From Sulfurimonas sp. (GTDB lineage: Bacteria; Campylobacterota; Campylobacteria; Campylobacterales; Sulfurimonadaceae): a stretch of DNA of 57,452 nt. The translations under genes and the position numbers were made by a program. This document shows, piece after piece, positions 1 through 57,452 of this stretch. The notes under the pieces are model-generated. The model ran no database searches. It saw only the letters and a list, made by a program, of their open reading frames with translations, and was not told the DNA's origin. The first letter of the stretch is position 1. Each line of letters begins with the position of its first letter. The stretch is from contig NZ_JALXBK010000074.1 of assembly GCF_026991475.1 (NCBI RefSeq), positions 1 through 57,452 of the forward strand. The letters run 5' to 3'.

Positions 1-286
1 TTATCTTAATGCGATTTTTACCTTTGTTCAGTCCCATCTCTTTTAATATTTCACGCAGATGTGTTGCTCGGTCATCTTTACCAGCTTTACCACAACGCTC
101 ATCATCACACAAAAGAAGCAGCGTTTTGTAGTGCATTATAGGGCGGTTTGGGTCATAATCTTTTGGCTTGCAGGTATATCCCTCAACCACTTCACTTCCC
201 ATCTCATTAAGACGTACTTCACCCTTTTTTACAGGGTTGCTGCCATATGTTGCGCTTGCATGTGAATTTGTCAGACTACTTGCCAT
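1..286 (-). CDS. Thioredoxin-like [2Fe-2S] ferredoxin-domain protein, partial (3' end beyond window)
   Basis: This minus-strand frame is open from an ATG at 286 to the window edge (95 codons). It overlaps the end of cbiC by 11 bases, so it is the next gene of that operon. Around residues 45-70 a beta-strand of hydrophobic residues (HYKTLLLLC) leads into C-D-D-E-R-C, then a Gly/Asp stretch and an amphipathic helix (LREILKEMGL). That layout matches the first half of thioredoxin-fold [2Fe-2S] ferredoxins, which often sit in cobalamin clusters and may donate electrons to corrin reduction. The second Cys pair expected of the family would lie outside the window, so the cofactor cannot be confirmed. 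The first ~40 residues are not recognisable. Confidence 0.6.
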   Translation of the reverse strand, partial: MASSLTNSHASATYGSNPVKKGEVRLNEMGSEVVEGYTCKPKDYDPNRPIMHYKTLLLLCDDERCGKAGKDDRATHLREILKEMGLNKGKNRIKI

Positions 287-989
287 TATATTTGCCTTGT
301 CCTGTGTCAAAATCTTTTATAAGCTTATAGGCTGCGTGTAAAGAGGCAACTACCATTGTAGAAGCCCCATATCTGCCTTCCAAGATGATGCCCTCAGCCC
401 CAAAATGCTCTAAAAACTTTTTGCCATACTCTTTAGACTCCACAACATTGACAAAGCCGACAGGAAAAAGAAGTAAAACGACATTGTCAAGGTTGATATT
501 CTCTTTTATAAGGGTGTTAATGGCCGCATAGATAAATGTTGGTGCATTTCCACATGCAAGCACCATCGGTTCATCTTTAAACTTTTGTATTGCTAACTCT
601 ACTGCTGCATAAGAGCGTGTTGTAGAGTTTTTCTCTGCCATTTCAAATACTTCTGGTTCATTAACATAACAGATGACTTCATTTTCATATTTGTTAAGAT
701 AAAACTGACTTAAACCTGAGCGAATCATATTGGTATCAACAATTAACTTTGCCTTGTTTTGAAGTAAGTCTTTTAGCTTAATCATTGCGTTTTTACTAAA
801 GTAAATGTTATTGATTACTTCATTAAAACAGGTTGTCGTGTGAATGAGTCTGTCTATGAGCGCTTGTTCATTTTCATCAAACTCATGATATTTAGGATAT
901 GAGACAATCTCAGACTCTATCATCTCAAAAGATTTTTCACTGATATCTGCACCTATATTACATGGGGGTTCTTCTATTTTAAAATTCAT
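276..989 (-). CDS. cbiC: Precorrin-8X / cobalt-precorrin-8 methylmutase
   Basis: CbiC/CobH moves the C-11 methyl group to C-12, converting (cobalt-)precorrin-8 to (hydrogeno)cobyrinate, in the cytoplasm. The 237-residue protein has a normal length plus a short N-terminal extension. Family blocks are clear: LIDRLIHTTTC with the catalytic His at residue 50, a VDTNMIRSG block near 84-92, TRSYAAVE near 123-130, and GNAPTFIY near 145-152, before a C-terminal GRYGAS block. The presence of CbiK rather than CobNST nearby suggests the early-cobalt (anaerobic) route, hence the cbiC name. It is divergent from bluB, with 49 bases between the two starts. Confidence 0.93.
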   Translation of the reverse strand: MNFKIEEPPCNIGADISEKSFEMIESEIVSYPKYHEFDENEQALIDRLIHTTTCFNEVINNIYFSKNAMIKLKDLLQNKAKLIVDTNMIRSGLSQFYLNKYENEVICYVNEPEVFEMAEKNSTTRSYAAVELAIQKFKDEPMVLACGNAPTFIYAAINTLIKENINLDNVVLLLFPVGFVNVVESKEYGKKFLEHFGAEGIILEGRYGASTMVVASLHAAYKLIKDFDTGQGKYNGK

Positions 990-1027
990 ATTTTCTCTTA
1001 TCTTTTTAGTAAGAGATTATAACACAG

Positions 1028-1033
1028 TATAAT
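1028..1033 (+). promoter_or_regulatory. TATAAT -10 element directly before bluB; mRNA probably leaderless
   Basis: A perfect TATAAT ends only five bases before the bluB ATG at 1039. Initiation at the usual 6-8 bases downstream would place the 5' end at or next to the start codon, and no Shine-Dalgarno sequence is visible. Leaderless transcription is an inference from spacing. Confidence 0.5.
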
Positions 1034-1038
1034 TTCGT

Positions 1039-1680
1039 ATGAACTTTACAACAGATGATGCAGAGAAACTCTTAAAAATTATAAAAGCCAGACGTGATGT
1101 ACGAGGGAATAGATTTATCTCTCAACCCATAGAAGATGAAAAACTTCAAATGATACTTGAAGCAGGTATATCTGCTCCTTCTGTAGGCTACTCACAACCT
1201 TGGAAGTTTATAGTTATTACAGATGCAAACACCAAAAATGAACTTGCACAAAATTTTGAACAAGAAAATGACAAAGCAAAAGAGATATTTCAAACAAAAG
1301 AACTCTACAAAAATCTCAAACTAGAGGGTATAAAAGAGGCACCCATAAACATCGCTGTACTTTATGAGCCAAAAGATGACGAGGTTCTTGGTATGACAAG
1401 CATGAAAAAGATGGGCGAGTACAGCGTGGTGTGTGCGGTGCAAAATATGTGGCTTATGGCAAGAGCATTAAATATCGGCATAGGCTGGGTAAGCATACTT
1501 GATGAGAAAAAAGTACTTAAGAGCTTACATGCAAAGAGAGATACACAACTTATCGCGTATCTCTGCGTGGGTTATGTAGATAAATTCTATGAAGAGAGTG
1601 AGCTTAAAACTCTTGGATGGGAGAGAGAAAAATTCTTAGAGGAGTGTGTTGTTTATCAAGATTCAAGTACAAAGGGATAA
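1039..1680 (+). CDS. bluB: 5,6-dimethylbenzimidazole synthase BluB (nitroreductase fold)
   Basis: BluB uses O2 to fragment reduced FMN into 5,6-dimethylbenzimidazole, the lower ligand of B12. At 213 residues it has the family length. The signature RRDVRGNRF near residues 18-26 and APSVGYSQPW near 46-55 separate BluB from ordinary nitroreductases. The YSVVCAVQNMWLMARALNIG block near 128-147 is the flavin/dimer helix. The gene runs divergently from cbiC and its last 25 bases overlap the end of convergent cbiA. The lower-ligand activating enzyme (cobT) lies at 13.8 kb. Because the reaction needs O2, the host should meet oxygen at least part of the time. Confidence 0.92.
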   Translation: MNFTTDDAEKLLKIIKARRDVRGNRFISQPIEDEKLQMILEAGISAPSVGYSQPWKFIVITDANTKNELAQNFEQENDKAKEIFQTKELYKNLKLEGIKEAPINIAVLYEPKDDEVLGMTSMKKMGEYSVVCAVQNMWLMARALNIGIGWVSILDEKKVLKSLHAKRDTQLIAYLCVGYVDKFYEESELKTLGWEREKFLEECVVYQDSSTKG

Positions 1681-2921
1681 ACACGCCACATCGTATGTAA
1701 ATAGGTAGCAAAGATACCATTTTGTTTATACCCTCCCTCTTTGGCACTCTTTTTTGAAACTTTATAGAGCTTTATATCTGTTTTTGGTGCATCAACTATT
1801 TTTGAGTAATGAAAAGCGTGTCCTTTTATAAGCGTACCATCCAACTCACACTTGTAGTAACCAAGTCGCTCACGTTTGTTTGTTAGCTCAAATGTTATAG
1901 GTAAAATTCCACTCATCTCTTTTTCATCACATTTTTTTCCAAGGTAGATAAGCCCTGCGCATTCTGCATAGACTTTTTTTGTTTTAGCATGTTTTATAAG
2001 AGAGTCTCGAAATTTTTTGGAATTTGCAATTCTTGTATACGATTCTACTGTCTCTACATAGCCACCAGGGAGTATAACAAGCTCTGATTCATCAGGTACT
2101 ATTTCATCTTTTGTAGCGTCAATAGTGACTACATTTTTATAAATCTCTTTGAGATACTCTAAATTATCATGATAGACAAAAGAGAAGTTTTTATCTTTTA
2201 CGACTACACACAGCGCATCTTTTTGTACTCTTTTTTCAAAAGGATACTCACTCACACTCACATCGTCAATGCCCATAACGTCCTCTAACATCTCAAGCTC
2301 AATATGCTCTAAAACATCTTGACTTACAGCGTCCATAGCATCCCCATCAAGTTCTTTTAAATTGAGTCCCAAATGTGTACTACTTAGACTCTTTAAACCC
2401 TTTTGTATCCATCCACAAACACATATACCCGCCACCTCTTGCTCTAAATGTTTTTTTACCAACTCATAGTGCATTTTTGAAGAGACCCTGTTGAGTATCA
2501 CAGCTTTGATGGTATTGTCATCTCTAAACTCTTTCATCCCCTTAAGCACTGCTGCAACAGTGATATAACTGCCACCTGCATCGAGAATGAGTAGCGACGG
2601 TAGTTTGAGTGTGCGTGCGACATCATAAGCACTTGCACCCTTGTCCATCCCATCGTAATAGCCCATGACGCCTTCAACTATTGCAACCTCTTTGTCCATA
2701 TATCTATGAAATATCCATTGCAACTGCTCTTCATTCATCATATATCCATCAAGATTGACAGAGGGTGTTTGTGCAATTTTCTCATGAAACTGCGGGTCTA
2801 TAAAATCGGGTCCACACTTAAAAGGGCGTACTTTAGTTTTATAATGGTGTAAAAGTGCCATACTTAGTAGGGTTTTTCCTTGATTTGATGCAATTGCAGA
2901 GACAACTAATGCTTTTTTCAA
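1656..2921 (-). CDS. cbiA: Cobyrinate a,c-diamide synthase
   Basis: CbiA/CobB amidates the a and c side chains of cobyrinate using ATP and glutamine. The 421-residue protein starts with a P-loop-like ASNQGKT (residues 11-17) of the MinD/dethiobiotin-synthetase fold and a VRPFKCGPDFIDP block. It ends with a class I glutamine amidotransferase domain: nucleophile Cys at 321 (YAECAGLIYL), a GYYKCEL block, and the partner His in ATYLHTMW near the end. The start is a TTG at 2921. It shares the short upstream region with divergent cbiK and overlaps bluB tail to tail. Confidence 0.93.
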   Translation of the reverse strand: MKKALVVSAIASNQGKTLLSMALLHHYKTKVRPFKCGPDFIDPQFHEKIAQTPSVNLDGYMMNEEQLQWIFHRYMDKEVAIVEGVMGYYDGMDKGASAYDVARTLKLPSLLILDAGGSYITVAAVLKGMKEFRDDNTIKAVILNRVSSKMHYELVKKHLEQEVAGICVCGWIQKGLKSLSSTHLGLNLKELDGDAMDAVSQDVLEHIELEMLEDVMGIDDVSVSEYPFEKRVQKDALCVVVKDKNFSFVYHDNLEYLKEIYKNVVTIDATKDEIVPDESELVILPGGYVETVESYTRIANSKKFRDSLIKHAKTKKVYAECAGLIYLGKKCDEKEMSGILPITFELTNKRERLGYYKCELDGTLIKGHAFHYSKIVDAPKTDIKLYKVSKKSAKEGGYKQNGIFATYLHTMWRVYPFVLES

Positions 2922-2963
2922 CTTCTTATCCTATAATTTGTAAAAAATTAGATTGGTATTACT

Positions 2964-3800
2964 ATGAAACGATATAGACATTATAACAAAGAGACGGCTA
3001 TTATTCTCTCTTGTTTTGGTTCAGTTATAGAACAAGAAAAGTATTTAGCATTTGAGCAGTTTGTTCAAGAGAGTTTTCCACAAATTCCAGTTTTTACTGC
3101 GTTTAGCTCGAAGATGGTCATTAAAGAGCTTGCAAAAAAGGGTGAGGTCTATAAAAATCTCCCTCAAGTTATGGCAGATGTCGATATGGAGGGCTACAAA
3201 CGCTACATTGTAGTAAGTGTCAATATTTTTCCGACAGATGAACATGAGGTACTTATTCGCATGGTTAAAGGCTTTCGTGAGTTCTCTTTGGCAAACATCA
3301 GATACACGGCTCCTCTGCTTTATAAAACAAAAGAGACATCAAACTATCTCAATTTTTTAGATGCAAAGATACGCCAAGAGAATGATGACATTATTAATCT
3401 CTACATTATTCATGGTGTACCTGTTTTAAATCTAGGCGGACTTGAAGCGGTAAACTACACTGCAAACTTTTTAAAGATGATAAACGAGAAAAACCTTGCT
3501 TGCTCTCTTGAGGGAGAGTTTCCATTTTTTGCCATCAAAGATGCGATTAAAAGAGATATACTCAAACTCACAAGTGGAGATAAAACGAAAAAGGTTCAAA
3601 TTGTCCCTATGTTACTTGTAAGCGGTAATCATTATGACAAAGATATGAAAGAGATTTGTGAGGAAGTTGGCGAGTATTGTGATGCATCTATTGTCAAATC
3701 ATTTACACAAGATAAGAAATTTAATCTTATAGAACAAGAGGAAGTAAGAGAGATTTTTAGAGCAAATATTGAAGTAGAGATAAAAAAACTGGGACTTTAA
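2964..3800 (+). CDS. cbiK: Sirohydrochlorin cobaltochelatase, CbiK type
   Basis: CbiK inserts Co2+ into sirohydrochlorin at the entry of the anaerobic B12 route. The 278-residue size fits CbiK (about 260-300) rather than short CbiX. The N-terminal half opens with LSCFGSVIEQ and a FPQIPVFTAFSS block, as in CbiK. The two likely metal-binding His residues are H150 (YIIHGVPV) and H223 (PMLLVSGNHYDKDM), matching His145 and His207 of the Salmonella enzyme by context. No signal peptide is seen, so it is cytoplasmic. It ends in a hairpin that includes its stop codon. Confidence 0.85.
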   Translation: MKRYRHYNKETAIILSCFGSVIEQEKYLAFEQFVQESFPQIPVFTAFSSKMVIKELAKKGEVYKNLPQVMADVDMEGYKRYIVVSVNIFPTDEHEVLIRMVKGFREFSLANIRYTAPLLYKTKETSNYLNFLDAKIRQENDDIINLYIIHGVPVLNLGGLEAVNYTANFLKMINEKNLACSLEGEFPFFAIKDAIKRDILKLTSGDKTKKVQIVPMLLVSGNHYDKDMKEICEEVGEYCDASIVKSFTQDKKFNLIEQEEVREIFRANIEVEIKKLGL

Positions 3801-3816
3801 AAGTCCCTAGTTTTAT
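3791..3816 (+). terminator. Hairpin terminator of cbiK
   Basis: GGGACTT (3791-3797) and AAGTCCC (3801-3807) form a perfect 7-bp stem whose 3-base loop is the cbiK stop codon TAA. It is followed by TAGTTTTATT. It lies between convergent cbiK and cbiM and could serve as the cbiK terminator. Confidence 0.65.
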
Positions 3817-3829
3817 TAAAGAATTTTCT

Positions 3830-4507
3830 TTATGCAGCGCAGAGTTTCTTGTCAAACAAGAACATACACTCATTTGTTTTACTGTAGGCTTTCACAGCTG
3901 CTAAAACTGCTACATCTACAATTGGTTCTAAGATAATTACAGACATATATGCTGCACCAAAAGTAAGTACATTGTGAATATTTTCAGCACCAAAACCTTG
4001 TCCATAAAGTGCCCAAAACGCAACCCATGCAACAATAGCGCCTTCCCAAACAACAGAGAGTTTTAAAAGCTGTGTATATGTTATATCTTTATACGCAACA
4101 CCTTGAGGTATAACTTTTTTTGCTGCCATATTAAGCGCAAACATACTTGCAAGAAGTGTTGTTACATTGATGCCATATTGTGGTAAATCACTATGCTCAA
4201 AAAATAGTCCCTGTACTAACAATCCAAGAGCTAAACCAATAGACGCAGGAGCAATACCAAATACTAAAAATATAGTTGTACCTAAAATAAGATGCACTTC
4301 GCTCACACCTATTGCATAGTGAGGTAAGACCTCAAAACAGAAAAAGACTATCATCGCTGCGATAACACTTTTAAGTATCAATGATATTACACCATTCTCT
4401 TTCATATTATCATAAGCTACTTTTGCAGTAGCACCAAGGACTACAGCTGCAGTTCCATAACTTAGTATCATTTTTGCACCACTAACCACACCTGGTTCAA
4501 TATGCAT
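3830..4507 (-). CDS. cbiM: CbiM-like energy-coupling-factor cobalt transporter subunit
   Basis: This is the substrate-binding integral membrane component of a cobalt ECF-type transporter. It begins Met-His-Ile; the His at position 2 is the conserved metal ligand of CbiM/NikM. The following residues (EPGVVSGAKM) differ from the usual M-E-G-F-L-P. Six to seven hydrophobic segments fill the 225 residues. No cbiN, cbiQ or cbiO is next to it, so the remaining subunits must lie elsewhere or the protein may act alone. A cobalamin riboswitch lies directly upstream, which supports cobalt over nickel as the substrate. Confidence 0.82.
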   Translation of the reverse strand: MHIEPGVVSGAKMILSYGTAAVVLGATAKVAYDNMKENGVISLILKSVIAAMIVFFCFEVLPHYAIGVSEVHLILGTTIFLVFGIAPASIGLALGLLVQGLFFEHSDLPQYGINVTTLLASMFALNMAAKKVIPQGVAYKDITYTQLLKLSVVWEGAIVAWVAFWALYGQGFGAENIHNVLTFGAAYMSVIILEPIVDVAVLAAVKAYSKTNECMFLFDKKLCAA

Positions 4508-4525
4508 ATATTTCCTTTTGTAAGT

Positions 4526-4544
4526 GAGTAATAACCCGTTACTC
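4526..4544 (-). promoter_or_regulatory. Possible expression-platform hairpin of the cobalamin riboswitch
   Basis: GAGTAA and TTACTC form a 6-bp stem with a 7-base loop. It lies between the aptamer and the AAGGAAA ribosome-binding site of cbiM. It is not followed by a U-run, so it would fit control of translation or a loop-loop contact better than termination. The function is inferred from position. Confidence 0.45.
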
Positions 4545-4558
4545 TACTTAAATTTTTT

Positions 4559-4648
4559 ACTTTAAAAGATCTGGCTTACCATACTTCATAAAAAGATGGC
4601 TCACAGTTCCGGGAGAGCTCAGGATTTTCACCATGATTCTATTAAAGT
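4559..4648 (-). ncRNA. Cobalamin (B12) riboswitch aptamer upstream of cbiM
   Basis: Read on the minus strand, this leader carries the cobalamin-riboswitch core GGTGAAAATCC (4622-4632), followed by CCCGGAACTGTGA and then AAGCCAG, the start of the B12 box (near 4570-4577). The ends, ACTTTAA and TTAAAGT (4642-4648 and 4559-4565), are perfectly complementary and would form the closing P1 stem. A minus-strand TATAAT at 4658-4663 would start transcription just before it. The expected effect is repression of cobalt uptake when adenosyl- or methylcobalamin is plentiful. The 3' part of the B12 box is weaker than consensus. Confidence 0.85.
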
Positions 4649-4680
4649 TCTAAGCTAATTATAACATAAACTTTTACTGC

Positions 4681-4686
4681 TATAAT
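4681..4686 (+). promoter_or_regulatory. TATAAT -10 element of the Cys-rich protein/kinase/phosphatase/cobD operon
   Basis: A perfect TATAAT lies 28 bases before the TTG start chosen at 4715. It is arranged back to back with the minus-strand TATAAT (4658-4663) that drives the riboswitch leader. Confidence 0.55.
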
Positions 4687-4714
4687 TTTGAAAAACAGCA
4701 AAAAGGAAAAGCAG

Positions 4715-5140
4715 TTGGGATACACTCAATGGGTACAAAATCATGCCGAAAAACATAAAAAAATAGTAGAGAAACTCCTTGCACAAAATTATACAAAAGA
4801 GCAGATTATTGACTATTTTGATTTTGAAAATATGAAAGTTAAAGAAGAAGATTTTTGCCCACTTTACGCAAAAGATAAAAAGTGTCACGACATGGAAAAG
4901 CTAAACTGCTACCTATGCTCATGTCCCAACTTCCGTTTTAACGATGAAGGTATTAAAAAAATAGATGAGCGTACACAATTTAGCTACTGTAATATCGATT
5001 CAAAAGATGGTAGAGAGGGTGTATATGGAGACAAAATCCACCAAGACTGTTCCAGATGCAGCGTACCCCATCATGTAGAATATGTCAAAAAACATTTTGA
5101 CCTTAAGTGGAGCAATATCATGCATGACTGCGCGCTCTAA
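4715..5140 (+). CDS. Cysteine-rich small-domain protein (PF04071-like) of the cobalamin cluster
   Basis: The protein has ten Cys residues, most in CPLYAKDKKCHDM, NCYLCSCPNF, SYC, and DCSRCSVPHH. This pattern resembles the Cys-rich small domain PF04071, a probable metal-binding domain found mainly next to cobalamin genes. I place the start at TTG 4715: AAGGAA lies seven bases before it, and the -10 at 4681-4686 would start the mRNA after the earlier in-frame TTG at 4688. The next gene's ATG follows its stop codon directly, so the two should be translationally coupled. A metal-binding or Fe-S role linked to the kinase/decarboxylase branch is inferred from position. Confidence 0.72.
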   Translation: MGYTQWVQNHAEKHKKIVEKLLAQNYTKEQIIDYFDFENMKVKEEDFCPLYAKDKKCHDMEKLNCYLCSCPNFRFNDEGIKKIDERTQFSYCNIDSKDGREGVYGDKIHQDCSRCSVPHHVEYVKKHFDLKWSNIMHDCAL

Positions 5141-5935
5141 ATGGGTGTAAAAAGTCTGCTCTCACTTCAAGAAGCACAAGCACTTTTTCCAAATTTCTCT
5201 ATAACAAACATAGAGGAGACAACACATGGTGTTATAGATACAACCTATATTACAGAGAAATATATTATTAAAAAGTATGAAAGGAGTATTGAAAAACGAG
5301 TAGAAGAAGATGCCAAACGTTTAGAACTCTTTTTTCATCATCAGCTTAATGTTCCCCGACTTCTTGCAAAGCGTAAAGATTGGTACCTCTATGAGCGTCT
5401 TGCAGGACAACCTCCAAGAAACATAAGTTACTACCATATTCAAGCCCTTGCCCGTTTTATGGCAAAACTCCACACCCTGAGTCAAACGCAGAAGAAACCC
5501 CCTAAATTTTTAGCACAGTATGACATTGAGACCTATTTACATTTTTTAAAAAAAGATTTTTTTCTCTACTACAAGATGCTTGCGCCACTTAAAACTCTTA
5601 CACTCCCTTGTGAGGGCTTTATTCATGGAGATATTTTCAAAGACAATACACTCTTTAATAAAGAGAAAATAGCGGTCTTTGACTTTATTGATGGCGGTTG
5701 TGGCGCTTTTTCATTTGATGTAGCCGTTTCATTAATGGCTTTTAACTCTTACAATAAAGCATCTTTTACAAAACTTTTTTTACAAACATATAACCAACAT
5801 ACTCTTAAAAAAATTAAAAAACAAGAGTTACAAAAAGCACTCCATATAGCAACAAAATTCTATATGCTTCTACGCATTACAAACGAGAAAAAAACACGAA
5901 ATGCACAAATGCTTTTAAAGCCATATATTAAATAA
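5141..5935 (+). CDS. APH/ThrB2-fold kinase, candidate L-threonine kinase for cobalamin
   Basis: The 264-residue protein has the aminoglycoside-phosphotransferase/homoserine-kinase II fold. It shows a nucleotide-binding Lys pair (K44-K45), the catalytic loop H162-G-D164 with N169, and the metal-binding D181 in AVFDFIDGG. CobD needs L-threonine-O-3-phosphate, and no GHMP-type PduX kinase is seen. A kinase between the Cys-rich protein and cobD is therefore a reasonable candidate for that step. This is inference: the fold alone would also fit homoserine, choline or sugar kinases. The ATG directly follows the previous stop codon. Confidence 0.6.
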   Translation: MGVKSLLSLQEAQALFPNFSITNIEETTHGVIDTTYITEKYIIKKYERSIEKRVEEDAKRLELFFHHQLNVPRLLAKRKDWYLYERLAGQPPRNISYYHIQALARFMAKLHTLSQTQKKPPKFLAQYDIETYLHFLKKDFFLYYKMLAPLKTLTLPCEGFIHGDIFKDNTLFNKEKIAVFDFIDGGCGAFSFDVAVSLMAFNSYNKASFTKLFLQTYNQHTLKKIKKQELQKALHIATKFYMLLRITNEKKTRNAQMLLKPYIK

Positions 5936-5969
5936 TGGTATAATCACTCTATAAAAGTAGGAGTAGATT

Positions 5970-6812
5970 ATGCAAAAAATATCAAGACGCGGATTTTTAA
6001 AAGGGGCGGTTGCAGCAGCAACACTGCCACTTGCGCTAAACGCAGCCAACAAGCAAAACGATACACTCAAGTTCATACATGTGACGGATTCACATATGGA
6101 TTTAAGCAACCCTGATTCTGTAGAAGCAGTGGAGATTATGCGAGATTACATCAACACTAATCATAAAGATTTAGACTTTGTACTCTTTGGCGGTGACAAC
6201 TTTAACAACAATGTCGCAGGCGATAAAGACGCAGTCAAATTCAAGACAATTGCAGATGGTCTTCATTGTCCCTACTTTAGCGTACGCGGCAACAAAGAAT
6301 CCTCTCCAAAAGGTGATGATGAGATAAACCTTGCAGAGTTTCAAAAGATGTTCTGCTCAAACGTAGCACTCAAACTTCATGGCAAAGATTGGCTCTTAGA
6401 AGCAAAAGGGTACAACATTTTAGGGCTTGACAGTTGTATCGAGCATCAAAACAACGGTCGCTACACAGAGAAAACACTTGCCTTTGCAGAAGATGTGCTT
6501 AAATCAAACAAACCGACACTTATTCTCAACCATCACCCATACACAAACTACTGGGGTGGTACAGAAGAGAAAGATATTCACAAGTATGTACTCAACAACA
6601 CCAAAGAGGCACAAAAACGTCTTTTCAAATATGACAATCTGTTGCTCACGCTCTCAGGACATAAGCACATTGATTCTGTTTCAGAGATTCAAGGCACAAA
6701 GGTCATTGTGACACGCGGTTTTATACGTCCAAAAGATCTAGATATGTATCCAATGCGTTATGTAGAAATCTCAAAGAATAACATTACAGAGAAACTTATA
6801 TATACAGCATGA
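5970..6812 (+). CDS. Tat-exported calcineurin-like metallophosphoesterase
   Basis: The N terminus has a twin-arginine signal (S-R-R-G-F-L-K, residues 5-11) followed by an Ala-rich stretch, so a folded metalloenzyme is exported to the periplasm. All metallophosphatase motifs are present: D40-x-H42, GGD76N, GN108, H188/H189 and GH231-x-H233. AGGAG lies eight bases before the ATG. The gene overlaps the next by ATGA (6809-6812), which puts it in the cobD operon. Its substrate is unknown. It might dephosphorylate a nucleotide, corrinoid or ribazole phosphate outside the cytoplasm, but nothing in the sequence shows this. Confidence 0.8.
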   Translation: MQKISRRGFLKGAVAAATLPLALNAANKQNDTLKFIHVTDSHMDLSNPDSVEAVEIMRDYINTNHKDLDFVLFGGDNFNNNVAGDKDAVKFKTIADGLHCPYFSVRGNKESSPKGDDEINLAEFQKMFCSNVALKLHGKDWLLEAKGYNILGLDSCIEHQNNGRYTEKTLAFAEDVLKSNKPTLILNHHPYTNYWGGTEEKDIHKYVLNNTKEAQKRLFKYDNLLLTLSGHKHIDSVSEIQGTKVIVTRGFIRPKDLDMYPMRYVEISKNNITEKLIYTA

Positions 6813-7021
6813 AAATAACAATCAACGACTACAATATGCAAAACCTCGAAGCCTTTAGTGAGCTGAAAAAAACTGACATCAGCACACTCATCAATGATGC
6901 GCTTGAGGAGTATTTTGCAAATGAACAGAAAAAACTGCTTGAGAAGAATCTCGCAGATGAAAATGCCATGACAAATCTCGACTTCAACGAATTTTGGGAT
7001 GATGTGGAGATAGACGAATGA
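6809..7021 (+). CDS. Small ribbon-helix-helix-like (antitoxin-like) protein
   Basis: The 70-residue protein begins with a short beta strand (MKITINDYN) and two helices (…LEAFSEL and DISTLINDALEEYF), as in CopG/RHH antitoxins. It has an acidic tail ending in FNEFWDDVEID, a typical toxin-neutralising tail. It overlaps the phosphatase by four bases and cobD by four (ATGA at both ends), so it is co-translated with B12 genes. No toxin gene sits next to it. It is either an orphan antitoxin or a small regulator adopted by the operon; the fold is judged by eye. Confidence 0.6.
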   Translation: MKITINDYNMQNLEAFSELKKTDISTLINDALEEYFANEQKKLLEKNLADENAMTNLDFNEFWDDVEIDE

Positions 7022-8025
7022 TGCTCCACGGTGCAAACATCTACAAATACGCAAGAGAGCTAGACTGCGAACCAGAGGAGATACTCGACTTCTCCTCAAA
7101 CATCAACTGCTACCAGCCAGAACAAGAACTCAATGTTCCAAACGCAGCAATAGTCAAATATGCCGACACAAACTACACAGCACTCAAAAACACCATCGCA
7201 AAAGAGTACCAAATAGATGTAAAATCCATAGCTCTTTACAACGGTGCAACTGCCGCCATCTATGCTCTGATGGATTCGCTCAAAGCAAAAAGTGTCTATC
7301 TCTACGCACCGCTTTATGGAGAGTACCAAAAAGCAGCGCTTAAAAGCAAAAAAGACATCTATAAAATCAACCGTATAGAGAATCTTGACGCAGAGGTAAA
7401 GGAGAAATCCATCATTGTTTTTGTCAACCCATCCACTCCAGAGGGAAGTTACTATGACCTTGATGAGCTCTTTTTGGAGTGGAAAAAGAAAAAGTGTACT
7501 ATCATTTTAGATGAGAGTTTTATAGAGTTTGAAGGGCATAAATCACTGCGAAAACAGATACAAGACTACAAAAAGCTCTACATCATCCAATCTTTTTCAA
7601 AGTTCTACGCCTGTGCAGGTGTACGCATCGGTGCTGTTTTTACCAATAAAAAAAACATAGAAAAAATCACACCACCACTTTGGAATATCTCCTCACTAGA
7701 TGCCGAATTTTTGCAAAAAAGGTTAAGTGATGCTGCGTTTAAACGCAGTGCATTAGAAGTGCACAAAGAGCAAAAACAGCAGCTGCAAAACATCCTCAAA
7801 AGCAGCAATATATTTGAGCAAATAGTAGAAAGTGATGCGAATTTCATCCTCGTACACACGCCAAATGCAGCAGAACTCTTTGAGCATCTCTTAGCGCATA
7901 AAATCCTTGTACGGACTTGTGGGAGTTTTGATTATTTGAGTGATGAATGGCTGCGTTTTGCTGTAAAAGATGCAGAAGCTCATAAGAAATTACAAGCTGC
8001 GTTTGAAAGCTTTACTAAGCTATAA
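7018..8025 (+). CDS. cobD: L-threonine-O-3-phosphate decarboxylase (CobD, Salmonella naming; CobC in Pseudomonas)
   Basis: This PLP enzyme of the histidinol-phosphate aminotransferase fold makes (R)-1-aminopropan-2-ol O-2-phosphate, which CbiB attaches to the corrin ring. Recognisable features are the N-terminal HGANIYKYA and LDFSSNIN blocks typical of CobD, NPSTPEGS near 137-144, the Asp of ILDESF (D165) and the PLP lysine K195 in SFSKFYACAGVRIG. At 335 residues it is slightly shorter than average. The start is ATG 7018 or 7021. The gene carries the palindromic pair of octamers at 7733-7748. Confidence 0.88.
   Translation: MMLHGANIYKYARELDCEPEEILDFSSNINCYQPEQELNVPNAAIVKYADTNYTALKNTIAKEYQIDVKSIALYNGATAAIYALMDSLKAKSVYLYAPLYGEYQKAALKSKKDIYKINRIENLDAEVKEKSIIVFVNPSTPEGSYYDLDELFLEWKKKKCTIILDESFIEFEGHKSLRKQIQDYKKLYIIQSFSKFYACAGVRIGAVFTNKKNIEKITPPLWNISSLDAEFLQKRLSDAAFKRSALEVHKEQKQQLQNILKSSNIFEQIVESDANFILVHTPNAAELFEHLLAHKILVRTCGSFDYLSDEWLRFAVKDAEAHKKLQAAFESFTKL
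7733..7748. repeat. Dispersed octamer AAACGCAG; here as a perfect 16-bp palindromic pair
   Basis: CTGCGTTTAAACGCAG joins two inverted copies of an octamer scattered through the window. Plus-strand copies start at 5484, 6049, 7140, 7741, 11661, 12357, 13207, 13579, 14361, 14658, 14688, 16024, 17431, 17854, 18391, 18904, 22664, 26916, 29633, 29777, 30308, 30559, 33095, 37924 and 38005. Minus-strand copies (CTGCGTTT) start at 3097, 7733, 7951, 7997, 11861, 12754, 13143, 22462, 31645, 34081, 35834, 40543, 43267, 46270, 46850, 46894 and 52483. The base before the A-run is a pyrimidine in all but two. All lie in coding sequence, and none lies between 8026 and 11511. Confidence 0.9.
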
Positions 8026-8034
8026 TAGTATAAT
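8021..8034 (+). promoter_or_regulatory. Tandem TATAAT elements before the ATPase/HNH pair
   Basis: Two TATAAT hexamers (8021-8026, overlapping the cobD stop, and 8029-8034) precede the GTG start at 8054. The accessory pair can thus be transcribed on its own as well as by read-through from cobD. Confidence 0.45.
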
Positions 8035-8053
8035 TTAACTTTTTTGGACAATC

Positions 8054-9670
8054 GTGGAACTAATATATTTATGGGTTGAAAAGTATAAAAACATTAAAAC
8101 ACAAGGGTTTAATTTTTCACCTCGGTTTGAGTGTAGCTATGATGAAGCAACTCAAGAGCTGACTATTGATGAAAAAAAAGATTATGTGAATATTTTTCCT
8201 GAAAATATAAATATAACTGCTATTGTTGGGGAGAATGGGAGCGGGAAGAGTAGTATTTTAGAAGTACTAAAAAAAATATTAGATTATATTCCTTATACTG
8301 AATTGGGATATGGTTCTTCTGATAAACAAGAATATCCATTTTCTTTTATTATTGTTGTAAAGACTGGTGATAAAATTCAATATATTTCTAGTTTTTCTAT
8401 TCATGCAAATATAGATAAAGCCAATATTTTAGGACATTATAATTATTATCTGTATTTAGCTGATGATCAAAAACCAATAAGTGAAGAATACAGAACAGAT
8501 AAATTGACACACCATAGGTTTTCTCTTGATAATAGTGTAATAGCACAAATGCTCACAAGTCAATATGTAGCCAATATTGATTTTAAGCTAACTACATTTA
8601 TGTATTTACCTACCAAGATTGAGATAAAACCAATAAAGTTGCATGAGCTCTTTGCCGAACTTATAGGGGATTATGAACAAGGGTTTGGTGTTTCAGACAT
8701 TGACTTATCTCTTGATATGTCAGATAAGGAATTTGAAAGTGCTCGAAAAAATACAAGAAATCAATCATTTGCAAAAGCCGATGATTTAAATGAAATATTT
8801 ATTCATACACAAGATAATTTTCATAAATATTTAATCATATGGTATATAAAAGAGTATGGGGACGATGATTATTATCAATTTGAAGATAAAGATTTTTTAT
8901 CAAAAGAATACACTGCGCAAGTAAATTCAATAAATGAAAAAGAGTTTAATGAATACTTTAAAGAAAAAGAAAAAGAAATAAATACATTGACTAAAAGAGA
9001 AAAAGAAATATATTTTAATTATTGTAAAGACTTTTTTGAATTTGATTTTATAGATTTAGAAAATAGAAAATTTAATCATCTAAGTCATGGTGAACAAACT
9101 ATATTTTCTCAGTTTTTAAATATATACTATTTTTCACTCTATGATAAAGAAAAAATCTTTTTATTTTTAATGGACGAACCAGATTTATCATTGCATCCCC
9201 AGTGGCAGAAGAAATATTTATTTGAATTATATAATCTATTAAATAGAATTAATTTTACTTTTAATATAATACTCACAACTCATTCTCCATTTATTCTCTC
9301 AGATTTGCCAAAAGAAAATATAAAATTTTTAAAGGGTGGCAAACAAACAGAGGTAAATATAGATACTTTTGGAGCGAATATCCATACCCTATTGTCTCAT
9401 GGCTTTTTTATGCAAGATGGGCTTATGGGAGAGTTTGCGAAAGAGAAAATGAATGAAGTTATTAAAATCTTAAAACGAAAAAGAGTCTCTCAAAAAAATT
9501 TAGATTACTGTAAAAAAATTATCTCTATTATTGGAGAACCTATTTTAAAATCAACTCTTGAAAAAATGTTAGACGACAAATTACATACGAATGACACTGA
9601 ACTTAAAAAACTTGAAAGAGAACAAAAAGAGATTCAAGAAAAAATAAATAAACTCAAAGACAATCAATGA
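8054..9670 (+). CDS. AAA/ABC-type ATPase of a Septu-like (PtuA-like) defence pair
   Basis: The 538-residue protein has an SMC/OLD-type split ATPase: Walker A GENGSGKSS (59-67), a 270-residue insert, an ABC-like signature LSHGEQ (343-348), Walker B LFLMDEP with E375, and a switch His in TTHSPF (H410). The C-terminal 40 residues are a charged coiled coil. The stop overlaps the next start (ATGA). ATPase followed by HNH nuclease is the layout of Septu (PtuA/PtuB) anti-phage systems. No reverse transcriptase is present, so it is not a retron Ec78-type module. The start is GTG. The gene is visibly more AT-rich than the B12 genes around it, which suggests transfer. Confidence 0.75.
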   Translation: MELIYLWVEKYKNIKTQGFNFSPRFECSYDEATQELTIDEKKDYVNIFPENINITAIVGENGSGKSSILEVLKKILDYIPYTELGYGSSDKQEYPFSFIIVVKTGDKIQYISSFSIHANIDKANILGHYNYYLYLADDQKPISEEYRTDKLTHHRFSLDNSVIAQMLTSQYVANIDFKLTTFMYLPTKIEIKPIKLHELFAELIGDYEQGFGVSDIDLSLDMSDKEFESARKNTRNQSFAKADDLNEIFIHTQDNFHKYLIIWYIKEYGDDDYYQFEDKDFLSKEYTAQVNSINEKEFNEYFKEKEKEINTLTKREKEIYFNYCKDFFEFDFIDLENRKFNHLSHGEQTIFSQFLNIYYFSLYDKEKIFLFLMDEPDLSLHPQWQKKYLFELYNLLNRINFTFNIILTTHSPFILSDLPKENIKFLKGGKQTEVNIDTFGANIHTLLSHGFFMQDGLMGEFAKEKMNEVIKILKRKRVSQKNLDYCKKIISIIGEPILKSTLEKMLDDKLHTNDTELKKLEREQKEIQEKINKLKDNQ

Positions 9671-10533
9671 AAAAAGTTGACTTGTCTAGTTTAAATTTAG
9701 AAGAGTATTTCACTTCAATCAATATTGAAAATATAAAAAATAAATTAAGTATTCCTAAATATAAAAAAATAACTGATAGATTAGAACTTTTAATAAAAGC
9801 AGATTTACCAACAATAAAAAAATATCTTAATATAGCAAATTATTACTCTTTAGAAGAAAAAAAAGAGATAGAAAAGGCTTTTAACTACTCTGCACATAGA
9901 CAAAAAGAAAAGTTTATGAAGCATTTTAAAAAACTGAATCTAAAAAGTTGTCCATTTTGCAATAACAACTATATCTATTTTTATACAAAAGGCGATGGCA
10001 AGGCTAACACCTTAGCTACGCTAGAACACTATTATCCAAAAGCAAAATATCCACATCTCTCACTCTCTTTTTATAACCTCATACCCAGTTGTAGTATATG
10101 CAATAGCAAGTTTAAAGGGAACAAAGAGCAGGAAGGCAAAATTGTTCATCCATATTATGATGATTTTAATGAGAATGCAAAGTTTAGTATAAATGTAAAC
10201 AGTTTAGATGTTAACAAAGATATAGAATTAGAGGTAAATTTAAACTCAATTGATGAGAAATGTAAAACTTCTATAGAGAGATTCCAATTAGAGAAAATTT
10301 ACAAACAACATAATGATATAGCAAAAGAGATATGGAATAAAGCGCAAGCTTATAATGAAGATAGAATAAATGAACTTTATGAAAGTTTTTATAAAAATTT
10401 GGGGTACTCACAAGAGGATGTCAAAAACTTTGTTTTTTGTAGTTATTTGGATAAAAAAGATATACATAGGAAAAATCATACAAAACTGACACAAGATATT
10501 TTAAAACAATTTGGACTTATTACAAGGAGCTAG
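9667..10533 (+). CDS. HNH endonuclease of a Septu-like (PtuB-like) defence pair
   Basis: The 288-residue protein has a zinc-structured HNH core: C95-P-F-C98, then L-E-H121 (catalytic His), N137 in SFYNLIPSC, and C142/C145-N-S-K. An HPYYDDF motif follows near 161-167, as in PtuB-type and related ATPase-linked HNH proteins. The N-terminal ~90 residues are Lys-rich and helical. The start overlaps the ATPase stop by four bases. The likely role is phage-triggered cleavage of DNA or tRNA under control of the ATPase. The family assignment is by motif and gene order only. Confidence 0.75.
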   Translation: MKKVDLSSLNLEEYFTSINIENIKNKLSIPKYKKITDRLELLIKADLPTIKKYLNIANYYSLEEKKEIEKAFNYSAHRQKEKFMKHFKKLNLKSCPFCNNNYIYFYTKGDGKANTLATLEHYYPKAKYPHLSLSFYNLIPSCSICNSKFKGNKEQEGKIVHPYYDDFNENAKFSINVNSLDVNKDIELEVNLNSIDEKCKTSIERFQLEKIYKQHNDIAKEIWNKAQAYNEDRINELYESFYKNLGYSQEDVKNFVFCSYLDKKDIHRKNHTKLTQDILKQFGLITRS

Positions 10534-10542
10534 ATTTACTAT

Positions 10543-10617
10543 GAAAGAATTTGAACCTAAACTTTTTCCATTTTCACATACTTCTGGCTATGTTAAAAAA
10601 ATACAAAACTGTTAACA
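10543..10617 (+). CDS. Possible 24-residue ORF after the HNH gene
   Basis: An ATG at 10543 follows an AAGGAG sequence that overlaps the end of the HNH gene, and opens 24 codons ending at TAA 10615-10617. The product (MKEFEPKLFPFSHTSGYV plus six residues) is not recognised. It may be a small third component of the defence pair, a gene remnant, or chance. Confidence 0.25.
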
Positions 10618-10641
10618 CAAGTACAAAAAGCAAAATAAAGA

Positions 10642-10857
10642 ATGAAATCTTTAAGTATCTTCAGAACAAGCAGCGATTCTGGCAAATCAACACTGAGTTT
10701 TGCCATAACATACCTACTGCACAAACGCGGCATAAATGTCGCTCCCTTTAAAGCGCAAAATGTCTCGAACAACTCTCAAGTTACCGACCTAAATGCAGGG
10801 GAGATCGCCATACCTCAAGCCTTTGCGGCTGAATCAATTGGGCTTCAAACTGTTTGA
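10642..10857 (+). pseudogene. 5' fragment of a second cobQ (cobyric acid synthase)
   Basis: The 71 codons match the first 70 of the intact cobQ at 11512, including the P-loop region, then stop after an unrelated Val codon. By hand alignment about 32 of 207 bases differ (about 84-85% identity), but only seven residues differ, so most changes are synonymous. This is a homologue from a related lineage that diverged under selection before it was cut, not a fresh tandem duplication. The glutamine amidotransferase part is absent, so it cannot be a working cobyric acid synthase. Confidence 0.85.
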
Positions 10858-10866
10858 AAGTTTTAA

Positions 10867-11208
10867 CTAACTCAACACCTCATCGAGCAAACTTTTAATA
10901 TAGTTCGTCTCTTGCAAAGAGAGGTGTGTGAGCTTTTCAATAAATCTGCTATTGTCAATAGAACGGATTTGTGCTATTAAGACATCAGAATCCTGCTGTA
11001 ATTTATCTTGTGCTTTTACTCTATAACGCAATGGTTCTGCATCATCTATTAACTGCGTTGAAATGGGTAAAATCACAGAAGTAGGATATGCCCCTGCATT
11101 TAGCTCATCACTCTGTAAAACCAAAGCAGGACATACTTTACCTACCTCATTGTTTTTTTTTACAGGGTTGAGATTTACCAACCAAATATCTCCCCTAGAG
11201 ACCATCAC
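10867..11208 (-). CDS. MazF/PemK-family endoribonuclease toxin
   Basis: The 113-residue protein carries the MazF fold: GDIWLVNLNPVKKNNEVGKVCPALVLQSD at the N terminus with the conserved substrate-loop region, VILPIS near 46-51, and the QIRSID block near 80-85. MazF toxins cleave mRNA at short sequences when their antitoxin is degraded. Its start overlaps the antitoxin stop by 14 bases. It lies on the opposite strand to the neighbouring B12 genes, between the cobQ fragment and intact cobQ. Confidence 0.87.
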   Translation of the reverse strand: MMVSRGDIWLVNLNPVKKNNEVGKVCPALVLQSDELNAGAYPTSVILPISTQLIDDAEPLRYRVKAQDKLQQDSDVLIAQIRSIDNSRFIEKLTHLSLQETNYIKSLLDEVLS

Positions 11209-11422
11209 TCAAACCATCCTCTAACTCTTTATAGACTTTATAATCCTCTTTCATTGTTTTGCTCATTGCCTTTTGTAGGCGTGTCTTTTGATTCTTTTGC
11301 AAATCTTGGGCATAAAAGCGAATAGCCTCACGAATAACATCACTTTTCTTTTTATGAAAACGCTTAGATATGGAGTTGAGAAGCTCTTCAAGTTCATCAT
11401 TAAGTCTGACTGTTGCTACCAC
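11195..11422 (-). CDS. Ribbon-helix-helix antitoxin of the MazF-type toxin
   Basis: The 75-residue protein begins with the RHH strand VATVRLNDELEELL and the helix KSDVIREAIRFYAQDL, and ends in an acidic/Lys tail (EDYKVYKELEDGL) suited to binding MazF. The RHH domain should also bind its own promoter, which overlaps the divergent cobQ promoter (11452-11487). That could couple cobQ expression to the toxin-antitoxin pair. Confidence 0.83.
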   Translation of the reverse strand: MVATVRLNDELEELLNSISKRFHKKKSDVIREAIRFYAQDLQKNQKTRLQKAMSKTMKEDYKVYKELEDGLSDGL

Positions 11423-11451
11423 TGGAGACTCCTTTTGTAGTTTGTATTACA

Positions 11452-11487
11452 GTATTATAGCATATTATATAAAGTCAGTTATAATAC
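11452..11487. promoter_or_regulatory. Divergent promoters of the antitoxin and cobQ, in an inverted repeat
   Basis: GTATTATA (11452-11459) and TATAATAC (11480-11487) are exact inverted repeats 20 bases apart. Each contains a TATAAT -10 facing outward, one for the antitoxin and one for cobQ. An RHH antitoxin bound here would be placed to repress both genes. The binding is inferred. Confidence 0.5.
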
Positions 11488-11511
11488 TCTCACATAAACT
11501 ATAGGAATATT

Positions 11512-12900
11512 ATGAACTCACTAAGTATCTTCGGCACAAGCAGCGATGCAGGGAAATCAACACTGAGTTTTGCCATTACCTACTTACTGCATGAAAGAGG
11601 CATAAAAGTTGTTCCTTTTAAGGCGCAAAATGTCTCAAACAACTCTCAAGTCACCGACCTAAACGCAGGAGAGATTGCCATCCCTCAAGCCTTTGCAGCT
11701 GAAGCGATAGGGCTGCAAACCTCGCCGCGTATGAACCCTATTTTACTCAAATCAGGCGGCAGATCAAAAGCACATCTTATCATTAATGGTAAAAGTGTTG
11801 GAGACAAAGATGTCTGGAGCTATTACCGTGACATTGACACGCTTAAACCTTTTGTAAAAGCTGCGTTTAAGCATTTGCAAAAAGAGTATGATGTTATAGT
11901 AGCTGAAGGTGCGGGAAGTCCTGTCGAATTAAACTTGATGAAAAAAGACCTCTCAAATATCTATGTTGCTAAAAAATTCAATACAAAGATAATTCTCGTA
12001 GCAGATATAGAGCGTGGTGGTGTTTTTGCCTCTATCTATGGCGTTTATAAACTCCTGCCAAAGAAACTGCGTAAAAATATCATCGGTGTCATTGTCAATA
12101 AATTTCAAGGCGATATGTCACTCTTTGATAGCGGTGTAGAAATCATTGAACAGAGGTTTGGAATAAAGGTCTTAGGAGTTGTACCATTCAAGCCCTTTAA
12201 TCTCGGCTTTGAAGACAGTGCCTCACTGATGGGTTACAAACAGGATACAAAAAATGCCATCATAAAAGTTGGGGTACTAAAACTTCCCCACATTTCAAAC
12301 TTTACCGACTTTGAGCCTTTGGTAGTCGATAGTGAAATAGAACTCACATTTATATCAAACGCAGTAGAAGCTGCTGCTTGTGAGATGCTTATTATTCCTG
12401 GGAGTAAACGGGTTGTAGATGATTTACTATGGCTAAAAGAGAGAGGTTTTGATGCTGTTTTATCCTCAAAAGAGAAAATGATAGTTGGTATTTGTGGTGG
12501 CTATGAGATGTTATTTGAGGAGATTTTAGACCCTCTTCACATTGAAAGCGAACAAGGAATGGTAGCCGGTCTTGGTAGATTTAAAGGAAGTGTTACCTTT
12601 CAAAAAGAGAAAATTGTCAAAAAAGGGTGCTACAATATATGGGGAACAATGGCAGAGGGGTATGAGATACATAACGCCATTGCAAAGAAAAATGCCAAAC
12701 ACAAACGCAATCTTTATGCTACATTTGTGCATGGTATCTTTGAAAATGACGCACTGCGTTTGAAACTTTTTTCTAAAATCAATGCCAACTACAAAGGCTA
12801 CAATTTCAAAGAGTTTAAAGCTGGGGCGATTAAAGAGTTTGCAAATCATATAGACAAACACGTAGATATGGGCTTTATTGAAGCGAGTTTGTGTGAGTAA
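11512..12900 (+). CDS. cobQ: Cobyric acid synthase CobQ/CbiP
   Basis: CobQ amidates side chains b, d, e and g of adenosylcobyrinate a,c-diamide. The 462-residue protein is near full length for the family (about 480-500). The P-loop GTSSDAGKST (8-17) is followed by [11 protein letters not shown] and the GRSKAHLIINGKSVGD block. The C-terminal amidotransferase domain has VGICGGYEML with its nucleophile Cys near 329, and the partner His in FVHGIFEN. It is the intact counterpart of the fragment at 10642. Its end overlaps cbiB. Confidence 0.93.
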   Translation: MNSLSIFGTSSDAGKSTLSFAITYLLHERGIKVVPFKAQNVSNNSQVTDLNAGEIAIPQAFAAEAIGLQTSPRMNPILLKSGGRSKAHLIINGKSVGDKDVWSYYRDIDTLKPFVKAAFKHLQKEYDVIVAEGAGSPVELNLMKKDLSNIYVAKKFNTKIILVADIERGGVFASIYGVYKLLPKKLRKNIIGVIVNKFQGDMSLFDSGVEIIEQRFGIKVLGVVPFKPFNLGFEDSASLMGYKQDTKNAIIKVGVLKLPHISNFTDFEPLVVDSEIELTFISNAVEAAACEMLIIPGSKRVVDDLLWLKERGFDAVLSSKEKMIVGICGGYEMLFEEILDPLHIESEQGMVAGLGRFKGSVTFQKEKIVKKGCYNIWGTMAEGYEIHNAIAKKNAKHKRNLYATFVHGIFENDALRLKLFSKINANYKGYNFKEFKAGAIKEFANHIDKHVDMGFIEASLCE

Positions 12901-13738
12901 TATTATTGTCGCTGTTTTAGCCTATTTGCTAGACAAAAAATTTGGAGAGTTCTCATTTATCAAGCATCCTATCATTGTTATAGGGGAGCTTATTAGCTTT
13001 TTTGAGAAATTACTCTACAAAAAAAGCATCTTTCGTGGTTTGTTACTTGTTTTAGCTGTTTTGAGTGTTGTTAGTTTTTTTGCTATCGCTTTAGAGAGAT
13101 ATTTCACCCTCTTTTTACCATCTTTTTTAAACATCATTTTTACTGCGTTTATAGCCTCTATGTTCATCGCTCACAAAATGCTTCGTGACTCAGTGGAGGG
13201 TGTGCTAAACGCAGAGAACAAACGAGAAGCTATTTCTATGTTAGTCTCGCGTGATACAAAAGAGCTGAGTGAAAGTGACATCTACAAAGCCGCCATAGAG
13301 ACCTATGCGGAGAACTTAAGTGACGGAGTTGTCGCACCTCTTTTTTACCTGCTGCTTTTTGGGCTCCCCGGCATCGTCATCTACAAAACCATCAACACAA
13401 TGGACTCAATGATAGGCTATAAAAATGAAAGGTATGAAAAGTTCGGCAAAGTAGCTGCACGGCTTGATGACATCGCAAATTACATCCCCTCACGGCTCAC
13501 TGCCCTGCTCATCATGAGTGTTGCAAAACAAAAAAATCTCTTTGCCTTTTATAAAGATGGCAAAAAACATGACTCTCCAAACGCAGGACATCCCATAACT
13601 GCTATGGCCTTAGCTATTGGTGTGAAACTCGGAGGCGATACATCATACTTTGGAATGATTAAGAAAAAAGCAACTTTTGGTAAAGGGAAAAAGCAGATAA
13701 GTAGTGAAGATGTACAAAAAGCACTTAAGCTATTGTAG
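12893..13738 (+). CDS. cbiB: Adenosylcobinamide-phosphate synthase CbiB
   Basis: CbiB joins adenosylcobyric acid to aminopropanol phosphate at the inner membrane. The protein has four to five membrane segments and the blocks LAYLLDKKFGE at the N terminus, AIETYAENLSDGVVAPLFY, TINTMDSMIGYKNERYEKFG and DSPNAGHPITAMA, all typical of CbiB. I choose the GTG at 12893, whose TGA overlap with the cobQ end suggests translational coupling and which gives a family-like N terminus. An in-frame TTG at 12878 would add five residues. Confidence 0.9.
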   Translation: MSNIIVAVLAYLLDKKFGEFSFIKHPIIVIGELISFFEKLLYKKSIFRGLLLVLAVLSVVSFFAIALERYFTLFLPSFLNIIFTAFIASMFIAHKMLRDSVEGVLNAENKREAISMLVSRDTKELSESDIYKAAIETYAENLSDGVVAPLFYLLLFGLPGIVIYKTINTMDSMIGYKNERYEKFGKVAARLDDIANYIPSRLTALLIMSVAKQKNLFAFYKDGKKHDSPNAGHPITAMALAIGVKLGGDTSYFGMIKKKATFGKGKKQISSEDVQKALKLL

Positions 13739-13782
13739 TTTCATAATTATCTGCTAGAATATCAACTAAAAAAAGAGCAAAT

Positions 13783-14838
13783 ATGAACACATACAATATT
13801 CTTACAAACGAACACACACAACTTCCAGAAGGAAAAGCTGACTTCCTCCTTGCAGCTAGTGTGACAAGAACCTGTGAAATCGAAGGTATCACTCAAGCGG
13901 GCATTCCGGGGATGATTCCTCTTACACCGACTCTCGATGCAGAGTACATTACAAACGAAAAAGTTTTCTCTCTTGGTGAACTTGCAGAAACTCCTACAGG
14001 AGTTCCTACTCCTGCACTTATTACCCGTGCTACGCATAATCTTGCAGCATTTTCAAGTATAGAGATTTTAGACTTAGGTCTGCAAACCCAACCGCAAAAC
14101 TGTAAAATCTATAACTTTGACATCACACCTTCAAACTCTATTGACAAAGGTGCAAATATTAACGCACAGGAGATATTTGCCAAAGGGATGGAGTTTGGTA
14201 AAAAGTATGAGCTTAAAGGAAATTACCTTATTTTAGGTGAAAGCACACCTGCTGGGACAACTACAGCAGCTGCTTCTGCTCTAGCTTTAGGCTATGATGT
14301 TGCAAACGACTTCTCTTCAAGCTTTTTAAATGTACCAAATGACATCAAAACAAAGACCATAAACGCAGCTCTTTCTTTAGTCAATGAAGATATGTCAAAC
14401 TTTGAAAAACTCGGCATCGTCAGTGACAATATGCTTCTCTTTTGTGCAGGATTTTTAGTAGAAGCTTCCAAAAGATTTCAAATAGTCTTAGCAGGCGGCA
14501 CACAAATGGCAGCTTGCTTACTCATAGCAGACAAGCTGCGTGAAGATATTTTAATGCGCATCAAACATGACAATGTTATGCTCGCAACTACAAAATGGGT
14601 AGCAAAAGATGAAAACTCTAACATCGCTCATATCTTAGAACAACTCAGCTACACATCAAACGCAGCCTACACAACCTTTAGCTTTGCAAACGCAGAGATT
14701 GAAATACTCAAAAAGTATGATGAGGGCGAAGCGAAAGAGGGTGTAGGCGCAGGTGCCGCACTTGCCTATGCAAAGCAAAACAATATAACCAATGAAGCAC
14801 TTCTCAAGCAAATTGAAATGCAAATATATATGCTATAG
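13783..14838 (+). CDS. cobT: Nicotinate-mononucleotide:DMB phosphoribosyltransferase, archaeal/cyanobacterial-type CobT (UPF0284 family)
   Basis: The 351-residue protein resembles the TIGR00303/UPF0284 family rather than classical CobT. Blocks include LLAASVTRTCEIEGITQAGIPGMIPLTPTLDAEY with a preceding FLLA strand, GNYLILGESTPAGTTTAAASALALGY near 148-173, LAGGTQMAACL near 236-246, and GVGAGAALAYA near the end. It should activate 5,6-dimethylbenzimidazole (from BluB) to alpha-ribazole phosphate. It is the last gene of the cobalamin cluster, 44 bases after cbiB, with its own ribosome-binding site. Confidence 0.82.
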   Translation: MNTYNILTNEHTQLPEGKADFLLAASVTRTCEIEGITQAGIPGMIPLTPTLDAEYITNEKVFSLGELAETPTGVPTPALITRATHNLAAFSSIEILDLGLQTQPQNCKIYNFDITPSNSIDKGANINAQEIFAKGMEFGKKYELKGNYLILGESTPAGTTTAAASALALGYDVANDFSSSFLNVPNDIKTKTINAALSLVNEDMSNFEKLGIVSDNMLLFCAGFLVEASKRFQIVLAGGTQMAACLLIADKLREDILMRIKHDNVMLATTKWVAKDENSNIAHILEQLSYTSNAAYTTFSFANAEIEILKKYDEGEAKEGVGAGAALAYAKQNNITNEALLKQIEMQIYML

Positions 14839-14890
14839 CTTTCTTTTATGCTATAATTATCTCTATTTATAATTTTTTAAGGATACCAAT

Positions 14891-16480
14891 ATGTTTTCAA
14901 CAGTCAAGTCAAAGGTTATTGTTTCGCTACTCACTATTAGTATTTTTGGGCTTATTGGTATGTCATACTACCTCTCTTCTACCCTGCATCAACTCTCAAA
15001 CTCAAGTGAAAAACACTCGCTAAATATGCTTAGCCAATCAATTTTCCAGACAATGACAACAAGTATGATGATGGGTGATCCAGCTGTTGTGCAAAAAGCC
15101 TTTAGTGATGCGCGCAAGATAGAAGGCATAAAAAAACTCAACATTGCAAAATCAAAAGCTGTCATCAAAGTCTATGACCCAGATGAAAAATTTACAACCG
15201 ATGCGCTCATACTTAACGTTCTTAAAACACAAAAGACACAGATCATTGAAAAAAATATAAATGGGCACCATACCATCCGTCTGATAAAGCCAATGATTGC
15301 AGAAAAAAGATGTCTGCAGTGCCATTACAATGTAGATGTCGGTTACACACTAGGAGCTATGGATCTACTTGTTTCACTTGATAAAAATGATGCCATGATC
15401 TCTAAAACAAATACAATACTTGTCATCTCCCTTATTGTCTTGGCACTTCTCTTTACTGTTTTGGCATATATATTTTTCACAAGAGAGATTTTCAATCCTC
15501 TTACAGCACTTAAAGATAAAATTGCTGCACTTGTAAGTGGAGATAAAGATCTTACAAAACGACTTGAACATAAAAGAGGCAATGAGTTTGGAGATACGGC
15601 TGTAGAGGTAAACAACTTCATTGAGATGATACAATCAACCGTCAATGCAGTCAAATCACTAGGAGAGCAAAATAAAGATATTGCTTCTGAGATTGAAAGT
15701 GCTTCGCATGTTATTCGTGAAGGAACTCAGCAAGAACAAAAGCTTGTTGAAAAAACAAGCCAAAAAAGTGATGACATTCAAGATATTCTTAATGAAACTA
15801 TACAGACCGCTGCAACAACACAGGAGACAATTACCCAAGCAGATAAGGCACTCTGCGTAGCACAGAATGCTCTTACAACACTCCATAGTGAAGTTGAGAG
15901 TTTCGTTACTTCTGAAAATGAACTCGTAAATGAACTCTCCTCACTCAAATCTAATGCCGATCAGGTAAAAGAGGTACTAAGTATCATCAAAGATATAGCA
16001 GAACAGACAAATCTTCTTGCCCTAAACGCAGCTATAGAAGCTGCACGGGCAGGAGAACATGGACGCGGTTTTGCTGTAGTTGCTGATGAAGTAAGAAAGC
16101 TTGCAGAACGCACACAAAAGAGTCTTAGTGAAATAGACATCAGCGTTAGTACAATTGTACAATCCATTAATGATGTTAGTGAAAAAATGACACAAAATGC
16201 ACAAAATGTCGAAGCACTCTCAGACATTGCAACTAATGTAGATAATGAAATATCAACTACATCAGAAGCGATGCAGGCTTCAACAAAAGCGTCATATAAA
16301 GCGAAAGAAGACAGTGAGGAGATGTCAAAATCTCTTGGAGAGATTATCTCTTATATTAACTCTATAGAAGCGCTCTCAACAGCAAACAGAACAAGTGTTC
16401 TCTCTATTGAGAATGATTTAGTCCGCCTTGTTGCAGTCGCTTCATCTTTACAAAAAACCATTGATGAGTTTAAGAGTTAA
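14891..16480 (+). CDS. Methyl-accepting chemotaxis protein with periplasmic c-type haem motif
   Basis: The 529-residue receptor has TM1 at about 9-28, a periplasmic sensor of about 145 residues, TM2 at about 176-196, a HAMP domain (about 197-250) and a signalling hairpin with the tip [20 protein letters not shown]. The sensor contains C141-L-Q-C144-H145, a canonical covalent haem-attachment motif, close to TM2. A haem there would make it a redox, oxygen, NO or CO sensor for chemotaxis. A TATAAT promoter lies in the 52-base gap after cobT, so it is probably its own transcription unit. Its end overlaps the helicase end by 11 bases. Confidence 0.88.
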
Positions 16481-19259
16481 AACGCCCTCTTTTTCTCACA
16501 TAGTTTTTCTTAAAACAGCGCTGACAAATATTATAATTTGAATTTATAGGCAGTACAGCAGAGCACATTTTACATCTTTGTGCTAAGTGTGTCTGCTGCA
16601 AAGACTCTTCTATATATTTGTTTAAAACACCACGATACTGTCTCGCCTTTTGCTCATCCACAAAATAATCACCAAATCTATAAGTTAGCCATAAATAGAG
16701 TGAAATCTCTTTTACCATATCTTCTGCACGAAGTAAATCTTCTGAAGTTCTTGCACAACTACCCCCTAATTTTGGTGGGTAGTAATGCACCTGCTCTTTT
16801 TGCTCCAAAGCAAGCAGATAGCTCTCGTAAGCATTAATGATGTAAGGCGACTTCAGCGTAAGCGGAGCACATGAGAGATGGTACTTTGTTGCAATGTCAA
16901 GGTCATACGCATCTACTATTTTTGCAGCTTCAAGCATATCATCTAAAGATGAGGCATAAAAAGGACCATCAAACACCATATTTTTAATGAAAAATCGTAA
17001 AATTTCCTCTAATGAGTTCTCTTCCAAAATTTTTGCCACAAGTTTAATATGCTCAAGATTTGCCATTACTTTAAAAGGAATGGCTATTTCATGCGCCTCT
17101 TTAGGAAAGTTTTTCTTGACAATTTTTAGAGCATCTTCATTTAAAGCTCCAACATAACCATTTTCATGAAGTCCATATCGCCCTGCTCGTCCTGCTATTT
17201 GATGGATTTCTGAGGGTTGTAGTTTTCTTTGACTTATACCGTCAAACTTCTCAGCTTTTGAAAAAAGTACCGTTTTTATAGGTAAATTCATTCCCATAGC
17301 GATGGCATCGGTTGCTACAAGTATCTGCGTTTCACCCTCACGAAAACGGCGTGCTTCCTCTCGTCTAACCTCTGGAGAGAGGTTTCCATAAACAACACTT
17401 ACCTCAAAATCTTTTGAGAAGTTCTGCTTCAAACGCAGTACATCTTTTCGGCTAAAGGCAATGATGGCAGTTCCTGCTTCAACATCTTTTGGCGCAGTAG
17501 CAGAGGCGAGTAGTTCAAGTGGATTTTTACGCTCAAATTCAATGATTTCAAGCTCTTCACCGAGATACTCAGCAAGGGCGACTATTGCCTCTCTTACATT
17601 AGCACTTCCAGTCATAATGACCTCTTTAGCAGGCGCGCCAATGATGGCATTTGCCCATGCCCAGCCACGATCTCTATCATCTATCATTTGAACTTCATCA
17701 ATGACACAAACATCTACATCCACATCATAGTTCATCATCTCAATGGTAGAACTAATGTGCGTTGCTTCATCATCAAGAATCTGCTCTTCACCCGTTATAA
17801 GCGAACTCTCAATACCCTCAGCTTTAAGCGTTTCATACCCCTCTAACGCCAACAAACGCAGTGGTGCAAGATAGTAACCTGTATCTGCCTCTTTAAGTGT
17901 TTGCATCGCTTTGTAGGTCTTTCCACTATTGGTAGGTCCAATGTGCAACACGAGTTTTCGACGCATTGTTCGTGCAATGGGAAAGAGGTTTTTAAAGTCA
18001 CGAATGGTTCTAGCTAAGAGTTCCTGACGCTGTTTTTTAATCAACTCATCATGAATGGAACGAACAAATCGTCTTATGATTTTTTTTGCTATCTTGGGTG
18101 TAATAACAAGGCTCTTTGGCATCAACTCAAATAAAAATTCATACACTTTTTGATGTAGCTCTTCATCACTTAAATGCAGTAGCATCGAGTATTTCGCACA
18201 CTCTTGCACCAAATCTGCTAAAGAGGCATAAAATTCCTCTTCATGCTCCTTTTTTGCCTCAGCAAGAACCGCATCAAAATTAAAACGCTTCGAGTTCCAT
18301 ATCTCTTCAAGTAATCCCTCAAGCTCAATGTGCAGCTCTAGGTTATAATCCATTTTCAAATCAGAGTATGGCAGCGTTGCATACTCTGTCAAACGCAGCA
18401 GTACCTCTTCATCATGCAACTCTATTGCATCTACATCAATTTTTGCCTCTATTATCTCTTTAAGTACTTTTTGTGTGATAAGTGGATAATTCACTTTAGT
18501 TTTTGGCGGTGAAGCACGCAAAGAGTCTAAAATCTGCTTTGTTGTAAGATAGGAGTGTGGATACTTCAAAGAGGAGAGAAATTTATCAATGCTCTTTTGT
18601 TTATGTTGTACAGTTTCTACTTTATCGTGTGCAATTTTTTCTACTATTGCTTCAAAAGGCTCTTCTTGTAGATACTCATAAGTGTATGGTTTAGTATTTA
18701 GTGTCAAAATCTTATGAAAATGCTGTTCGTAGAGTTCATATTTCAAAGAGGCATTAAACTCAAAAGAGTCATCTATGTCAAAACTTCCCTCAAGTTCGCG
18801 TTCGAGCTTCTCTTTTTTTATCTCAAAACGGATGTGACGCAAAGAGCTTTCCATCTTCTCAATGGTAATTTTTTTACTTCTTACATGAGAGTATGCTTCT
18901 CGTAAACGCAGCGCTTCCATAGGTGTAGCCGCAAGCTCTTCTATGAGTGCCTCAATCTTCACTTCTCTGTCAAATCCCACTTCAGGTTTTGGTTTAAGAG
19001 ATTTATAAACACGCCCATCACTCTCAAAAAAGGTCAATATATCACGACGCATCGCACTCTCAGCCTCACTCCATATCATACGAAGCGTTTTTACCATAAG
19101 CGTTTTGTTGTGGTCAATGTCATAGATGCCAAGCGTTGCAAAAAGCTCACTCAGCGTCTTCCCATCAACGCGTTCAATCCCCACATCAAAAGGGTCATCA
19201 TCAAAATACTTTCTAATTCTTTGGTTAATTTTACTATTTTTCTTATTTTTTCTTGCCAT
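16470..19259 (-). CDS. SUV3-like ATP-dependent RNA helicase with C-terminal zinc ribbon
   Basis: The 929-residue protein has a 430-residue N-terminal helical region of unknown role, then a superfamily 2 helicase core: Walker A GPTNSGKT (441-448), [15 protein letters not shown], motif II DEVQ (521-524), MTGSAN (motif III), [12 protein letters not shown] (motif V) and [10 protein letters not shown] (motif VI). These are the Suv3 (SUPV3L1) motifs. In mitochondria Suv3 unwinds RNA for decay. The C terminus has C896-x2-C899 … C912-x2-C915, a zinc ribbon. Family membership is clear; the bacterial role is not. Confidence 0.87.
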
Positions 19260-19290
19260 AATGTAATTGTAGCCTATTATTTGCTTATTA

Positions 19291-21426
19291 TTAAAAATCC
19301 ACCTCTATAAGTGGTTCAGCAAAATAATAACCTTGAGCATAATCAATACCTAACTCTTTTACAACATTAAAGACCTCTTCATTATGAACAAACTCTGCAA
19401 TAATCTTCATATCTAATTTTCTTGCAATAAATACAAGTGACTCAACAATATGAAAATGTTTTTTGTTTGTGTCAATATCTTTGATAAAGCTACCATCTAT
19501 CTTAATAAAAGAGGCACATAACTCAGTTAATTTTGACATGTTTGAACTCTCAACACCAAAATCATCAATAGCAATAACAAAACCTAAATCACTTAATTGA
19601 TTGATTTGCTGAATAATAGCATCTTCATCATCGATGGCGACATCTTCTAAAATCTCTAATGTTACATTTGAAGGCTTAATATTATGTCTTTTTGCTTTTG
19701 CTTGTAAAAAATCGCTTAAATAGTTTTCTAATAAATCTTGCTTTGTAATATTTATACTAAACTGCACAGAACTTGATTCAAAATACAAAAATGTTTTTTG
19801 AATCATCTGTTTTGTTATAGAACTATGTAAACCTGCAACTTCTGCTGCTTCCATAAATAGATATGGTGAAATTATTTTATCACCATCTTTAATACGAGCA
19901 AGAGCCTCATACTTAAAAGTTTTTTCTGTTTTTACATCCACTATAGCCTGATAAAAAGGAGTAAGTGCCTCATTCTCTAAATCTTTTTGTAAAATTGCAA
20001 TGTTTTTTGAAAGTTGTGTATAAGAACCTACTTTACTCATATTCGGACTATAGATCACAATAAATGACCTTCCTCGATGCTTCGCTTCAAGAAGAGCAAT
20101 ATTTGCCTGAGAGAAGAGATCATTATTGTTTTCTTCATCATTCTCCTCACCTGATATACCCACAGAAAAACTAAGATGAATATGCACATCATCCACAATG
20201 GCTGGAGTTACTTCAAAATATGATTTTATTTGAGAAGATAACAAAATATCTTGTTTAGGTGTTGGTTCATTTAATACAATTGTAAATTCATCAAAATCCA
20301 TATGGTATAAAGAGGCATTTCTTGGAAGATTTTCTATTAAATATTGAGAAGTTACTTTTAAAACAGATTTAACAAGTTCTCCTCCATAAGTCGTCTTTAA
20401 GATGTCAATATTATCAATTTTTAGTATAAAAATGACATAGCGATTAAGACTCTGCACTTTATCTTGAAAAACTTTCAAGTTTGGAAGTGCTGTTATACTA
20501 TTATGTCGCGATTGAAAAGAGAGTGTATCAACTTTTGTTTGTATTTCATTTTCTCTTTTATAAATTATACCTATAAAATAATTCACCACAAAATTGATTA
20601 TAAAAATAGCCATAAGTGCTAAAACAGTCCCAACAAATAAAAGCATATATAGTAAATTTTTTCTATCATTTAAGTTTGGGGTAGCATTATAAAATGAGAG
20701 CAACATTATTTTATTTTTACTATTTTCCACTCTACTATAAAGACTATACTCTTTACCTTCTATCATAACAATATTAGGAAAAGACTCCCCTTTATCATAC
20801 TGTTCTATAAAATTTTTAATTATTGGTGATGAGGCATATAACAAATTTATTTTTTGATTTTTAAAAAAAATTAAAGCAATGTTTTTATGATAATAAGCAT
20901 AAAGGTTTGTCATTATCCTTTTAGCATCATATGAAAACTCCACTACACCCAAAAAACTATTTTTTACATAAACAGGTCTAACAATTTCATAATGGCAAAT
21001 CCCTTTTTCAAGTTCAAAACCACTCTGTATCTGTCTTGTTTCTAAGGCATTTTTTTCAAAATAATGCATTTTTGAGAAACTACTCTTTTGAATAAACTCT
21101 ATTTTTTTTAAAGATGGAACAAATGCTTTATAAGTTAAAAATTGCTTGTTTAGAACTATATTCCTCTCTTTTTTATTTTTTAAACTATCTAAAATATCTT
21201 GATTTTTAATAAACAAAGCTTTTGTAATATTCATATTTATTTCAGTAAAATGTTTTAAATAACCATCTATTGTACGCATAGAGAAATCATGTTCTAATAT
21301 TATACGTTTATTAATTTTAGTTGCAGTCATGGTAGATATAAAAAATATTACGCCAAGAAGTGTTACTAAAAATAGTGTTATTAAAACTATTTTTGCACGA
21401 AGAGAAGCTTTTTTATTTGTCAGCAT
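19291..21426 (-). CDS. Membrane sensor with degenerate GGDEF and intact EAL domain (c-di-GMP phosphodiesterase)
   Basis: TM1 (about 13-33) and TM2 (about 259-285) enclose a 220-residue periplasmic sensor, probably Cache-like. The GGDEF domain has M-D-F-D-E-F (376-381) in place of the signature, so it should not make c-di-GMP. The EAL domain keeps E-A-L (507-509), NITKQDL, LEILEDVAIDDED, the IDDFG block, IKIDGSFI and QGYYFAEPL. Hydrolysis of c-di-GMP is therefore the likely activity. Such an enzyme could influence a Lap-type adhesin like the one at 39-57 kb, though no direct link is visible. Confidence 0.88.
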   Translation of the reverse strand: MLTNKKASLRAKIVLITLFLVTLLGVIFFISTMTATKINKRIILEHDFSMRTIDGYLKHFTEINMNITKALFIKNQDILDSLKNKKERNIVLNKQFLTYKAFVPSLKKIEFIQKSSFSKMHYFEKNALETRQIQSGFELEKGICHYEIVRPVYVKNSFLGVVEFSYDAKRIMTNLYAYYHKNIALIFFKNQKINLLYASSPIIKNFIEQYDKGESFPNIVMIEGKEYSLYSRVENSKNKIMLLSFYNATPNLNDRKNLLYMLLFVGTVLALMAIFIINFVVNYFIGIIYKRENEIQTKVDTLSFQSRHNSITALPNLKVFQDKVQSLNRYVIFILKIDNIDILKTTYGGELVKSVLKVTSQYLIENLPRNASLYHMDFDEFTIVLNEPTPKQDILLSSQIKSYFEVTPAIVDDVHIHLSFSVGISGEENDEENNNDLFSQANIALLEAKHRGRSFIVIYSPNMSKVGSYTQLSKNIAILQKDLENEALTPFYQAIVDVKTEKTFKYEALARIKDGDKIISPYLFMEAAEVAGLHSSITKQMIQKTFLYFESSSVQFSINITKQDLLENYLSDFLQAKAKRHNIKPSNVTLEILEDVAIDDEDAIIQQINQLSDLGFVIAIDDFGVESSNMSKLTELCASFIKIDGSFIKDIDTNKKHFHIVESLVFIARKLDMKIIAEFVHNEEVFNVVKELGIDYAQGYYFAEPLIEVDF

Positions 21427-21523
21427 TTTCCCACTTTTTTTCCACTATTATAGTGAGTTATAAATATAAATGCAATAATTCAAATAATTTCGTCACTTAA
21501 AACAGTAAAATACAAACTATGCT

Positions 21524-22174
21524 CTAGGCTCTAGCACTAATAAGCAGAAAAACGCTGAAGTAGTGAAAAACACTTCCTCCAAGAACGAAGAGATGCCATA
21601 CTGCGTGATTAAGTTTCATGCTATCTTTGACATAGAAAAAGATGCCTACAGTATAGGTCACACCTCCTGCTAAAAGTAAAGAGAAGAAAAGCCAGCCTGC
21701 ATGCTCAATAAGGGGTTGATAAGCGATGATGATGAGCCACCCCATCACAGCATAAAGTACCAATGAAAAAACCTCAAACCTAGCCGGAAAAGCAAACTTT
21801 AGGTAGACCCCAAGCAGAGCAAAAAACCAGATAATACCAAGCAATAGCCAACCAAAAACACCCTGCACACCAAGGACAACCACTGGCGTATATGTTGCTG
21901 CTATAAGTATGTATATGGCAGCATGGTCAAAAAGTTGCAGTAATGATTTTGCTTTGTAGTATGGCACGGCGTGGTAAAGGGTAGAAGCACCATACATACT
22001 TAAAAGACCCAAACCAAAGACAATACTCGTCCATATTTTTTGCCCATCACCACTCTCAATAGAGAGAGCAAAAAGTACTCCAAATCCAAAAGTGCTTAAA
22101 AAAAGCCCAAATCCATGTGTAATTGCATGCCAAATCTCTTCAAAAATCGAAAAATCATTTATTTCTCTTTGCAT
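21524..22174 (-). CDS. Haemolysin III / PAQR-family membrane protein
   Basis: This integral membrane protein has seven predicted helices and the family's metal ligands: EEIWHAITHGFG near the N terminus, the ASTLYHAVPY block, LFDHAAIYILIAATYTP, and a C-terminal HAVWHLFVLGGSVFHYF. The longer open frame starts at 22240, but I choose the ATG at 22174: AAGGAAG lies six bases before it and the longer form would overlap the divergent rhodanese promoter. Bacterial members have been linked to membrane lipid homeostasis; haemolytic activity is not implied. Confidence 0.85.
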   Translation of the reverse strand: MQREINDFSIFEEIWHAITHGFGLFLSTFGFGVLFALSIESGDGQKIWTSIVFGLGLLSMYGASTLYHAVPYYKAKSLLQLFDHAAIYILIAATYTPVVVLGVQGVFGWLLLGIIWFFALLGVYLKFAFPARFEVFSLVLYAVMGWLIIIAYQPLIEHAGWLFFSLLLAGGVTYTVGIFFYVKDSMKLNHAVWHLFVLGGSVFHYFSVFLLISARA

Positions 22175-22201
22175 AGTTAGCTTCCTTTTACATCTAATTG
22201 C

Positions 22202-22207
22202 TATAAT
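22202..22207 (+). promoter_or_regulatory. TATAAT -10 element six bases before the rhodanese ATG
   Basis: As at bluB, a perfect TATAAT sits so close to the start codon (22214) that the transcript would begin at or near the ATG. No Shine-Dalgarno sequence is present. Confidence 0.45.
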
Positions 22208-22213
22208 TATAGT

Positions 22214-22534
22214 ATGAATTATCCAAATGAATGGACTCAAAAAGAGTTTTTAGAAAATAAAAAACAATTACAAAAAGAGGGAGTGGATGTTGTGCTTGTC
22301 GATACCATCCTCTCTCCCATCGAAAAAGCCGATACTATAACCTATAATCCTTATGAGATGAAAAACTATGCTGATGGTACTGTTTTTGTCTTCTACTGCG
22401 ATACAGGCAAGGCGACACTTAATCGTCTCAAAGAGTACAGAGAAAAGTTTCCACAACATCACTGCGTTTCACTCAAAGGTGGACGGGGATATTGGCGTAA
22501 AAATATGATGCTTTTGGATGAAAATGATAAATAA
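22214..22534 (+). CDS. Rhodanese-like domain protein
   Basis: The 106-residue single-domain protein has the rhodanese core: VVLVDTIL near 26-33, FVFYC62DTGKAT as the active-site loop with the catalytic Cys at 62, and a C-terminal LKGGRGYW block. It should carry persulfide sulfur in the cytoplasm. No earlier or later start fits, so the promoter-adjacent ATG is likely real. It overlaps the DUF309 gene, which suggests a two-gene operon. Confidence 0.8.
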   Translation: MNYPNEWTQKEFLENKKQLQKEGVDVVLVDTILSPIEKADTITYNPYEMKNYADGTVFVFYCDTGKATLNRLKEYREKFPQHHCVSLKGGRGYWRKNMMLLDENDK

Positions 22535-22847
22535 AAAAACGCAAGAATATATACTTTGTCTCAAAGAAGAGCGCTACTATGATGCCCATGAAGCCCTTGA
22601 GAGTGTATGGTTTCCCCGTCGATTTGAAGAGAGTGGCGAAGTTAAACTCCTCAAAGGTCTTATAAACGCAGCAGTTAGTTTTGAACTTCATAAACGCGGT
22701 CGTACTCCACAAAGTAAGAAAGTGTGGGCAAATTATTTGAAATACAGACAGGAACTATTTAAAACCGATTCCAAATACCTCAACGACTATTACAAACTTA
22801 CACGATTTGTTGAAGAGATTCACAAAAATTCATTAAAAGCTTTGTAA
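22518..22847 (+). CDS. DUF309-family protein
   Basis: The 109-residue helical protein carries the DUF309 signature: RYYDAHEALESVW (near 19-31) and a KLLKGLINAAVSFELHKRG helix. The His/Glu residues of the first motif look like a metal or substrate site, but the function of the family is unknown. An ATG at 22524 is an alternative start. It overlaps the rhodanese by 17 bases. Confidence 0.8.
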   Translation: MKMINKKTQEYILCLKEERYYDAHEALESVWFPRRFEESGEVKLLKGLINAAVSFELHKRGRTPQSKKVWANYLKYRQELFKTDSKYLNDYYKLTRFVEEIHKNSLKAL

Positions 22848-22897
22848 TATAATTATTTTTTGTTAATATGCCTGCTATCATAACATAAGGCATTCCA

Positions 22898-23719
22898 ATG
22901 GAAAATATTGACATCCAAAAATACATAGATATGGCTCTGCTGTACGCAAGCGAATATGGTTTCAAAATCATAGCTGCGCTCATTATCTTCCTTCTTGGTA
23001 AATGGGTAGCTAAAAAGCTTACTGCCTTTATCAAAAAAATGATGCATAAAGCGAAAATTGACAAAACACTTGTCGAGTTTAGTGAAAGCATCATCTATTT
23101 TACACTGCTGTTGATGGTTGTCATCGCGGCACTAAACCAACTCGGTGTAAATACCACCTCATTTGTAGCAGTATTTGGTGCGGCTACTTTAGCTATCGGT
23201 TTGGCACTACAAGGCTCATTTTCAAACATCGGTGCGGCGGTACTTATCATCCTCTTTCGTCCCTTTAAAGTTGGCGATGTTATAGAGACAGGCGGAGTAA
23301 CGGGAGAAGTAACAGACATCAACCTCTTCTCTACCATTCTTACACCTGTTGACAAGCGTGTGGTTATTGTGCCAAACTCTTCTATCATCGGCGCTAATAT
23401 CACAAACTTCTCAAACAGAGAACAGCGTAGAGTTGACCACGTATTTGGAATCGGGTACGATGATGATCTTAAGCTTGCAAAAGAGACACTTATGGAAATA
23501 GTAAAAGCTGACAAACGCATCCTCAGCGAGCCTGAACCATTCATAGCAGTCAGTGAACTTGCAGACAGCAGTGTAAACTTCGTTGTGCGTGCATGGACGC
23601 TTACAGATGACTACTGGGGCGTATATTTTGATATGCTTGAGAGTGTAAAACTAACATTTGATGAAAAAGGTATCTCTATTCCTTATCCTCAAATGGATGT
23701 ACATACAGACAAACAATAG
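22898..23719 (+). CDS. mscS: Small-conductance mechanosensitive channel (MscS family)
   Basis: The 273-residue protein has three membrane helices, the pore helix FGAATLAIGLALQGSFSNIG (near 92-111) with the Gly/Ala pattern of MscS TM3, and the FRPFKVGDVIETGG beta domain. A C-terminal cytoplasmic vestibule follows. It releases solutes on hypo-osmotic shock. It is near the length of E. coli MscS. Confidence 0.93.
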   Translation: MENIDIQKYIDMALLYASEYGFKIIAALIIFLLGKWVAKKLTAFIKKMMHKAKIDKTLVEFSESIIYFTLLLMVVIAALNQLGVNTTSFVAVFGAATLAIGLALQGSFSNIGAAVLIILFRPFKVGDVIETGGVTGEVTDINLFSTILTPVDKRVVIVPNSSIIGANITNFSNREQRRVDHVFGIGYDDDLKLAKETLMEIVKADKRILSEPEPFIAVSELADSSVNFVVRAWTLTDDYWGVYFDMLESVKLTFDEKGISIPYPQMDVHTDKQ

Positions 23720-23752
23720 AGAACTCAATTTTAAAAACCAAGGAGAAAAAAT

Positions 23753-24478
23753 ATGAAAAAAATTATATTGAGTGCATTCGCACTCTCAGCACTTACTATA
23801 AGCGCACAAGCAGCAGATAAAAACCCTGATGCACTTGTTACACATACGGAAATGGGTTACATCCAAACAGATGGTAATACAAAAACAAAAACTTTCAATC
23901 TTGATGCAAATGTTAAAAAAGCTTGGGGAAAACACCAAACAAGTCTAAAACTTGATGGACAGTATGGAAGTGCTGATGATGTAGAGGTTAAAAACAAGTA
24001 TTTAATTGAAGTGAATTATGACTATAGTTTTACTCAAATATTAGCTTTTAACTACCTTGCAGGGTATAAATCAGATAGATATGCAGGATTTGCATATCAA
24101 GCATATACTGGTCCTGGTCTAAAATACCAAGCTATTAAAAATGATGCACATGATTTATCTCTAAATGGAAATATTCTCTATTCATCAGATAAGAGTTATA
24201 CACAACCTAGAGATACAAATAATTACTCTGGATACAGAGCAGCACTTGTATATGGATGGGATATTCTTAAAAACCTGAAATTTACACAAGAGGCAAGCTT
24301 CCGAGGTTCTTTTGAAGACTCTAGCAACTATTTTGCTCACTCAAAAACAGCATTTGCATCAAAACTTTCAGATATGTTTTCAGCAGGTATAAGCTATAAA
24401 CTTGATTATGTAAATAAACCACTTGCAGCAAAAACAACAGATTCTACTTTTACATTTAACTTGATTATGGACTACTAG
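23753..24478 (+). CDS. DUF481-family outer-membrane protein
   Basis: A 20-residue signal peptide ending in AQA is followed by alternating strands rich in aromatic residues and a C-terminal Tyr (LIMDY), features of an outer-membrane barrel. The pattern (GYIQTDGNTKTKTFNLDANVKK near the N terminus, GPGLKYQ in the middle) fits DUF481 (YdiY). AAGGAG precedes the ATG. Its last codons overlap the MFS gene and form half of a perfect inverted repeat. Confidence 0.8.
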   Translation: MKKIILSAFALSALTISAQAADKNPDALVTHTEMGYIQTDGNTKTKTFNLDANVKKAWGKHQTSLKLDGQYGSADDVEVKNKYLIEVNYDYSFTQILAFNYLAGYKSDRYAGFAYQAYTGPGLKYQAIKNDAHDLSLNGNILYSSDKSYTQPRDTNNYSGYRAALVYGWDILKNLKFTQEASFRGSFEDSSNYFAHSKTAFASKLSDMFSAGISYKLDYVNKPLAAKTTDSTFTFNLIMDY

Positions 24479-24487
24479 TCCATAATC
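24463..24487. terminator. Perfect inverted repeat across two convergent stop codons
   Basis: GATTATGGACTA (24463-24474) and TAGTCCATAATC (24476-24487) are exact inverted 12-mers around a single C. The stop codons of the DUF481 gene (24476-24478) and the MFS gene (24475-24477) lie on the axis. It may act as a bidirectional terminator or transcript-end stabiliser, although no clear U-run follows on either strand and RNA folding would need to open a small loop at the axis. Confidence 0.45.
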
Positions 24488-25599
24488 ATCTCCCCTTTCT
24501 TTACCTTTTTACTCCACAAACCTATAAAAATATACGCACCAAACGCAATAAAACTAGAACTCAAAAATAGATACGAGGGGTAATACTCATAGATGTATCC
24601 TGAGAGCATCGCTCCACTTAAACCACCTAAACCATAGCCCATACCCGAAAAAAGTTGCTGCGCGAGTGATTTGTTTTTGTAAAGGTGAAAAAGGTAACTA
24701 ATGGCTGCTGAGTGAAAGAGTGCAAAACTCAAAGCATGTAGCGATTGTGCAAAAAAGAGTACGGGTAAATTTGTAGCAAATGCAAAAACTAAAAACCAAC
24801 GAAGTGTAGTGGCAAGCATAGTAAAGCGTATAATATTAAGCAAATTTCCATAGAGCAGTTTTGCTTGAAAGAAAAACATAATTATCTCAATAAATACGCC
24901 AAAGCTCCATAAATAGACCGTCATATTCAGGCTAATACCGTGGTCAGTTTCATAGATAGTAAAAAAATTATAAAAAGAGCCAAAACTCATCTGCACAAGT
25001 ACCAAACCAAGCCACAATTGCCAATCTTTTATGATACTAATGTTCTCATTTTCACTCTTTTTTATAACTCCTATCTGCTCTTTAGAAGAGAGCTTCTCTA
25101 CTCTAAACGCAACGAGTGCAGTAAGAAATGTAAGTGCTAATAAAAAATCAAGAGCAATGTATGCAGAACTTAATAATTTCACCAAAACAAGAGCGACAAC
25201 AATAAATCCGACAGAACCAAAAAGTCTTGACTTTCCATATCGCTCTTTACCTATGGAGCGTAGAGCAATGGTCTCCACAAATGGCAAAATAAGACTCATA
25301 CCTATGCCCATCGCTATATTTGAGCAAAGAAGTGCATAAAAATGATGCAAGGAGAAGAAAAAAGAGAGAACACTCAATACAACTAAGAGAAGTGAAGCTT
25401 TAAAAATGGTTGTACTCAGAGTAAGCCCACGCATAAATAAAAATGGAAGCACAAAACGCACAAGAGGAGCAGCAGCAAAGATGATGCCTATTTCACTCGC
25501 TCCATAGCCTACACTACTTAAAACTTTTGGTAAAAAAATAATATAAATCCCGACAATAGAGAAGTAAAAATAGTAAAAAAGTGATAATAGTTGAAACAT
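24475..25599 (-). CDS. MFS transporter (MFS_1-like / nucleoside-symporter-like)
   Basis: The 374-residue protein has about 11-12 membrane helices in two halves split by a charged loop near 170-190 (KLSSKEQIGVIKKSENEN). The first helix begins directly at the N terminus, as in the HcaT/LacY-related MFS_1-like family. The substrate cannot be read from sequence. It converges with the DUF481 gene. Confidence 0.78.
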   Translation of the reverse strand: MFQLLSLFYYFYFSIVGIYIIFLPKVLSSVGYGASEIGIIFAAAPLVRFVLPFLFMRGLTLSTTIFKASLLLVVLSVLSFFFSLHHFYALLCSNIAMGIGMSLILPFVETIALRSIGKERYGKSRLFGSVGFIVVALVLVKLLSSAYIALDFLLALTFLTALVAFRVEKLSSKEQIGVIKKSENENISIIKDWQLWLGLVLVQMSFGSFYNFFTIYETDHGISLNMTVYLWSFGVFIEIIMFFFQAKLLYGNLLNIIRFTMLATTLRWFLVFAFATNLPVLFFAQSLHALSFALFHSAAISYLFHLYKNKSLAQQLFSGMGYGLGGLSGAMLSGYIYEYYPSYLFLSSSFIAFGAYIFIGLWSKKVKKGEMIMD

Positions 25600-25673
25600 A
25601 AATGCAAATATAGCATTATTTATAATAATTTATGTTAATATCTTTACATTATTTTTTTGAAAGGAAGAATCTG

Positions 25674-26159
25674 ATGTTATTAGAGATGAAAGAGAATGAC
25701 TTCATTGTATCTAAAACAGATACAAAAGGTCGACTGACTTATGTCAATGAGATATTTATGACTATGGCAGAGTACACAGAGAAAGAACTACTGGGTAAAC
25801 CTCACAATATAGTTCGCCACCCTGATATGCCAAAAACTGTTTTCAAACTGCTTTGGGATCGTATTCAAAACAAAGATGAAATTTTTGCCTATGTTATCAA
25901 TAAAACAAAAAATGGTAACGGATACTGGGTCATTGCCAATGTTACGGCTTCAACAAATGACAGAGGCGATATTATTGGTTACTATTCAGTAAGAAGAAAG
26001 CCAAAAGAGAGTGCTCTTGAACTCATTAAACCTCTCTATGACAAAATGCTTCAAGCTGAACGCAGCGGTGGAATTGCTGCTGGAGAGAAAGTGTTAAACG
26101 ATTTACTATTTGAAAAAGGAGTCTCATATGATGAATTTATCATCTCTATTCAAAAATAA
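25674..26159 (+). CDS. PAS-domain redox sensor, CetB/Aer-like
   Basis: A single PAS domain of Aer type fills the protein: [38 protein letters not shown] and [28 protein letters not shown]. The [10 protein letters not shown] motif is typical of FAD-binding Aer PAS domains. I place the start at ATG 25674 (AAAGGAAG upstream); the longer frame from 25632 adds an unlikely 14 residues. It overlaps the following chemoreceptor by 32 bases, the arrangement of the Campylobacter CetB/CetA energy-taxis pair. Confidence 0.82.
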
Positions 26160-27573
26160 ACAGGCACTTCTGCTTTTTGTAACACTACTAGGTGCTTCAA
26201 TATATGCTCTCGTAGTTGCAAGTTATATTTTTGCTATCATTTTATTTGTGCTTTTGCTTATCTCTTTGTTTATGCCTTCAGATGCAGGAGCAGTAAAATC
26301 AACAGGCCTAATACATACAATGAAAAAAGTTGTAGATGCTGCGGCACAAGGTAACCTTGAGGGACGTATTACACACATCCCAGAAGATAATTCTGAAATA
26401 TCAGCCTTTGCATGGTCTATTAACAATATGTTAGACCAGACAGAAGCCTTTATGCGTGATGCAACAACTACTATTGAAGCTGCTTCAAATGGCAAAACAT
26501 ATAGAGTCTCCTTTCCACAGGGTCTTCATGGAATCTATAACTATGCATCTTCAAAAGTGAATGCTGCAATCACTTCCATTGCAAGCGGATATGAGACAAA
26601 AATGCTCGGCGAACTCTCTGCACAATTTACAAAACTTGGTGGTGGTGTAGCACGAGGACTTGGAATTTTACAAACAGACCTACTACAGTCCTCTGATAAT
26701 GCAAAGGCAATTGTAGATGTATCGGCACAAACAGCAGACCAAGCTGCTGAAAACCTCTCTAATGTTGTAGATATTACACAAAGACTCTCTACTCTCGTTG
26801 AGCTTATTGCCTCTTCACATGAGGGAATTATTAGCCTTGAGGGACGCTCTCGTGAAATTTCTGAAGTTGTAGGGCTCATTAAAGATATTGCAGACCAAAC
26901 AAATCTTCTTGCATTAAACGCAGCCATAGAAGCTGCTCGTGCAGGTGAACATGGTCGTGGTTTTGCCGTAGTTGCTGATGAAGTTCGTAAACTTGCAGAG
27001 CGTACACAAAAGGCAACAAATGAGATAGAAATCACCATCTCAACACTACAACAAGAGGCAAACGATATGCGTGGAAACTCTGATGAAATAAGTAACATCG
27101 CACAAGAGTCAAACTCTGCCATCAATGAGTTTGAAAATGCCTTTACAGAGCTTAACTCACTAGCTAAAGGCTCAAATACTGTTGCAATCAGACTCCAAAA
27201 CCGTCTCTTTACAACACTTGTCAAAGTTGATCATATTCTCTTTAAATCAAAAGCTTACTCTTCAGTACTTTCACAAGACAAAAATGCAGAGTTCCCTGAC
27301 CACCTTAACTGTCGTCTTGGAAAATGGTATCAAGGTGCTGGTGCAGAGCGCTTTGGTAAAACACCATCATTTAAAGCCATGGATGCAGCTCATTCAGTTG
27401 TACATAATAGCGTCTTTAAGAATATGGTTTTCGTACATGATGGTACGGTTCTTAAGTATGACCATCCTCAACAAATTACACAAAACTTTACAATAATGGA
27501 GGACTCATCCCTTAAACTATTTAGTGAACTTGATGCAATGTTGGATGAATATGAGGAATTACGAAAAGAATAA
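26128..27573 (+). CDS. Chemoreceptor, CetA-like, with C-terminal CZB zinc-binding domain
   Basis: The start is ATG 26128 with AAAGGAG before it. Two adjacent membrane helices (about 10-50) with almost no periplasmic loop anchor a HAMP-like region and a signalling hairpin with the usual [20 protein letters not shown] tip. It should take its signal from the PAS protein encoded just upstream. The C terminus adds a CZB domain: [16 protein letters not shown] and AAHSVVH give the H/C/H/H zinc site. The combination of an Aer-type input with a zinc-binding domain suggests redox plus zinc or hypochlorite sensing. Confidence 0.85.
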
Positions 27574-27605
27574 GTAGTATTTACCAAACATTAACTTATA
27601 ATTAT

Positions 27606-27611
27606 TATAAT
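27606..27611 (+). promoter_or_regulatory. TATAAT -10 element of the candidate small RNA
   Basis: A TATAAT within a run of AT lies just after the cetA-like gene and would start an RNA near 27617. Confidence 0.45.
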
Positions 27612-27616
27612 TTCAG

Positions 27617-27716
27617 CATCTCAATTATGTTTTCCCCCTTTCATAAGAAGAGATAAATACTCCTATAAATTTTTAAAACAGCTGGGTTTTCCCCCTTTTT
27701 ACTCTCAGCTGTTTTT
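27617..27716 (+). ncRNA. Candidate ~100-nt small RNA with C/U-rich loops (RepG-like)
   Basis: The 184-base gap after the chemoreceptor has no ORF but has a -10 element, about 60 bases of leader and a strong intrinsic terminator. The same C/U-rich string (TTTTCCCCCTTT) occurs twice: unpaired at 27630-27641 and in the terminator loop at 27687-27698. H. pylori RepG controls the chemoreceptor mRNA tlpB through just such a loop. Here CCCCUUU could pair with AAAGGGG (29314-29320), the ribosome-binding site of the soluble chemoreceptor 1.6 kb downstream. It could instead be only a terminator with a long 3' end of the cetA-like mRNA. Confidence 0.5.
27675..27716 (+). terminator. Strong intrinsic terminator with pyrimidine loop
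   Basis: AAAACAGCTG (27675-27684) pairs perfectly with CAGCTGTTTT (27706-27715), ending in a T-run. The loop of about 20 bases is almost entirely C and U. Confidence 0.8.
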
Positions 27717-27757
27717 CTTCCTAACTTTTTCATTCAAACTTATGCTAAACTTCTTTT

Positions 27758-29269
27758 ATGAAAATTATTCTCTCTACACTTAACTCAAGATTTACTCATA
27801 GTGCCATTGGACTTCGTTATATCTATGCAAATATGCAAGAACTTCAAAGTGATACAACAATTTTAGAATTTAGCATTAATGATGCTATACAGACTATTGC
27901 CGAAAAGCTTTTACATAATGCTCCAGATGTCATAGGGCTGGGGGTTTATATTTGGAATGCTTCTCATATTCGTGAGCTTATTCACATACTTAAAAAAGTA
28001 TCTCCCCAGACTATTGTCGTTCTTGGTGGTCCAGAAGTAACCTACCTGCCGTTTCGTGTCAATTATGATGATGCAGATTACATCATTCAAGGTGAGGGAG
28101 ATTTAGCCTTTTACAACTTATGCAAAAACATCATCTCAAAAACGCCACAAGAGCGCATAAGCAGAATGAGCCTGCCAAATTTAAAAGAGATAAAACTTCC
28201 TTACAAATACTACACAGATGATGACATCAAAAACCGTTATATATATGTGGAAATTTCTCGTGGTTGTCCTTTTGAGTGTGAGTTTTGTCTCTCCTCTATG
28301 GATGAAAAAGTACGTGCTTTTAATCTTGATGAAGTATTAAATGAGTTTGAAATACTTTGGCAGAGAGGGGCTAGAAACTTTAAATTTGTAGATAGAACTT
28401 TTAACTTAAATATGAAATCAGCTAACAAAATTTTAGACTTCTTTTTAGCAAAAGAGCCACCATATTTTGCTCACTTTGAAGTTATACCCGACCACTTTCC
28501 AGCTTCACTTAGAGAAAAAATTCAACGCTTCCCTCATGGAGCCTTGCAACTTGAAATAGGCATACAAACACTCAATCTTGAAATAGCAAACAACATCTCA
28601 AGACAACTCAAACTTGATAAAATAAAAGAGAATATTAAATTTTTAGAGAATGAAACGACGGCACATATTCATCTTGATTTAATTGTAGGTCTTCCAGGAG
28701 AAAGCCTAGAGAGTTTTGGAGCAAATCTTGATGAGTTAATGCAGATGAGTAGTTGTGAGATACAAATAGGCATACTCAAAAAACTCTCAGGAACACACAT
28801 CACACGCCATGACATTACTCATGGTATGGTCTATAGCGATATTCCTCCTTATGATATTTTAAAAAATTCCAATCTTAGTTTTGAAGATATTCAGATTATG
28901 AAACGATTTTCACGATTTTGGGATTTGTTTTACAATAGCGGCAACTTTAAAAGCTCTCTACATCTCCTTTGGGATGAAGAGAGTGAAAAGCCACAAGTCT
29001 TTAAAAATTTTTACGCTTTTGGTTTGTGGATATATGAGAAGACAGATTCTACTTGGAAAATCTCACTCCAAAGACAAGGTGAACTTCTTTTTGACTATCT
29101 CAGCGGAGTTAAAAAACTCGAAGCAGAAATCATCGCAGATAAAATGCTTAGTGATATGATGAAACTAAAGGGTCGTGCAATTCCAAGCTACCTTAAACCC
29201 TATGCAGTAAATTTTCAGCTAAATGCAAAGCTAGGAACTTCTGGTTTTAATAAAAGGCAAAATATTTAA
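27758..29269 (+). CDS. B12-binding-domain radical SAM protein (DUF4080 type)
   Basis: The 503-residue protein begins with a cobalamin-binding-like Rossmann domain (about 1-130, with GLGVYIWNA and VVLGGPEVTY) and continues with a radical SAM core whose C-x3-C-x2-C cluster is RGCPFECEFC near 168-177. A C-terminal DUF4080-like region follows. Substrates of this class are unknown; many modify tetrapyrroles, lipids or tRNA. It would use the cofactor made by the cluster at the left of the window. Confidence 0.82.
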   Translation: MKIILSTLNSRFTHSAIGLRYIYANMQELQSDTTILEFSINDAIQTIAEKLLHNAPDVIGLGVYIWNASHIRELIHILKKVSPQTIVVLGGPEVTYLPFRVNYDDADYIIQGEGDLAFYNLCKNIISKTPQERISRMSLPNLKEIKLPYKYYTDDDIKNRYIYVEISRGCPFECEFCLSSMDEKVRAFNLDEVLNEFEILWQRGARNFKFVDRTFNLNMKSANKILDFFLAKEPPYFAHFEVIPDHFPASLREKIQRFPHGALQLEIGIQTLNLEIANNISRQLKLDKIKENIKFLENETTAHIHLDLIVGLPGESLESFGANLDELMQMSSCEIQIGILKKLSGTHITRHDITHGMVYSDIPPYDILKNSNLSFEDIQIMKRFSRFWDLFYNSGNFKSSLHLLWDEESEKPQVFKNFYAFGLWIYEKTDSTWKISLQRQGELLFDYLSGVKKLEAEIIADKMLSDMMKLKGRAIPSYLKPYAVNFQLNAKLGTSGFNKRQNI

Positions 29270-29327
29270 GTTTTATATGTTAAAATGTTTGAAGTTAATA
29301 TAATAGAAAAATTAAAGGGGAGCAGTA

Positions 29328-30410
29328 ATGTTTGGATGCAGTGCAAAGATAGAAAAGCTTGAAAAAGCCTACAAAGAGAGAATAACAGGTCTTGAAGAGG
29401 AAAACACTTCACTAAGAAATCAAATTCATCAACTTCAATCAACTCAAAATGTCATAAAATCAGAAGATACACAAGATAATCGTCTTGAAAATATTGTTAT
29501 CAACAGTTATAGTAGTGGTACACATTTCCTACAAGGAACTATAGAAGAGAACCTTGAGAAACTTGAAGAGATAAACGAGCTTAATGCAAAAACAAACAAT
29601 AGAATGATAAATATCAATAGCCAAACGCAGGAGATCTCTTCTACTATTGAAAACATTCAAGAACATGCAAATACTCTTGGAGATGATTCAAATTCACTTA
29701 ACGATAGTGTAATGTCAATTGCAGAGATTATTAACCTCATTAAAGACATTTCAGATCAAACAAACCTTCTTGCACTAAACGCAGCTATAGAAGCAGCACG
29801 TGCAGGTGAGCATGGTCGTGGATTTGCCGTGGTTGCTGATGAAGTAAGAAAACTTGCAGAGCGTACACAAAAAGCAACTCAAGAGGTAGAGATAAACATT
29901 AATGGTCTTAAACAAAACTCTAACTCTATGATGGAAATCAGCAACACATTTGCCGATGAGACAGGTAAAGTGATGGAAATTCTTGATATCTTTGGTGAAA
30001 ATATCTCTATGGTTGTACAAAACAGTAATGAGATAAAAGCAAAAACAGAAAACCTTACAAATGAGTTTAATGTAAGTAATGGAAAAATCGACCATATCGC
30101 ACTCAAAATCATCGCTTACAAAGCTATTATGGCAAAAGAAGAAGTAAGCATAGCAGATGAAAATAGCTGTCGCTTTGGCAGATGGTTCGCTCAAGTCTCA
30201 TCAACGCTCATGAAAGGAAACTCACATATAGCAAGCATATCAAAACATCATGCAACGGTCCATCAAGGTCTTAAATCAGCAATGAAAGAGGCAAAACAGG
30301 GTGACTTAAACGCAGCACTTGACTTGCTCGAAAAAGTAGAACATTCAAGCGAGGTAGGCTTTGAAGAGTTACTCACTGCAGTACAAGAAGCAACTGCAAA
30401 AAACAAATAG
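29328..30410 (+). CDS. Soluble chemoreceptor with CZB domain (TlpD-like)
   Basis: The 360-residue protein has no membrane helix. A short N-terminal coiled coil ([20 protein letters not shown], about 9-28) leads to the signalling hairpin and a C-terminal CZB domain with [15 protein letters not shown] and KHHATVH zinc ligands. This is the layout of H. pylori TlpD, a cytoplasmic sensor of oxidants and energy state. A TATAAT at 29299-29304 leaves a leader of about 17 bases with the unusual ribosome-binding site AAAGGGGAG. Confidence 0.87.
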
Positions 30411-30428
30411 TTTACAAAAGCTAAACTC

Positions 30429-30449
30429 TTAAACTCCTCTGGAGTTTAA
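30429..30449. terminator. 9-bp hairpin between the soluble chemoreceptor and the next convergent gene
   Basis: TTAAACTCC (30429-30437) and GGAGTTTAA (30441-30449) form a perfect stem with a 3-base loop. It includes the stop codon of the minus-strand gene and lies 19 bases after the chemoreceptor stop. A U-rich tract follows only on the minus strand. Confidence 0.45.
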
Positions 30450-30875
30450 CCCCTTTGTGAGTGCATCATTTATCTCTTTAATGTACTCAGGATTCTTCTT
30501 CTCTAACTCTTTATCGAAGTCAATTATGAGGTCTTTATTTGTATTTGGATGCCTACATAAACGCAGTAAAACTTCTGAGTATTTATCAAATTCTGGATTG
30601 ACTCTAATTCCTAATTTATTTGGAATGGTTCCATGATATTTTAAAATAAGCGCAAGTGTCTCTTGCAGTTCTTGAGTAGTTGCTTGTTTATTTCGCACAC
30701 TTTTTATAAGAGTATTCCAGTCATATTTTGGTTTTGGAGGTGTTGGCGAAGTATAACTCTTTTTCTTCTTTTGTTTTTTACTTTTGTTTTTGGATGTATA
30801 AATAAAAAACAAAAGTAATACAACAAGTATTGCGCTAAGCCCTGCTATTGATTTTACTAAAAGGAGTATATCCAT
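30429..30875 (-). CDS. Membrane-anchored hypothetical protein
   Basis: Not recognised. The 148-residue protein has one N-terminal membrane helix (about 8-27), a Lys-rich linker with S-P-T-P-P-K-P, and a soluble helical domain of about 95 residues. Without a signal-peptidase site, the soluble part probably faces the cytoplasm. It is the last gene after the metal-uptake operon, with a 33-base gap from the methyltransferase-like gene. Confidence 0.6.
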   Translation of the reverse strand: MDILLLVKSIAGLSAILVVLLLFFIYTSKNKSKKQKKKKSYTSPTPPKPKYDWNTLIKSVRNKQATTQELQETLALILKYHGTIPNKLGIRVNPEFDKYSEVLLRLCRHPNTNKDLIIDFDKELEKKNPEYIKEINDALTKGLNSRGV

Positions 30876-30908
30876 TATTTACTGCTCCATGATTTTCTTG
30901 AGTATCTA

Positions 30909-31340
30909 TTAAAAAATAAATGGTAAAAAACGCTTTGTTTTTTTCATATATTCAATATAAGCAGGACTATGACATTTCCAAAGGCTCTCTTCATAAAACA
31001 TTTTTATAAACATAGTCACAAAAAGTAAAATATAAAGAGCTAGTTCATAATATGTGAAGTAGATAACAACAATACCAAACATACCTATAAGAACCGATAA
31101 ATACATAGGATGACGAATATAAGCGTAAATACCAGTTGTTACAAGTTCGCAATTTTCTTTAATGGCAGGACGGATGTTAAAATTATCACTTTTATGCTCA
31201 TAAATTCCTAAAAGACCTATAACTAACCCTACAAGAGTAATAAAAATTCCAACATAAGGATGCTGTGTTTGTGTGTCTAATGGTAAAACCATCAAAAATA
31301 TGAAAAAGAACTGTAACCCTACTAAAATCCTACTTATCAT
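30909..31340 (-). CDS. Isoprenylcysteine carboxyl methyltransferase (ICMT)-like membrane protein
   Basis: The 143-residue protein has four to five membrane helices and the family signature TGIYAYIRHPMYLSVLIGM followed by an E-E-x-L-W motif near 118-122, which bind S-adenosylmethionine. Bacterial members of this fold methylate small lipids or are uncharacterised. Its ATG overlaps the stop of the ABC permease by four bases, which ties it to the metal-uptake operon. Confidence 0.75.
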   Translation of the reverse strand: MISRILVGLQFFFIFLMVLPLDTQTQHPYVGIFITLVGLVIGLLGIYEHKSDNFNIRPAIKENCELVTTGIYAYIRHPMYLSVLIGMFGIVVIYFTYYELALYILLFVTMFIKMFYEESLWKCHSPAYIEYMKKTKRFLPFIF

Positions 31341-32104
31341 ATGCTATCCTGCTTTTTTATTGTTATTATACTTGAAAACACAACAAAAGTAAGTGAAGTC
31401 AGCACTGTTACAAAAATAATAGCATAACCAGTAGGTAGATCAAAGTAATATGAGCCGACAAGTGCAAGTAAAACGCCCAAAGAGCCAAAGAGCGTTGCAA
31501 AGCCAAACGCTGGCATCTTTTTCTGCATAAGTCCTGCATAAGAGGGAGCTATAAGAAGTGAAAAAACCACTAAAACACCTGCTGATTGTACAGATGATGT
31601 TACAGTCACAGCAAGCATTGTAAAAAATGTAAACTCTTTTAGTGCTGCGTTTAAACGAGGATAGATAACAAACATAACAAACGCAACAGCTCCATAAATG
31701 ACTAAACTTTTGTACAACTCATCACTTGAAGTAAAAAGAATATCTGCCGCACTTAGTTTTGAGAAAAGTTCCGTTCCCTCTGCACTTTGCGCTAAAATAA
31801 GCATAATGGAAGAGATACCAAGTGCATACAAAAGCCCTATAAATGCCTCTATTTTTTGCACCTTTTTTGTTGCCCAAGTAATGACAAGTGCTGCAAAAAA
31901 AGCAAATAAGAAGGTCATGGCACTTTGGTAATGAGAATGCATAAACGCAACACTTATTGCCATTCCTATGGCAGCGATCTGCCCAATGGCAAGGTCAGTA
32001 AAAATCACACCCCTCTTAATAATTTCAAGCCCAAAAACGGTGTGAATAAAAACCAAAGCAATGGCAAGCACAAAGGCTGGCCATAAAAGTTCTACTATTT
32101 GCAT
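31337..32104 (-). CDS. Metal ABC transporter permease (ABC-3 family, ZnuB-like)
   Basis: The 255-residue polytopic protein has eight to nine helices and the ABC-3 blocks TVFGLEIIKRGVIFTDLAIGQIAA at the N terminus and a C-terminal LLIAPSYAGLM block. It forms the membrane channel for Zn2+ or Mn2+. It overlaps the binding-protein gene by 10 bases. No ATP-binding subunit is encoded beside it. Confidence 0.87.
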   Translation of the reverse strand: MQIVELLWPAFVLAIALVFIHTVFGLEIIKRGVIFTDLAIGQIAAIGMAISVAFMHSHYQSAMTFLFAFFAALVITWATKKVQKIEAFIGLLYALGISSIMLILAQSAEGTELFSKLSAADILFTSSDELYKSLVIYGAVAFVMFVIYPRLNAALKEFTFFTMLAVTVTSSVQSAGVLVVFSLLIAPSYAGLMQKKMPAFGFATLFGSLGVLLALVGSYYFDLPTGYAIIFVTVLTSLTFVVFSSIITIKKQDSI

Positions 32105-32973
32105 ATTCTGTTTGCTATTTTATTGTAGAACTCTTGGAGAGTTTTTGAACCATCAGCTCCTAAATCATGAGGAATAATGGCAACTCTTGCACCTGTTTTA
32201 GCTGCTATAAATTTCGCTGTTTTTCTTTCATGATAAACATCTTGTAAAATTGTTTTTACCCCATTCTCACGCATAGTTTGAATGAGTGCTAAAGTATGTC
32301 TTGAACTTGGTGCGATTCCTGGAAGTGGCTCAATAGTACCATAACTTTTGATGTTGTACTCTCTTAAAAAGTAGTTAAAGAGTTCATGATACTGCACCAC
32401 TTTTTTTGTTTTACACATCTGCATATTTGCATCATATTTTGTAAGATATGCTTGCCACTCTTTTGTAAAGTTTGCAAGATTTGTTTTGTATGCTGTTTCA
32501 TGAGAAGGGTCAATCTGCGCGAGTTTTTTCTCTATAGCTTTTGCCATAATAAGTACAACATGAGGGTCAGTAGAGTAGTGAGGATTTCCTTGAGCATGAA
32601 CATCTCCAAATGCACGAGAAACAGAAGTTGGAACATCTATCATATGCACAAAATGAGACATATCTAAAAAGCCTTTTGCTCCATTTCTAATCTTAGGATT
32701 GTTTGCATTTCTTAAAAGTGGTGGCAGCCAACCAAGCTCTAGCCCTCCACCATTCATAATGAGCAAATCAGCACGACGAAGTTTAGAAAGAAGTGAGGGT
32801 TTTGGAACAATAAAGTGTGGGTCATATTTTGGACTTCCAAGCACAACAACTTTTACATTATCGCCACCTATTTTTTTCGCTACTGCTCCAAGTGTAGAGT
32901 AAGTTGTATCGACATTTACTCGAGCAAATGCAAGCGTTGTGAGTAACACTGTTAGTAAAGCTATCTTTTTCAT
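32095..32973 (-). CDS. Metal ABC transporter substrate-binding protein (ZnuA-like)
   Basis: A signal peptide (about 1-18) precedes a cluster A-I binding protein. Likely metal ligands are the His of DPHFIVPKPS (near 53), the His of GNPHYSTDPH, the His of QYHELF and the Glu/Asp near the C terminus (YHERKTAKF, PHDLGADG). The long His-rich loop of E. coli ZnuA is absent, so zinc versus manganese cannot be decided from sequence. Confidence 0.87.
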   Translation of the reverse strand: MKKIALLTVLLTTLAFARVNVDTTYSTLGAVAKKIGGDNVKVVVLGSPKYDPHFIVPKPSLLSKLRRADLLIMNGGGLELGWLPPLLRNANNPKIRNGAKGFLDMSHFVHMIDVPTSVSRAFGDVHAQGNPHYSTDPHVVLIMAKAIEKKLAQIDPSHETAYKTNLANFTKEWQAYLTKYDANMQMCKTKKVVQYHELFNYFLREYNIKSYGTIEPLPGIAPSSRHTLALIQTMRENGVKTILQDVYHERKTAKFIAAKTGARVAIIPHDLGADGSKTLQEFYNKIANRICK

Positions 32974-32982
32974 ATTTTCTTC

Positions 32983-34203
32983 CTAATAATCATGTGCGCC
33001 ATGTGCGCCTGCTGCAATGTTAAGGCTTAACATTACTGTATTTATATCTTTTCGCTCACCTGCAATCACTTTTGTTCTGTCATAACTATAACTCAAACGC
33101 AGTCGTGACATTGGAAAAGGTTTGTACTCAAGCATTGCCGTATATTTATCCAAATTACTCGTATTTACACCATTATATGCCGATAAATCAACATCATTTT
33201 TCGTAATGGCATCGTAACGCACACCACCAGAGTAGTTGTTGTTATACTGATAGAGGAGTTCACTGTAAAGCCCTGCCTGTTTGTTTGTTGTTGTACCTAT
33301 ATCTTTATTACGCTGCAAGTATTCACTCTGCCAAATAAGAGAGCTATACGCACCAAGCTGATCACGCATTGTTAAATCAGCACCGTAAACATTCGTTGCG
33401 TTTGTCGTTGTGTTTTTTCCATGTGCGAGACTCACCCCACCTAAAATAGAGAGGTCATCTCCTACATCTATACTTGATTTCACATACCCAACATAGAGGT
33501 TATTTTCCTCGGTATCTCCAAAACTTCTCTCATTTGTTCCCTGCATCGCCTCAATACCTGCCATAATGTAAGTATCTGTTGGTGCGACCCATTGAAGTTG
33601 TATTCCTGCATCACTAATGCCATCTGGTCCAAAAAGTGCCTTGTAGATTATAGGCTGATCATCAAAATGCCAAGCGTGTTGGTGCTTTGAGTTGATACGC
33701 CCAAAATCACTTTTAAATTTTCCTGCTTTTATTCGTAGGGCATAAGGTAAAGATGTTGTTTGTATATACGCTTCACCTATTTCAAATGCATTTGGATGCA
33801 GATGAAACATAGCAAAGGCATCAAAATAGGGATCAACTGATGAATGCATTGCCACTTCTGCATAGTTTAGATTAAAACCTCTGTTTTTATTAAAAGGAAG
33901 TTCGGCATCACCTTTGTCAATAAATCCTGGAATTGCCATCTTACTATACGCAGTATTGTTCACATCACGACCAACTGCCGACATGTTTAAAATAAGTGCA
34001 ATGTCAGGCAGATAGGCATTTTGTGAAAAAGATGCACTTGTATTGAGTGTACCTTGACTCTTTTGTGAAAGCATATCAAGCTGCGTTTGCAATTTTTCTA
34101 TTGCCACTTTTTGTTTTTGTAGTTGTACTTGTGTTGCATTTGTATCTGCATTAGCAAAGAGAGATGCACAAGCAAATAACGACAAACATACTGTTTTTTT
34201 CAT
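32983..34203 (-). CDS. Outer-membrane porin-like protein of the metal-uptake operon
   Basis: A signal peptide (MKKTVCLSLFACASLFANA) is followed by a short coiled coil (VQLQKQKVAIEKLQTQLDML) and about 350 residues of beta strands with aromatic girdles, as in trimeric porin-like proteins. The track start upstream is a TTG; ATG 34203 with GGAGA before it is the better start. It ends in HGAHGAHDY, a His-rich tail next to the cell surface or periplasm. It lies nine bases before the binding-protein gene and may help metal cross the outer membrane. Confidence 0.7.
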   Translation of the reverse strand: MKKTVCLSLFACASLFANADTNATQVQLQKQKVAIEKLQTQLDMLSQKSQGTLNTSASFSQNAYLPDIALILNMSAVGRDVNNTAYSKMAIPGFIDKGDAELPFNKNRGFNLNYAEVAMHSSVDPYFDAFAMFHLHPNAFEIGEAYIQTTSLPYALRIKAGKFKSDFGRINSKHQHAWHFDDQPIIYKALFGPDGISDAGIQLQWVAPTDTYIMAGIEAMQGTNERSFGDTEENNLYVGYVKSSIDVGDDLSILGGVSLAHGKNTTTNATNVYGADLTMRDQLGAYSSLIWQSEYLQRNKDIGTTTNKQAGLYSELLYQYNNNYSGGVRYDAITKNDVDLSAYNGVNTSNLDKYTAMLEYKPFPMSRLRLSYSYDRTKVIAGERKDINTVMLSLNIAAGAHGAHDY

Positions 34204-34245
34204 TATTGTCTCCAAATTATTCTAATATTTTTATTGTTGTGAAAA

Positions 34246-34521
34246 TTAGGAGAGGTGTGGAGGCGCTCTTGCGTTTAGAGGATTGAAGAATTTTTTAGCT
34301 GTAAGATTCTCTAGCTCTGCGACAATAGCTTCATGAAAAATTTCAAGTTCAGAGAGATAAACAACATCCACAGGCGTATCGGCATTTGCCATACCCGCCT
34401 TAATGGTACATATTTTACAATCATTATGTTGCTTAAGGTCATTATGATGGTGCATACTCCCAAGCAGGGTTGCCACAAGGAAGATAATGCTGAAATATTT
34501 TCTTAAAAAGCTATGTTTCAT
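34246..34521 (-). CDS. Small His/Cys protein, DUF2946-like
   Basis: The 91-residue protein has one N-terminal hydrophobic segment and then MHHHNDLKQHNDCKICTI, with four His and two Cys residues that look like a metal site. It ends in ARAPP, as do several DUF2946 proteins. It is the first gene of the metal-uptake operon, with a palindrome in its promoter. A role in periplasmic metal handling is inferred. Confidence 0.6.
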   Translation of the reverse strand: MKHSFLRKYFSIIFLVATLLGSMHHHNDLKQHNDCKICTIKAGMANADTPVDVVYLSELEIFHEAIVAELENLTAKKFFNPLNARAPPHLS

Positions 34522-34524
34522 AGA

Positions 34525-34553
34525 GAAATTTTATCATAATTGCTATAAATTTC
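34525..34553. promoter_or_regulatory. Possible Zur/Fur-type operator of the metal-uptake operon
   Basis: GAAATTT and AAATTTC at the two ends of a 29-base AT-rich stretch are exact inverted repeats. They frame the likely -10 of the operon, directly before the DUF2946-like ATG. The position suits a metal-dependent repressor, but the sequence is low in complexity, so this is tentative. Confidence 0.4.
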
Positions 34554-34564
34554 AGATGATTTTA

Positions 34565-35647
34565 TTATGGTCGTAACTCTTTTATAGGCTCTTTGCCTTC
34601 CATTGGAATTGTCACTATTTTTTTAGCATTTAAGTTCATCTTATTTAAGTCCACCATTCTGATTTGAGAATTATTATAAGTACGGAAGTAAAACTTTTTC
34701 GCTTTTAAATCACTAGCACTTGTCCATGTTGTAAAGTCTGCAATGATATTTCCATGTTTATCTTTATGTGGTTCTCTTGCAGAACCCTTTGGAATGTCAA
34801 AGTTGTTAAGAATATGAAATGCCTCAATCACGGTCTCTTTTCCATTAGATGTCGGAAGAATTGATGTTGTAAATGCAACAGCTCTTACAAAACGAGACGG
34901 TGGCGTGAAATCACCAGGAAGTCCGACCATACCAGCACCCATACCAAAAGGTTTGAGCTCAATACCGCCAACTTTTCTTGTCTTAGGCTGTGTAGCACCC
35001 AGATTTGGATAATTTCTAAGATTTGTCATATGCCAATCAAATGAAGGAGAGTTTGTCAAAACACCAAGTGGATTGTCAAACACATGCAATTTTCCTTTTA
35101 AGTATTCGATGACGATACTTTTACCCTTTGCATCTGTTACTATAAAATGTACAGGTGGTACAAATCCCCACTCTTTAAATACAACTGCTGGAACAACAAT
35201 ATTTTTAATGTTCTTTTTTACCTCTTGAGTCGTTGCAAAATTTTCAAGTATGTATGAACCTAACTCCCATACTGCAATAGTATTTTTTGCATCACTCTTT
35301 TTATAAGGCATATAGACAGCTGTCGTTGGATGATAAAATAGTCCCATAGAGAGACCTTTTTCATTGAAGCCATCAAAAATCCAAGGCACTCCTGAACCAT
35401 TTGCACCAATAGACGCATACTTAGATGTCCACTTCTTCCCATTTTTGCCATCTGGCGTAGTTCCCTGACGTTTGTATCCACGAGGAACAACTAAAACATT
35501 TGAACCTAAATCCACTGCAAACTCCAAAGTACGTGCATGAATAACACTTCCGTCTTTGGCTGTTAGAGTAATCCCTGTACACGCATCACTCGCTGTTGTA
35601 AACATAGTTGCTGCTAGAGCAAAACTCGCTATATATCTTTTGAACAT
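34565..35647 (-). CDS. Exported choloylglycine-hydrolase-family (Ntn) amidase
   Basis: The 360-residue protein is a linear-amide C-N hydrolase (penicillin V acylase / bile salt hydrolase family). A signal peptide of about 22 residues ends just before Cys23 (DAC-TGITL), so cleavage would expose the catalytic N-terminal Cys. Family blocks include ARTLEFAVD, NEKGLSMGLFYH, and LTNSPSFDWHMTNL. Substrates of the family include penicillin V, bile salts and N-acyl-homoserine lactones; here the substrate is unknown. It follows the exported amidohydrolase by 28 bases. Confidence 0.87.
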   Translation of the reverse strand: MFKRYIASFALAATMFTTASDACTGITLTAKDGSVIHARTLEFAVDLGSNVLVVPRGYKRQGTTPDGKNGKKWTSKYASIGANGSGVPWIFDGFNEKGLSMGLFYHPTTAVYMPYKKSDAKNTIAVWELGSYILENFATTQEVKKNIKNIVVPAVVFKEWGFVPPVHFIVTDAKGKSIVIEYLKGKLHVFDNPLGVLTNSPSFDWHMTNLRNYPNLGATQPKTRKVGGIELKPFGMGAGMVGLPGDFTPPSRFVRAVAFTTSILPTSNGKETVIEAFHILNNFDIPKGSAREPHKDKHGNIIADFTTWTSASDLKAKKFYFRTYNNSQIRMVDLNKMNLNAKKIVTIPMEGKEPIKELRP

Positions 35648-35675
35648 TTTTTATCCTTTTTTTTGTTTTAATAAG

Positions 35676-37382
35676 CTATTGTTGCTTCTTTCCATGATAA
35701 ATCACACCTAAAACCTTAATATCTTTTATGTGCATTGGTTTCACTTTCAAAGGATTCTCCTCTAAAAGTGTAAAATTAGCTACTTTTCCTACTTTAATAG
35801 AACCCATATCTTTCTCAAGACTCAATGTTCTTGCTGCGTTTATAGTGATACCTTTAAGTGCTGTATAGGCATCAATTCTTTGGTCTTGTGAAACAAAATG
35901 ACCACCACTGGTCATTCGATTCACGGCTGTCCATACAAGAGTTAATGGCTCTAATGGTGCCATCCCAAAGTCAGAGTGCAGGGAAAAAGATATATTTCTA
36001 TCAGCAAGCAGTTTCATAGGCACCATATTTTCTGCTCTCTTTTTACCAAGTCCATACTTTGAATATTTATCTGTCAATGCCCAAAGATAGTAAGGATTTA
36101 CTGAGCCTTCTATGCCAAGTTCTTTCATCTCATCAGCTTGGCTTTTTGTAAAATAACCAAGATGATGCAGAGTAAGTTGATGGTTTTTACGAGGGTGGCG
36201 TTTCATCATCTCTCTAGTAATGTCTATACATCTTTGAATACCTAAATCTCCGTTGGCATGGATATGAATCTTATACCCCTTGTCCCAGTAAAAGTTCATC
36301 TGCTCTTTAAAAAGTTTCAAAGGTGTCATCCACTGCCCTTTAAAACCATCACTATAACCACCTTTCATCTGCATAGCAAGTGAATAAATAGCACCATCGG
36401 CATAGAGTTTTACCTCTTTAGGCAGCATTTTAATGTTTTGCGTATCGTACTTGGAAGCTTTTTGCATCCACTCATACGCTTTTTCATTTGACTTGACATT
36501 GGCATTATAGAGTTGTGTACCATTAAGAACATTATAAACATCATAAGGAGGATTTTTATCCATCTCCCCTTTGAGCATACTGTATTCCATTTTAAAGTTA
36601 GACTCTGGAAACCCCTGTTCTGCTACTGTTGTAATACCATTTTGTGTAATAAGTATGCTCATATCATGTAAACCTTTTTTATAACGCGAAGGGTTTATCA
36701 AAAATGGAGCAATACGAGGTACAAGCGCCAACCAGCCACCTTCAAAGAAATGACCCCGTTCAAATTCCACTTGTTCATTCCCTTTGTAATCTTCCTCTTT
36801 GACTTTCATCAGTTTCATTGCAGCATCATTAAGAAAAGCTTCATGGAATGAGCGGTGAATAACCACTACAGGTGTATTGGGAGCGAGTTTATTGAGCATA
36901 TTTCTGTTTAAGTCGCCATGCCACAGTTGGTGATACCCCCAAACAAAAAGAACATGATCTTTACTGCCATATTTTTCTATACTTTTTTTGAGCCTTTTTA
37001 AGTAAGCTTCATGCCCACTAACACCTTTTTTAAGTCCTTGGGGTACTTTCCAATCGTGAGGAGCAATAATATCTCCTCCTAAAATTATCGCAGCAATGGA
37101 AGGATGCACATGAGGTTCAATAAAACCAGGCATCATCGTTTTTCCCTTAAGATCAATACCTATAGTTTTCCCTGGGAAATTTTTAAATGCAGCTGCCTCA
37201 TCTCCAGCATAGATAATTTTACCATCTCTTACAACCACGGCTTCAACATAGTTAGGTTTAGCACCCTCCATTGTTAAAATATTGCCACCATAGTAAATGG
37301 TTTGAGTGCTTTTTGTTATATCAGCCCCAAAAAGAGTAAATCCCAAAAGGGCTATTACAACGACTAAAAAAAACTTTTTCAT
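35676..37382 (-). CDS. Exported YtcJ-like amidohydrolase
   Basis: The protein has a signal peptide (MKKFFLVVVIALLGFTLFG) followed by a full amidohydrolase of the YtcJ type (about 568 residues). Metal ligands appear in PGFIEPHVHPS (H-x-H), IHIHANGD, LTLHHLGYF and SLHSDFGMAPL. ATG 37382, one base after the previous stop, is chosen over the upstream TTG. YtcJ enzymes hydrolyse N-acyl amides and similar bonds. Export is unusual for this family and pairs it with the exported Ntn amidase downstream. Confidence 0.85.
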   Translation of the reverse strand: MKKFFLVVVIALLGFTLFGADITKSTQTIYYGGNILTMEGAKPNYVEAVVVRDGKIIYAGDEAAAFKNFPGKTIGIDLKGKTMMPGFIEPHVHPSIAAIILGGDIIAPHDWKVPQGLKKGVSGHEAYLKRLKKSIEKYGSKDHVLFVWGYHQLWHGDLNRNMLNKLAPNTPVVVIHRSFHEAFLNDAAMKLMKVKEEDYKGNEQVEFERGHFFEGGWLALVPRIAPFLINPSRYKKGLHDMSILITQNGITTVAEQGFPESNFKMEYSMLKGEMDKNPPYDVYNVLNGTQLYNANVKSNEKAYEWMQKASKYDTQNIKMLPKEVKLYADGAIYSLAMQMKGGYSDGFKGQWMTPLKLFKEQMNFYWDKGYKIHIHANGDLGIQRCIDITREMMKRHPRKNHQLTLHHLGYFTKSQADEMKELGIEGSVNPYYLWALTDKYSKYGLGKKRAENMVPMKLLADRNISFSLHSDFGMAPLEPLTLVWTAVNRMTSGGHFVSQDQRIDAYTALKGITINAARTLSLEKDMGSIKVGKVANFTLLEENPLKVKPMHIKDIKVLGVIYHGKKQQ

Positions 37383-37383
37383 C

Positions 37384-38271
37384 CTATAACTTTCCAAATG
37401 GATTTTTAATGATAAAGTTTGCTTGAATCATAATGGTATCTTCAGATGTTATATAATCAGGCTTTATTATTGCTTTTTGGTACTCTGCCATAAGCTGCAC
37501 CGGCATTGGTCCTATTTTTACCATTTTTCCAACTCCAAATGCTAGAGGCAGAGTGAGCTTGTTGCCACCTGAAGCTTTCCAGTTAACTGTAATATGCGGA
37601 CTTGCACGAAGTTGCCATGCATGAGGAAGATTGTAGATAACAAAATACTGAATATCGGTATGATTTGCCATTTTAATACCATCCGTTCCATCATCGGCTA
37701 TACCCCACCAGTGCTGTATGTGAGTTCCAATTGTAAAATCTTCATTTGCATAGAGTGCCAGTACTGTCGGTCCTGCCTGATACTGATGCGAAGCGATTGT
37801 CTTATGCTGTGATGTTGGGAAAATAAAAGTTGCCCCAATACCATAAGACCACCCTTTCATCTTCACTACACCGACACCCATAGGTAAGATTAAGTCACCT
37901 AATTTTGCTTCTCTATTTTTTCCAAACGCAGTGGCTTCCATAGGGTTATCAACATGAATACCATAACCCGTTGGTGCATCTATGTAAGTAAATACAGGTC
38001 GAGCAAACGCAGTCATACCATTTTTCAAAGGTATAGGTAACACAGGCTGAAAGAGTGTTGTATTTACATGGTCAGTACCTGATACATTAGTACCGAGTAC
38101 ATTCTTATCTACTTTAACTGTTGTGTAATTATTTTGAAACGATAAGTTCCAAATCTGTGCAAGAGGATTTGACATCTCTTTAGAGAGCTCCTCCATCGTT
38201 TTTTCTTTTGCACTCAGGGCTGTTGTGAGTAGTGAAACTGCCACAAATCCGCCTACAAGTAATTTTTTCAT
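37384..38271 (-). CDS. Outer-membrane transporter-like protein (phenol-degradation MetA / SphA-like barrel)
   Basis: The 295-residue protein has a signal peptide ending in LSA-K and then beta strands with the pattern of the 'transporter' outer-membrane family (FQPVLPIPLKNG, FARPVFTY, GLGDLILPMGVG-like block, HWWGIADDG, PHITVNWK). It is the first gene of the operon with the two exported hydrolases and could admit their hydrophobic substrate. Confidence 0.7.
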   Translation of the reverse strand: MKKLLVGGFVAVSLLTTALSAKEKTMEELSKEMSNPLAQIWNLSFQNNYTTVKVDKNVLGTNVSGTDHVNTTLFQPVLPIPLKNGMTAFARPVFTYIDAPTGYGIHVDNPMEATAFGKNREAKLGDLILPMGVGVVKMKGWSYGIGATFIFPTSQHKTIASHQYQAGPTVLALYANEDFTIGTHIQHWWGIADDGTDGIKMANHTDIQYFVIYNLPHAWQLRASPHITVNWKASGGNKLTLPLAFGVGKMVKIGPMPVQLMAEYQKAIIKPDYITSEDTIMIQANFIIKNPFGKL

Positions 38272-38290
38272 TTTTTTCCTTTTTTTTAAT

Positions 38291-39418
38291 TTAATATGAA
38301 TAACCTATGGCAAGCATAGTTTTAAAATCATTTTTTCCAGGCCTTGTACCATCATCAAATGTTGTCGGTGCTTCCACTCTGTCCCAAAAAAGTGAAAGAT
38401 CAACACTCAAATCGCTAATGAGTTCTGTTTCCAAAGAGACTTCCATATGGTGTACATAACTTCCTGATGCTGTATTAACAATATACATATTGTAATTTAG
38501 TAAAAAGTCTACATCAGTTGTAATACTTTGTTTATATCTTGTATCTAAAAAAATAAGTGGTGTATCTGCTGTAGCATCTTCTCCTGACACTACCGTGTCA
38601 AAAGTTGTATGCTGATAACCAGAACCCATCGTAACGGACCAATCAATTGTATTTGTATAGAGTATATCATCACCAACTCCTACGCCTACAGTGTACTTAC
38701 TTCGAATATTTTTAAAAGGATCTCTAATCGCTTCTAGCGAAGCTAAACGCCAATAAAAATGGTTTGTCTGATAGAGATCAAAAGTTCCTGTAAGTCTATT
38801 GTTATCTGTAGTTGTAGTATCGTTATCAATCTTTGTATATGTTGAGAGATAATCAGTTCTAAAACGAGTTAACGAAGTACGACGCTCAGCACTTGCTTTT
38901 CCTGTAATTGTTACCTGTTGTGTATTTCCACTTAAGATATCTACACCTACAAAAACATTTGCACTCCAATAGTTACTCTCCTTGGCTTCTCCTGCAAAAA
39001 CAGATGAAATACTATTACTTGGAATTGACTTCGTACGTCCATCATTAAGAGTAATAGTAAATCTACCATTTTCAAAACTTAGCTTTCCAGTCACTTCCTT
39101 GTCTTGTTTTAAACTACTTACACTTTTCAGATTTTTCAGTTGTCTCAAATTTGGCATCTTTTTGTTAAGACTTACAGTAGATTTTCCCTGAGTGATGAGC
39201 TGTTTGACATCACTTACATCAAACTTAACAAGACCAAACTCTTCACTGTCAAACTCCATTTTTCCGGAATACATTCCTTTAAAACTCCCTCGAATCCACT
39301 CGCCGGATTGAAGCTCCATCCAGTCTGATTTTGCCTCTTTTGGCACCTGCGCATTTTCTAGGTACTCTGCTTGTCCATAAGTAAACAGAAGCATTAAAAG
39401 TAATACTATTTGTTTCAT
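38291..39418 (-). CDS. DUF481-family outer-membrane protein with N-terminal SH3-like repeats
   Basis: A signal peptide (about 1-17) is followed by two related small beta modules (WMELQSGEWIRGSFKGM… and EVTGKLSFENGRFTITL…), then a DUF481 barrel of about 230 residues ending in YSY. It begins only nine bases after the giant adhesin stop, so it may be co-transcribed with the type I secretion locus. Its 18-base gap to the following operon leaves little room for a separate promoter there. Confidence 0.75.
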   Translation of the reverse strand: MKQIVLLLMLLFTYGQAEYLENAQVPKEAKSDWMELQSGEWIRGSFKGMYSGKMEFDSEEFGLVKFDVSDVKQLITQGKSTVSLNKKMPNLRQLKNLKSVSSLKQDKEVTGKLSFENGRFTITLNDGRTKSIPSNSISSVFAGEAKESNYWSANVFVGVDILSGNTQQVTITGKASAERRTSLTRFRTDYLSTYTKIDNDTTTTDNNRLTGTFDLYQTNHFYWRLASLEAIRDPFKNIRSKYTVGVGVGDDILYTNTIDWSVTMGSGYQHTTFDTVVSGEDATADTPLIFLDTRYKQSITTDVDFLLNYNMYIVNTASGSYVHHMEVSLETELISDLSVDLSLFWDRVEAPTTFDDGTRPGKNDFKTMLAIGYSY

Positions 39419-39427
39419 TTATCTCCC

Positions 39428-42400
39428 TTATATAATTTGATCATCTATATTATCATTTACCTTTACAAGAACAGTGGAATCATTTGTATTCGTATAGCTT
39501 GTATACGTTCCATCACTGCTTCCTTTCTCCCAACCATCAGAGCTTGAAAAACTCACTTTATCATTTATGTCATTACCTTCTATAGTTAAGGTATTATTCG
39601 TATCAGTAGAATTAAGGACATCACTTAAACTTAAAGTTCCCAAATCATGATCACCTTTAACACTCAAGTCTATCGTCTCAATGTTACTGAGTTTCGCAAA
39701 ATCAACACTTACACTATCAAAGATAATGATTCTGTCATTTCCAGCACCACCATCAATGGCATTAGTATCGTTGTAGCCAAGTACATCATCATCTGCAGTT
39801 GCACTTATGCCACTCTCATCAATTGTTCCATCACCTTTAAAAGTTAAAGTAGCACCGTTGACATCTTCATATACATTTGTAGCACCCTCTTGTGCCCAGA
39901 CATTATCTCCTTTATTTTGAATGTTGATTGTATCACCTGTATCACTCTCGATTGTAAGAGCATCTCTAGCGTCTGTCATCGCCTCGACATCTGTAGAGTT
40001 AAGTGTTATAGTATGGTCACCATGCTCTGTTAAATCAAGTCTCTCTACATTTTTAGTGAGCGTATCATCTAAGGCAGTAAAGTCTATGCCTGTGTTGTTC
40101 CAATCTGTTCTAAAGAGAAGAGTATCATCTCCTGAACCTCCCTCTGTTCCTTTAAGGTCAAAGAGTAAAATATCATCCTCAGCACTGTGTGGTTGCTGCG
40201 TTATTGTCATTGTGAAAGTATCTGATGTTACAGCCGATGTATCTGCATTACTCTTTTCAACTGTACTGAGCCCAACTGTTACATCTCCACTAAAGTCATT
40301 TTGCATAACACTTAGTTGTTTGATGCTGTTGTAATCTACAGCAAGAGAATCTATGGTATAAATATCATTTCCAGCATCATAACTCACAACACTCGAATCA
40401 AGCTCAACACCGGACAATTTAAAGACAGCATAGTTTCCAAGCCCTTGAAGCGTTACTTTTAGCGATTCTGAGCCATCTGTATCTTTAACCAAAGCGTTAA
40501 AAATAAAATCGATATCTTCGCCTTCAACACCCTTAATATCTTCTGCGTTTACACTTTGAAGATCATCAGCAACAGCATTGATCTGAAGTTGTACATCCTG
40601 AGTTGAGAATATAATAGTTCCCATATCATCAACACCAGTTACAAGTTTGATTGAATCAAGTAAATCCCAACCAGCTGTCGGTGTTGATGTAACCCCACCA
40701 ACATCTTCAGGAGCTTTAAGCCAAATCTGAGGGATACTACCTGAAGCATCTATAGCCCAAGAGTTATTTCCACTTGCATCTACACCTAAGTTGTCTGCTA
40801 AAACTTGAGAACCATCTGCCCCAACATAAACCAAATAACCTACAGGTACACCAGAGAGCATCAAACTTGTAACTTCTTCAGTTGGATCATCAGAGCTAAG
40901 GGTATTAAACGAATTTCCTGAACTATCAGTTAATTCTATAAAGGTATCTTCATCACCTACTATTTTTACATCGCCACTGCTTGCTAATCCATCTGCGACA
41001 GGATTGACATCAAACGCAACATCACCGCTTACTGTTTTTGCTGCTCCTGTATCACCATTTTCTAAAACATCAACACTGTAAGTAAGTTTTACATGTCCAG
41101 CTATATTGTCATTAAGTTTAAAAACGACATTATTAATATCTGCTTTTGGCACACTGACGGAATCTCCAACATTGAGATCATGCCATGTAGCACCATTGTC
41201 CCAAGAGATTTGACCATTGAGTTGCTCATCACTTCCATCTGCAACAATGACACCAATGTTATCTGGAGAGTTATTGGTAATAGTATAGTCAGATTGAACA
41301 CTTAAGTAAGGATTATCCACAGAGTCTATAGCAATGTCAATATTAAATGTTCCATCTTCATTGGCGATGGTTGAGGAGTGTGTCGTCCCATCTTCATCTA
41401 TAAAGTCAAAAGTCGTATCGAGTGTAATGTCATCAGTTACAGGTTGTACATTCCCTACATAATCCAAACTCACATCATCAGAGAATCCACTTTGTGTATA
41501 CGTTGTTAATGTTGCTGTGAACTTGAGTGGTCCCTCATCAAACACATTCTCTGTATCACCTTGTGCTCTATCATGGTTTTTATTGTAATCAAGATCAGGA
41601 GTGATTATGAGCTTATCTAAAGCGGCTTGTATATCTGTCTCCCCGACTGCCCCCTGATAAGTCCAAAATGTTGTACCGCTCGATGAGTCTTCCTGCCATC
41701 CGCTTACCGTCGCATTTTCAAAACCTTCAACCGTAATAGAGAAGCGTTTATAAGTTACATCTTCTCCATCATCAATTCCTGAGACACCATTATATGTTGC
41801 ATTTGGATTGTTACCAACCTTACTATCATCAATGGCAAAGTTTATCAAATCTCCTAATTTTGTAGGGGTATCTTCAACTATAACATCACCCTTATCAGTG
41901 CTATTCCATTCTAAAATATCTATTGGTACTTCAGTAGGTGTCGATGGATTATAAGCAGTATCATCTATATGAATATTTACCGCATCATTTACAGCACTTG
42001 CCGTGCCATCAACATTGATAAAACTCACTTTAATATCGCCACCAACTTCATGTCCAGTATACTTAGCATCTCCATAAGCAAATGGGGAGAGAATATTCAA
42101 CACTAAGTTATAGTCAGTTCCATCAGCATCTATAGTCATAGCATTACCATCTGAATCTTTTGGATTATCAATATACCAGATACCTGTATATACTCCAGGA
42201 TGATCTGGGTCTTCAATATCTCCAGCATATCGTCCACCCTCTATACCTACTCCTTTAGGAACACCATCGATTCTAATACTTTGTATCTGCTCTGAAGCAT
42301 CAGCGTCAATACCATTTGGTTTGTTGCCTGTTGCAGGGTCAACCTCATCAGGCATATTGACACCATTTATCTGTATATCAATGCTGAGTTGTGTATCACT

Positions 42401-45400
42401 CAGTACTTTTACGCTCATATCATCCTGCGTACCATCACCATTGAGATCAAGATTTACATTTGATATATCTGTAGTGCCATCATCGTCGCTGTCTGTGATG
42501 CTTGTTCCCTGAGCATCTATATCATCAGTGATTGGCGAGAGATTCATTGTGTAAATCGTTGTCTCTTGAGGAGAGATATTTTCAAGAGTTTTGCCATCTG
42601 CATCGATATAATCCATAAATGTGTATTTCGTCTCAAAACTAGTGTCTGTACTTGTACCTAAGTCAGGGTTGTATTGCACATAAAGGTTATTAAACGCTCC
42701 ATTTTCAAGTTTATAGTAGTCATCTCCATCAATCGTCTCTTTCGAGATGTTAGCATTTGAGCTCACAGCATTTTCTAAAGTAGTATAGTCTGTTCCATCA
42801 AAAAGAGTAAACTCTTTACTCTCAACATCACTAACTTTAATCCACACCTCATAAAGTGTTTCAGGGTTTCCGTTATCATCGACTGCTGGATTTGTTAGAT
42901 TAAAGGCTATTGGAGTAAGTGTATCTTCATTAACATCAAGTGTATCAATTGCGATTGCCGATGTATCTTCCGCTTTTGGAGTCACTAAAATCTTCACATC
43001 ATCAAACAGAGATGTTTTGGAATCTCCATCATTTTCAGTTGTGACATACTGTACTTTAAAATCCACCTCTCCACTATAGTGTTCAGGCACTACTACTTTT
43101 ATATTACCACTTTGCAACTCAGCAAGCGTAAATGTATAGACTCTATCACTCCCTGTTCCATTGACAAGCACAGCACCCTGCAGATCAAACTGCTCATCCA
43201 ATCCAGTCACAGTAAGGTTTACTGTTTCTGTTGCAACAGAGGTATCAGCTACGGGTGAGACATCTACTGCGTTTGAGTCTAAGTTATCATAAGAGTTCAG
43301 CTGTGATGGATCTTTATAAATATCTTGAAGGTCTATAAGTACACCCTTTCCTGAAGCATCAGAATCTTCTGCCACAACGGCATTGTAGGCACCACCACCA
43401 TCGTAACGCTCTGTTACATCAAATTTATCTCCATTTGCTTGTTGTGTATCTACTGCTACATCATAAGTTTTAAATTCATTATTTACAACACTGTCTGCCA
43501 CACCTTTTATTACGACAGTAATAGCCACAGGGTCTGAAACATCTCCCGGTACTGTAATTACCGTACCATCTTCTAAAGTTGTTGTATCAACTATCTGTCC
43601 ACTTACTTGCAGTGTTATATCTTCATTGGAGTTATGTGGTGGTATTAAAAATGGAGGAGTTACCGGATCAATATCTTGAATATCAACTTTAAAAGTACCA
43701 TCTCCATTGTCTGTAGATATTATGCCATCAGATGAAAAATCACTACTGGAATTTGCATAGACAATATGCCCTTTAACATAAATAGCGGCATCTTCTGGTA
43801 TTTTATCAAGTGTGATAGTAAAAGTTTCAGAGCTGTCACTGTCTGAAGTTTTTAAAACACCATTAAGCGGAATGCCCTTTATAGCTGAGAGTGCATCTAT
43901 AGTTCCATCAGCATATCTTCCTGCATCCTCAAGTCCGCTGAGGTTGTTTATGCTTACACTTGGATTCACTTCAGGTACAGGGTTTACATTTATAACAAGT
44001 GTTGAGACTGTAGAGTTTTCGATACTTCCAGGACTATCAGAAGGATCTTCACCCAAATCCTGATTTTGTACATAGGTATCTACTTTAAAAGTTCCGGAAA
44101 AGTCTTGCGCAGCTTTGATCTCAACCGTATCTAAAAATTCTAAAGGAACCCTCACTTCACCCGTTCCAGAAAACTTCATAGTTACATCAGAGCTACCATT
44201 GTTATATTTTAAAAAAGTATCACCACTAACAGCAATCTCATTGGCTCCATCAAAATATTTTGCATTGGTAAAAACTACAAAAGTCTCTTCACTTCCATAA
44301 GGATTCGTAGTTCCATCTTCATTGACAAGAGCATCTTCATTAGCTACTTCAAGCTTATAGTCTGCATCTGCATTGTTAAGATCAAAGTAAGTATCTTCTT
44401 CAGCAAGAGTTGTATAAATATGTGCACTCACAGGTGTTATATCATCACCTTTTGGTGCTGCTGTATCACTTGTATCAGTTTCACTTACAGGATTTACTTT
44501 TACTACAACATCAATAGGTGTTGTTGTAGATGTATCTGTATGAAGATCACCATCATTATCATCTTCATCTTTTGTTGTCATACTCACGTGAAGTGTAATG
44601 TCTTTCGAGGAGTGTGCAGGAGGTTGCATGGTGTATTGCTCTATTTTAGAAGTATCTCCACCCACAATATCTACTGTAACACTTCCATTGCTTACAGCTA
44701 CTTCTTGTCCATTTTCATCAAATAGTTTTGCATCAGAAGGAATGCCTGTTATAGTAACAGAGGTGACTTTTTCGAGTCCTGCAGGTGTTGAGAGCGGTCC
44801 ATCTTCATTTGTGAAACTAAGATTAAGAGGTATTTTTGTGTCTTCATCACCTACAGATCCCGTCGTAGTAACTGTAATATCATTTGCAATAGGCAAGACT
44901 GTTGCATCCACAAAGTCACTTGCCGATTTTACAACATCTGTAGCAGGAGTAGAGTCACTGTCTGTATCATGCACATTTACAGTCACCTTAAGATCTTTAA
45001 TGTCTGTAGAATCATTAACAGGTGTCATAATATACATTTCAGGAAGATTGTCTATATCTGTAATAGATATACTAAATCCACCACTCGCATCAGTCCCTAT
45101 ACTTCTGTCACTCATATCTACCGGTGTACTTCCTGTATAGTAGAGTGTTCCATCAGGTAAGTTTGCACCATCAAAAACAAGTTCATATACTTCTGAGCCA
45201 TCCGTATCGGCTGTTTTTGTAATGGTAATATGGTCATCTATACGCATCCACTCATCTTCATTGCCATTAATATTTGCTACACTAATGCCAACACCATCAT
45301 CGGTTTTTGCATGTACATCTACAGTAACACTCTGTGTAGATTCTGCACCTGCTACACCTGAGATAATAGCTCCGCTATCGTCTACTTCATAAGACGTTAC

Positions 45401-48400
45401 CTTCATCGTAACATCAAAATTCTCTCCACTGTTAAGTGGCGGCAGTACTTTCATAGACTCAAACTCTGCCTTTGTAAGGGTGTAATCAGTTGTAAGTCCA
45501 GCCAGATGATCATTAACTCCATCATCATTGTTATCGAGATCTGAAATTTGTAATGTTACATCCGAACCGTCTAAATCTACTACCGTAGAACCAAAACCAA
45601 GTTTCGCCCCATTTGGAAGTCCACTTAAAGTGATAGCTCCGAGTCTCTCCGGATTATCTCCGCTCGTCGAGTTTGGTGCAGTATCCAAACTGTTTTGATC
45701 AAAATCATCTGTGACAAGAGGAACATTAAAACCTAAAGCGACAACCGTATCTTCATCTGTATTGACGGTTGTTGCATCTTCACTAAGCGTAGGTTTATCA
45801 CTTACAGGATTAATCGTCGCATCAACATTGACACTGTGATTTACACCATTGACTACATAGTCTAAAACTATGCCATTATCTACACCGCTGTAATCGGCAT
45901 CAGGAGTATATGTAAAGAGGTTTGTTGCATCATCAAAACTGATACGACCATGCTCTGTAATATAATCTGCTTGAGGTTCAATTGCATCGGCAGTCACACT
46001 AAAAGTGATACTTCCATCTTCATTCAGAGTCAGTTGTTTATCTGTCGATCCAATATCATCTGTTACTACTACATTAAATGAGCTGCTTGTTGTATCTTTA
46101 TCAAAATCACTTACGCTAAAAGGAATATTTATGTTTTGTGTACCACCAGAAGTAGACTCATAAATTGCGTTTACAAGATGAAACTCATAAGAGGCTGTTG
46201 CATCTGTCGGATTTTTAATATCTACACTAAAGTATGTCACATCACCTTGTGTAGCGGTGAGCGTATGCCCTGCGTTTGAAATAGTATAGCTGAGTGGATT
46301 TCCAACTGTTGCTTGTAAGTTTTGAGATTCAAGAGCTGTTATGGTAGCTGCATTAAAAACCGTGTCTATCGCATCTGCTTCCTGTCCAACGGCCAAGGTT
46401 CCAGTTGTAATGGTCAAACTCTCATCTGGAGTGGCACCATAAGGCAAACCAGATTCATCAACTGCACCATCTACAGGAGTGGCTATACTTGGAATATCAT
46501 CAGTTATTATTATGGTTAAGTTTCCAGTAGCTGCATCACCATCTATGTCAAGTGCTTTAAACTCAAGAGGAAGATCAAGCGTATTTTCTCCAGAAGCATC
46601 AGGATGATCAATAGCACCTTTTAGCTCAAATGAGTAGCTTGGATTGTTCACAGTTGCATCGCCCGTCACCTGTGCTATAAAAATAACATCCGAACCTGCT
46701 ATACCTGTAAGCGTATGTCCATCATCACTAAACGTATAAGTGATAGCGACACCATTTGCAGTAAGTGTTCCTGAGCCAGTTGTCGTAAAACCAACATCTA
46801 TAGGATCACTTCCTCCTGTAACATCCAAGGTACCAGTTACTGTAGCACTCTGCGTTTGATCGCTTCCACTTCCAACAATATCATCTTCATCTACTGCGTT
46901 TGTTACATCGCTAGAACTTGGATTCGCCCCATCGGTTACATGAATAATCTGCGTGACATAGTTAGAGTTGTCGGTATCGTAATCCTGCAGTCTATACTCA
47001 AAGCTTCCTTTTGTTGAGTCGTTATCACTTCCATCGTGACTAAATGGAGCATCTCCTTGAATAACATCATCATGGTCAACATAAGTATGTGCAGCAAAAG
47101 ACCAAGAACCATCTTGATTTACGGTAAGAGAACCTGTTGGAGTATCAACTGTATAGGTACTCACTGTATCTGAGAAGTATTTATCTTGAAGTGAACCACT
47201 TATGTCTGTATACTTAAAGTCGTGTAGCAGCGCACCATCTGCACCTTGAATATCATTTGTAAGGACATTGCCCGTTATTGGAGTAGTGTCACCTTCTTCT
47301 ACTGTTGCTACATCATCTACTACTGCCGTTGGGGTATCATCTATAACATTTACAGTTAAATTGCCTTTTACAGTATCTTCTGTTGCCCCTATCTCTTTGT
47401 ACTCAAACGGAATTTTTATATCCAAGCTATCAAGTTTACCGCCTGAGCTATTGAGATGATCTAGCGCTGCTTTGAGTTCAAAGTCATAACTTGCATCTGC
47501 TCCACCATTTTTATTAATTGTGACAACAAATACTTCTGTGTCGTCTGCTTTGGCACTCAAGATGTTGTTATCTGTACCGCTGAGTGTATAAGTAAGGGCT
47601 ACTCCGTGTGATTGTAAATCAAGAGCTGCTTGCACCTCACCCAAATCAAATCCGACACTTGCAACACCATCTGTACTCGGCTGAATACCCAAATCATTAT
47701 TTGTGATAATGAGTGACTCTTTTGTTGTGTCAGATCCAGAAGGCAAATCGTTCTCATCCACGCTCGAAGCCGAACCATCAATGACACCTCCTATGGTATC
47801 ACCCACATTTACTGTTAGTGTTGAGCTATCACTATCTCCATTGTCATCTACTACAGTGTAGTTAATAATATCAGGTAATATTGCCGTATCTGTATTACCA
47901 TCACTTGGATGATTTTCAGGTGTAGTGTCTGAGTAATAGACATACGAACCATTAGCTTGTACAGTAATACGCCCATATTGAGTATCTGCCTCTTCACCTA
48001 TGGTACCATTTTGCTCTTTTCCGGATTCATCAAAATATTTAAAACTTGTAACTTTACCGTTAACGCCTACCTCATCATTTATTAAAAGGTTACCTATAAC
48101 CTGATTACCGCCCTCTTTAAGAGCATTTGTGTCTGGATTTGCATCGACATCATCGATGATGGTGTTTGTCACGCTATCGGCAGTGGAATCTACGCTAATC
48201 GCTTCAAAGTTTGTGTCGGTGATAGTTCCAATTGTTATGGTAAAATCTTCACTCCCTTCAATAACTTTATCTTGAATCGTAGTAATATCAAAAGTAGTAC
48301 TGTTCGATCCAGCAGGAATGGTTACCTCTGATACACCTTTATAGTCTGTACCATCTATAGCCGTACCGCTATATGTAAGAGCTACCGTAATATCAGATGT

Positions 48401-51400
48401 TACTTCAGATGCAGGTCTATCAACTGCCACGATGAACTCACCAGAGTTGTCTCCCTCTCGTATAGTTTGATCACTATGAATACTTACAAATACTTCATCA
48501 GGTGGGGTTTCATCGTTAATTGTACCTGTAACTTTCCCAAAACCAATTGGTAACAGAGCTTCAAAATAACTATCATCATCACTTGCACTGGCAATTTGAA
48601 GTGTGTACGATTCGCTTCCCTCTTTTAAGAAATCATCAGCTACGATATTGGAAAAAGTATATGATGATGTACCATCTCCTGTAATAATCACTTGAGTCGT
48701 TTTTGTTTGAAAATCCGCCGCATCGGTTGCATCATTTGAGTAAGTCAAGTTGACTGTTACTTGTTTTCCATCTGCCAAATCTATTGGTGTTCCATCAGCT
48801 TTTTTAAATGTAAGAGTATGGGTAAGCGCCGCACCATCTGCTTCACTTACAACTGCATCTTGTGACATATAAATATACACTATATCTTTAGTTGAAGTAT
48901 CATCATTTATGGTAGAAGTTACTGTTGCTGTATCATAGACTACTGTTTCATAGTCAGCTGCTTTACTATAATTACCATTTAGTACTACATCAAATTTTTC
49001 ATCATCATCACTGATGCTATCTTTTAATGTGGCAACAGAAAAGACTTCATTTACATTCACTGTGGTGAGAGTATTAATATAGTCATCCCCTCCAGTTGCT
49101 GTATCATCTGTATATGAAATATCAACTGTTCCACTTGCAAGATTACCATCACTATCAAGTACATCATGACCATCTTTATCGACAAGTTTTACTTTGTAAA
49201 ATAGAGCAGCTCCCTCATTTGCGCTATTATCTTGACCAAGTTCTGCTCCTGTATTATCTACAGCAACAAGTTTCAGTGTTACAGGATCTTCATTATTTTC
49301 AACAGTTGTTGCACCTGTATTGTCATCAATGGTAACGACTGAAACATTCTTGTCAAAAACTATAGTACTATCTGCTGCAGAGAGAGAAACATTGTACGTT
49401 TCTAAATTATCTGCAAAATAGTCATCTATAGGTGTATCAAGGGCAATCTTTCCAGTTGTCTCACCTGCTGCAATGATTACACTCCCTGTTTTAGGTATAA
49501 AATCTACACCAGAAGTAGCTGTACCAGCAGATAAAGTATACTCAAAAACCATATCTTCTTTTGCTGTTATATCAGATGTAACAGTAATAGTAGCTGTTCC
49601 ATCTTCAAGAATCGTTACATCATCAACTGTTATATGGGGAACATCATTATCTGTGATGGTAGTTGTTACTTCTGAGCTTCCAAGTTGAAGATTCTCAAGC
49701 CCGCCACCGCTTGTGCCTGTAATGGCAATTTTATAATTTTCATTACATTCATAAACACTATCATCTACTGTATCAATCTGAAAAGTCGATGAGGTTGTTC
49801 CAGCAGCTATGACAACCGTTTGTGTCTTTGCATCTGTAGTAAAATCAAAATCTCCATCTTCTGTATCAACATTTGTTAGGGCTACTGTCACACTAAGATC
49901 ACTTTGTGGTGCATGATCGACACTGAGTGTGTAACTTGCACTCTCTCCTTCTGTAACAATTGGATCTCCACTAAGCTCAAGTGTTGTCACATCACTGTCA
50001 TCATTGATGGTTGTCGTTACTGCTGTTGTATCCTGCGTTACATTTTCAAAATCTTTTGCATTGGAGTAAGATTGATCATCTGCAACACTCACTTTAAATG
50101 TCTCACCATCATCACTTATCCAGTCATCAATGGTATCGACACTAAAAACCTGATTGACATTGACTGTTTTCACTGAGCTATTGTCATAATCAACCCCACC
50201 AGTTGCAGTATCATCAGCATAGGCAATATTAACCGTTCCACTTGCCAGTTTACCATCTGCATCTACAGCATCGTTGCCATCAGCATCTTGTAGCACTACT
50301 TTGTAGTATGCTTTTTCTCCCTCTACTGTACTGTTTGCAGATGGGTCATCCAATATTTTTCCACTTTCATCCGTTGCAACAAGCTTAAGAGTAACACCCT
50401 CTTGTGAATACTCTATGGTATCAGTATGGTTGTAAGGTGTATCTGTCAATGAATCATCTGTGATGGTTGCAGTACCCGTAGCATCTAAAATAGCTCCTGC
50501 ACTATTGACATTGGTAATTTTTAGATCAAAAGTTTTGCCACTATCGGCTACATAATCATCTGCTCCAAGAGTAACCGTAACAGCTGTCGATGTACTTCCA
50601 GCTGTAATAGTCGCAGTTCCTCCAAGCGCTGAGTACTCCTTACCCGCAACACCGGAACCATCAAGCGTGCTATAGTCAAAAGTTACATCTCTTGGGCTTG
50701 TTGTATCCATATTAATTGTAAAAACAACCTGCATATCACCAGATGTTCCATCTTCAACAACTGTAACATCATCCACACTAAGATTTGGATCAGTAAATCC
50801 ATTAATAGTAATATCCAAATTAGCAGTAGTACTATCACCATCCCCATCAGTAATGGTGTATTCCAAAGTATCTGTAAGTGTTTCACCATTTTTTAATGCA
50901 TTCACAGAAGGATTATCATTATCTAAAGTGTAAGTATAATTTCCATCTGTGCCTAAAACAAACTCTCCATACTTCCCTGCTACATCTTGTGCAGTAATTG
51001 GATTAGTATTGGTATCTGCACCATCCACATCATTCGTTAAAACATTTCCTGTTGCTTGCACTATATCATTACTGTCTTCTGTTACTGAGTTAGCATCGTC
51101 TGTTGCAAGAGGTTTGTCATCATTTATTGTGATGGTTAAATTTTTTGTAGTTGTATCTCCATTGACATCAGAAAGTTCAATCTTAAGGATGTCATCAAAA
51201 CTATCTGAAAGAGTAGCATTTGAGACAGGTGTCGTAAGCTCATAAGAGTATGCAATTTGTCCAACTTTAGCTCCAGAACCTGGAAAAGCTGGCGTTTCAC
51301 TATAGGAAACTAGAGTCAGGGTTCCATATGGTGTGTTAATGGTTTGACTTCCATCAATACTACTTAAATCATCAATCGTTAATGTATTATCATCACTTGT

Positions 51401-53590
51401 TGTAAATTTCAGATCTTGAAAACCATCGTTTGCAGTACCGGTAATCGTTCCCTTTACTACTTCATTATCACTTAATGGATTAGTCCCATCACTGTTAAGA
51501 GCGGCCTCATCTACTACTCCATCTGCAACTACCAAAACAGGATCTTCAGAATTACCATCAATGGTTATATTAAGCTCGGCACTTGCCTTATCCCCATCTG
51601 CATCCACAATCGTATACGAGAAAACATCATTAAGTGTTTCTCCATCAACAAGGGCTTTTACCTCGGGATTTGTATTGTCTAAAATATATTTATAACTTCC
51701 ATCTGCTTTTAAAATAAGTTCTCCATACTTACCATCAAACCCTGATCCAACACTGCCATTAACATCCGCAGTGATACTACTTACATCAATAACAGGAACA
51801 GATTCATTTTCATTATCAGCACCTATATGATCAGCCACACCACCCTGCGTATCTCCTAAAAAAACATTCCCTTTAATCTGATTGAGAACTAAACCTTCCG
51901 TAATTTTATTTGTATCATCATTAATAATTGGCGCATCATCTGTTACATTTATATTTAAATCAATTTGTGCATCTCTTCCCGCACCATCAGTAACTACGAC
52001 TGCAATTTTATCTATAAAATTATCGCTATTGACATCATGAAGATAGTTATCTGAAGTTGCATAATTGTAGCCTATGGTATAATTATCGCCCGAATGCGTA
52101 TAACTATTGAGTGTTAATTCTCCTGCATTCATCGTAATTTTTACAGGTGTTGTATTGAGTGCTTCTAAATCACTTAAAGTGAATTGAGCATCCCCTATCT
52201 TAACACTTTGTATATCTCCACCTAAAGAGATATTTATAGTATCATTAACCTCATTCGTTCCAGAAGCCTGATAGCTATCGTAAAAATTGTCCTCTACTGT
52301 GCCATCTTCGATACTAACAGTAGGGCTGGATGTTCCATCAATGGTTATAGTAAGCTTATTTGTAGATTTATCATGATCGCCATCTTCAATAGTATAAGTA
52401 AATGTCTCTTCAAGTGTAGCGTCTTTGGGTAATGAAACGACTGCAGGGTTTGTCTCATCTAGCGTATATGCATACGTTCCATCTGCGTTTAGTACAAGTG
52501 AACCATACTCTCCGCTAAGAACTTTACCTATATTCTCGCTTCCATCTTCATCTGATCCGATTGAATTCACAACGCTTACTACAGGTTCTGATTTAGTCTC
52601 ATCATCCGCACCAATATGATCATTACTAAAAACGTTTCCATTTACATCATCAACAAGTTTACCCACTTCCATTTCATTACCATCAGCCTGCGTAATTGGA
52701 GTATCATCAATCACATCAATACGTAAAACACTTGTAGCACTCTGATCACCAACATCTTTGACAACAATATCCAAAGAATCTATAAACAGATCACTATCTG
52801 CAGCATGTAAATAGTTGTGGCTTGTTTTATATGTATAAGAGATTGTCACATCATCATTTACTTTTGAGTAGCCGTTAAGGGTAAGCTCACCTGCTGCCAT
52901 TTTCAGTGTTACAGGAGAAGAACCAAAAGCTTCTACTTCACTTTGGGTAAAAGTGCGTGTTCCTATAGTCAATGTTTTAAATCCCGAAAGAGCCTGATAT
53001 GTAAAACTATTATTTACTGTATTTGTTCCTGAAGGAAGATATGTATCATAGAAGTTATCTTCTACTTCAGAGATATTTGTTGTAAGACTTGGAGGAGGAT
53101 TAAAGGGTAAATCGCTATCCACTACTGTATCTATATTAGTATCTGAAGAGCTGGTATCTAAAAGAGACGCAATAACATTAACAACATTGCCATCTCTTAC
53201 TGAAAAGACTTCTTGAAATCCTACAGCATTATCTGTTGCTGCCTGATAAGAGCTGAGTTGCGAGATTGAATGGGAATGGGCAATTGTTTTATGAGTCTCT
53301 TGTGCCCCTCTATCTATCTGATCCACTTTTACATCTTGAGTAGTATGCTCTGTTTGAGATAATTTTGGAGCATAACCAAACTCTTGTGCTACATATTCAT
53401 TCAAACCATGTAGCATAATTTTTTCATTTGATTGCGGAGATTCTATGACGAGGGCATCACTCTTTCCTCCACCATAAATCACCTCACCTTCATAGATCTT
53501 ATCACCAACTTTTAGTTGCCTAATATGACCTTGCTCATCTTTAGCAAAATAGTTACCATTTAAGTTTATAACAATTCCAACTACTCTCAT
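39428..53590 (-). CDS. Giant RTX-type adhesin with retention module, VCBS, Calx-beta and T1SS-143 repeats
   Basis: The 4,720-residue protein begins with an N-terminal retention module (MRVVGIVINLNG … VGDKIYEGEVIYGG, about 1-75). A linker contains QAATDN (A117-A118), a candidate di-Ala site for a LapG-type protease. Approximate order after that: VCBS-like repeats (290-900), Calx-beta repeats (940-1730, DDVTxxEDG), another VCBS-like unit (near 1810), T1SS-143-like repeats (1940-2500, VDExxL), and cadherin/Ig-like repeats (2770-4350). The end holds GGSGDD and GGAGND glycine-rich motifs (near 4490 and 4617) and a C-terminal type I secretion signal. It is very acidic and nearly Cys-free, as expected for a Ca2+-binding surface protein secreted by the neighbouring exporter. 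No frameshift breaks it. Confidence 0.93.
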   Translation of the reverse strand: MRVVGIVINLNGNYFAKDEQGHIRQLKVGDKIYEGEVIYGGGKSDALVIESPQSNEKIMLHGLNEYVAQEFGYAPKLSQTEHTTQDVKVDQIDRGAQETHKTIAHSHSISQLSSYQAATDNAVGFQEVFSVRDGNVVNVIASLLDTSSSDTNIDTVVDSDLPFNPPPSLTTNISEVEDNFYDTYLPSGTNTVNNSFTYQALSGFKTLTIGTRTFTQSEVEAFGSSPVTLKMAAGELTLNGYSKVNDDVTISYTYKTSHNYLHAADSDLFIDSLDIVVKDVGDQSATSVLRIDVIDDTPITQADGNEMEVGKLVDDVNGNVFSNDHIGADDETKSEPVVSVVNSIGSDEDGSENIGKVLSGEYGSLVLNADGTYAYTLDETNPAVVSLPKDATLEETFTYTIEDGDHDKSTNKLTITIDGTSSPTVSIEDGTVEDNFYDSYQASGTNEVNDTINISLGGDIQSVKIGDAQFTLSDLEALNTTPVKITMNAGELTLNSYTHSGDNYTIGYNYATSDNYLHDVNSDNFIDKIAVVVTDGAGRDAQIDLNINVTDDAPIINDDTNKITEGLVLNQIKGNVFLGDTQGGVADHIGADNENESVPVIDVSSITADVNGSVGSGFDGKYGELILKADGSYKYILDNTNPEVKALVDGETLNDVFSYTIVDADGDKASAELNITIDGNSEDPVLVVADGVVDEAALNSDGTNPLSDNEVVKGTITGTANDGFQDLKFTTSDDNTLTIDDLSSIDGSQTINTPYGTLTLVSYSETPAFPGSGAKVGQIAYSYELTTPVSNATLSDSFDDILKIELSDVNGDTTTKNLTITINDDKPLATDDANSVTEDSNDIVQATGNVLTNDVDGADTNTNPITAQDVAGKYGEFVLGTDGNYTYTLDNDNPSVNALKNGETLTDTLEYTITDGDGDSTTANLDITINGFTDPNLSVDDVTVVEDGTSGDMQVVFTINMDTTSPRDVTFDYSTLDGSGVAGKEYSALGGTATITAGSTSTAVTVTLGADDYVADSGKTFDLKITNVNSAGAILDATGTATITDDSLTDTPYNHTDTIEYSQEGVTLKLVATDESGKILDDPSANSTVEGEKAYYKVVLQDADGNDAVDADGKLASGTVNIAYADDTATGGVDYDNSSVKTVNVNQVFSVDTIDDWISDDGETFKVSVADDQSYSNAKDFENVTQDTTAVTTTINDDSDVTTLELSGDPIVTEGESASYTLSVDHAPQSDLSVTVALTNVDTEDGDFDFTTDAKTQTVVIAAGTTSSTFQIDTVDDSVYECNENYKIAITGTSGGGLENLQLGSSEVTTTITDNDVPHITVDDVTILEDGTATITVTSDITAKEDMVFEYTLSAGTATSGVDFIPKTGSVIIAAGETTGKIALDTPIDDYFADNLETYNVSLSAADSTIVFDKNVSVVTIDDNTGATTVENNEDPVTLKLVAVDNTGAELGQDNSANEGAALFYKVKLVDKDGHDVLDSDGNLASGTVDISYTDDTATGGDDYINTLTTVNVNEVFSVATLKDSISDDDEKFDVVLNGNYSKAADYETVVYDTATVTSTINDDTSTKDIVYIYMSQDAVVSEADGAALTHTLTFKKADGTPIDLADGKQVTVNLTYSNDATDAADFQTKTTQVIITGDGTSSYTFSNIVADDFLKEGSESYTLQIASASDDDSYFEALLPIGFGKVTGTINDETPPDEVFVSIHSDQTIREGDNSGEFIVAVDRPASEVTSDITVALTYSGTAIDGTDYKGVSEVTIPAGSNSTTFDITTIQDKVIEGSEDFTITIGTITDTNFEAISVDSTADSVTNTIIDDVDANPDTNALKEGGNQVIGNLLINDEVGVNGKVTSFKYFDESGKEQNGTIGEEADTQYGRITVQANGSYVYYSDTTPENHPSDGNTDTAILPDIINYTVVDDNGDSDSSTLTVNVGDTIGGVIDGSASSVDENDLPSGSDTTKESLIITNNDLGIQPSTDGVASVGFDLGEVQAALDLQSHGVALTYTLSGTDNNILSAKADDTEVFVVTINKNGGADASYDFELKAALDHLNSSGGKLDSLDIKIPFEYKEIGATEDTVKGNLTVNVIDDTPTAVVDDVATVEEGDTTPITGNVLTNDIQGADGALLHDFKYTDISGSLQDKYFSDTVSTYTVDTPTGSLTVNQDGSWSFAAHTYVDHDDVIQGDAPFSHDGSDNDSTKGSFEYRLQDYDTDNSNYVTQIIHVTDGANPSSSDVTNAVDEDDIVGSGSDQTQSATVTGTLDVTGGSDPIDVGFTTTGSGTLTANGVAITYTFSDDGHTLTGIAGSDVIFIAQVTGDATVNNPSYSFELKGAIDHPDASGENTLDLPLEFKALDIDGDAATGNLTIIITDDIPSIATPVDGAVDESGLPYGATPDESLTITTGTLAVGQEADAIDTVFNAATITALESQNLQATVGNPLSYTISNAGHTLTATQGDVTYFSVDIKNPTDATASYEFHLVNAIYESTSGGTQNINIPFSVSDFDKDTTSSSFNVVVTDDIGSTDKQLTLNEDGSITFSVTADAIEPQADYITEHGRISFDDATNLFTYTPDADYSGVDNGIVLDYVVNGVNHSVNVDATINPVSDKPTLSEDATTVNTDEDTVVALGFNVPLVTDDFDQNSLDTAPNSTSGDNPERLGAITLSGLPNGAKLGFGSTVVDLDGSDVTLQISDLDNNDDGVNDHLAGLTTDYTLTKAEFESMKVLPPLNSGENFDVTMKVTSYEVDDSGAIISGVAGAESTQSVTVDVHAKTDDGVGISVANINGNEDEWMRIDDHITITKTADTDGSEVYELVFDGANLPDGTLYYTGSTPVDMSDRSIGTDASGGFSISITDIDNLPEMYIMTPVNDSTDIKDLKVTVNVHDTDSDSTPATDVVKSASDFVDATVLPIANDITVTTTGSVGDEDTKIPLNLSFTNEDGPLSTPAGLEKVTSVTITGIPSDAKLFDENGQEVAVSNGSVTVDIVGGDTSKIEQYTMQPPAHSSKDITLHVSMTTKDEDDNDGDLHTDTSTTTPIDVVVKVNPVSETDTSDTAAPKGDDITPVSAHIYTTLAEEDTYFDLNNADADYKLEVANEDALVNEDGTTNPYGSEETFVVFTNAKYFDGANEIAVSGDTFLKYNNGSSDVTMKFSGTGEVRVPLEFLDTVEIKAAQDFSGTFKVDTYVQNQDLGEDPSDSPGSIENSTVSTLVINVNPVPEVNPSVSINNLSGLEDAGRYADGTIDALSAIKGIPLNGVLKTSDSDSSETFTITLDKIPEDAAIYVKGHIVYANSSSDFSSDGIISTDNGDGTFKVDIQDIDPVTPPFLIPPHNSNEDITLQVSGQIVDTTTLEDGTVITVPGDVSDPVAITVVIKGVADSVVNNEFKTYDVAVDTQQANGDKFDVTERYDGGGAYNAVVAEDSDASGKGVLIDLQDIYKDPSQLNSYDNLDSNAVDVSPVADTSVATETVNLTVTGLDEQFDLQGAVLVNGTGSDRVYTFTLAELQSGNIKVVVPEHYSGEVDFKVQYVTTENDGDSKTSLFDDVKILVTPKAEDTSAIAIDTLDVNEDTLTPIAFNLTNPAVDDNGNPETLYEVWIKVSDVESKEFTLFDGTDYTTLENAVSSNANISKETIDGDDYYKLENGAFNNLYVQYNPDLGTSTDTSFETKYTFMDYIDADGKTLENISPQETTIYTMNLSPITDDIDAQGTSITDSDDDGTTDISNVNLDLNGDGTQDDMSVKVLSDTQLSIDIQINGVNMPDEVDPATGNKPNGIDADASEQIQSIRIDGVPKGVGIEGGRYAGDIEDPDHPGVYTGIWYIDNPKDSDGNAMTIDADGTDYNLVLNILSPFAYGDAKYTGHEVGGDIKVSFINVDGTASAVNDAVNIHIDDTAYNPSTPTEVPIDILEWNSTDKGDVIVEDTPTKLGDLINFAIDDSKVGNNPNATYNGVSGIDDGEDVTYKRFSITVEGFENATVSGWQEDSSSGTTFWTYQGAVGETDIQAALDKLIITPDLDYNKNHDRAQGDTENVFDEGPLKFTATLTTYTQSGFSDDVSLDYVGNVQPVTDDITLDTTFDFIDEDGTTHSSTIANEDGTFNIDIAIDSVDNPYLSVQSDYTITNNSPDNIGVIVADGSDEQLNGQISWDNGATWHDLNVGDSVSVPKADINNVVFKLNDNIAGHVKLTYSVDVLENGDTGAAKTVSGDVAFDVNPVADGLASSGDVKIVGDEDTFIELTDSSGNSFNTLSSDDPTEEVTSLMLSGVPVGYLVYVGADGSQVLADNLGVDASGNNSWAIDASGSIPQIWLKAPEDVGGVTSTPTAGWDLLDSIKLVTGVDDMGTIIFSTQDVQLQINAVADDLQSVNAEDIKGVEGEDIDFIFNALVKDTDGSESLKVTLQGLGNYAVFKLSGVELDSSVVSYDAGNDIYTIDSLAVDYNSIKQLSVMQNDFSGDVTVGLSTVEKSNADTSAVTSDTFTMTITQQPHSAEDDILLFDLKGTEGGSGDDTLLFRTDWNNTGIDFTALDDTLTKNVERLDLTEHGDHTITLNSTDVEAMTDARDALTIESDTGDTINIQNKGDNVWAQEGATNVYEDVNGATLTFKGDGTIDESGISATADDDVLGYNDTNAIDGGAGNDRIIIFDSVSVDFAKLSNIETIDLSVKGDHDLGTLSLSDVLNSTDTNNTLTIEGNDINDKVSFSSSDGWEKGSSDGTYTSYTNTNDSTVLVKVNDNIDDQII

Positions 53591-53598
53591 TCTAACTC

Positions 53599-54933
53599 CT
53601 AGTGCTCACTAAAACTATACTGCTTGGTTTTGAGTATAGGTTTTAATATATAATCTAAAACAGTTCTTTTTCCCGTAATAATGTCAACATTTACCGTCAT
53701 TCCAGGAATTATTTTTAATCTTTTTTTATTTCTTTGCAAGTAACTTTTATTTGTTTTAATCCTAATTTTAAAATAGGTAACACCTTTATCATCTTGTATA
53801 CTGTCTGGACTGATACTCTCTACTTTTCCATCCAAAGCACCATAAATTGAAAAATTATAGGCAGAAAACTTCACTTTTGCTTTTTGCCCTTTATATATAA
53901 ATGCAATATCGGAAGGTTTTACTTTTACTTCAACAAGCAGTGAATCATTACTTGGAACTATCTCAACCAAATCAGCTCCAGGTCTTACAACTCCGCCAAC
54001 AGTGTGTACATATAATTTTTGTACAACTCCATTTATAGGTGACCTTACTATAGTTCGCTTTACCTGATCGGAGAGTGCTTCATCATTTGCAAGAAGTGAT
54101 TTATATTTTGCAAGCGTATCGTTAAGTTGCTCTTTAGCTTTTATTTGATTTTCATAAATTGTTTCATCTACTTTTGTTTTTGCTTCCAAAATAGCAGAAC
54201 GTAGGCGAGGCAATGAAAGTTTCACCCCTTCTAACTCTTTTACTATTCCATTTTTTTCTCGTTGCAATTTTAAGAAATCATACTCTGACTTAATTCCTTT
54301 CTCTACAAGTGGTTTCATAATAGCTATCTCTTTATTGATAAGTCTTTTATCTTCTTGTAAGATCTCTAAGCGTTTGCGATTTTCTTCATATTCTCGCTCT
54401 TTTTGGTATTGTTGCTGCTTTACTATTTTTATAGCAGCATCCAAACGCTGGATATCTGACTTATACAAACTCATCTCATTTTTTATTAGTAATGGCATTT
54501 TTTTCTTAATCTTTTTAGTAATAACAAACTGTTTATTTTCAGACTCTGCACGCAGTCTTAATATTTTTGCTTCAAGTGCAAGTGATGATCCTTTATTACT
54601 TTCGTATGAACTTAGAGATTTTTGGTTATCTATTTTGAGAAGAATATCCCCTTTTTTTACCTTTGCCCCTTCATATGTCAGTATCTCTTGGACGATTCCA
54701 CCCTCTAAGTTTTGAACAACTTTATTATCTCCACGGGGTATCACTTCACCACTTCCACGCACAATTTCATCAATATTTGCAAATGCCATCCAGCCAATAA
54801 GTACACTCAAACTAATCACCCAAAATATTATACTGATGCGTATTTTTTTCGGGCTACTTTGCAGCATTGCAGAAGCTAAAGAGTTCATAAATTCGTAATC
54901 ATTTGGAGTAAGTTTTGAAGATTTATTTTTCAA
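53599..54933 (-). CDS. Type I secretion membrane-fusion protein (HlyD/LapC family)
   Basis: The 444-residue protein has one membrane helix (about 31-52), a biotinyl-lipoyl half near 70-110 (GSGEVIPRGDNKVVQNLEGG), a long periplasmic coiled coil (about 120-290) and a C-terminal beta barrel (VRSPINGVVQKLYVHTVGGV). It links the inner-membrane ABC exporter to an outer-membrane TolC-like channel. The start is a TTG at 54933 with GGAGG before it, and it overlaps the exporter gene by 11 bases. Confidence 0.92.
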   Translation of the reverse strand: MKNKSSKLTPNDYEFMNSLASAMLQSSPKKIRISIIFWVISLSVLIGWMAFANIDEIVRGSGEVIPRGDNKVVQNLEGGIVQEILTYEGAKVKKGDILLKIDNQKSLSSYESNKGSSLALEAKILRLRAESENKQFVITKKIKKKMPLLIKNEMSLYKSDIQRLDAAIKIVKQQQYQKEREYEENRKRLEILQEDKRLINKEIAIMKPLVEKGIKSEYDFLKLQREKNGIVKELEGVKLSLPRLRSAILEAKTKVDETIYENQIKAKEQLNDTLAKYKSLLANDEALSDQVKRTIVRSPINGVVQKLYVHTVGGVVRPGADLVEIVPSNDSLLVEVKVKPSDIAFIYKGQKAKVKFSAYNFSIYGALDGKVESISPDSIQDDKGVTYFKIRIKTNKSYLQRNKKRLKIIPGMTVNVDIITGKRTVLDYILKPILKTKQYSFSEH

Positions 54934-57049
54934 CTTTACCTCCTCCTAATTTTTCAATAACCTCATGCCTTGGTCCATCAAGTTCAATGCAACCATTGTG
55001 AATAACTATAACACGATCAACTAAACTTAAAAGATTCATCTTTTGTGTTACAAGAATCATTGTCTCATCACTAATATGCTTTTGAAGTTTATCTATAAAA
55101 CGTTGTTCACTTAAAGTATCCATAGAATTTGTAGGTTCGTCAAGTAAAAGTATTTTGCTTTCATTTAAAAAAGCTCTTGCTATTCCCACACTTTGACGCT
55201 GTCCTCCTGAAAGACCCATACCACGATCATTAACTACCATCTCATAACCATGAGGATGCTGCAATACAAACTCTTCTACACCAGAGAGTCTTGCAGCTTT
55301 TATCATCGCTTCATCTGTAGCGTGAGGAAATTTTGCTTTTATATTACTCTTAATGGTTCCCTTAAAAAGATGAATATCTTGTGGTACATAAGAGATATGA
55401 GAACGCAAATCTGCTGGATCTATTTGAGAAATATCTATGTCATCAATAAGAATAGAACCTTTTGTAGGAGTATATAAAGAAAGAATCAGCTTTTCGATGG
55501 TACTTTTTCCACTTCCTATTCTTCCTATAATTGCCACTTTTTCACCACTATTTATAGTGAAACTTACGTCATTTAATGCCAAAACACCCTCTTGCTCATA
55601 AGCAAAACTCACATTGCGAAATTCTATCTTTCCATCATATGTTAAGCGTTGAATAAATTCTTTGGCTATAGGTCTTTCCCGTGGTTGAGAGATAATATTT
55701 TCAATAACCTCATAAGAGGCTTTGGCATCTGAATAGTTTGTAATCAATGCAGCAGCTTGCCCTACAGGAGCAATTGTTCTTGAAGTTAAAATTACAACAG
55801 CGATTAAAGCACCCATTGTGAGTTCAAAATCATTTATAAGATATACTCCATAAAAGACTATAAGCACGGTATTTAATTGTATAAGAAAACTTGTAATGGT
55901 GGGAACAGATGCACTCATTAAACGTGATTTAAGACTCTTATGTGCCATTTCACCTGTAGCTTCTTCGTAATCATGCTGAATGGTAGAACTAAGATTATGC
56001 GTCTTGATAGTCTCAATATTTTGCAGTGCTTCGATAATTACATTACTCTTTTTAGCACTCACCTCATGCGTATCTTCAATACTTTTTGCCAAGGGTTTTT
56101 GGATAATAAAAGCATAGAGTAAAATAAGTGCTATTGTAATGATAGGAATAATTACAATTGAGCCGCCAATATAATAAATAACAAACAAAAATAGAATTGT
56201 AAAAGGCAGATCTACAAGTGCTGTTGTAGTAGAATTTGTCAAAAATGATCGTATAGAGTCAAAATCTTTCAGATTTGAAGCAAAAGAGCCGACTGATTTT
56301 GGATGTGATGCCATCTTTAAATCAAGTACTCGCTCAAAGATCATGGAACTCATAATAATATCGCTCTTTTTTGCAGCAATCTCAAGTAAATAGGTACGAC
56401 TGTATTTTAAAGATATATCTATTATATAAGCCAAAACTACACCCGTTGTAAAGACAAAAAGCGTCTCTTTGGCATTGTTTGGAATAACACGGTCATATAC
56501 ATTCATCGTAAAAAGGGGTGTTGCCAAAACAAACAGGTTAACTAACACAGATGCCAGCAGGACATCTTTATAGATGGGTGCAGAAAGTTTGAGTGTATCA
56601 AAAAACCAATGTTTATTGTGAGTGTCAACTTTATGAATATCTTTTTTATACTGATACTCTTTTTTAATTAAAAAGAGATAACCAAGGTAAATTTCCTGAA
56701 GCTTATCAACATCTATCCACTCTTCTAATGGTTCATCTTCAGCAAAAATAATTTTTGCTTTTTTTCTATCATCTGAAAATGATTCTAAGATACATGAATT
56801 ATTTTCAGATAATAACAAAATACACGGGAGGTGTAAATCTATAATTTCATTCAGTGATTTTTTTGACAGTGTTGATTTAAGTCCGGCTCGAGAAGCTGCT
56901 CGAGAGAAGAGTGATTTTGAACTCTTTGAAGAAAAAAGTTTAAAATCATCCTCTACTTGCGATTTCGGGAGTCCAGCACTTAAAGACTCTACACTATAAG
57001 GTTTAGCGTATAACTTCGTGTAGAGTGAAAGTGAGTTCAGGAGAGACAT
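54923..57049 (-). CDS. Type I secretion ABC exporter with C39-like domain (LapB family)
   Basis: The 708-residue protein has an N-terminal C39-peptidase-like domain (about 1-130) lacking the catalytic Cys, so it should bind rather than cut its substrate. Six membrane helices follow (about 150-440), then an ATPase: Walker A GRIGSGKST (509-517), LSGGQ (613-617) and LLLDEPTN with E638. The usual switch His is replaced by Gln669 in ILVTQKM. It should export the giant adhesin. Confidence 0.92.
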   Translation of the reverse strand: MSLLNSLSLYTKLYAKPYSVESLSAGLPKSQVEDDFKLFSSKSSKSLFSRAASRAGLKSTLSKKSLNEIIDLHLPCILLLSENNSCILESFSDDRKKAKIIFAEDEPLEEWIDVDKLQEIYLGYLFLIKKEYQYKKDIHKVDTHNKHWFFDTLKLSAPIYKDVLLASVLVNLFVLATPLFTMNVYDRVIPNNAKETLFVFTTGVVLAYIIDISLKYSRTYLLEIAAKKSDIIMSSMIFERVLDLKMASHPKSVGSFASNLKDFDSIRSFLTNSTTTALVDLPFTILFLFVIYYIGGSIVIIPIITIALILLYAFIIQKPLAKSIEDTHEVSAKKSNVIIEALQNIETIKTHNLSSTIQHDYEEATGEMAHKSLKSRLMSASVPTITSFLIQLNTVLIVFYGVYLINDFELTMGALIAVVILTSRTIAPVGQAAALITNYSDAKASYEVIENIISQPRERPIAKEFIQRLTYDGKIEFRNVSFAYEQEGVLALNDVSFTINSGEKVAIIGRIGSGKSTIEKLILSLYTPTKGSILIDDIDISQIDPADLRSHISYVPQDIHLFKGTIKSNIKAKFPHATDEAMIKAARLSGVEEFVLQHPHGYEMVVNDRGMGLSGGQRQSVGIARAFLNESKILLLDEPTNSMDTLSEQRFIDKLQKHISDETMILVTQKMNLLSLVDRVIVIHNGCIELDGPRHEVIEKLGGGKVEK

Positions 57050-57051
57050 CT

Positions 57052-57452
57052 TTAACCTTTTCTCCTCGCAACTCTATGTTCTATTTTCTTTTGTTTTATT
57101 TTCTCTTTGGGGAGGGTAAGTTCCACTTCTGTACGTCTATTTACATGGCGATTAAAAGGATTTATATTTTCTACTAACGGTTCACTTTCTCCTTTACCTT
57201 CAAAACTTAAGCGGCTTGAATCAATCCCTGCCTCTTGCATAATTTTAACAACAAATTTCGCACGTCGCAGAGAAAGTTTTAGATTATATTTTGCTGCACC
57301 TGTACTATCTGTATTTCCTACTATATGTGCATGATAAGAAGGGTATTTCTTCATAAATTTGATAAGTTTGTTAATAGCATCAAGAGATTTTTTATCTGAA
57401 ATAGTCGCTTTATCAAAATCAAATTTTAAATCAAGACTCATCAGCTGAGGAC
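57052..57452 (-). CDS. OmpA-family C-terminal peptidoglycan-binding domain protein, partial (5' end beyond window)
   Basis: The visible part is an OmpA-like domain: LKFDFDKATIS, HIVGNTDSTGAAKYNLKLSLRRA, and a C-terminal GKGESEPLVEN … NRRTEVEL. Its Asp and Arg peptidoglycan ligands are present (D46 and R104 counted from the first visible Met). The frame is open through the window edge, so Met 57441 is unlikely to be the true start. It ends two bases before the ABC exporter and probably anchors part of the secretion machinery to the cell wall. Confidence 0.83.
   Translation of the reverse strand, partial: PQLMSLDLKFDFDKATISDKKSLDAINKLIKFMKKYPSYHAHIVGNTDSTGAAKYNLKLSLRRAKFVVKIMQEAGIDSSRLSFEGKGESEPLVENINPFNRHVNRRTEVELTLPKEKIKQKKIEHRVARRKG

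Follow-up and report, generated by a model that had tools for sequence, protein, structure and literature searches.

The locus between cobD/cobC and cobQ

The window, that is, the whole stretch of 57,452 nucleotides from the sulfur-oxidising bacterium Sulfurimonas sp. that was analysed, contains B12 genes among which a cobD/cobC-type gene and cobQ are separated by positions 8026–11511. This region holds an ATPase–HNH gene pair, a cobQ 5′ fragment and, in inverted orientation, a PemK/RHH pair (Table 1), and every part that a sequence-only reading of this DNA had named in the gap was found. The ATPase gene starts with GTG here and with ATG in the nearest relative (genome G014), and the upstream gene ends 28 bp before it. 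The ATPase and HNH genes overlap by 4 bp, with the ATPase first and in the same direction as the B12 operon. The RHH antitoxin gene overlaps the start of the toxin gene, and a toxin scoring above its cut-off together with an overlapping small antitoxin gene identifies a PemK/MazF type II toxin–antitoxin (TA) pair, which may serve as an addiction or defence module.

Table 1. Features of the cobD/cobC–cobQ region (positions in the window)
Feature	Positions	Strand	Evidence
cobD/cobC-type aminotransferase (L-threonine-O-3-phosphate decarboxylase-like), left flank	7018..8025	+	TIGR01140 (top NCBIfam family), 238.6 bits, below the family cut-off
ATPase, PtuA-like, PDC-M62A, 538 aa	8054..9670	+	PDC-M62A, E 1.3e-106
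HNH nuclease, PtuB-like, PDC-M62B, 288 aa	9667..10533	+	PDC-M62B, E 3e-58
Palindromic repeat, degenerate copy (TATGTTAAAAAAAT..TTAACA)	10589..10620	+	Repeat comparison
cobQ 5′ fragment, 210 nt, decaying	10642..10851	+	Alignment to intact cobQ and G014
PemK/MazF-type toxin, 113 aa	10867..11208	-	PF02452, 84.8 bits (cut-off 23.1)
RHH (CopG-type) antitoxin, 75 aa	11195..11422	-	RHH_1 PF01402, 21.6 bits (cut-off 20.5)
Intergenic region, inverted antitoxin gene to new cobQ start	11423..11511	.	ORF layout
Intact cobQ with second 5′ allele	11512..12900	+	NF001989, 454.4 bits (cut-off 273)

The GC content of the ATPase–HNH pair was 0.26, with a GC3 of 0.18 and 0.23 for the two genes compared to 0.33–0.42 in the flanking cob genes. 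The PemK/RHH part had an ordinary GC content (0.37–0.38), showing that the AT-richness noted earlier is limited to the ATPase–HNH part. No transposase, integrase or tRNA was found near the segment by ORF, family and tRNA inspection, in agreement with the recombinase absence described before. The recombinase and the att repeats or tRNA site of an integrase-borne island are missing, and the repeat at the edge of the segment is the cobQ start itself. The intergenic region 5′ of intact cobQ probably must supply this gene with its own promoter; TATAAT-like hexamers occur in it, in a number that was not above chance in the scan. A small ORF between HNH and cobQ (22–24 aa in the window, approximately 33 aa in G014) was rejected as a gene and is more likely a repeat-bearing leader.

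The octamer AAACGCAG/CTGCGTTT was found 43 times in the window compared to 1.7 expected, and 1344 times in the genome compared to 39 for the reversed control. None lies between 7997 and 11661, as the sequence-only reading had stated. This gap of 3664 bp is the fourth longest in the window, with a Poisson P of 0.07 at the window mean, and is less probable when set against the high octamer density of the surrounding B12 genes. The fifth-longest gap (18904–22462) spans a native AT-rich gene that is also present in G014, so the octamer gap follows composition. The proposal that the gap is an independent mark of recent acquisition was therefore abandoned, given that three others exceed it in length and the one ranking just below it covers a native gene.

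Two probable layers of insertion

Comparison with the nearest relatives showed that G014 carries the ATPase–HNH pair at the same place, without the cobQ fragment and without the TA pair, and that the next two relatives, G444 and G023 (the sister group), have overlapping cobC and cobQ, that is, an empty site. The pair is thus common to G014 and the genome of the window (G000), and the layer of TA pair and cobQ fragment occurs in G000 alone. These results indicate that the 8026–11511 segment is the product of two insertion events and not of a single recent island. The broader idea of accessory DNA in a B12 operon stands, and the segment is missing at the same place in most relatives.

The third-position identity between G000 and G014 was 0.967 for the ATPase and 0.91–0.93 for the HNH gene, compared to 0.79 for cobC, 0.74 for cobQ, 0.80 for cbiB and 0.67 for the PDP264 gene. 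An AT-rich native control gene gave 0.85 (ATPase versus control, Fisher P 4e-12). The identity of the two genomes climbs near 7975 and drops near 10600. As the pair is far more alike than the adjacent genes, it has probably moved between lineages via recombination in the flanks; unusual constraint could explain part of its high third-position identity.

The cobQ fragment matches the start of the intact gene at 85% identity before it runs into a stop; G8R in the P-loop is one example of its decay. The DNA on its upstream side and the HNH–cobQ junction of G014 are orthologous, with 100 of 108 intergenic positions identical and 89.5% identity in the fragment. The third-position identity was 0.66 between fragment and intact start and 0.76 between either of them and G014. 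The two therefore differ more from each other than from G014, indicating two alleles and not a fresh duplication. A recent simple tandem duplication of cobQ was ruled out because the copies are 15% apart. In a maximum-likelihood tree of the 210-nt part, the fragment clusters with G014 without a usable support value, this length being too short for a supported call on which allele is native. The TA layer has cobQ homology at its right junction and an abrupt break after nucleotide 210 of the fragment at its left; the relatives searched yielded no possible donor carrying PemK/RHH joined to cobQ, and the TA relatives that were found sit elsewhere. In G477, a PemK relative (69%) lies inside the B12 cluster, between the PDP264 gene and cobC. 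The TA pair of the window probably arrived with the second cobQ allele, breaking the older one.

Taken as a whole, the locus is likely to reflect two successive insertions of defence genes at a site just 5′ of cobQ where such genes land repeatedly in Sulfurimonas. A stand-alone Septu-like pair would first have entered downstream of the cobD/cobC-type gene and ahead of cobQ, reading in the operon direction. Later, and in G000 only, PemK/RHH would have come joined to a different cobQ allele, in a join that interrupted the resident gene after its first 210 nt; the incoming cobQ 5′ end would have taken over, so that cobQ stayed intact. The most likely route of movement would be homologous recombination in the B12 genes on either side. 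For the second layer, homologous recombination in cobQ at one end would have been combined with illegitimate recombination at the opposite end, probably following natural transformation. ComEC was found in both G000 and G014.

The order of events could also be reversed, with PemK/RHH already in front of cobQ when a G014-like donor piece (cobC end, ATPase, HNH and cobQ 5′ end) was inserted upstream. This order is consistent with the much greater likeness of the pair than of the flanks between the genomes, with the contiguity of fragment and HNH and with the same TA family in the B12 cluster of G477. We consider it unlikely, however, since identity falls to the ordinary species level inside the fragment and the fragment differences lie mostly at third positions, as in a once-functional gene and not in a freshly imported stump. 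An old local duplication, in which the cobQ 5′ end was copied and the TA pair inserted in the common ancestor and the insert was later lost from G014 via recombination between the cobQ copies, appears quite unlikely. The fragment and the intact start are about equally distant from G014, as such a history predicts, and recombination between 210-bp repeats would restore cobQ exactly, but an extra loss in G014 is required and G444 and G023 carry no trace of the insert. Moreover, the differences between the fragment and G014 are mostly at third positions, implying that the fragment retained its function through the greater part of its divergence.

The ATPase–HNH pair is Septu-like

The PADLOC check proposed in the sequence-only reading showed that the top models for the two adjacent genes were the candidates PDC-M62A and PDC-M62B, and that PtuA and PtuB were also matched. 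In the Bacillus cereus group, DefenseFinder 'Septu' and PADLOC 'PDC-M62' denoted the same locus in 203 cases (PMC11811056); no description of PDC-M62 function was found in the literature searched. In the ATPase, Walker A (G59–S66), LSxGE (343–347), D374–E375 and H410 are invariant across 28 homologues, the window protein among them, and the profile match to PtuA 8ee4 had an E of 3.7e-18; the confidence of the ATPase structure model was low (pLDDT 67). In the HNH protein, C95, C98, H121, N137, C142, C145 and N146 are invariant or nearly so in 35 homologues, and the HNH model matched ten PtuB-type chains with Z 11.7–13.4 over residues 1–288, compared to 4.3 for the next-best HNH. The top four Foldseek hits of this model were all PtuB, although the best E was 0.02. 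The gene order is retained in nearly all homologous loci. The pair thus has the PtuA-type ATPase motifs Walker A, signature, Walker B and H-loop, the PtuB-type HNH partner and the adjacent, ATPase-first genes of Septu in the broad sense. It is Septu-like, as had been claimed, and both subunits are homologous to PtuA/PtuB, the ATPase by profile and the HNH protein by full-length fold, with the catalytic residues kept.

The pair is a probable two-gene anti-phage system. By analogy with PtuAB homologues, the ATPase would keep the nuclease inactive and release cutting upon phage infection, and the freed nuclease would probably cut host tRNA or other nucleic acid, halting growth of the infected cell. 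Cleavage of the tRNA-Tyr variable loop has been shown for EcB88 and retron-Eco7 in the literature. A repair or housekeeping role as an SMC-like ATPase–nuclease is very unlikely: generic AAA/SMC matches were also found, but the pair is patchy (29 of 135 genus genomes and 65 of 398 order genomes), it occupies the same landing site as known defence families, its top models are defence candidates and its HNH partner has the PtuB fold.

Recurrent insertion 5′ of cobQ across the genus

The 5′ side of 97 Sulfurimonas cobQ loci was surveyed, and 40 downstream flanks were compared. The uninterrupted junction that the sequence-only reading had suggested looking for in relatives was found, as overlapping cobC–cobQ, at 27 of the 97 loci, with the sisters G444 and G023 among them; in this arrangement the 3′ end of the cobD/cobC-type gene extends over the start of cobQ. 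Defence-type matches lay 5′ of cobQ at 25 of 97 loci and the same families in 0 of 40 downstream flanks. The family set of this comparison had been drawn from the upstream side, and visual inspection of the 40 downstream flanks showed different TA or restriction genes in four. Besides Septu-like pairs, the families 5′ of cobQ were RhuM, SoFic, MazEF, HipA, HEC-01 and HsdR. The cobQ-adjacent HNHs fall at five distinct positions in the HNH tree, with empty-site sisters for cobQ-adjacent pairs (G444/G023, G378 and G455); Septu-like pairs reached this site about five times independently. In G457, another cobQ fragment (58 nt, 100%) lies ahead of a HipA-like gene, which is followed by intact cobQ. 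Across the genus, the 5′ flank of cobQ is a hotspot that different defence genes repeatedly refill, without a visible integrase or transposase.

The degenerate palindromic repeat downstream of the HNH gene is a probable scar of a former occupant; copies also occur 3′ of SoFic genes elsewhere. A Xer/dif nature of this repeat was rejected, the dif of Sulfurimonas denitrificans (PMC2731167) being a different sequence. It is highly improbable that an undetected recombinase inserts the cassettes site-specifically, with the palindromic repeats or the 5′ end of cobQ as its target, for although the repeat lies approximately 55 bp before cobQ after different cassettes (G014, G438, G429, G461 and G497), it accompanies SoFic genes at other sites too, it is not seen at most cobQ cassettes (G453, G432, G395, G493 and G465) and the cassette boundaries vary.

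We tentatively suggest that the cobQ 5′ end might be a self-renewing docking point, at which naturally competent cells would swap whole modules (Septu-like, RhuM, SoFic and TA) via B12-anchored recombination without a mobile element, with some incoming modules supplying a new cobQ start and reducing the old one to a stump, and uptake in this lineage possibly being aided by AAACGCAG as a DNA uptake sequence. Members of the genus may carry such an uptake-sequence-like octamer; the literature searched held nothing relevant to uptake sequences in Campylobacterota or to Sulfurimonas together with defence and transformation. As a rule, defence genes are attributed to prophages, integrative elements or plasmids, whereas the anchor here appears to be a core biosynthetic gene at which different modules are repeatedly replaced without a visible recombinase. 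Empty sister sites, an exchange tract and gene stumps are all readable at cobQ, and recombination-driven turnover of immunity is thus testable at one locus.

Comparison with known systems

The PDC-M62 models are longer than the window proteins (601 compared to 538 aa for the ATPase and 328 compared to 288 aa for the HNH protein). Septu type I (PtuA–PtuB; E. coli 8ee4, 8eea) shares the adjacent ABC/SMC-type ATPase and HNH genes and the full-length PtuB fold (Z 12.1 to 8eea), but its sequence match is weaker than that of PDC-M62 (PADLOC PtuA 1e-20, PtuB 1e-9). Across its homologues, the window ATPase has a conserved TFGANIHTLLSHGFFM-DGLMGEFAK block after the H-loop. The retron type I-A effectors Ec78/Ec83 (Septu type II) are the nearest solved structures for both subunits. 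The window pair differs in having no reverse transcriptase, with 28 bp before the ATPase and the cobQ fragment and TA pair after the HNH gene, and its scores lie below the retron I-A NCBIfam equivalog cut-offs (NF041760, 57 of 500 bits; NF041761, 22 of 150 bits). In the displacement of T6SS effector–immunity genes in Vibrio cholerae, as here, remnants of genes persist where one anchor has received insertion after insertion, and homology-facilitated illegitimate recombination has been proposed for those clusters (PMC5361080). However, effector genes are displaced in V. cholerae, whereas in Sulfurimonas the anchor is a core biosynthetic gene that is kept whole.

Anatomy of the segment

The segment between a cobD/cobC-type aminotransferase gene and cobQ is a Septu-like system with a nested toxin–antitoxin (TA) pair, at a site where insertions recur. 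As the sequence-only reading had described, an ATPase–HNH pair, a broken cobQ start and the TA pair are all present (see table), and no recombinase or tRNA was found near the segment. The ATPase and HNH genes are also AT-richer, as claimed (GC 0.26; GC3 0.18/0.23), while the TA pair has the composition of the flanking genes. The genome is 2.07 Mb, and its closest named relatives are Sulfurimonas MAGs. Nearby, a gene for a 70-aa protein (6809-7021; no match in Pfam or NCBIfam) is well conserved (51-97%) in many Sulfurimonas B12 clusters, directly 5′ of cobC, or 5′ of cobQ.

Features of the segment and its flanking genes (window coordinates)
Feature	Position	Remark
cobD/cobC-type aminotransferase gene	7018-8025	left flank
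ATPase gene	8054-9670	first gene of the pair
HNH gene	9667-10533	4-bp overlap with ATPase gene
Truncated cobQ start (fragment)	10642-10851
PemK toxin gene	10867-11208	inverted
RHH antitoxin gene	11195-11422	inverted
Intact cobQ	11512-12900	right flank

Identity of the ATPase–HNH pair

The best models for the pair were PADLOC PDC-M62A and M62B, with the PtuA and PtuB models far lower. With an ATPase profile (28 sequences), PtuA chains of known structure were reached at E 8e-23 to 4e-18. The model predicted for the HNH protein (pLDDT 86) aligned along its full length with Septu and retron PtuB (Z 11.7-13.4; next best after PtuB-type chains, Z 4.3); that of the ATPase was of low confidence, yet its first matches were also PtuA chains. 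Catalytic residues are conserved in both proteins. The proposed homology to PtuA/PtuB is thus upheld, and the pair is a real Septu-like two-gene system, of a known kind in itself; one published comparison had 203 loci called PDC-M62 by PADLOC as well as Septu by DefenseFinder (PMC11811056). An HNH profile (35 proteins) matched the HNH subunit of a retron I-A complex (E 5e-5). The pair lacks a reverse transcriptase, so it is not the retron form. Defence by the Escherichia coli Septu EcB88 requires ATPase and HNH residues alike, and in infected cells tRNA-Tyr is cleaved by EcB88 as well as by retron-Eco7 (PMC13096335). These activities belong to those systems; by analogy, the pair in the window may have an antiviral action.

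Among PDC-M62-like pairs (loci L099-L137), the ATPase and HNH trees disagree, suggesting subunit shuffling. In L131 and L137, an MNT/HEPN-like two-gene insertion splits ATPase from HNH. Campylobacterales pairs (L103, L113, L114, L120, L111, L136, L104, L112) also adjoin smpB/ispE, a radical-SAM gene, luxS and a C-N hydrolase gene (gene names by eye); recombinases were not noticed at those sites, some of which are common to several families.

History of the layers

The nearest relative, G014 (cobQ 94% identical in amino acids), carries the ATPase–HNH pair at the same site; intact cobQ comes immediately next, and there is neither TA pair nor cobQ fragment. The junctions in the two genomes are alike (left gap 28 bp; right gap 108 bp, 100/108 identical); the G014 copy spans two contigs overlapping inside the HNH gene. 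In the sister group (G444 and G023), cobC and cobQ overlap with nothing between them. The pair therefore came earlier, and the fragment–TA layer is private to the genome of the window. The single recent island proposed earlier holds as an accessory insertion, given the empty site, but not as one event.

Third-position identity between the two genomes was 0.967 for the ATPase gene and 0.91-0.93 for the HNH gene, compared with 0.67-0.80 for adjacent genes, 0.83 and 0.87 for more distant genes and 0.85 for an AT-rich control. Identity shifts near both ends of the module. Unusual constraint on the pair could also account for part of the high identity and keeps some small probability. Judged from these alignments, the pair module appears to have been exchanged between the two lineages after their split, through homologous flanks.

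The cobQ fragment is continuous with the G014-like junction and differs from G014 mainly at third positions, and it has lost a P-loop glycine. The start of the intact cobQ represents another allele (third-position identity 0.66 between the two, 0.76 for each against G014). In the simplest reading, the TA pair would have arrived joined to the cobQ start of another strain; a 210-nt tree does not settle which allele is native. The same PemK family (69%) occurs in G477 (L355 4558-4899, reverse-complement coordinates), inverted within the B12 cluster and flanked by the PDP264 gene and cobC.

A recurrent landing site 5′ of cobQ

Regions upstream of 97 Sulfurimonas cobQ loci were compared with 40 downstream flanks. 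The cobC end overlaps cobQ in 27/97 loci. In 25/97 loci the 4.2 kb 5′ of cobQ contain homologues of defence/TA families, compared with 0/40 downstream flanks (Fisher P 1e-4), a test biased because the query families were first noticed upstream; other TA or restriction genes were seen by eye in 4/40 downstream flanks. The upstream families, assigned with Pfam and PADLOC, are Septu-like pairs, RhuM (PDC-S05), SoFic, MazEF, HipA-like, NTP_transf_8, HEC-01, HsdR, Tmn and DUF1706. The cobQ-adjacent Septu-like pairs (window genome with G014, G453, G438, G432, G015) occupy five places in the HNH tree, and G378 and G455 are empty-site sisters of G438 and G453. By our count the genus has about 36 ATPase loci; for five of them to share one junction by chance is very unlikely, even with as few as 100 junctions available (P 3e-5). 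G457 is a second case of cobQ breakage and renewal, with a 58-nt cobQ stump, a HipA-like gene and then intact cobQ. What is unusual is that a core gene start is renewed repeatedly with no recombinase visible there.

SoFic genes, at cobQ and at other sites (G011, G445 twice, G016), are followed on their 3′ side by a palindromic repeat, TATGTTAAAAAAAT..TTAACATA. It also occurs 5′ of cobQ in G438, G429 and G014, with a degenerate copy in the window at 10589-10620. We read the repeat before cobQ as the probable scar of an earlier SoFic occupant, that is, as module replacement at the site. SoFic-linked repeats (L336, L338, L348, L343, L147, L154; window 10589-10620) are single or tandem, and the arms of their variants covary (TATGGGTAA/TTACCCATA and TGTCGG/CCGACA).

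The octamer and the mode of movement

The octamer AAACGCAG (43 copies in the window) occurs 1344 times in the genome, equally on both strands, compared with 39 for the reversed control (~34-fold enrichment). It is strongly enriched in scattered genus members (G014, 1367; G016, 1822; G489, 2331; G372, 1698 copies) and at background level in most, and is a candidate DNA uptake sequence. The segment has none, which had been taken as an independent mark of recent acquisition. This does not stand. Three gaps in the window are longer, and at the mean octamer density of the window a gap of this size has P = 0.07, though it is less expected where octamers are as dense as in the surrounding B12 genes. 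The next in length, the fifth, spans an AT-rich gene that is also present in G014, so the gap in the segment is not independent of composition.

Natural transformation probably took part; ComEC was found in both genomes, but in many others as well. The modules were probably moved by homologous and homology-facilitated recombination, the latter of the same kind as that proposed earlier for Vibrio effector arrays (PMC5361080).

Follow-up and report, generated by a model that had tools for sequence, protein, structure and literature searches.

Between an MCP gene and a gene for a B12-binding radical SAM protein, a Sulfurimonas genome carries a short interval that resembles a transcription unit of its own, which raises the question of whether it encodes a regulatory RNA and, if so, which gene such an RNA would control. 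The window, i.e. the whole stretch of DNA that was analysed, comprises 57,452 nucleotides. According to a preliminary description, the interval holds a promoter-leader-terminator unit with two C5 strings, one of them in the terminator loop, and would give rise to a RepG-like small RNA acting on the MCP gene at 29328.

Structure and conservation of the small RNA gene

The sequence turned out to be as described. After the TATAAT element the leader carries TTTTCCCCCTTT with a C5 string at 27634-27638, the same string that lies in the loop of hairpin 1, and the second C5 string (27691-27695) is located in the loop of a strong hairpin with a TTTTT tail behind it. This second hairpin was overlooked by a simple scanner because its loop exceeds the terminator loop limit of 8 nt. 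The parts of the gene are the following:

27618-27716, plus strand: small RNA gene of ~100 nt (extent of the model match), based on genome homology, covariation and covariance-model matches
27606-27611, plus strand: -10 element TATAAT, read from the sequence and conserved in the matrix of 70 homologs; predicted start at ~27617-27618
27618-27654, plus strand: hairpin 1 of the fold, loop UUUUCCCCCUUU
27659-27671, plus strand: single-stranded linker ACTCCTATAAATT, conserved in the 70-homolog alignment and unpaired in the fold
27675-27715, plus strand: hairpin 2 of the fold, terminator-like, loop with CCCCCUUUUU

The predicted fold has an energy of -21.2 kcal/mol (z = -3.6), which was equalled by one of 200 shuffles. 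The linker is a possible third contact of the RNA; its CUCC, retained by some of the homologs, may be compared with the C-rich single-stranded motif of the LhrC RNAs (see below).

A DNA search of the genus yielded homologs at E < 1e-4 in ~110 of 135 Sulfurimonas genomes, nearly always at the same genomic place, indicating that the RNA locus is not due to chance. Searching with a covariance model added a few further genomes and, for nearly every genome scanned, gave a single credible match; another genus of the family yielded low-score matches (E 0.002-0.006), here too located ahead of the radical SAM gene. The named records with the hairpin belong to Sulfurimonas and its relatives. In a Hydrogenimonas MAG (L139 / L122) the RNA and the PAS-MCP neighbourhood share one short contig, which may be a misbinned Sulfurimonas contig.

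Comparison of 30 diverse homologs unveiled changes on both sides for 13 of the 19 pairs; hairpin 2 contributes every one of its 11, each with compensatory changes, and hairpin 1 contributes 2 of its 8. Paired cells amounted to 97.2%, compared with 82.7% in shuffles and 37-53% for slid structures, and the covariation score of 0.454 (0.175 in shuffles) was reached by none of 500 shuffles. The loop sequences, on the other hand, are conserved more than the stems in the set of 70 homologs: CCCUUU occurs in the loop of hairpin 1 in 68 and in that of hairpin 2 in 66 of them, and in both hairpins U-runs surround a string of C4-5, which is followed by UUU. Loops that stay constant while the stems change are the pattern expected of a seed that is displayed by a hairpin. 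The small RNA candidate with C/U-rich loops had been made dependent on conservation of the C-rich loop in relatives, and both loops have indeed been kept.

Some variation was observed nevertheless within the relatives. The C run of hairpin 1 has grown to 9 and 7 in L070 and L066, respectively, as if it were prone to slippage. A peptide encoded in hairpin 1 (MFSPFHKKR) was considered and rejected, as the C run (3-9) and the T run vary by single bases and the frame is lost. Furthermore, in L042, L044, L047, L050, L052, L053, L067, L069 and L071-L073 hairpin 2 has no U tract, with the C-rich loop mostly kept; termination must differ there, or the RNA is processed.

No Rfam family reached its threshold anywhere in the window, and no sRNA of Sulfurimonas is described in the open papers searched. 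We regard the RNA as real and as representing a family of sRNAs that seems not to have been described so far, although its kind is known.

Promoter and neighbouring genes

The promoter and the genes flanking the RNA comprise the following features:

27580-27595, plus strand: direct repeat TTTAC-N6-TTAAC with an 11-bp period in place of a -35 element; putative site of an OmpR/PhoB-family response regulator
25674-26159, plus strand: PAS-domain gene (CetB-like; Pfam PAS), the predicted principal target, with G-rich ribosome-binding sites in relatives
26128-27573, plus strand: MCP gene with a CZB domain (CetA-like partner; ORF and Pfam), its start overlapping the end of the PAS gene
27758-29269, plus strand: gene of the B12-binding radical SAM protein (DUF4080; Pfam, 67 homologs), apparently leaderless

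A distance of 11 bp between repeats located directly upstream of the -10 element is typical of OmpR/PhoB-family regulators. The RNA promoter carries such an 11-bp direct repeat, TTWAC-N6-TTWAC, whose columns are conserved among the 70 homologs at -37..-33 and -26..-22 (e.g. T 66/70, T 68/70), as is TATAAT at -11..-6. The RNA is probably transcribed from its own promoter under an OmpR/PhoB-type response regulator. HP1043/HsrA of H. pylori binds TTTAAG-N5-TTTAAG immediately above the -10 element; the two sites share direct repeats 11 bp apart in this position and the lack of a -35 element, whereas their bases agree only in part (PMC5253667). A scan of the own genome for a regulon with this promoter repeat resulted in four sites compared with one in the control, and no clear regulon emerged. 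A PerR-type box, TTATAATTATTATAA, lies over the -10 element at 27596-27610, a perfect 15-base match and the sole exact copy in the genome. A PerR box promoter would be expected to show TTATAATnATTATAA recurring before peroxide genes; the match is degenerate in many relatives and did not exceed the control pattern in 26 genomes, which makes a PerR box at the RNA promoter doubtful.

On the downstream side, nearly all relatives have TATGCTAAACTTC directly before the ATG of the radical SAM gene (27741-27758) with no Shine-Dalgarno sequence, and the gene seems to be leaderless in them.

With respect to its position, the RNA could also be read as part of one of its neighbours. The radical SAM gene is located just downstream in most genomes, the second genus included, and some relatives show no terminator U tract, as might be expected if the element were a cis-acting leader or attenuator of that gene and not a separate sRNA. 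We consider this reading very unlikely: in 67 homologs a conserved -10 element of its own (TATGCTAAACT, 27741-27751) precedes the radical SAM gene, which has no Shine-Dalgarno sequence, and the RNA is kept where the gene lies 250-2000 nt further away or is absent (L010, L013, L014, L017, L018, L023, L066, L048 and L059). The RNA is likewise kept where the PAS-MCP pair is not upstream, and its persistence without either neighbour indicates an independent unit instead of a leader. The same persistence bears on a reading in which the locus, following directly after the MCP stop codon, merely provides the PAS-MCP transcript with its 3' end and its terminator, the C-rich loops being incidental and without a regulatory role. 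Such a transcript end would have to carry its own conserved promoter with a regulator-like repeat, as well as loops that are more conserved than the stems, and we give this reading hardly any credence.

Candidate targets and proposed mechanism

Within the window, the following sites are complementary to the loops of the RNA:

25658-25664, plus strand: TGAAAGG of the PAS leader, predicted to form 7 bp with CCUUUCA in hairpin 1
29314-29320, plus strand: AAAGGGG ribosome-binding site of the MCP gene at 29328, candidate secondary target at the species level (duplex -11.5 kcal/mol)

Within the window, the PAS site UGAAAGG (AAAGGAAG) offers a 7-bp match only, with -9.8 kcal/mol, better than 97.7% of the background. 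The relatives are more telling. Among 57 relatives with the RNA adjacent, AGGGG occurs in the Shine-Dalgarno region of the PAS gene in 21, compared with 4 of 259 background genes taking the first ATG (p ~5e-14) and 6 of 259 taking any ATG (p ~1e-12). The full AAAGGGG precedes the PAS gene in 11 of the 57, and by our own estimate ~0.6-0.9% of genes elsewhere; the median duplex energy is -9.4 kcal/mol as opposed to -4.1 kcal/mol for the background. As the PAS gene was chosen once four genes of the neighbourhood had been inspected, and as the sequences share ancestry, these p values are too small and not to be taken literally. The starts of the background genes are also approximate, but the effect is large enough that the enrichment should survive both this and the choice among four genes. 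The PAS tree requires no fewer than 16 changes of the GGGG state, and the enrichment is consequently not one inherited event. None of 21 PAS homologs from genomes in which the RNA was not found has GGGG, some of these homologs being distant or in incomplete assemblies; since RNA presence changes only three times on the tree, this contrast lends weak support. The GGGG site is present in only 37% of the relatives, the PAS leaders reach at most 5 G, and the Shine-Dalgarno forms differ among species (AAAGG in some, AAAGGGGG in others). Where the RNA survives with no PAS-MCP pair directly upstream, there are other targets or the pair has moved.

For the MCP gene at 29328, the seven-base match of CCCCUUU to AAAGGGG proposed earlier is real, and within this genome the duplex ranks in the best 1.2% of background genes. 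The leader of ~17 nt ascribed to this gene is plausible in view of a TATAAT at ~29300, its start being predicted only. In addition, a second MCP gene, C77 (L094, G000:C77), has an AAAGGGG ribosome-binding site, giving two of the eight MCP genes of the genome; both may be further targets here. These matches would fit a RepG-type RNA with control of MCP 29328 as its main job, for which we see a slim chance. MCP 29328 as a conserved target had to be rejected: AAAGGGG is absent from nearly all orthologs, which carry AAAAGGA-type sites with GGGG in 2 of 30 and a median duplex energy of -4.8 kcal/mol, equal to the background, while the loops of the RNA are still conserved. Moreover, the gene lies outside the conserved neighbourhood of the RNA. 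From the sequence comparisons, the PAS gene appears to be the better-supported target of the two.

A further reading takes the trans-acting sRNA and its C-rich anti-Shine-Dalgarno loops to be real, yet assigns to the RNA a broad and shifting set of targets, comprising envelope and secreted proteins and taxis receptors, of which the PAS pair would be one of many or none. In LhrC and RsaE, similar loops act on numerous targets, and in the own genome AAAGGGG precedes about a dozen real genes, many of them secreted or membrane proteins. Hardly any orthologous AAAGGGG set is common to several genomes, as a shifting target set would have it; seven further genomes gave small clusters only (an ATP-grasp-like protein, MCPs and a DsrE-like protein, the site of the latter overlapping the coding end of the preceding gene). 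A purely diffuse set, however, would not be expected to place the PAS gene of the relatives far above background, and we hold this reading to be less likely, though not negligible.

With moderate confidence we therefore favor, among the readings weighed here, 27618-27716 as a trans-acting sRNA for which the PAS gene of the PAS-MCP pair is the most consistent target, its Shine-Dalgarno region being blocked. According to this proposal, an RNA of ~100 nt, transcribed from its own promoter and probably under an OmpR/PhoB-type response regulator, would display one CCCCUUU seed twice, once in each hairpin loop. Either loop could cover G-rich Shine-Dalgarno sites and thereby prevent ribosome binding. 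Translation of the PAS gene would be lowered and, owing to the overlap of the two genes, that of the MCP as well.

Related systems and possible significance for energy taxis

RepG of H. pylori acts with one loop on a variable repeat of 7-12 G in the tlpB leader (PMC8295292). The present RNA likewise belongs to the Campylobacterota, has a C/U-rich terminator loop and is predicted to act on the G-rich leader of a taxis gene, but it presents two loops, and its counterpart is a Shine-Dalgarno sequence of 2-5 G with no long homopolymeric G repeat (PMC8295292). The loci differ as well, RepG being encoded beside hp1043 and the present RNA between the PAS-MCP pair and the radical SAM gene (PMC8295292). 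Of the RepG-like architecture suggested at the outset, the mode of action, a C-rich loop on the G-rich leader of a taxis gene, remains plausible and the C-rich loops are conserved, while membership is not supported in view of the missing Rfam hit and the other neighbourhood.

The LhrC1-5 sRNAs of Listeria monocytogenes target Shine-Dalgarno regions and are controlled by the LisRK two-component system (PMC4132741). They share with the present RNA the order of hairpin A, single-stranded stretch and terminator hairpin as well as repeated C-rich motifs in both loops; in contrast, the RNA described here is single-copy, comes from another phylum and carries CCCCUUU in place of UCCC (PMC4132741). In a scan with lax thresholds the LhrC model RF00616 was the best family for the stretch, reaching 25.5 bits at a cut-off of 110. 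LhrC thus appears as the closest analogue by architecture and RepG as the closest by setting, and judged by the criteria applied the RNA belongs to neither of them.

CetA/CetB is the energy-taxis pair of Campylobacter jejuni, in which a PAS-only protein has an MCP as its separate partner (PMC2628428). The two genes upstream of the RNA share this arrangement; the MCP here differs by its CZB domain, and the pair is CetA/CetB-like by gene layout. It is possible, and proposed here only tentatively, that a genus-wide sRNA sets the level of this neighbouring energy-taxis pair and that a G run of 2-5 tunes the control between species. The two seed loops would then be redundant, and the G-run length in the PAS Shine-Dalgarno sequence would be a species-level counterpart of the RepG/tlpB rheostat. 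To our knowledge, no sRNA control of CetA/CetB is known.

Chemolithotrophs of the genus Sulfurimonas are common at vents and in redox gradients, where reaching the right redox level by swimming is of central importance. If true, a conserved sRNA linked to an energy-taxis pair through both its location and base complementarity would represent a directly testable control point. It would also suggest that control of taxis genes by C-rich loops arose more than once in Campylobacterota.
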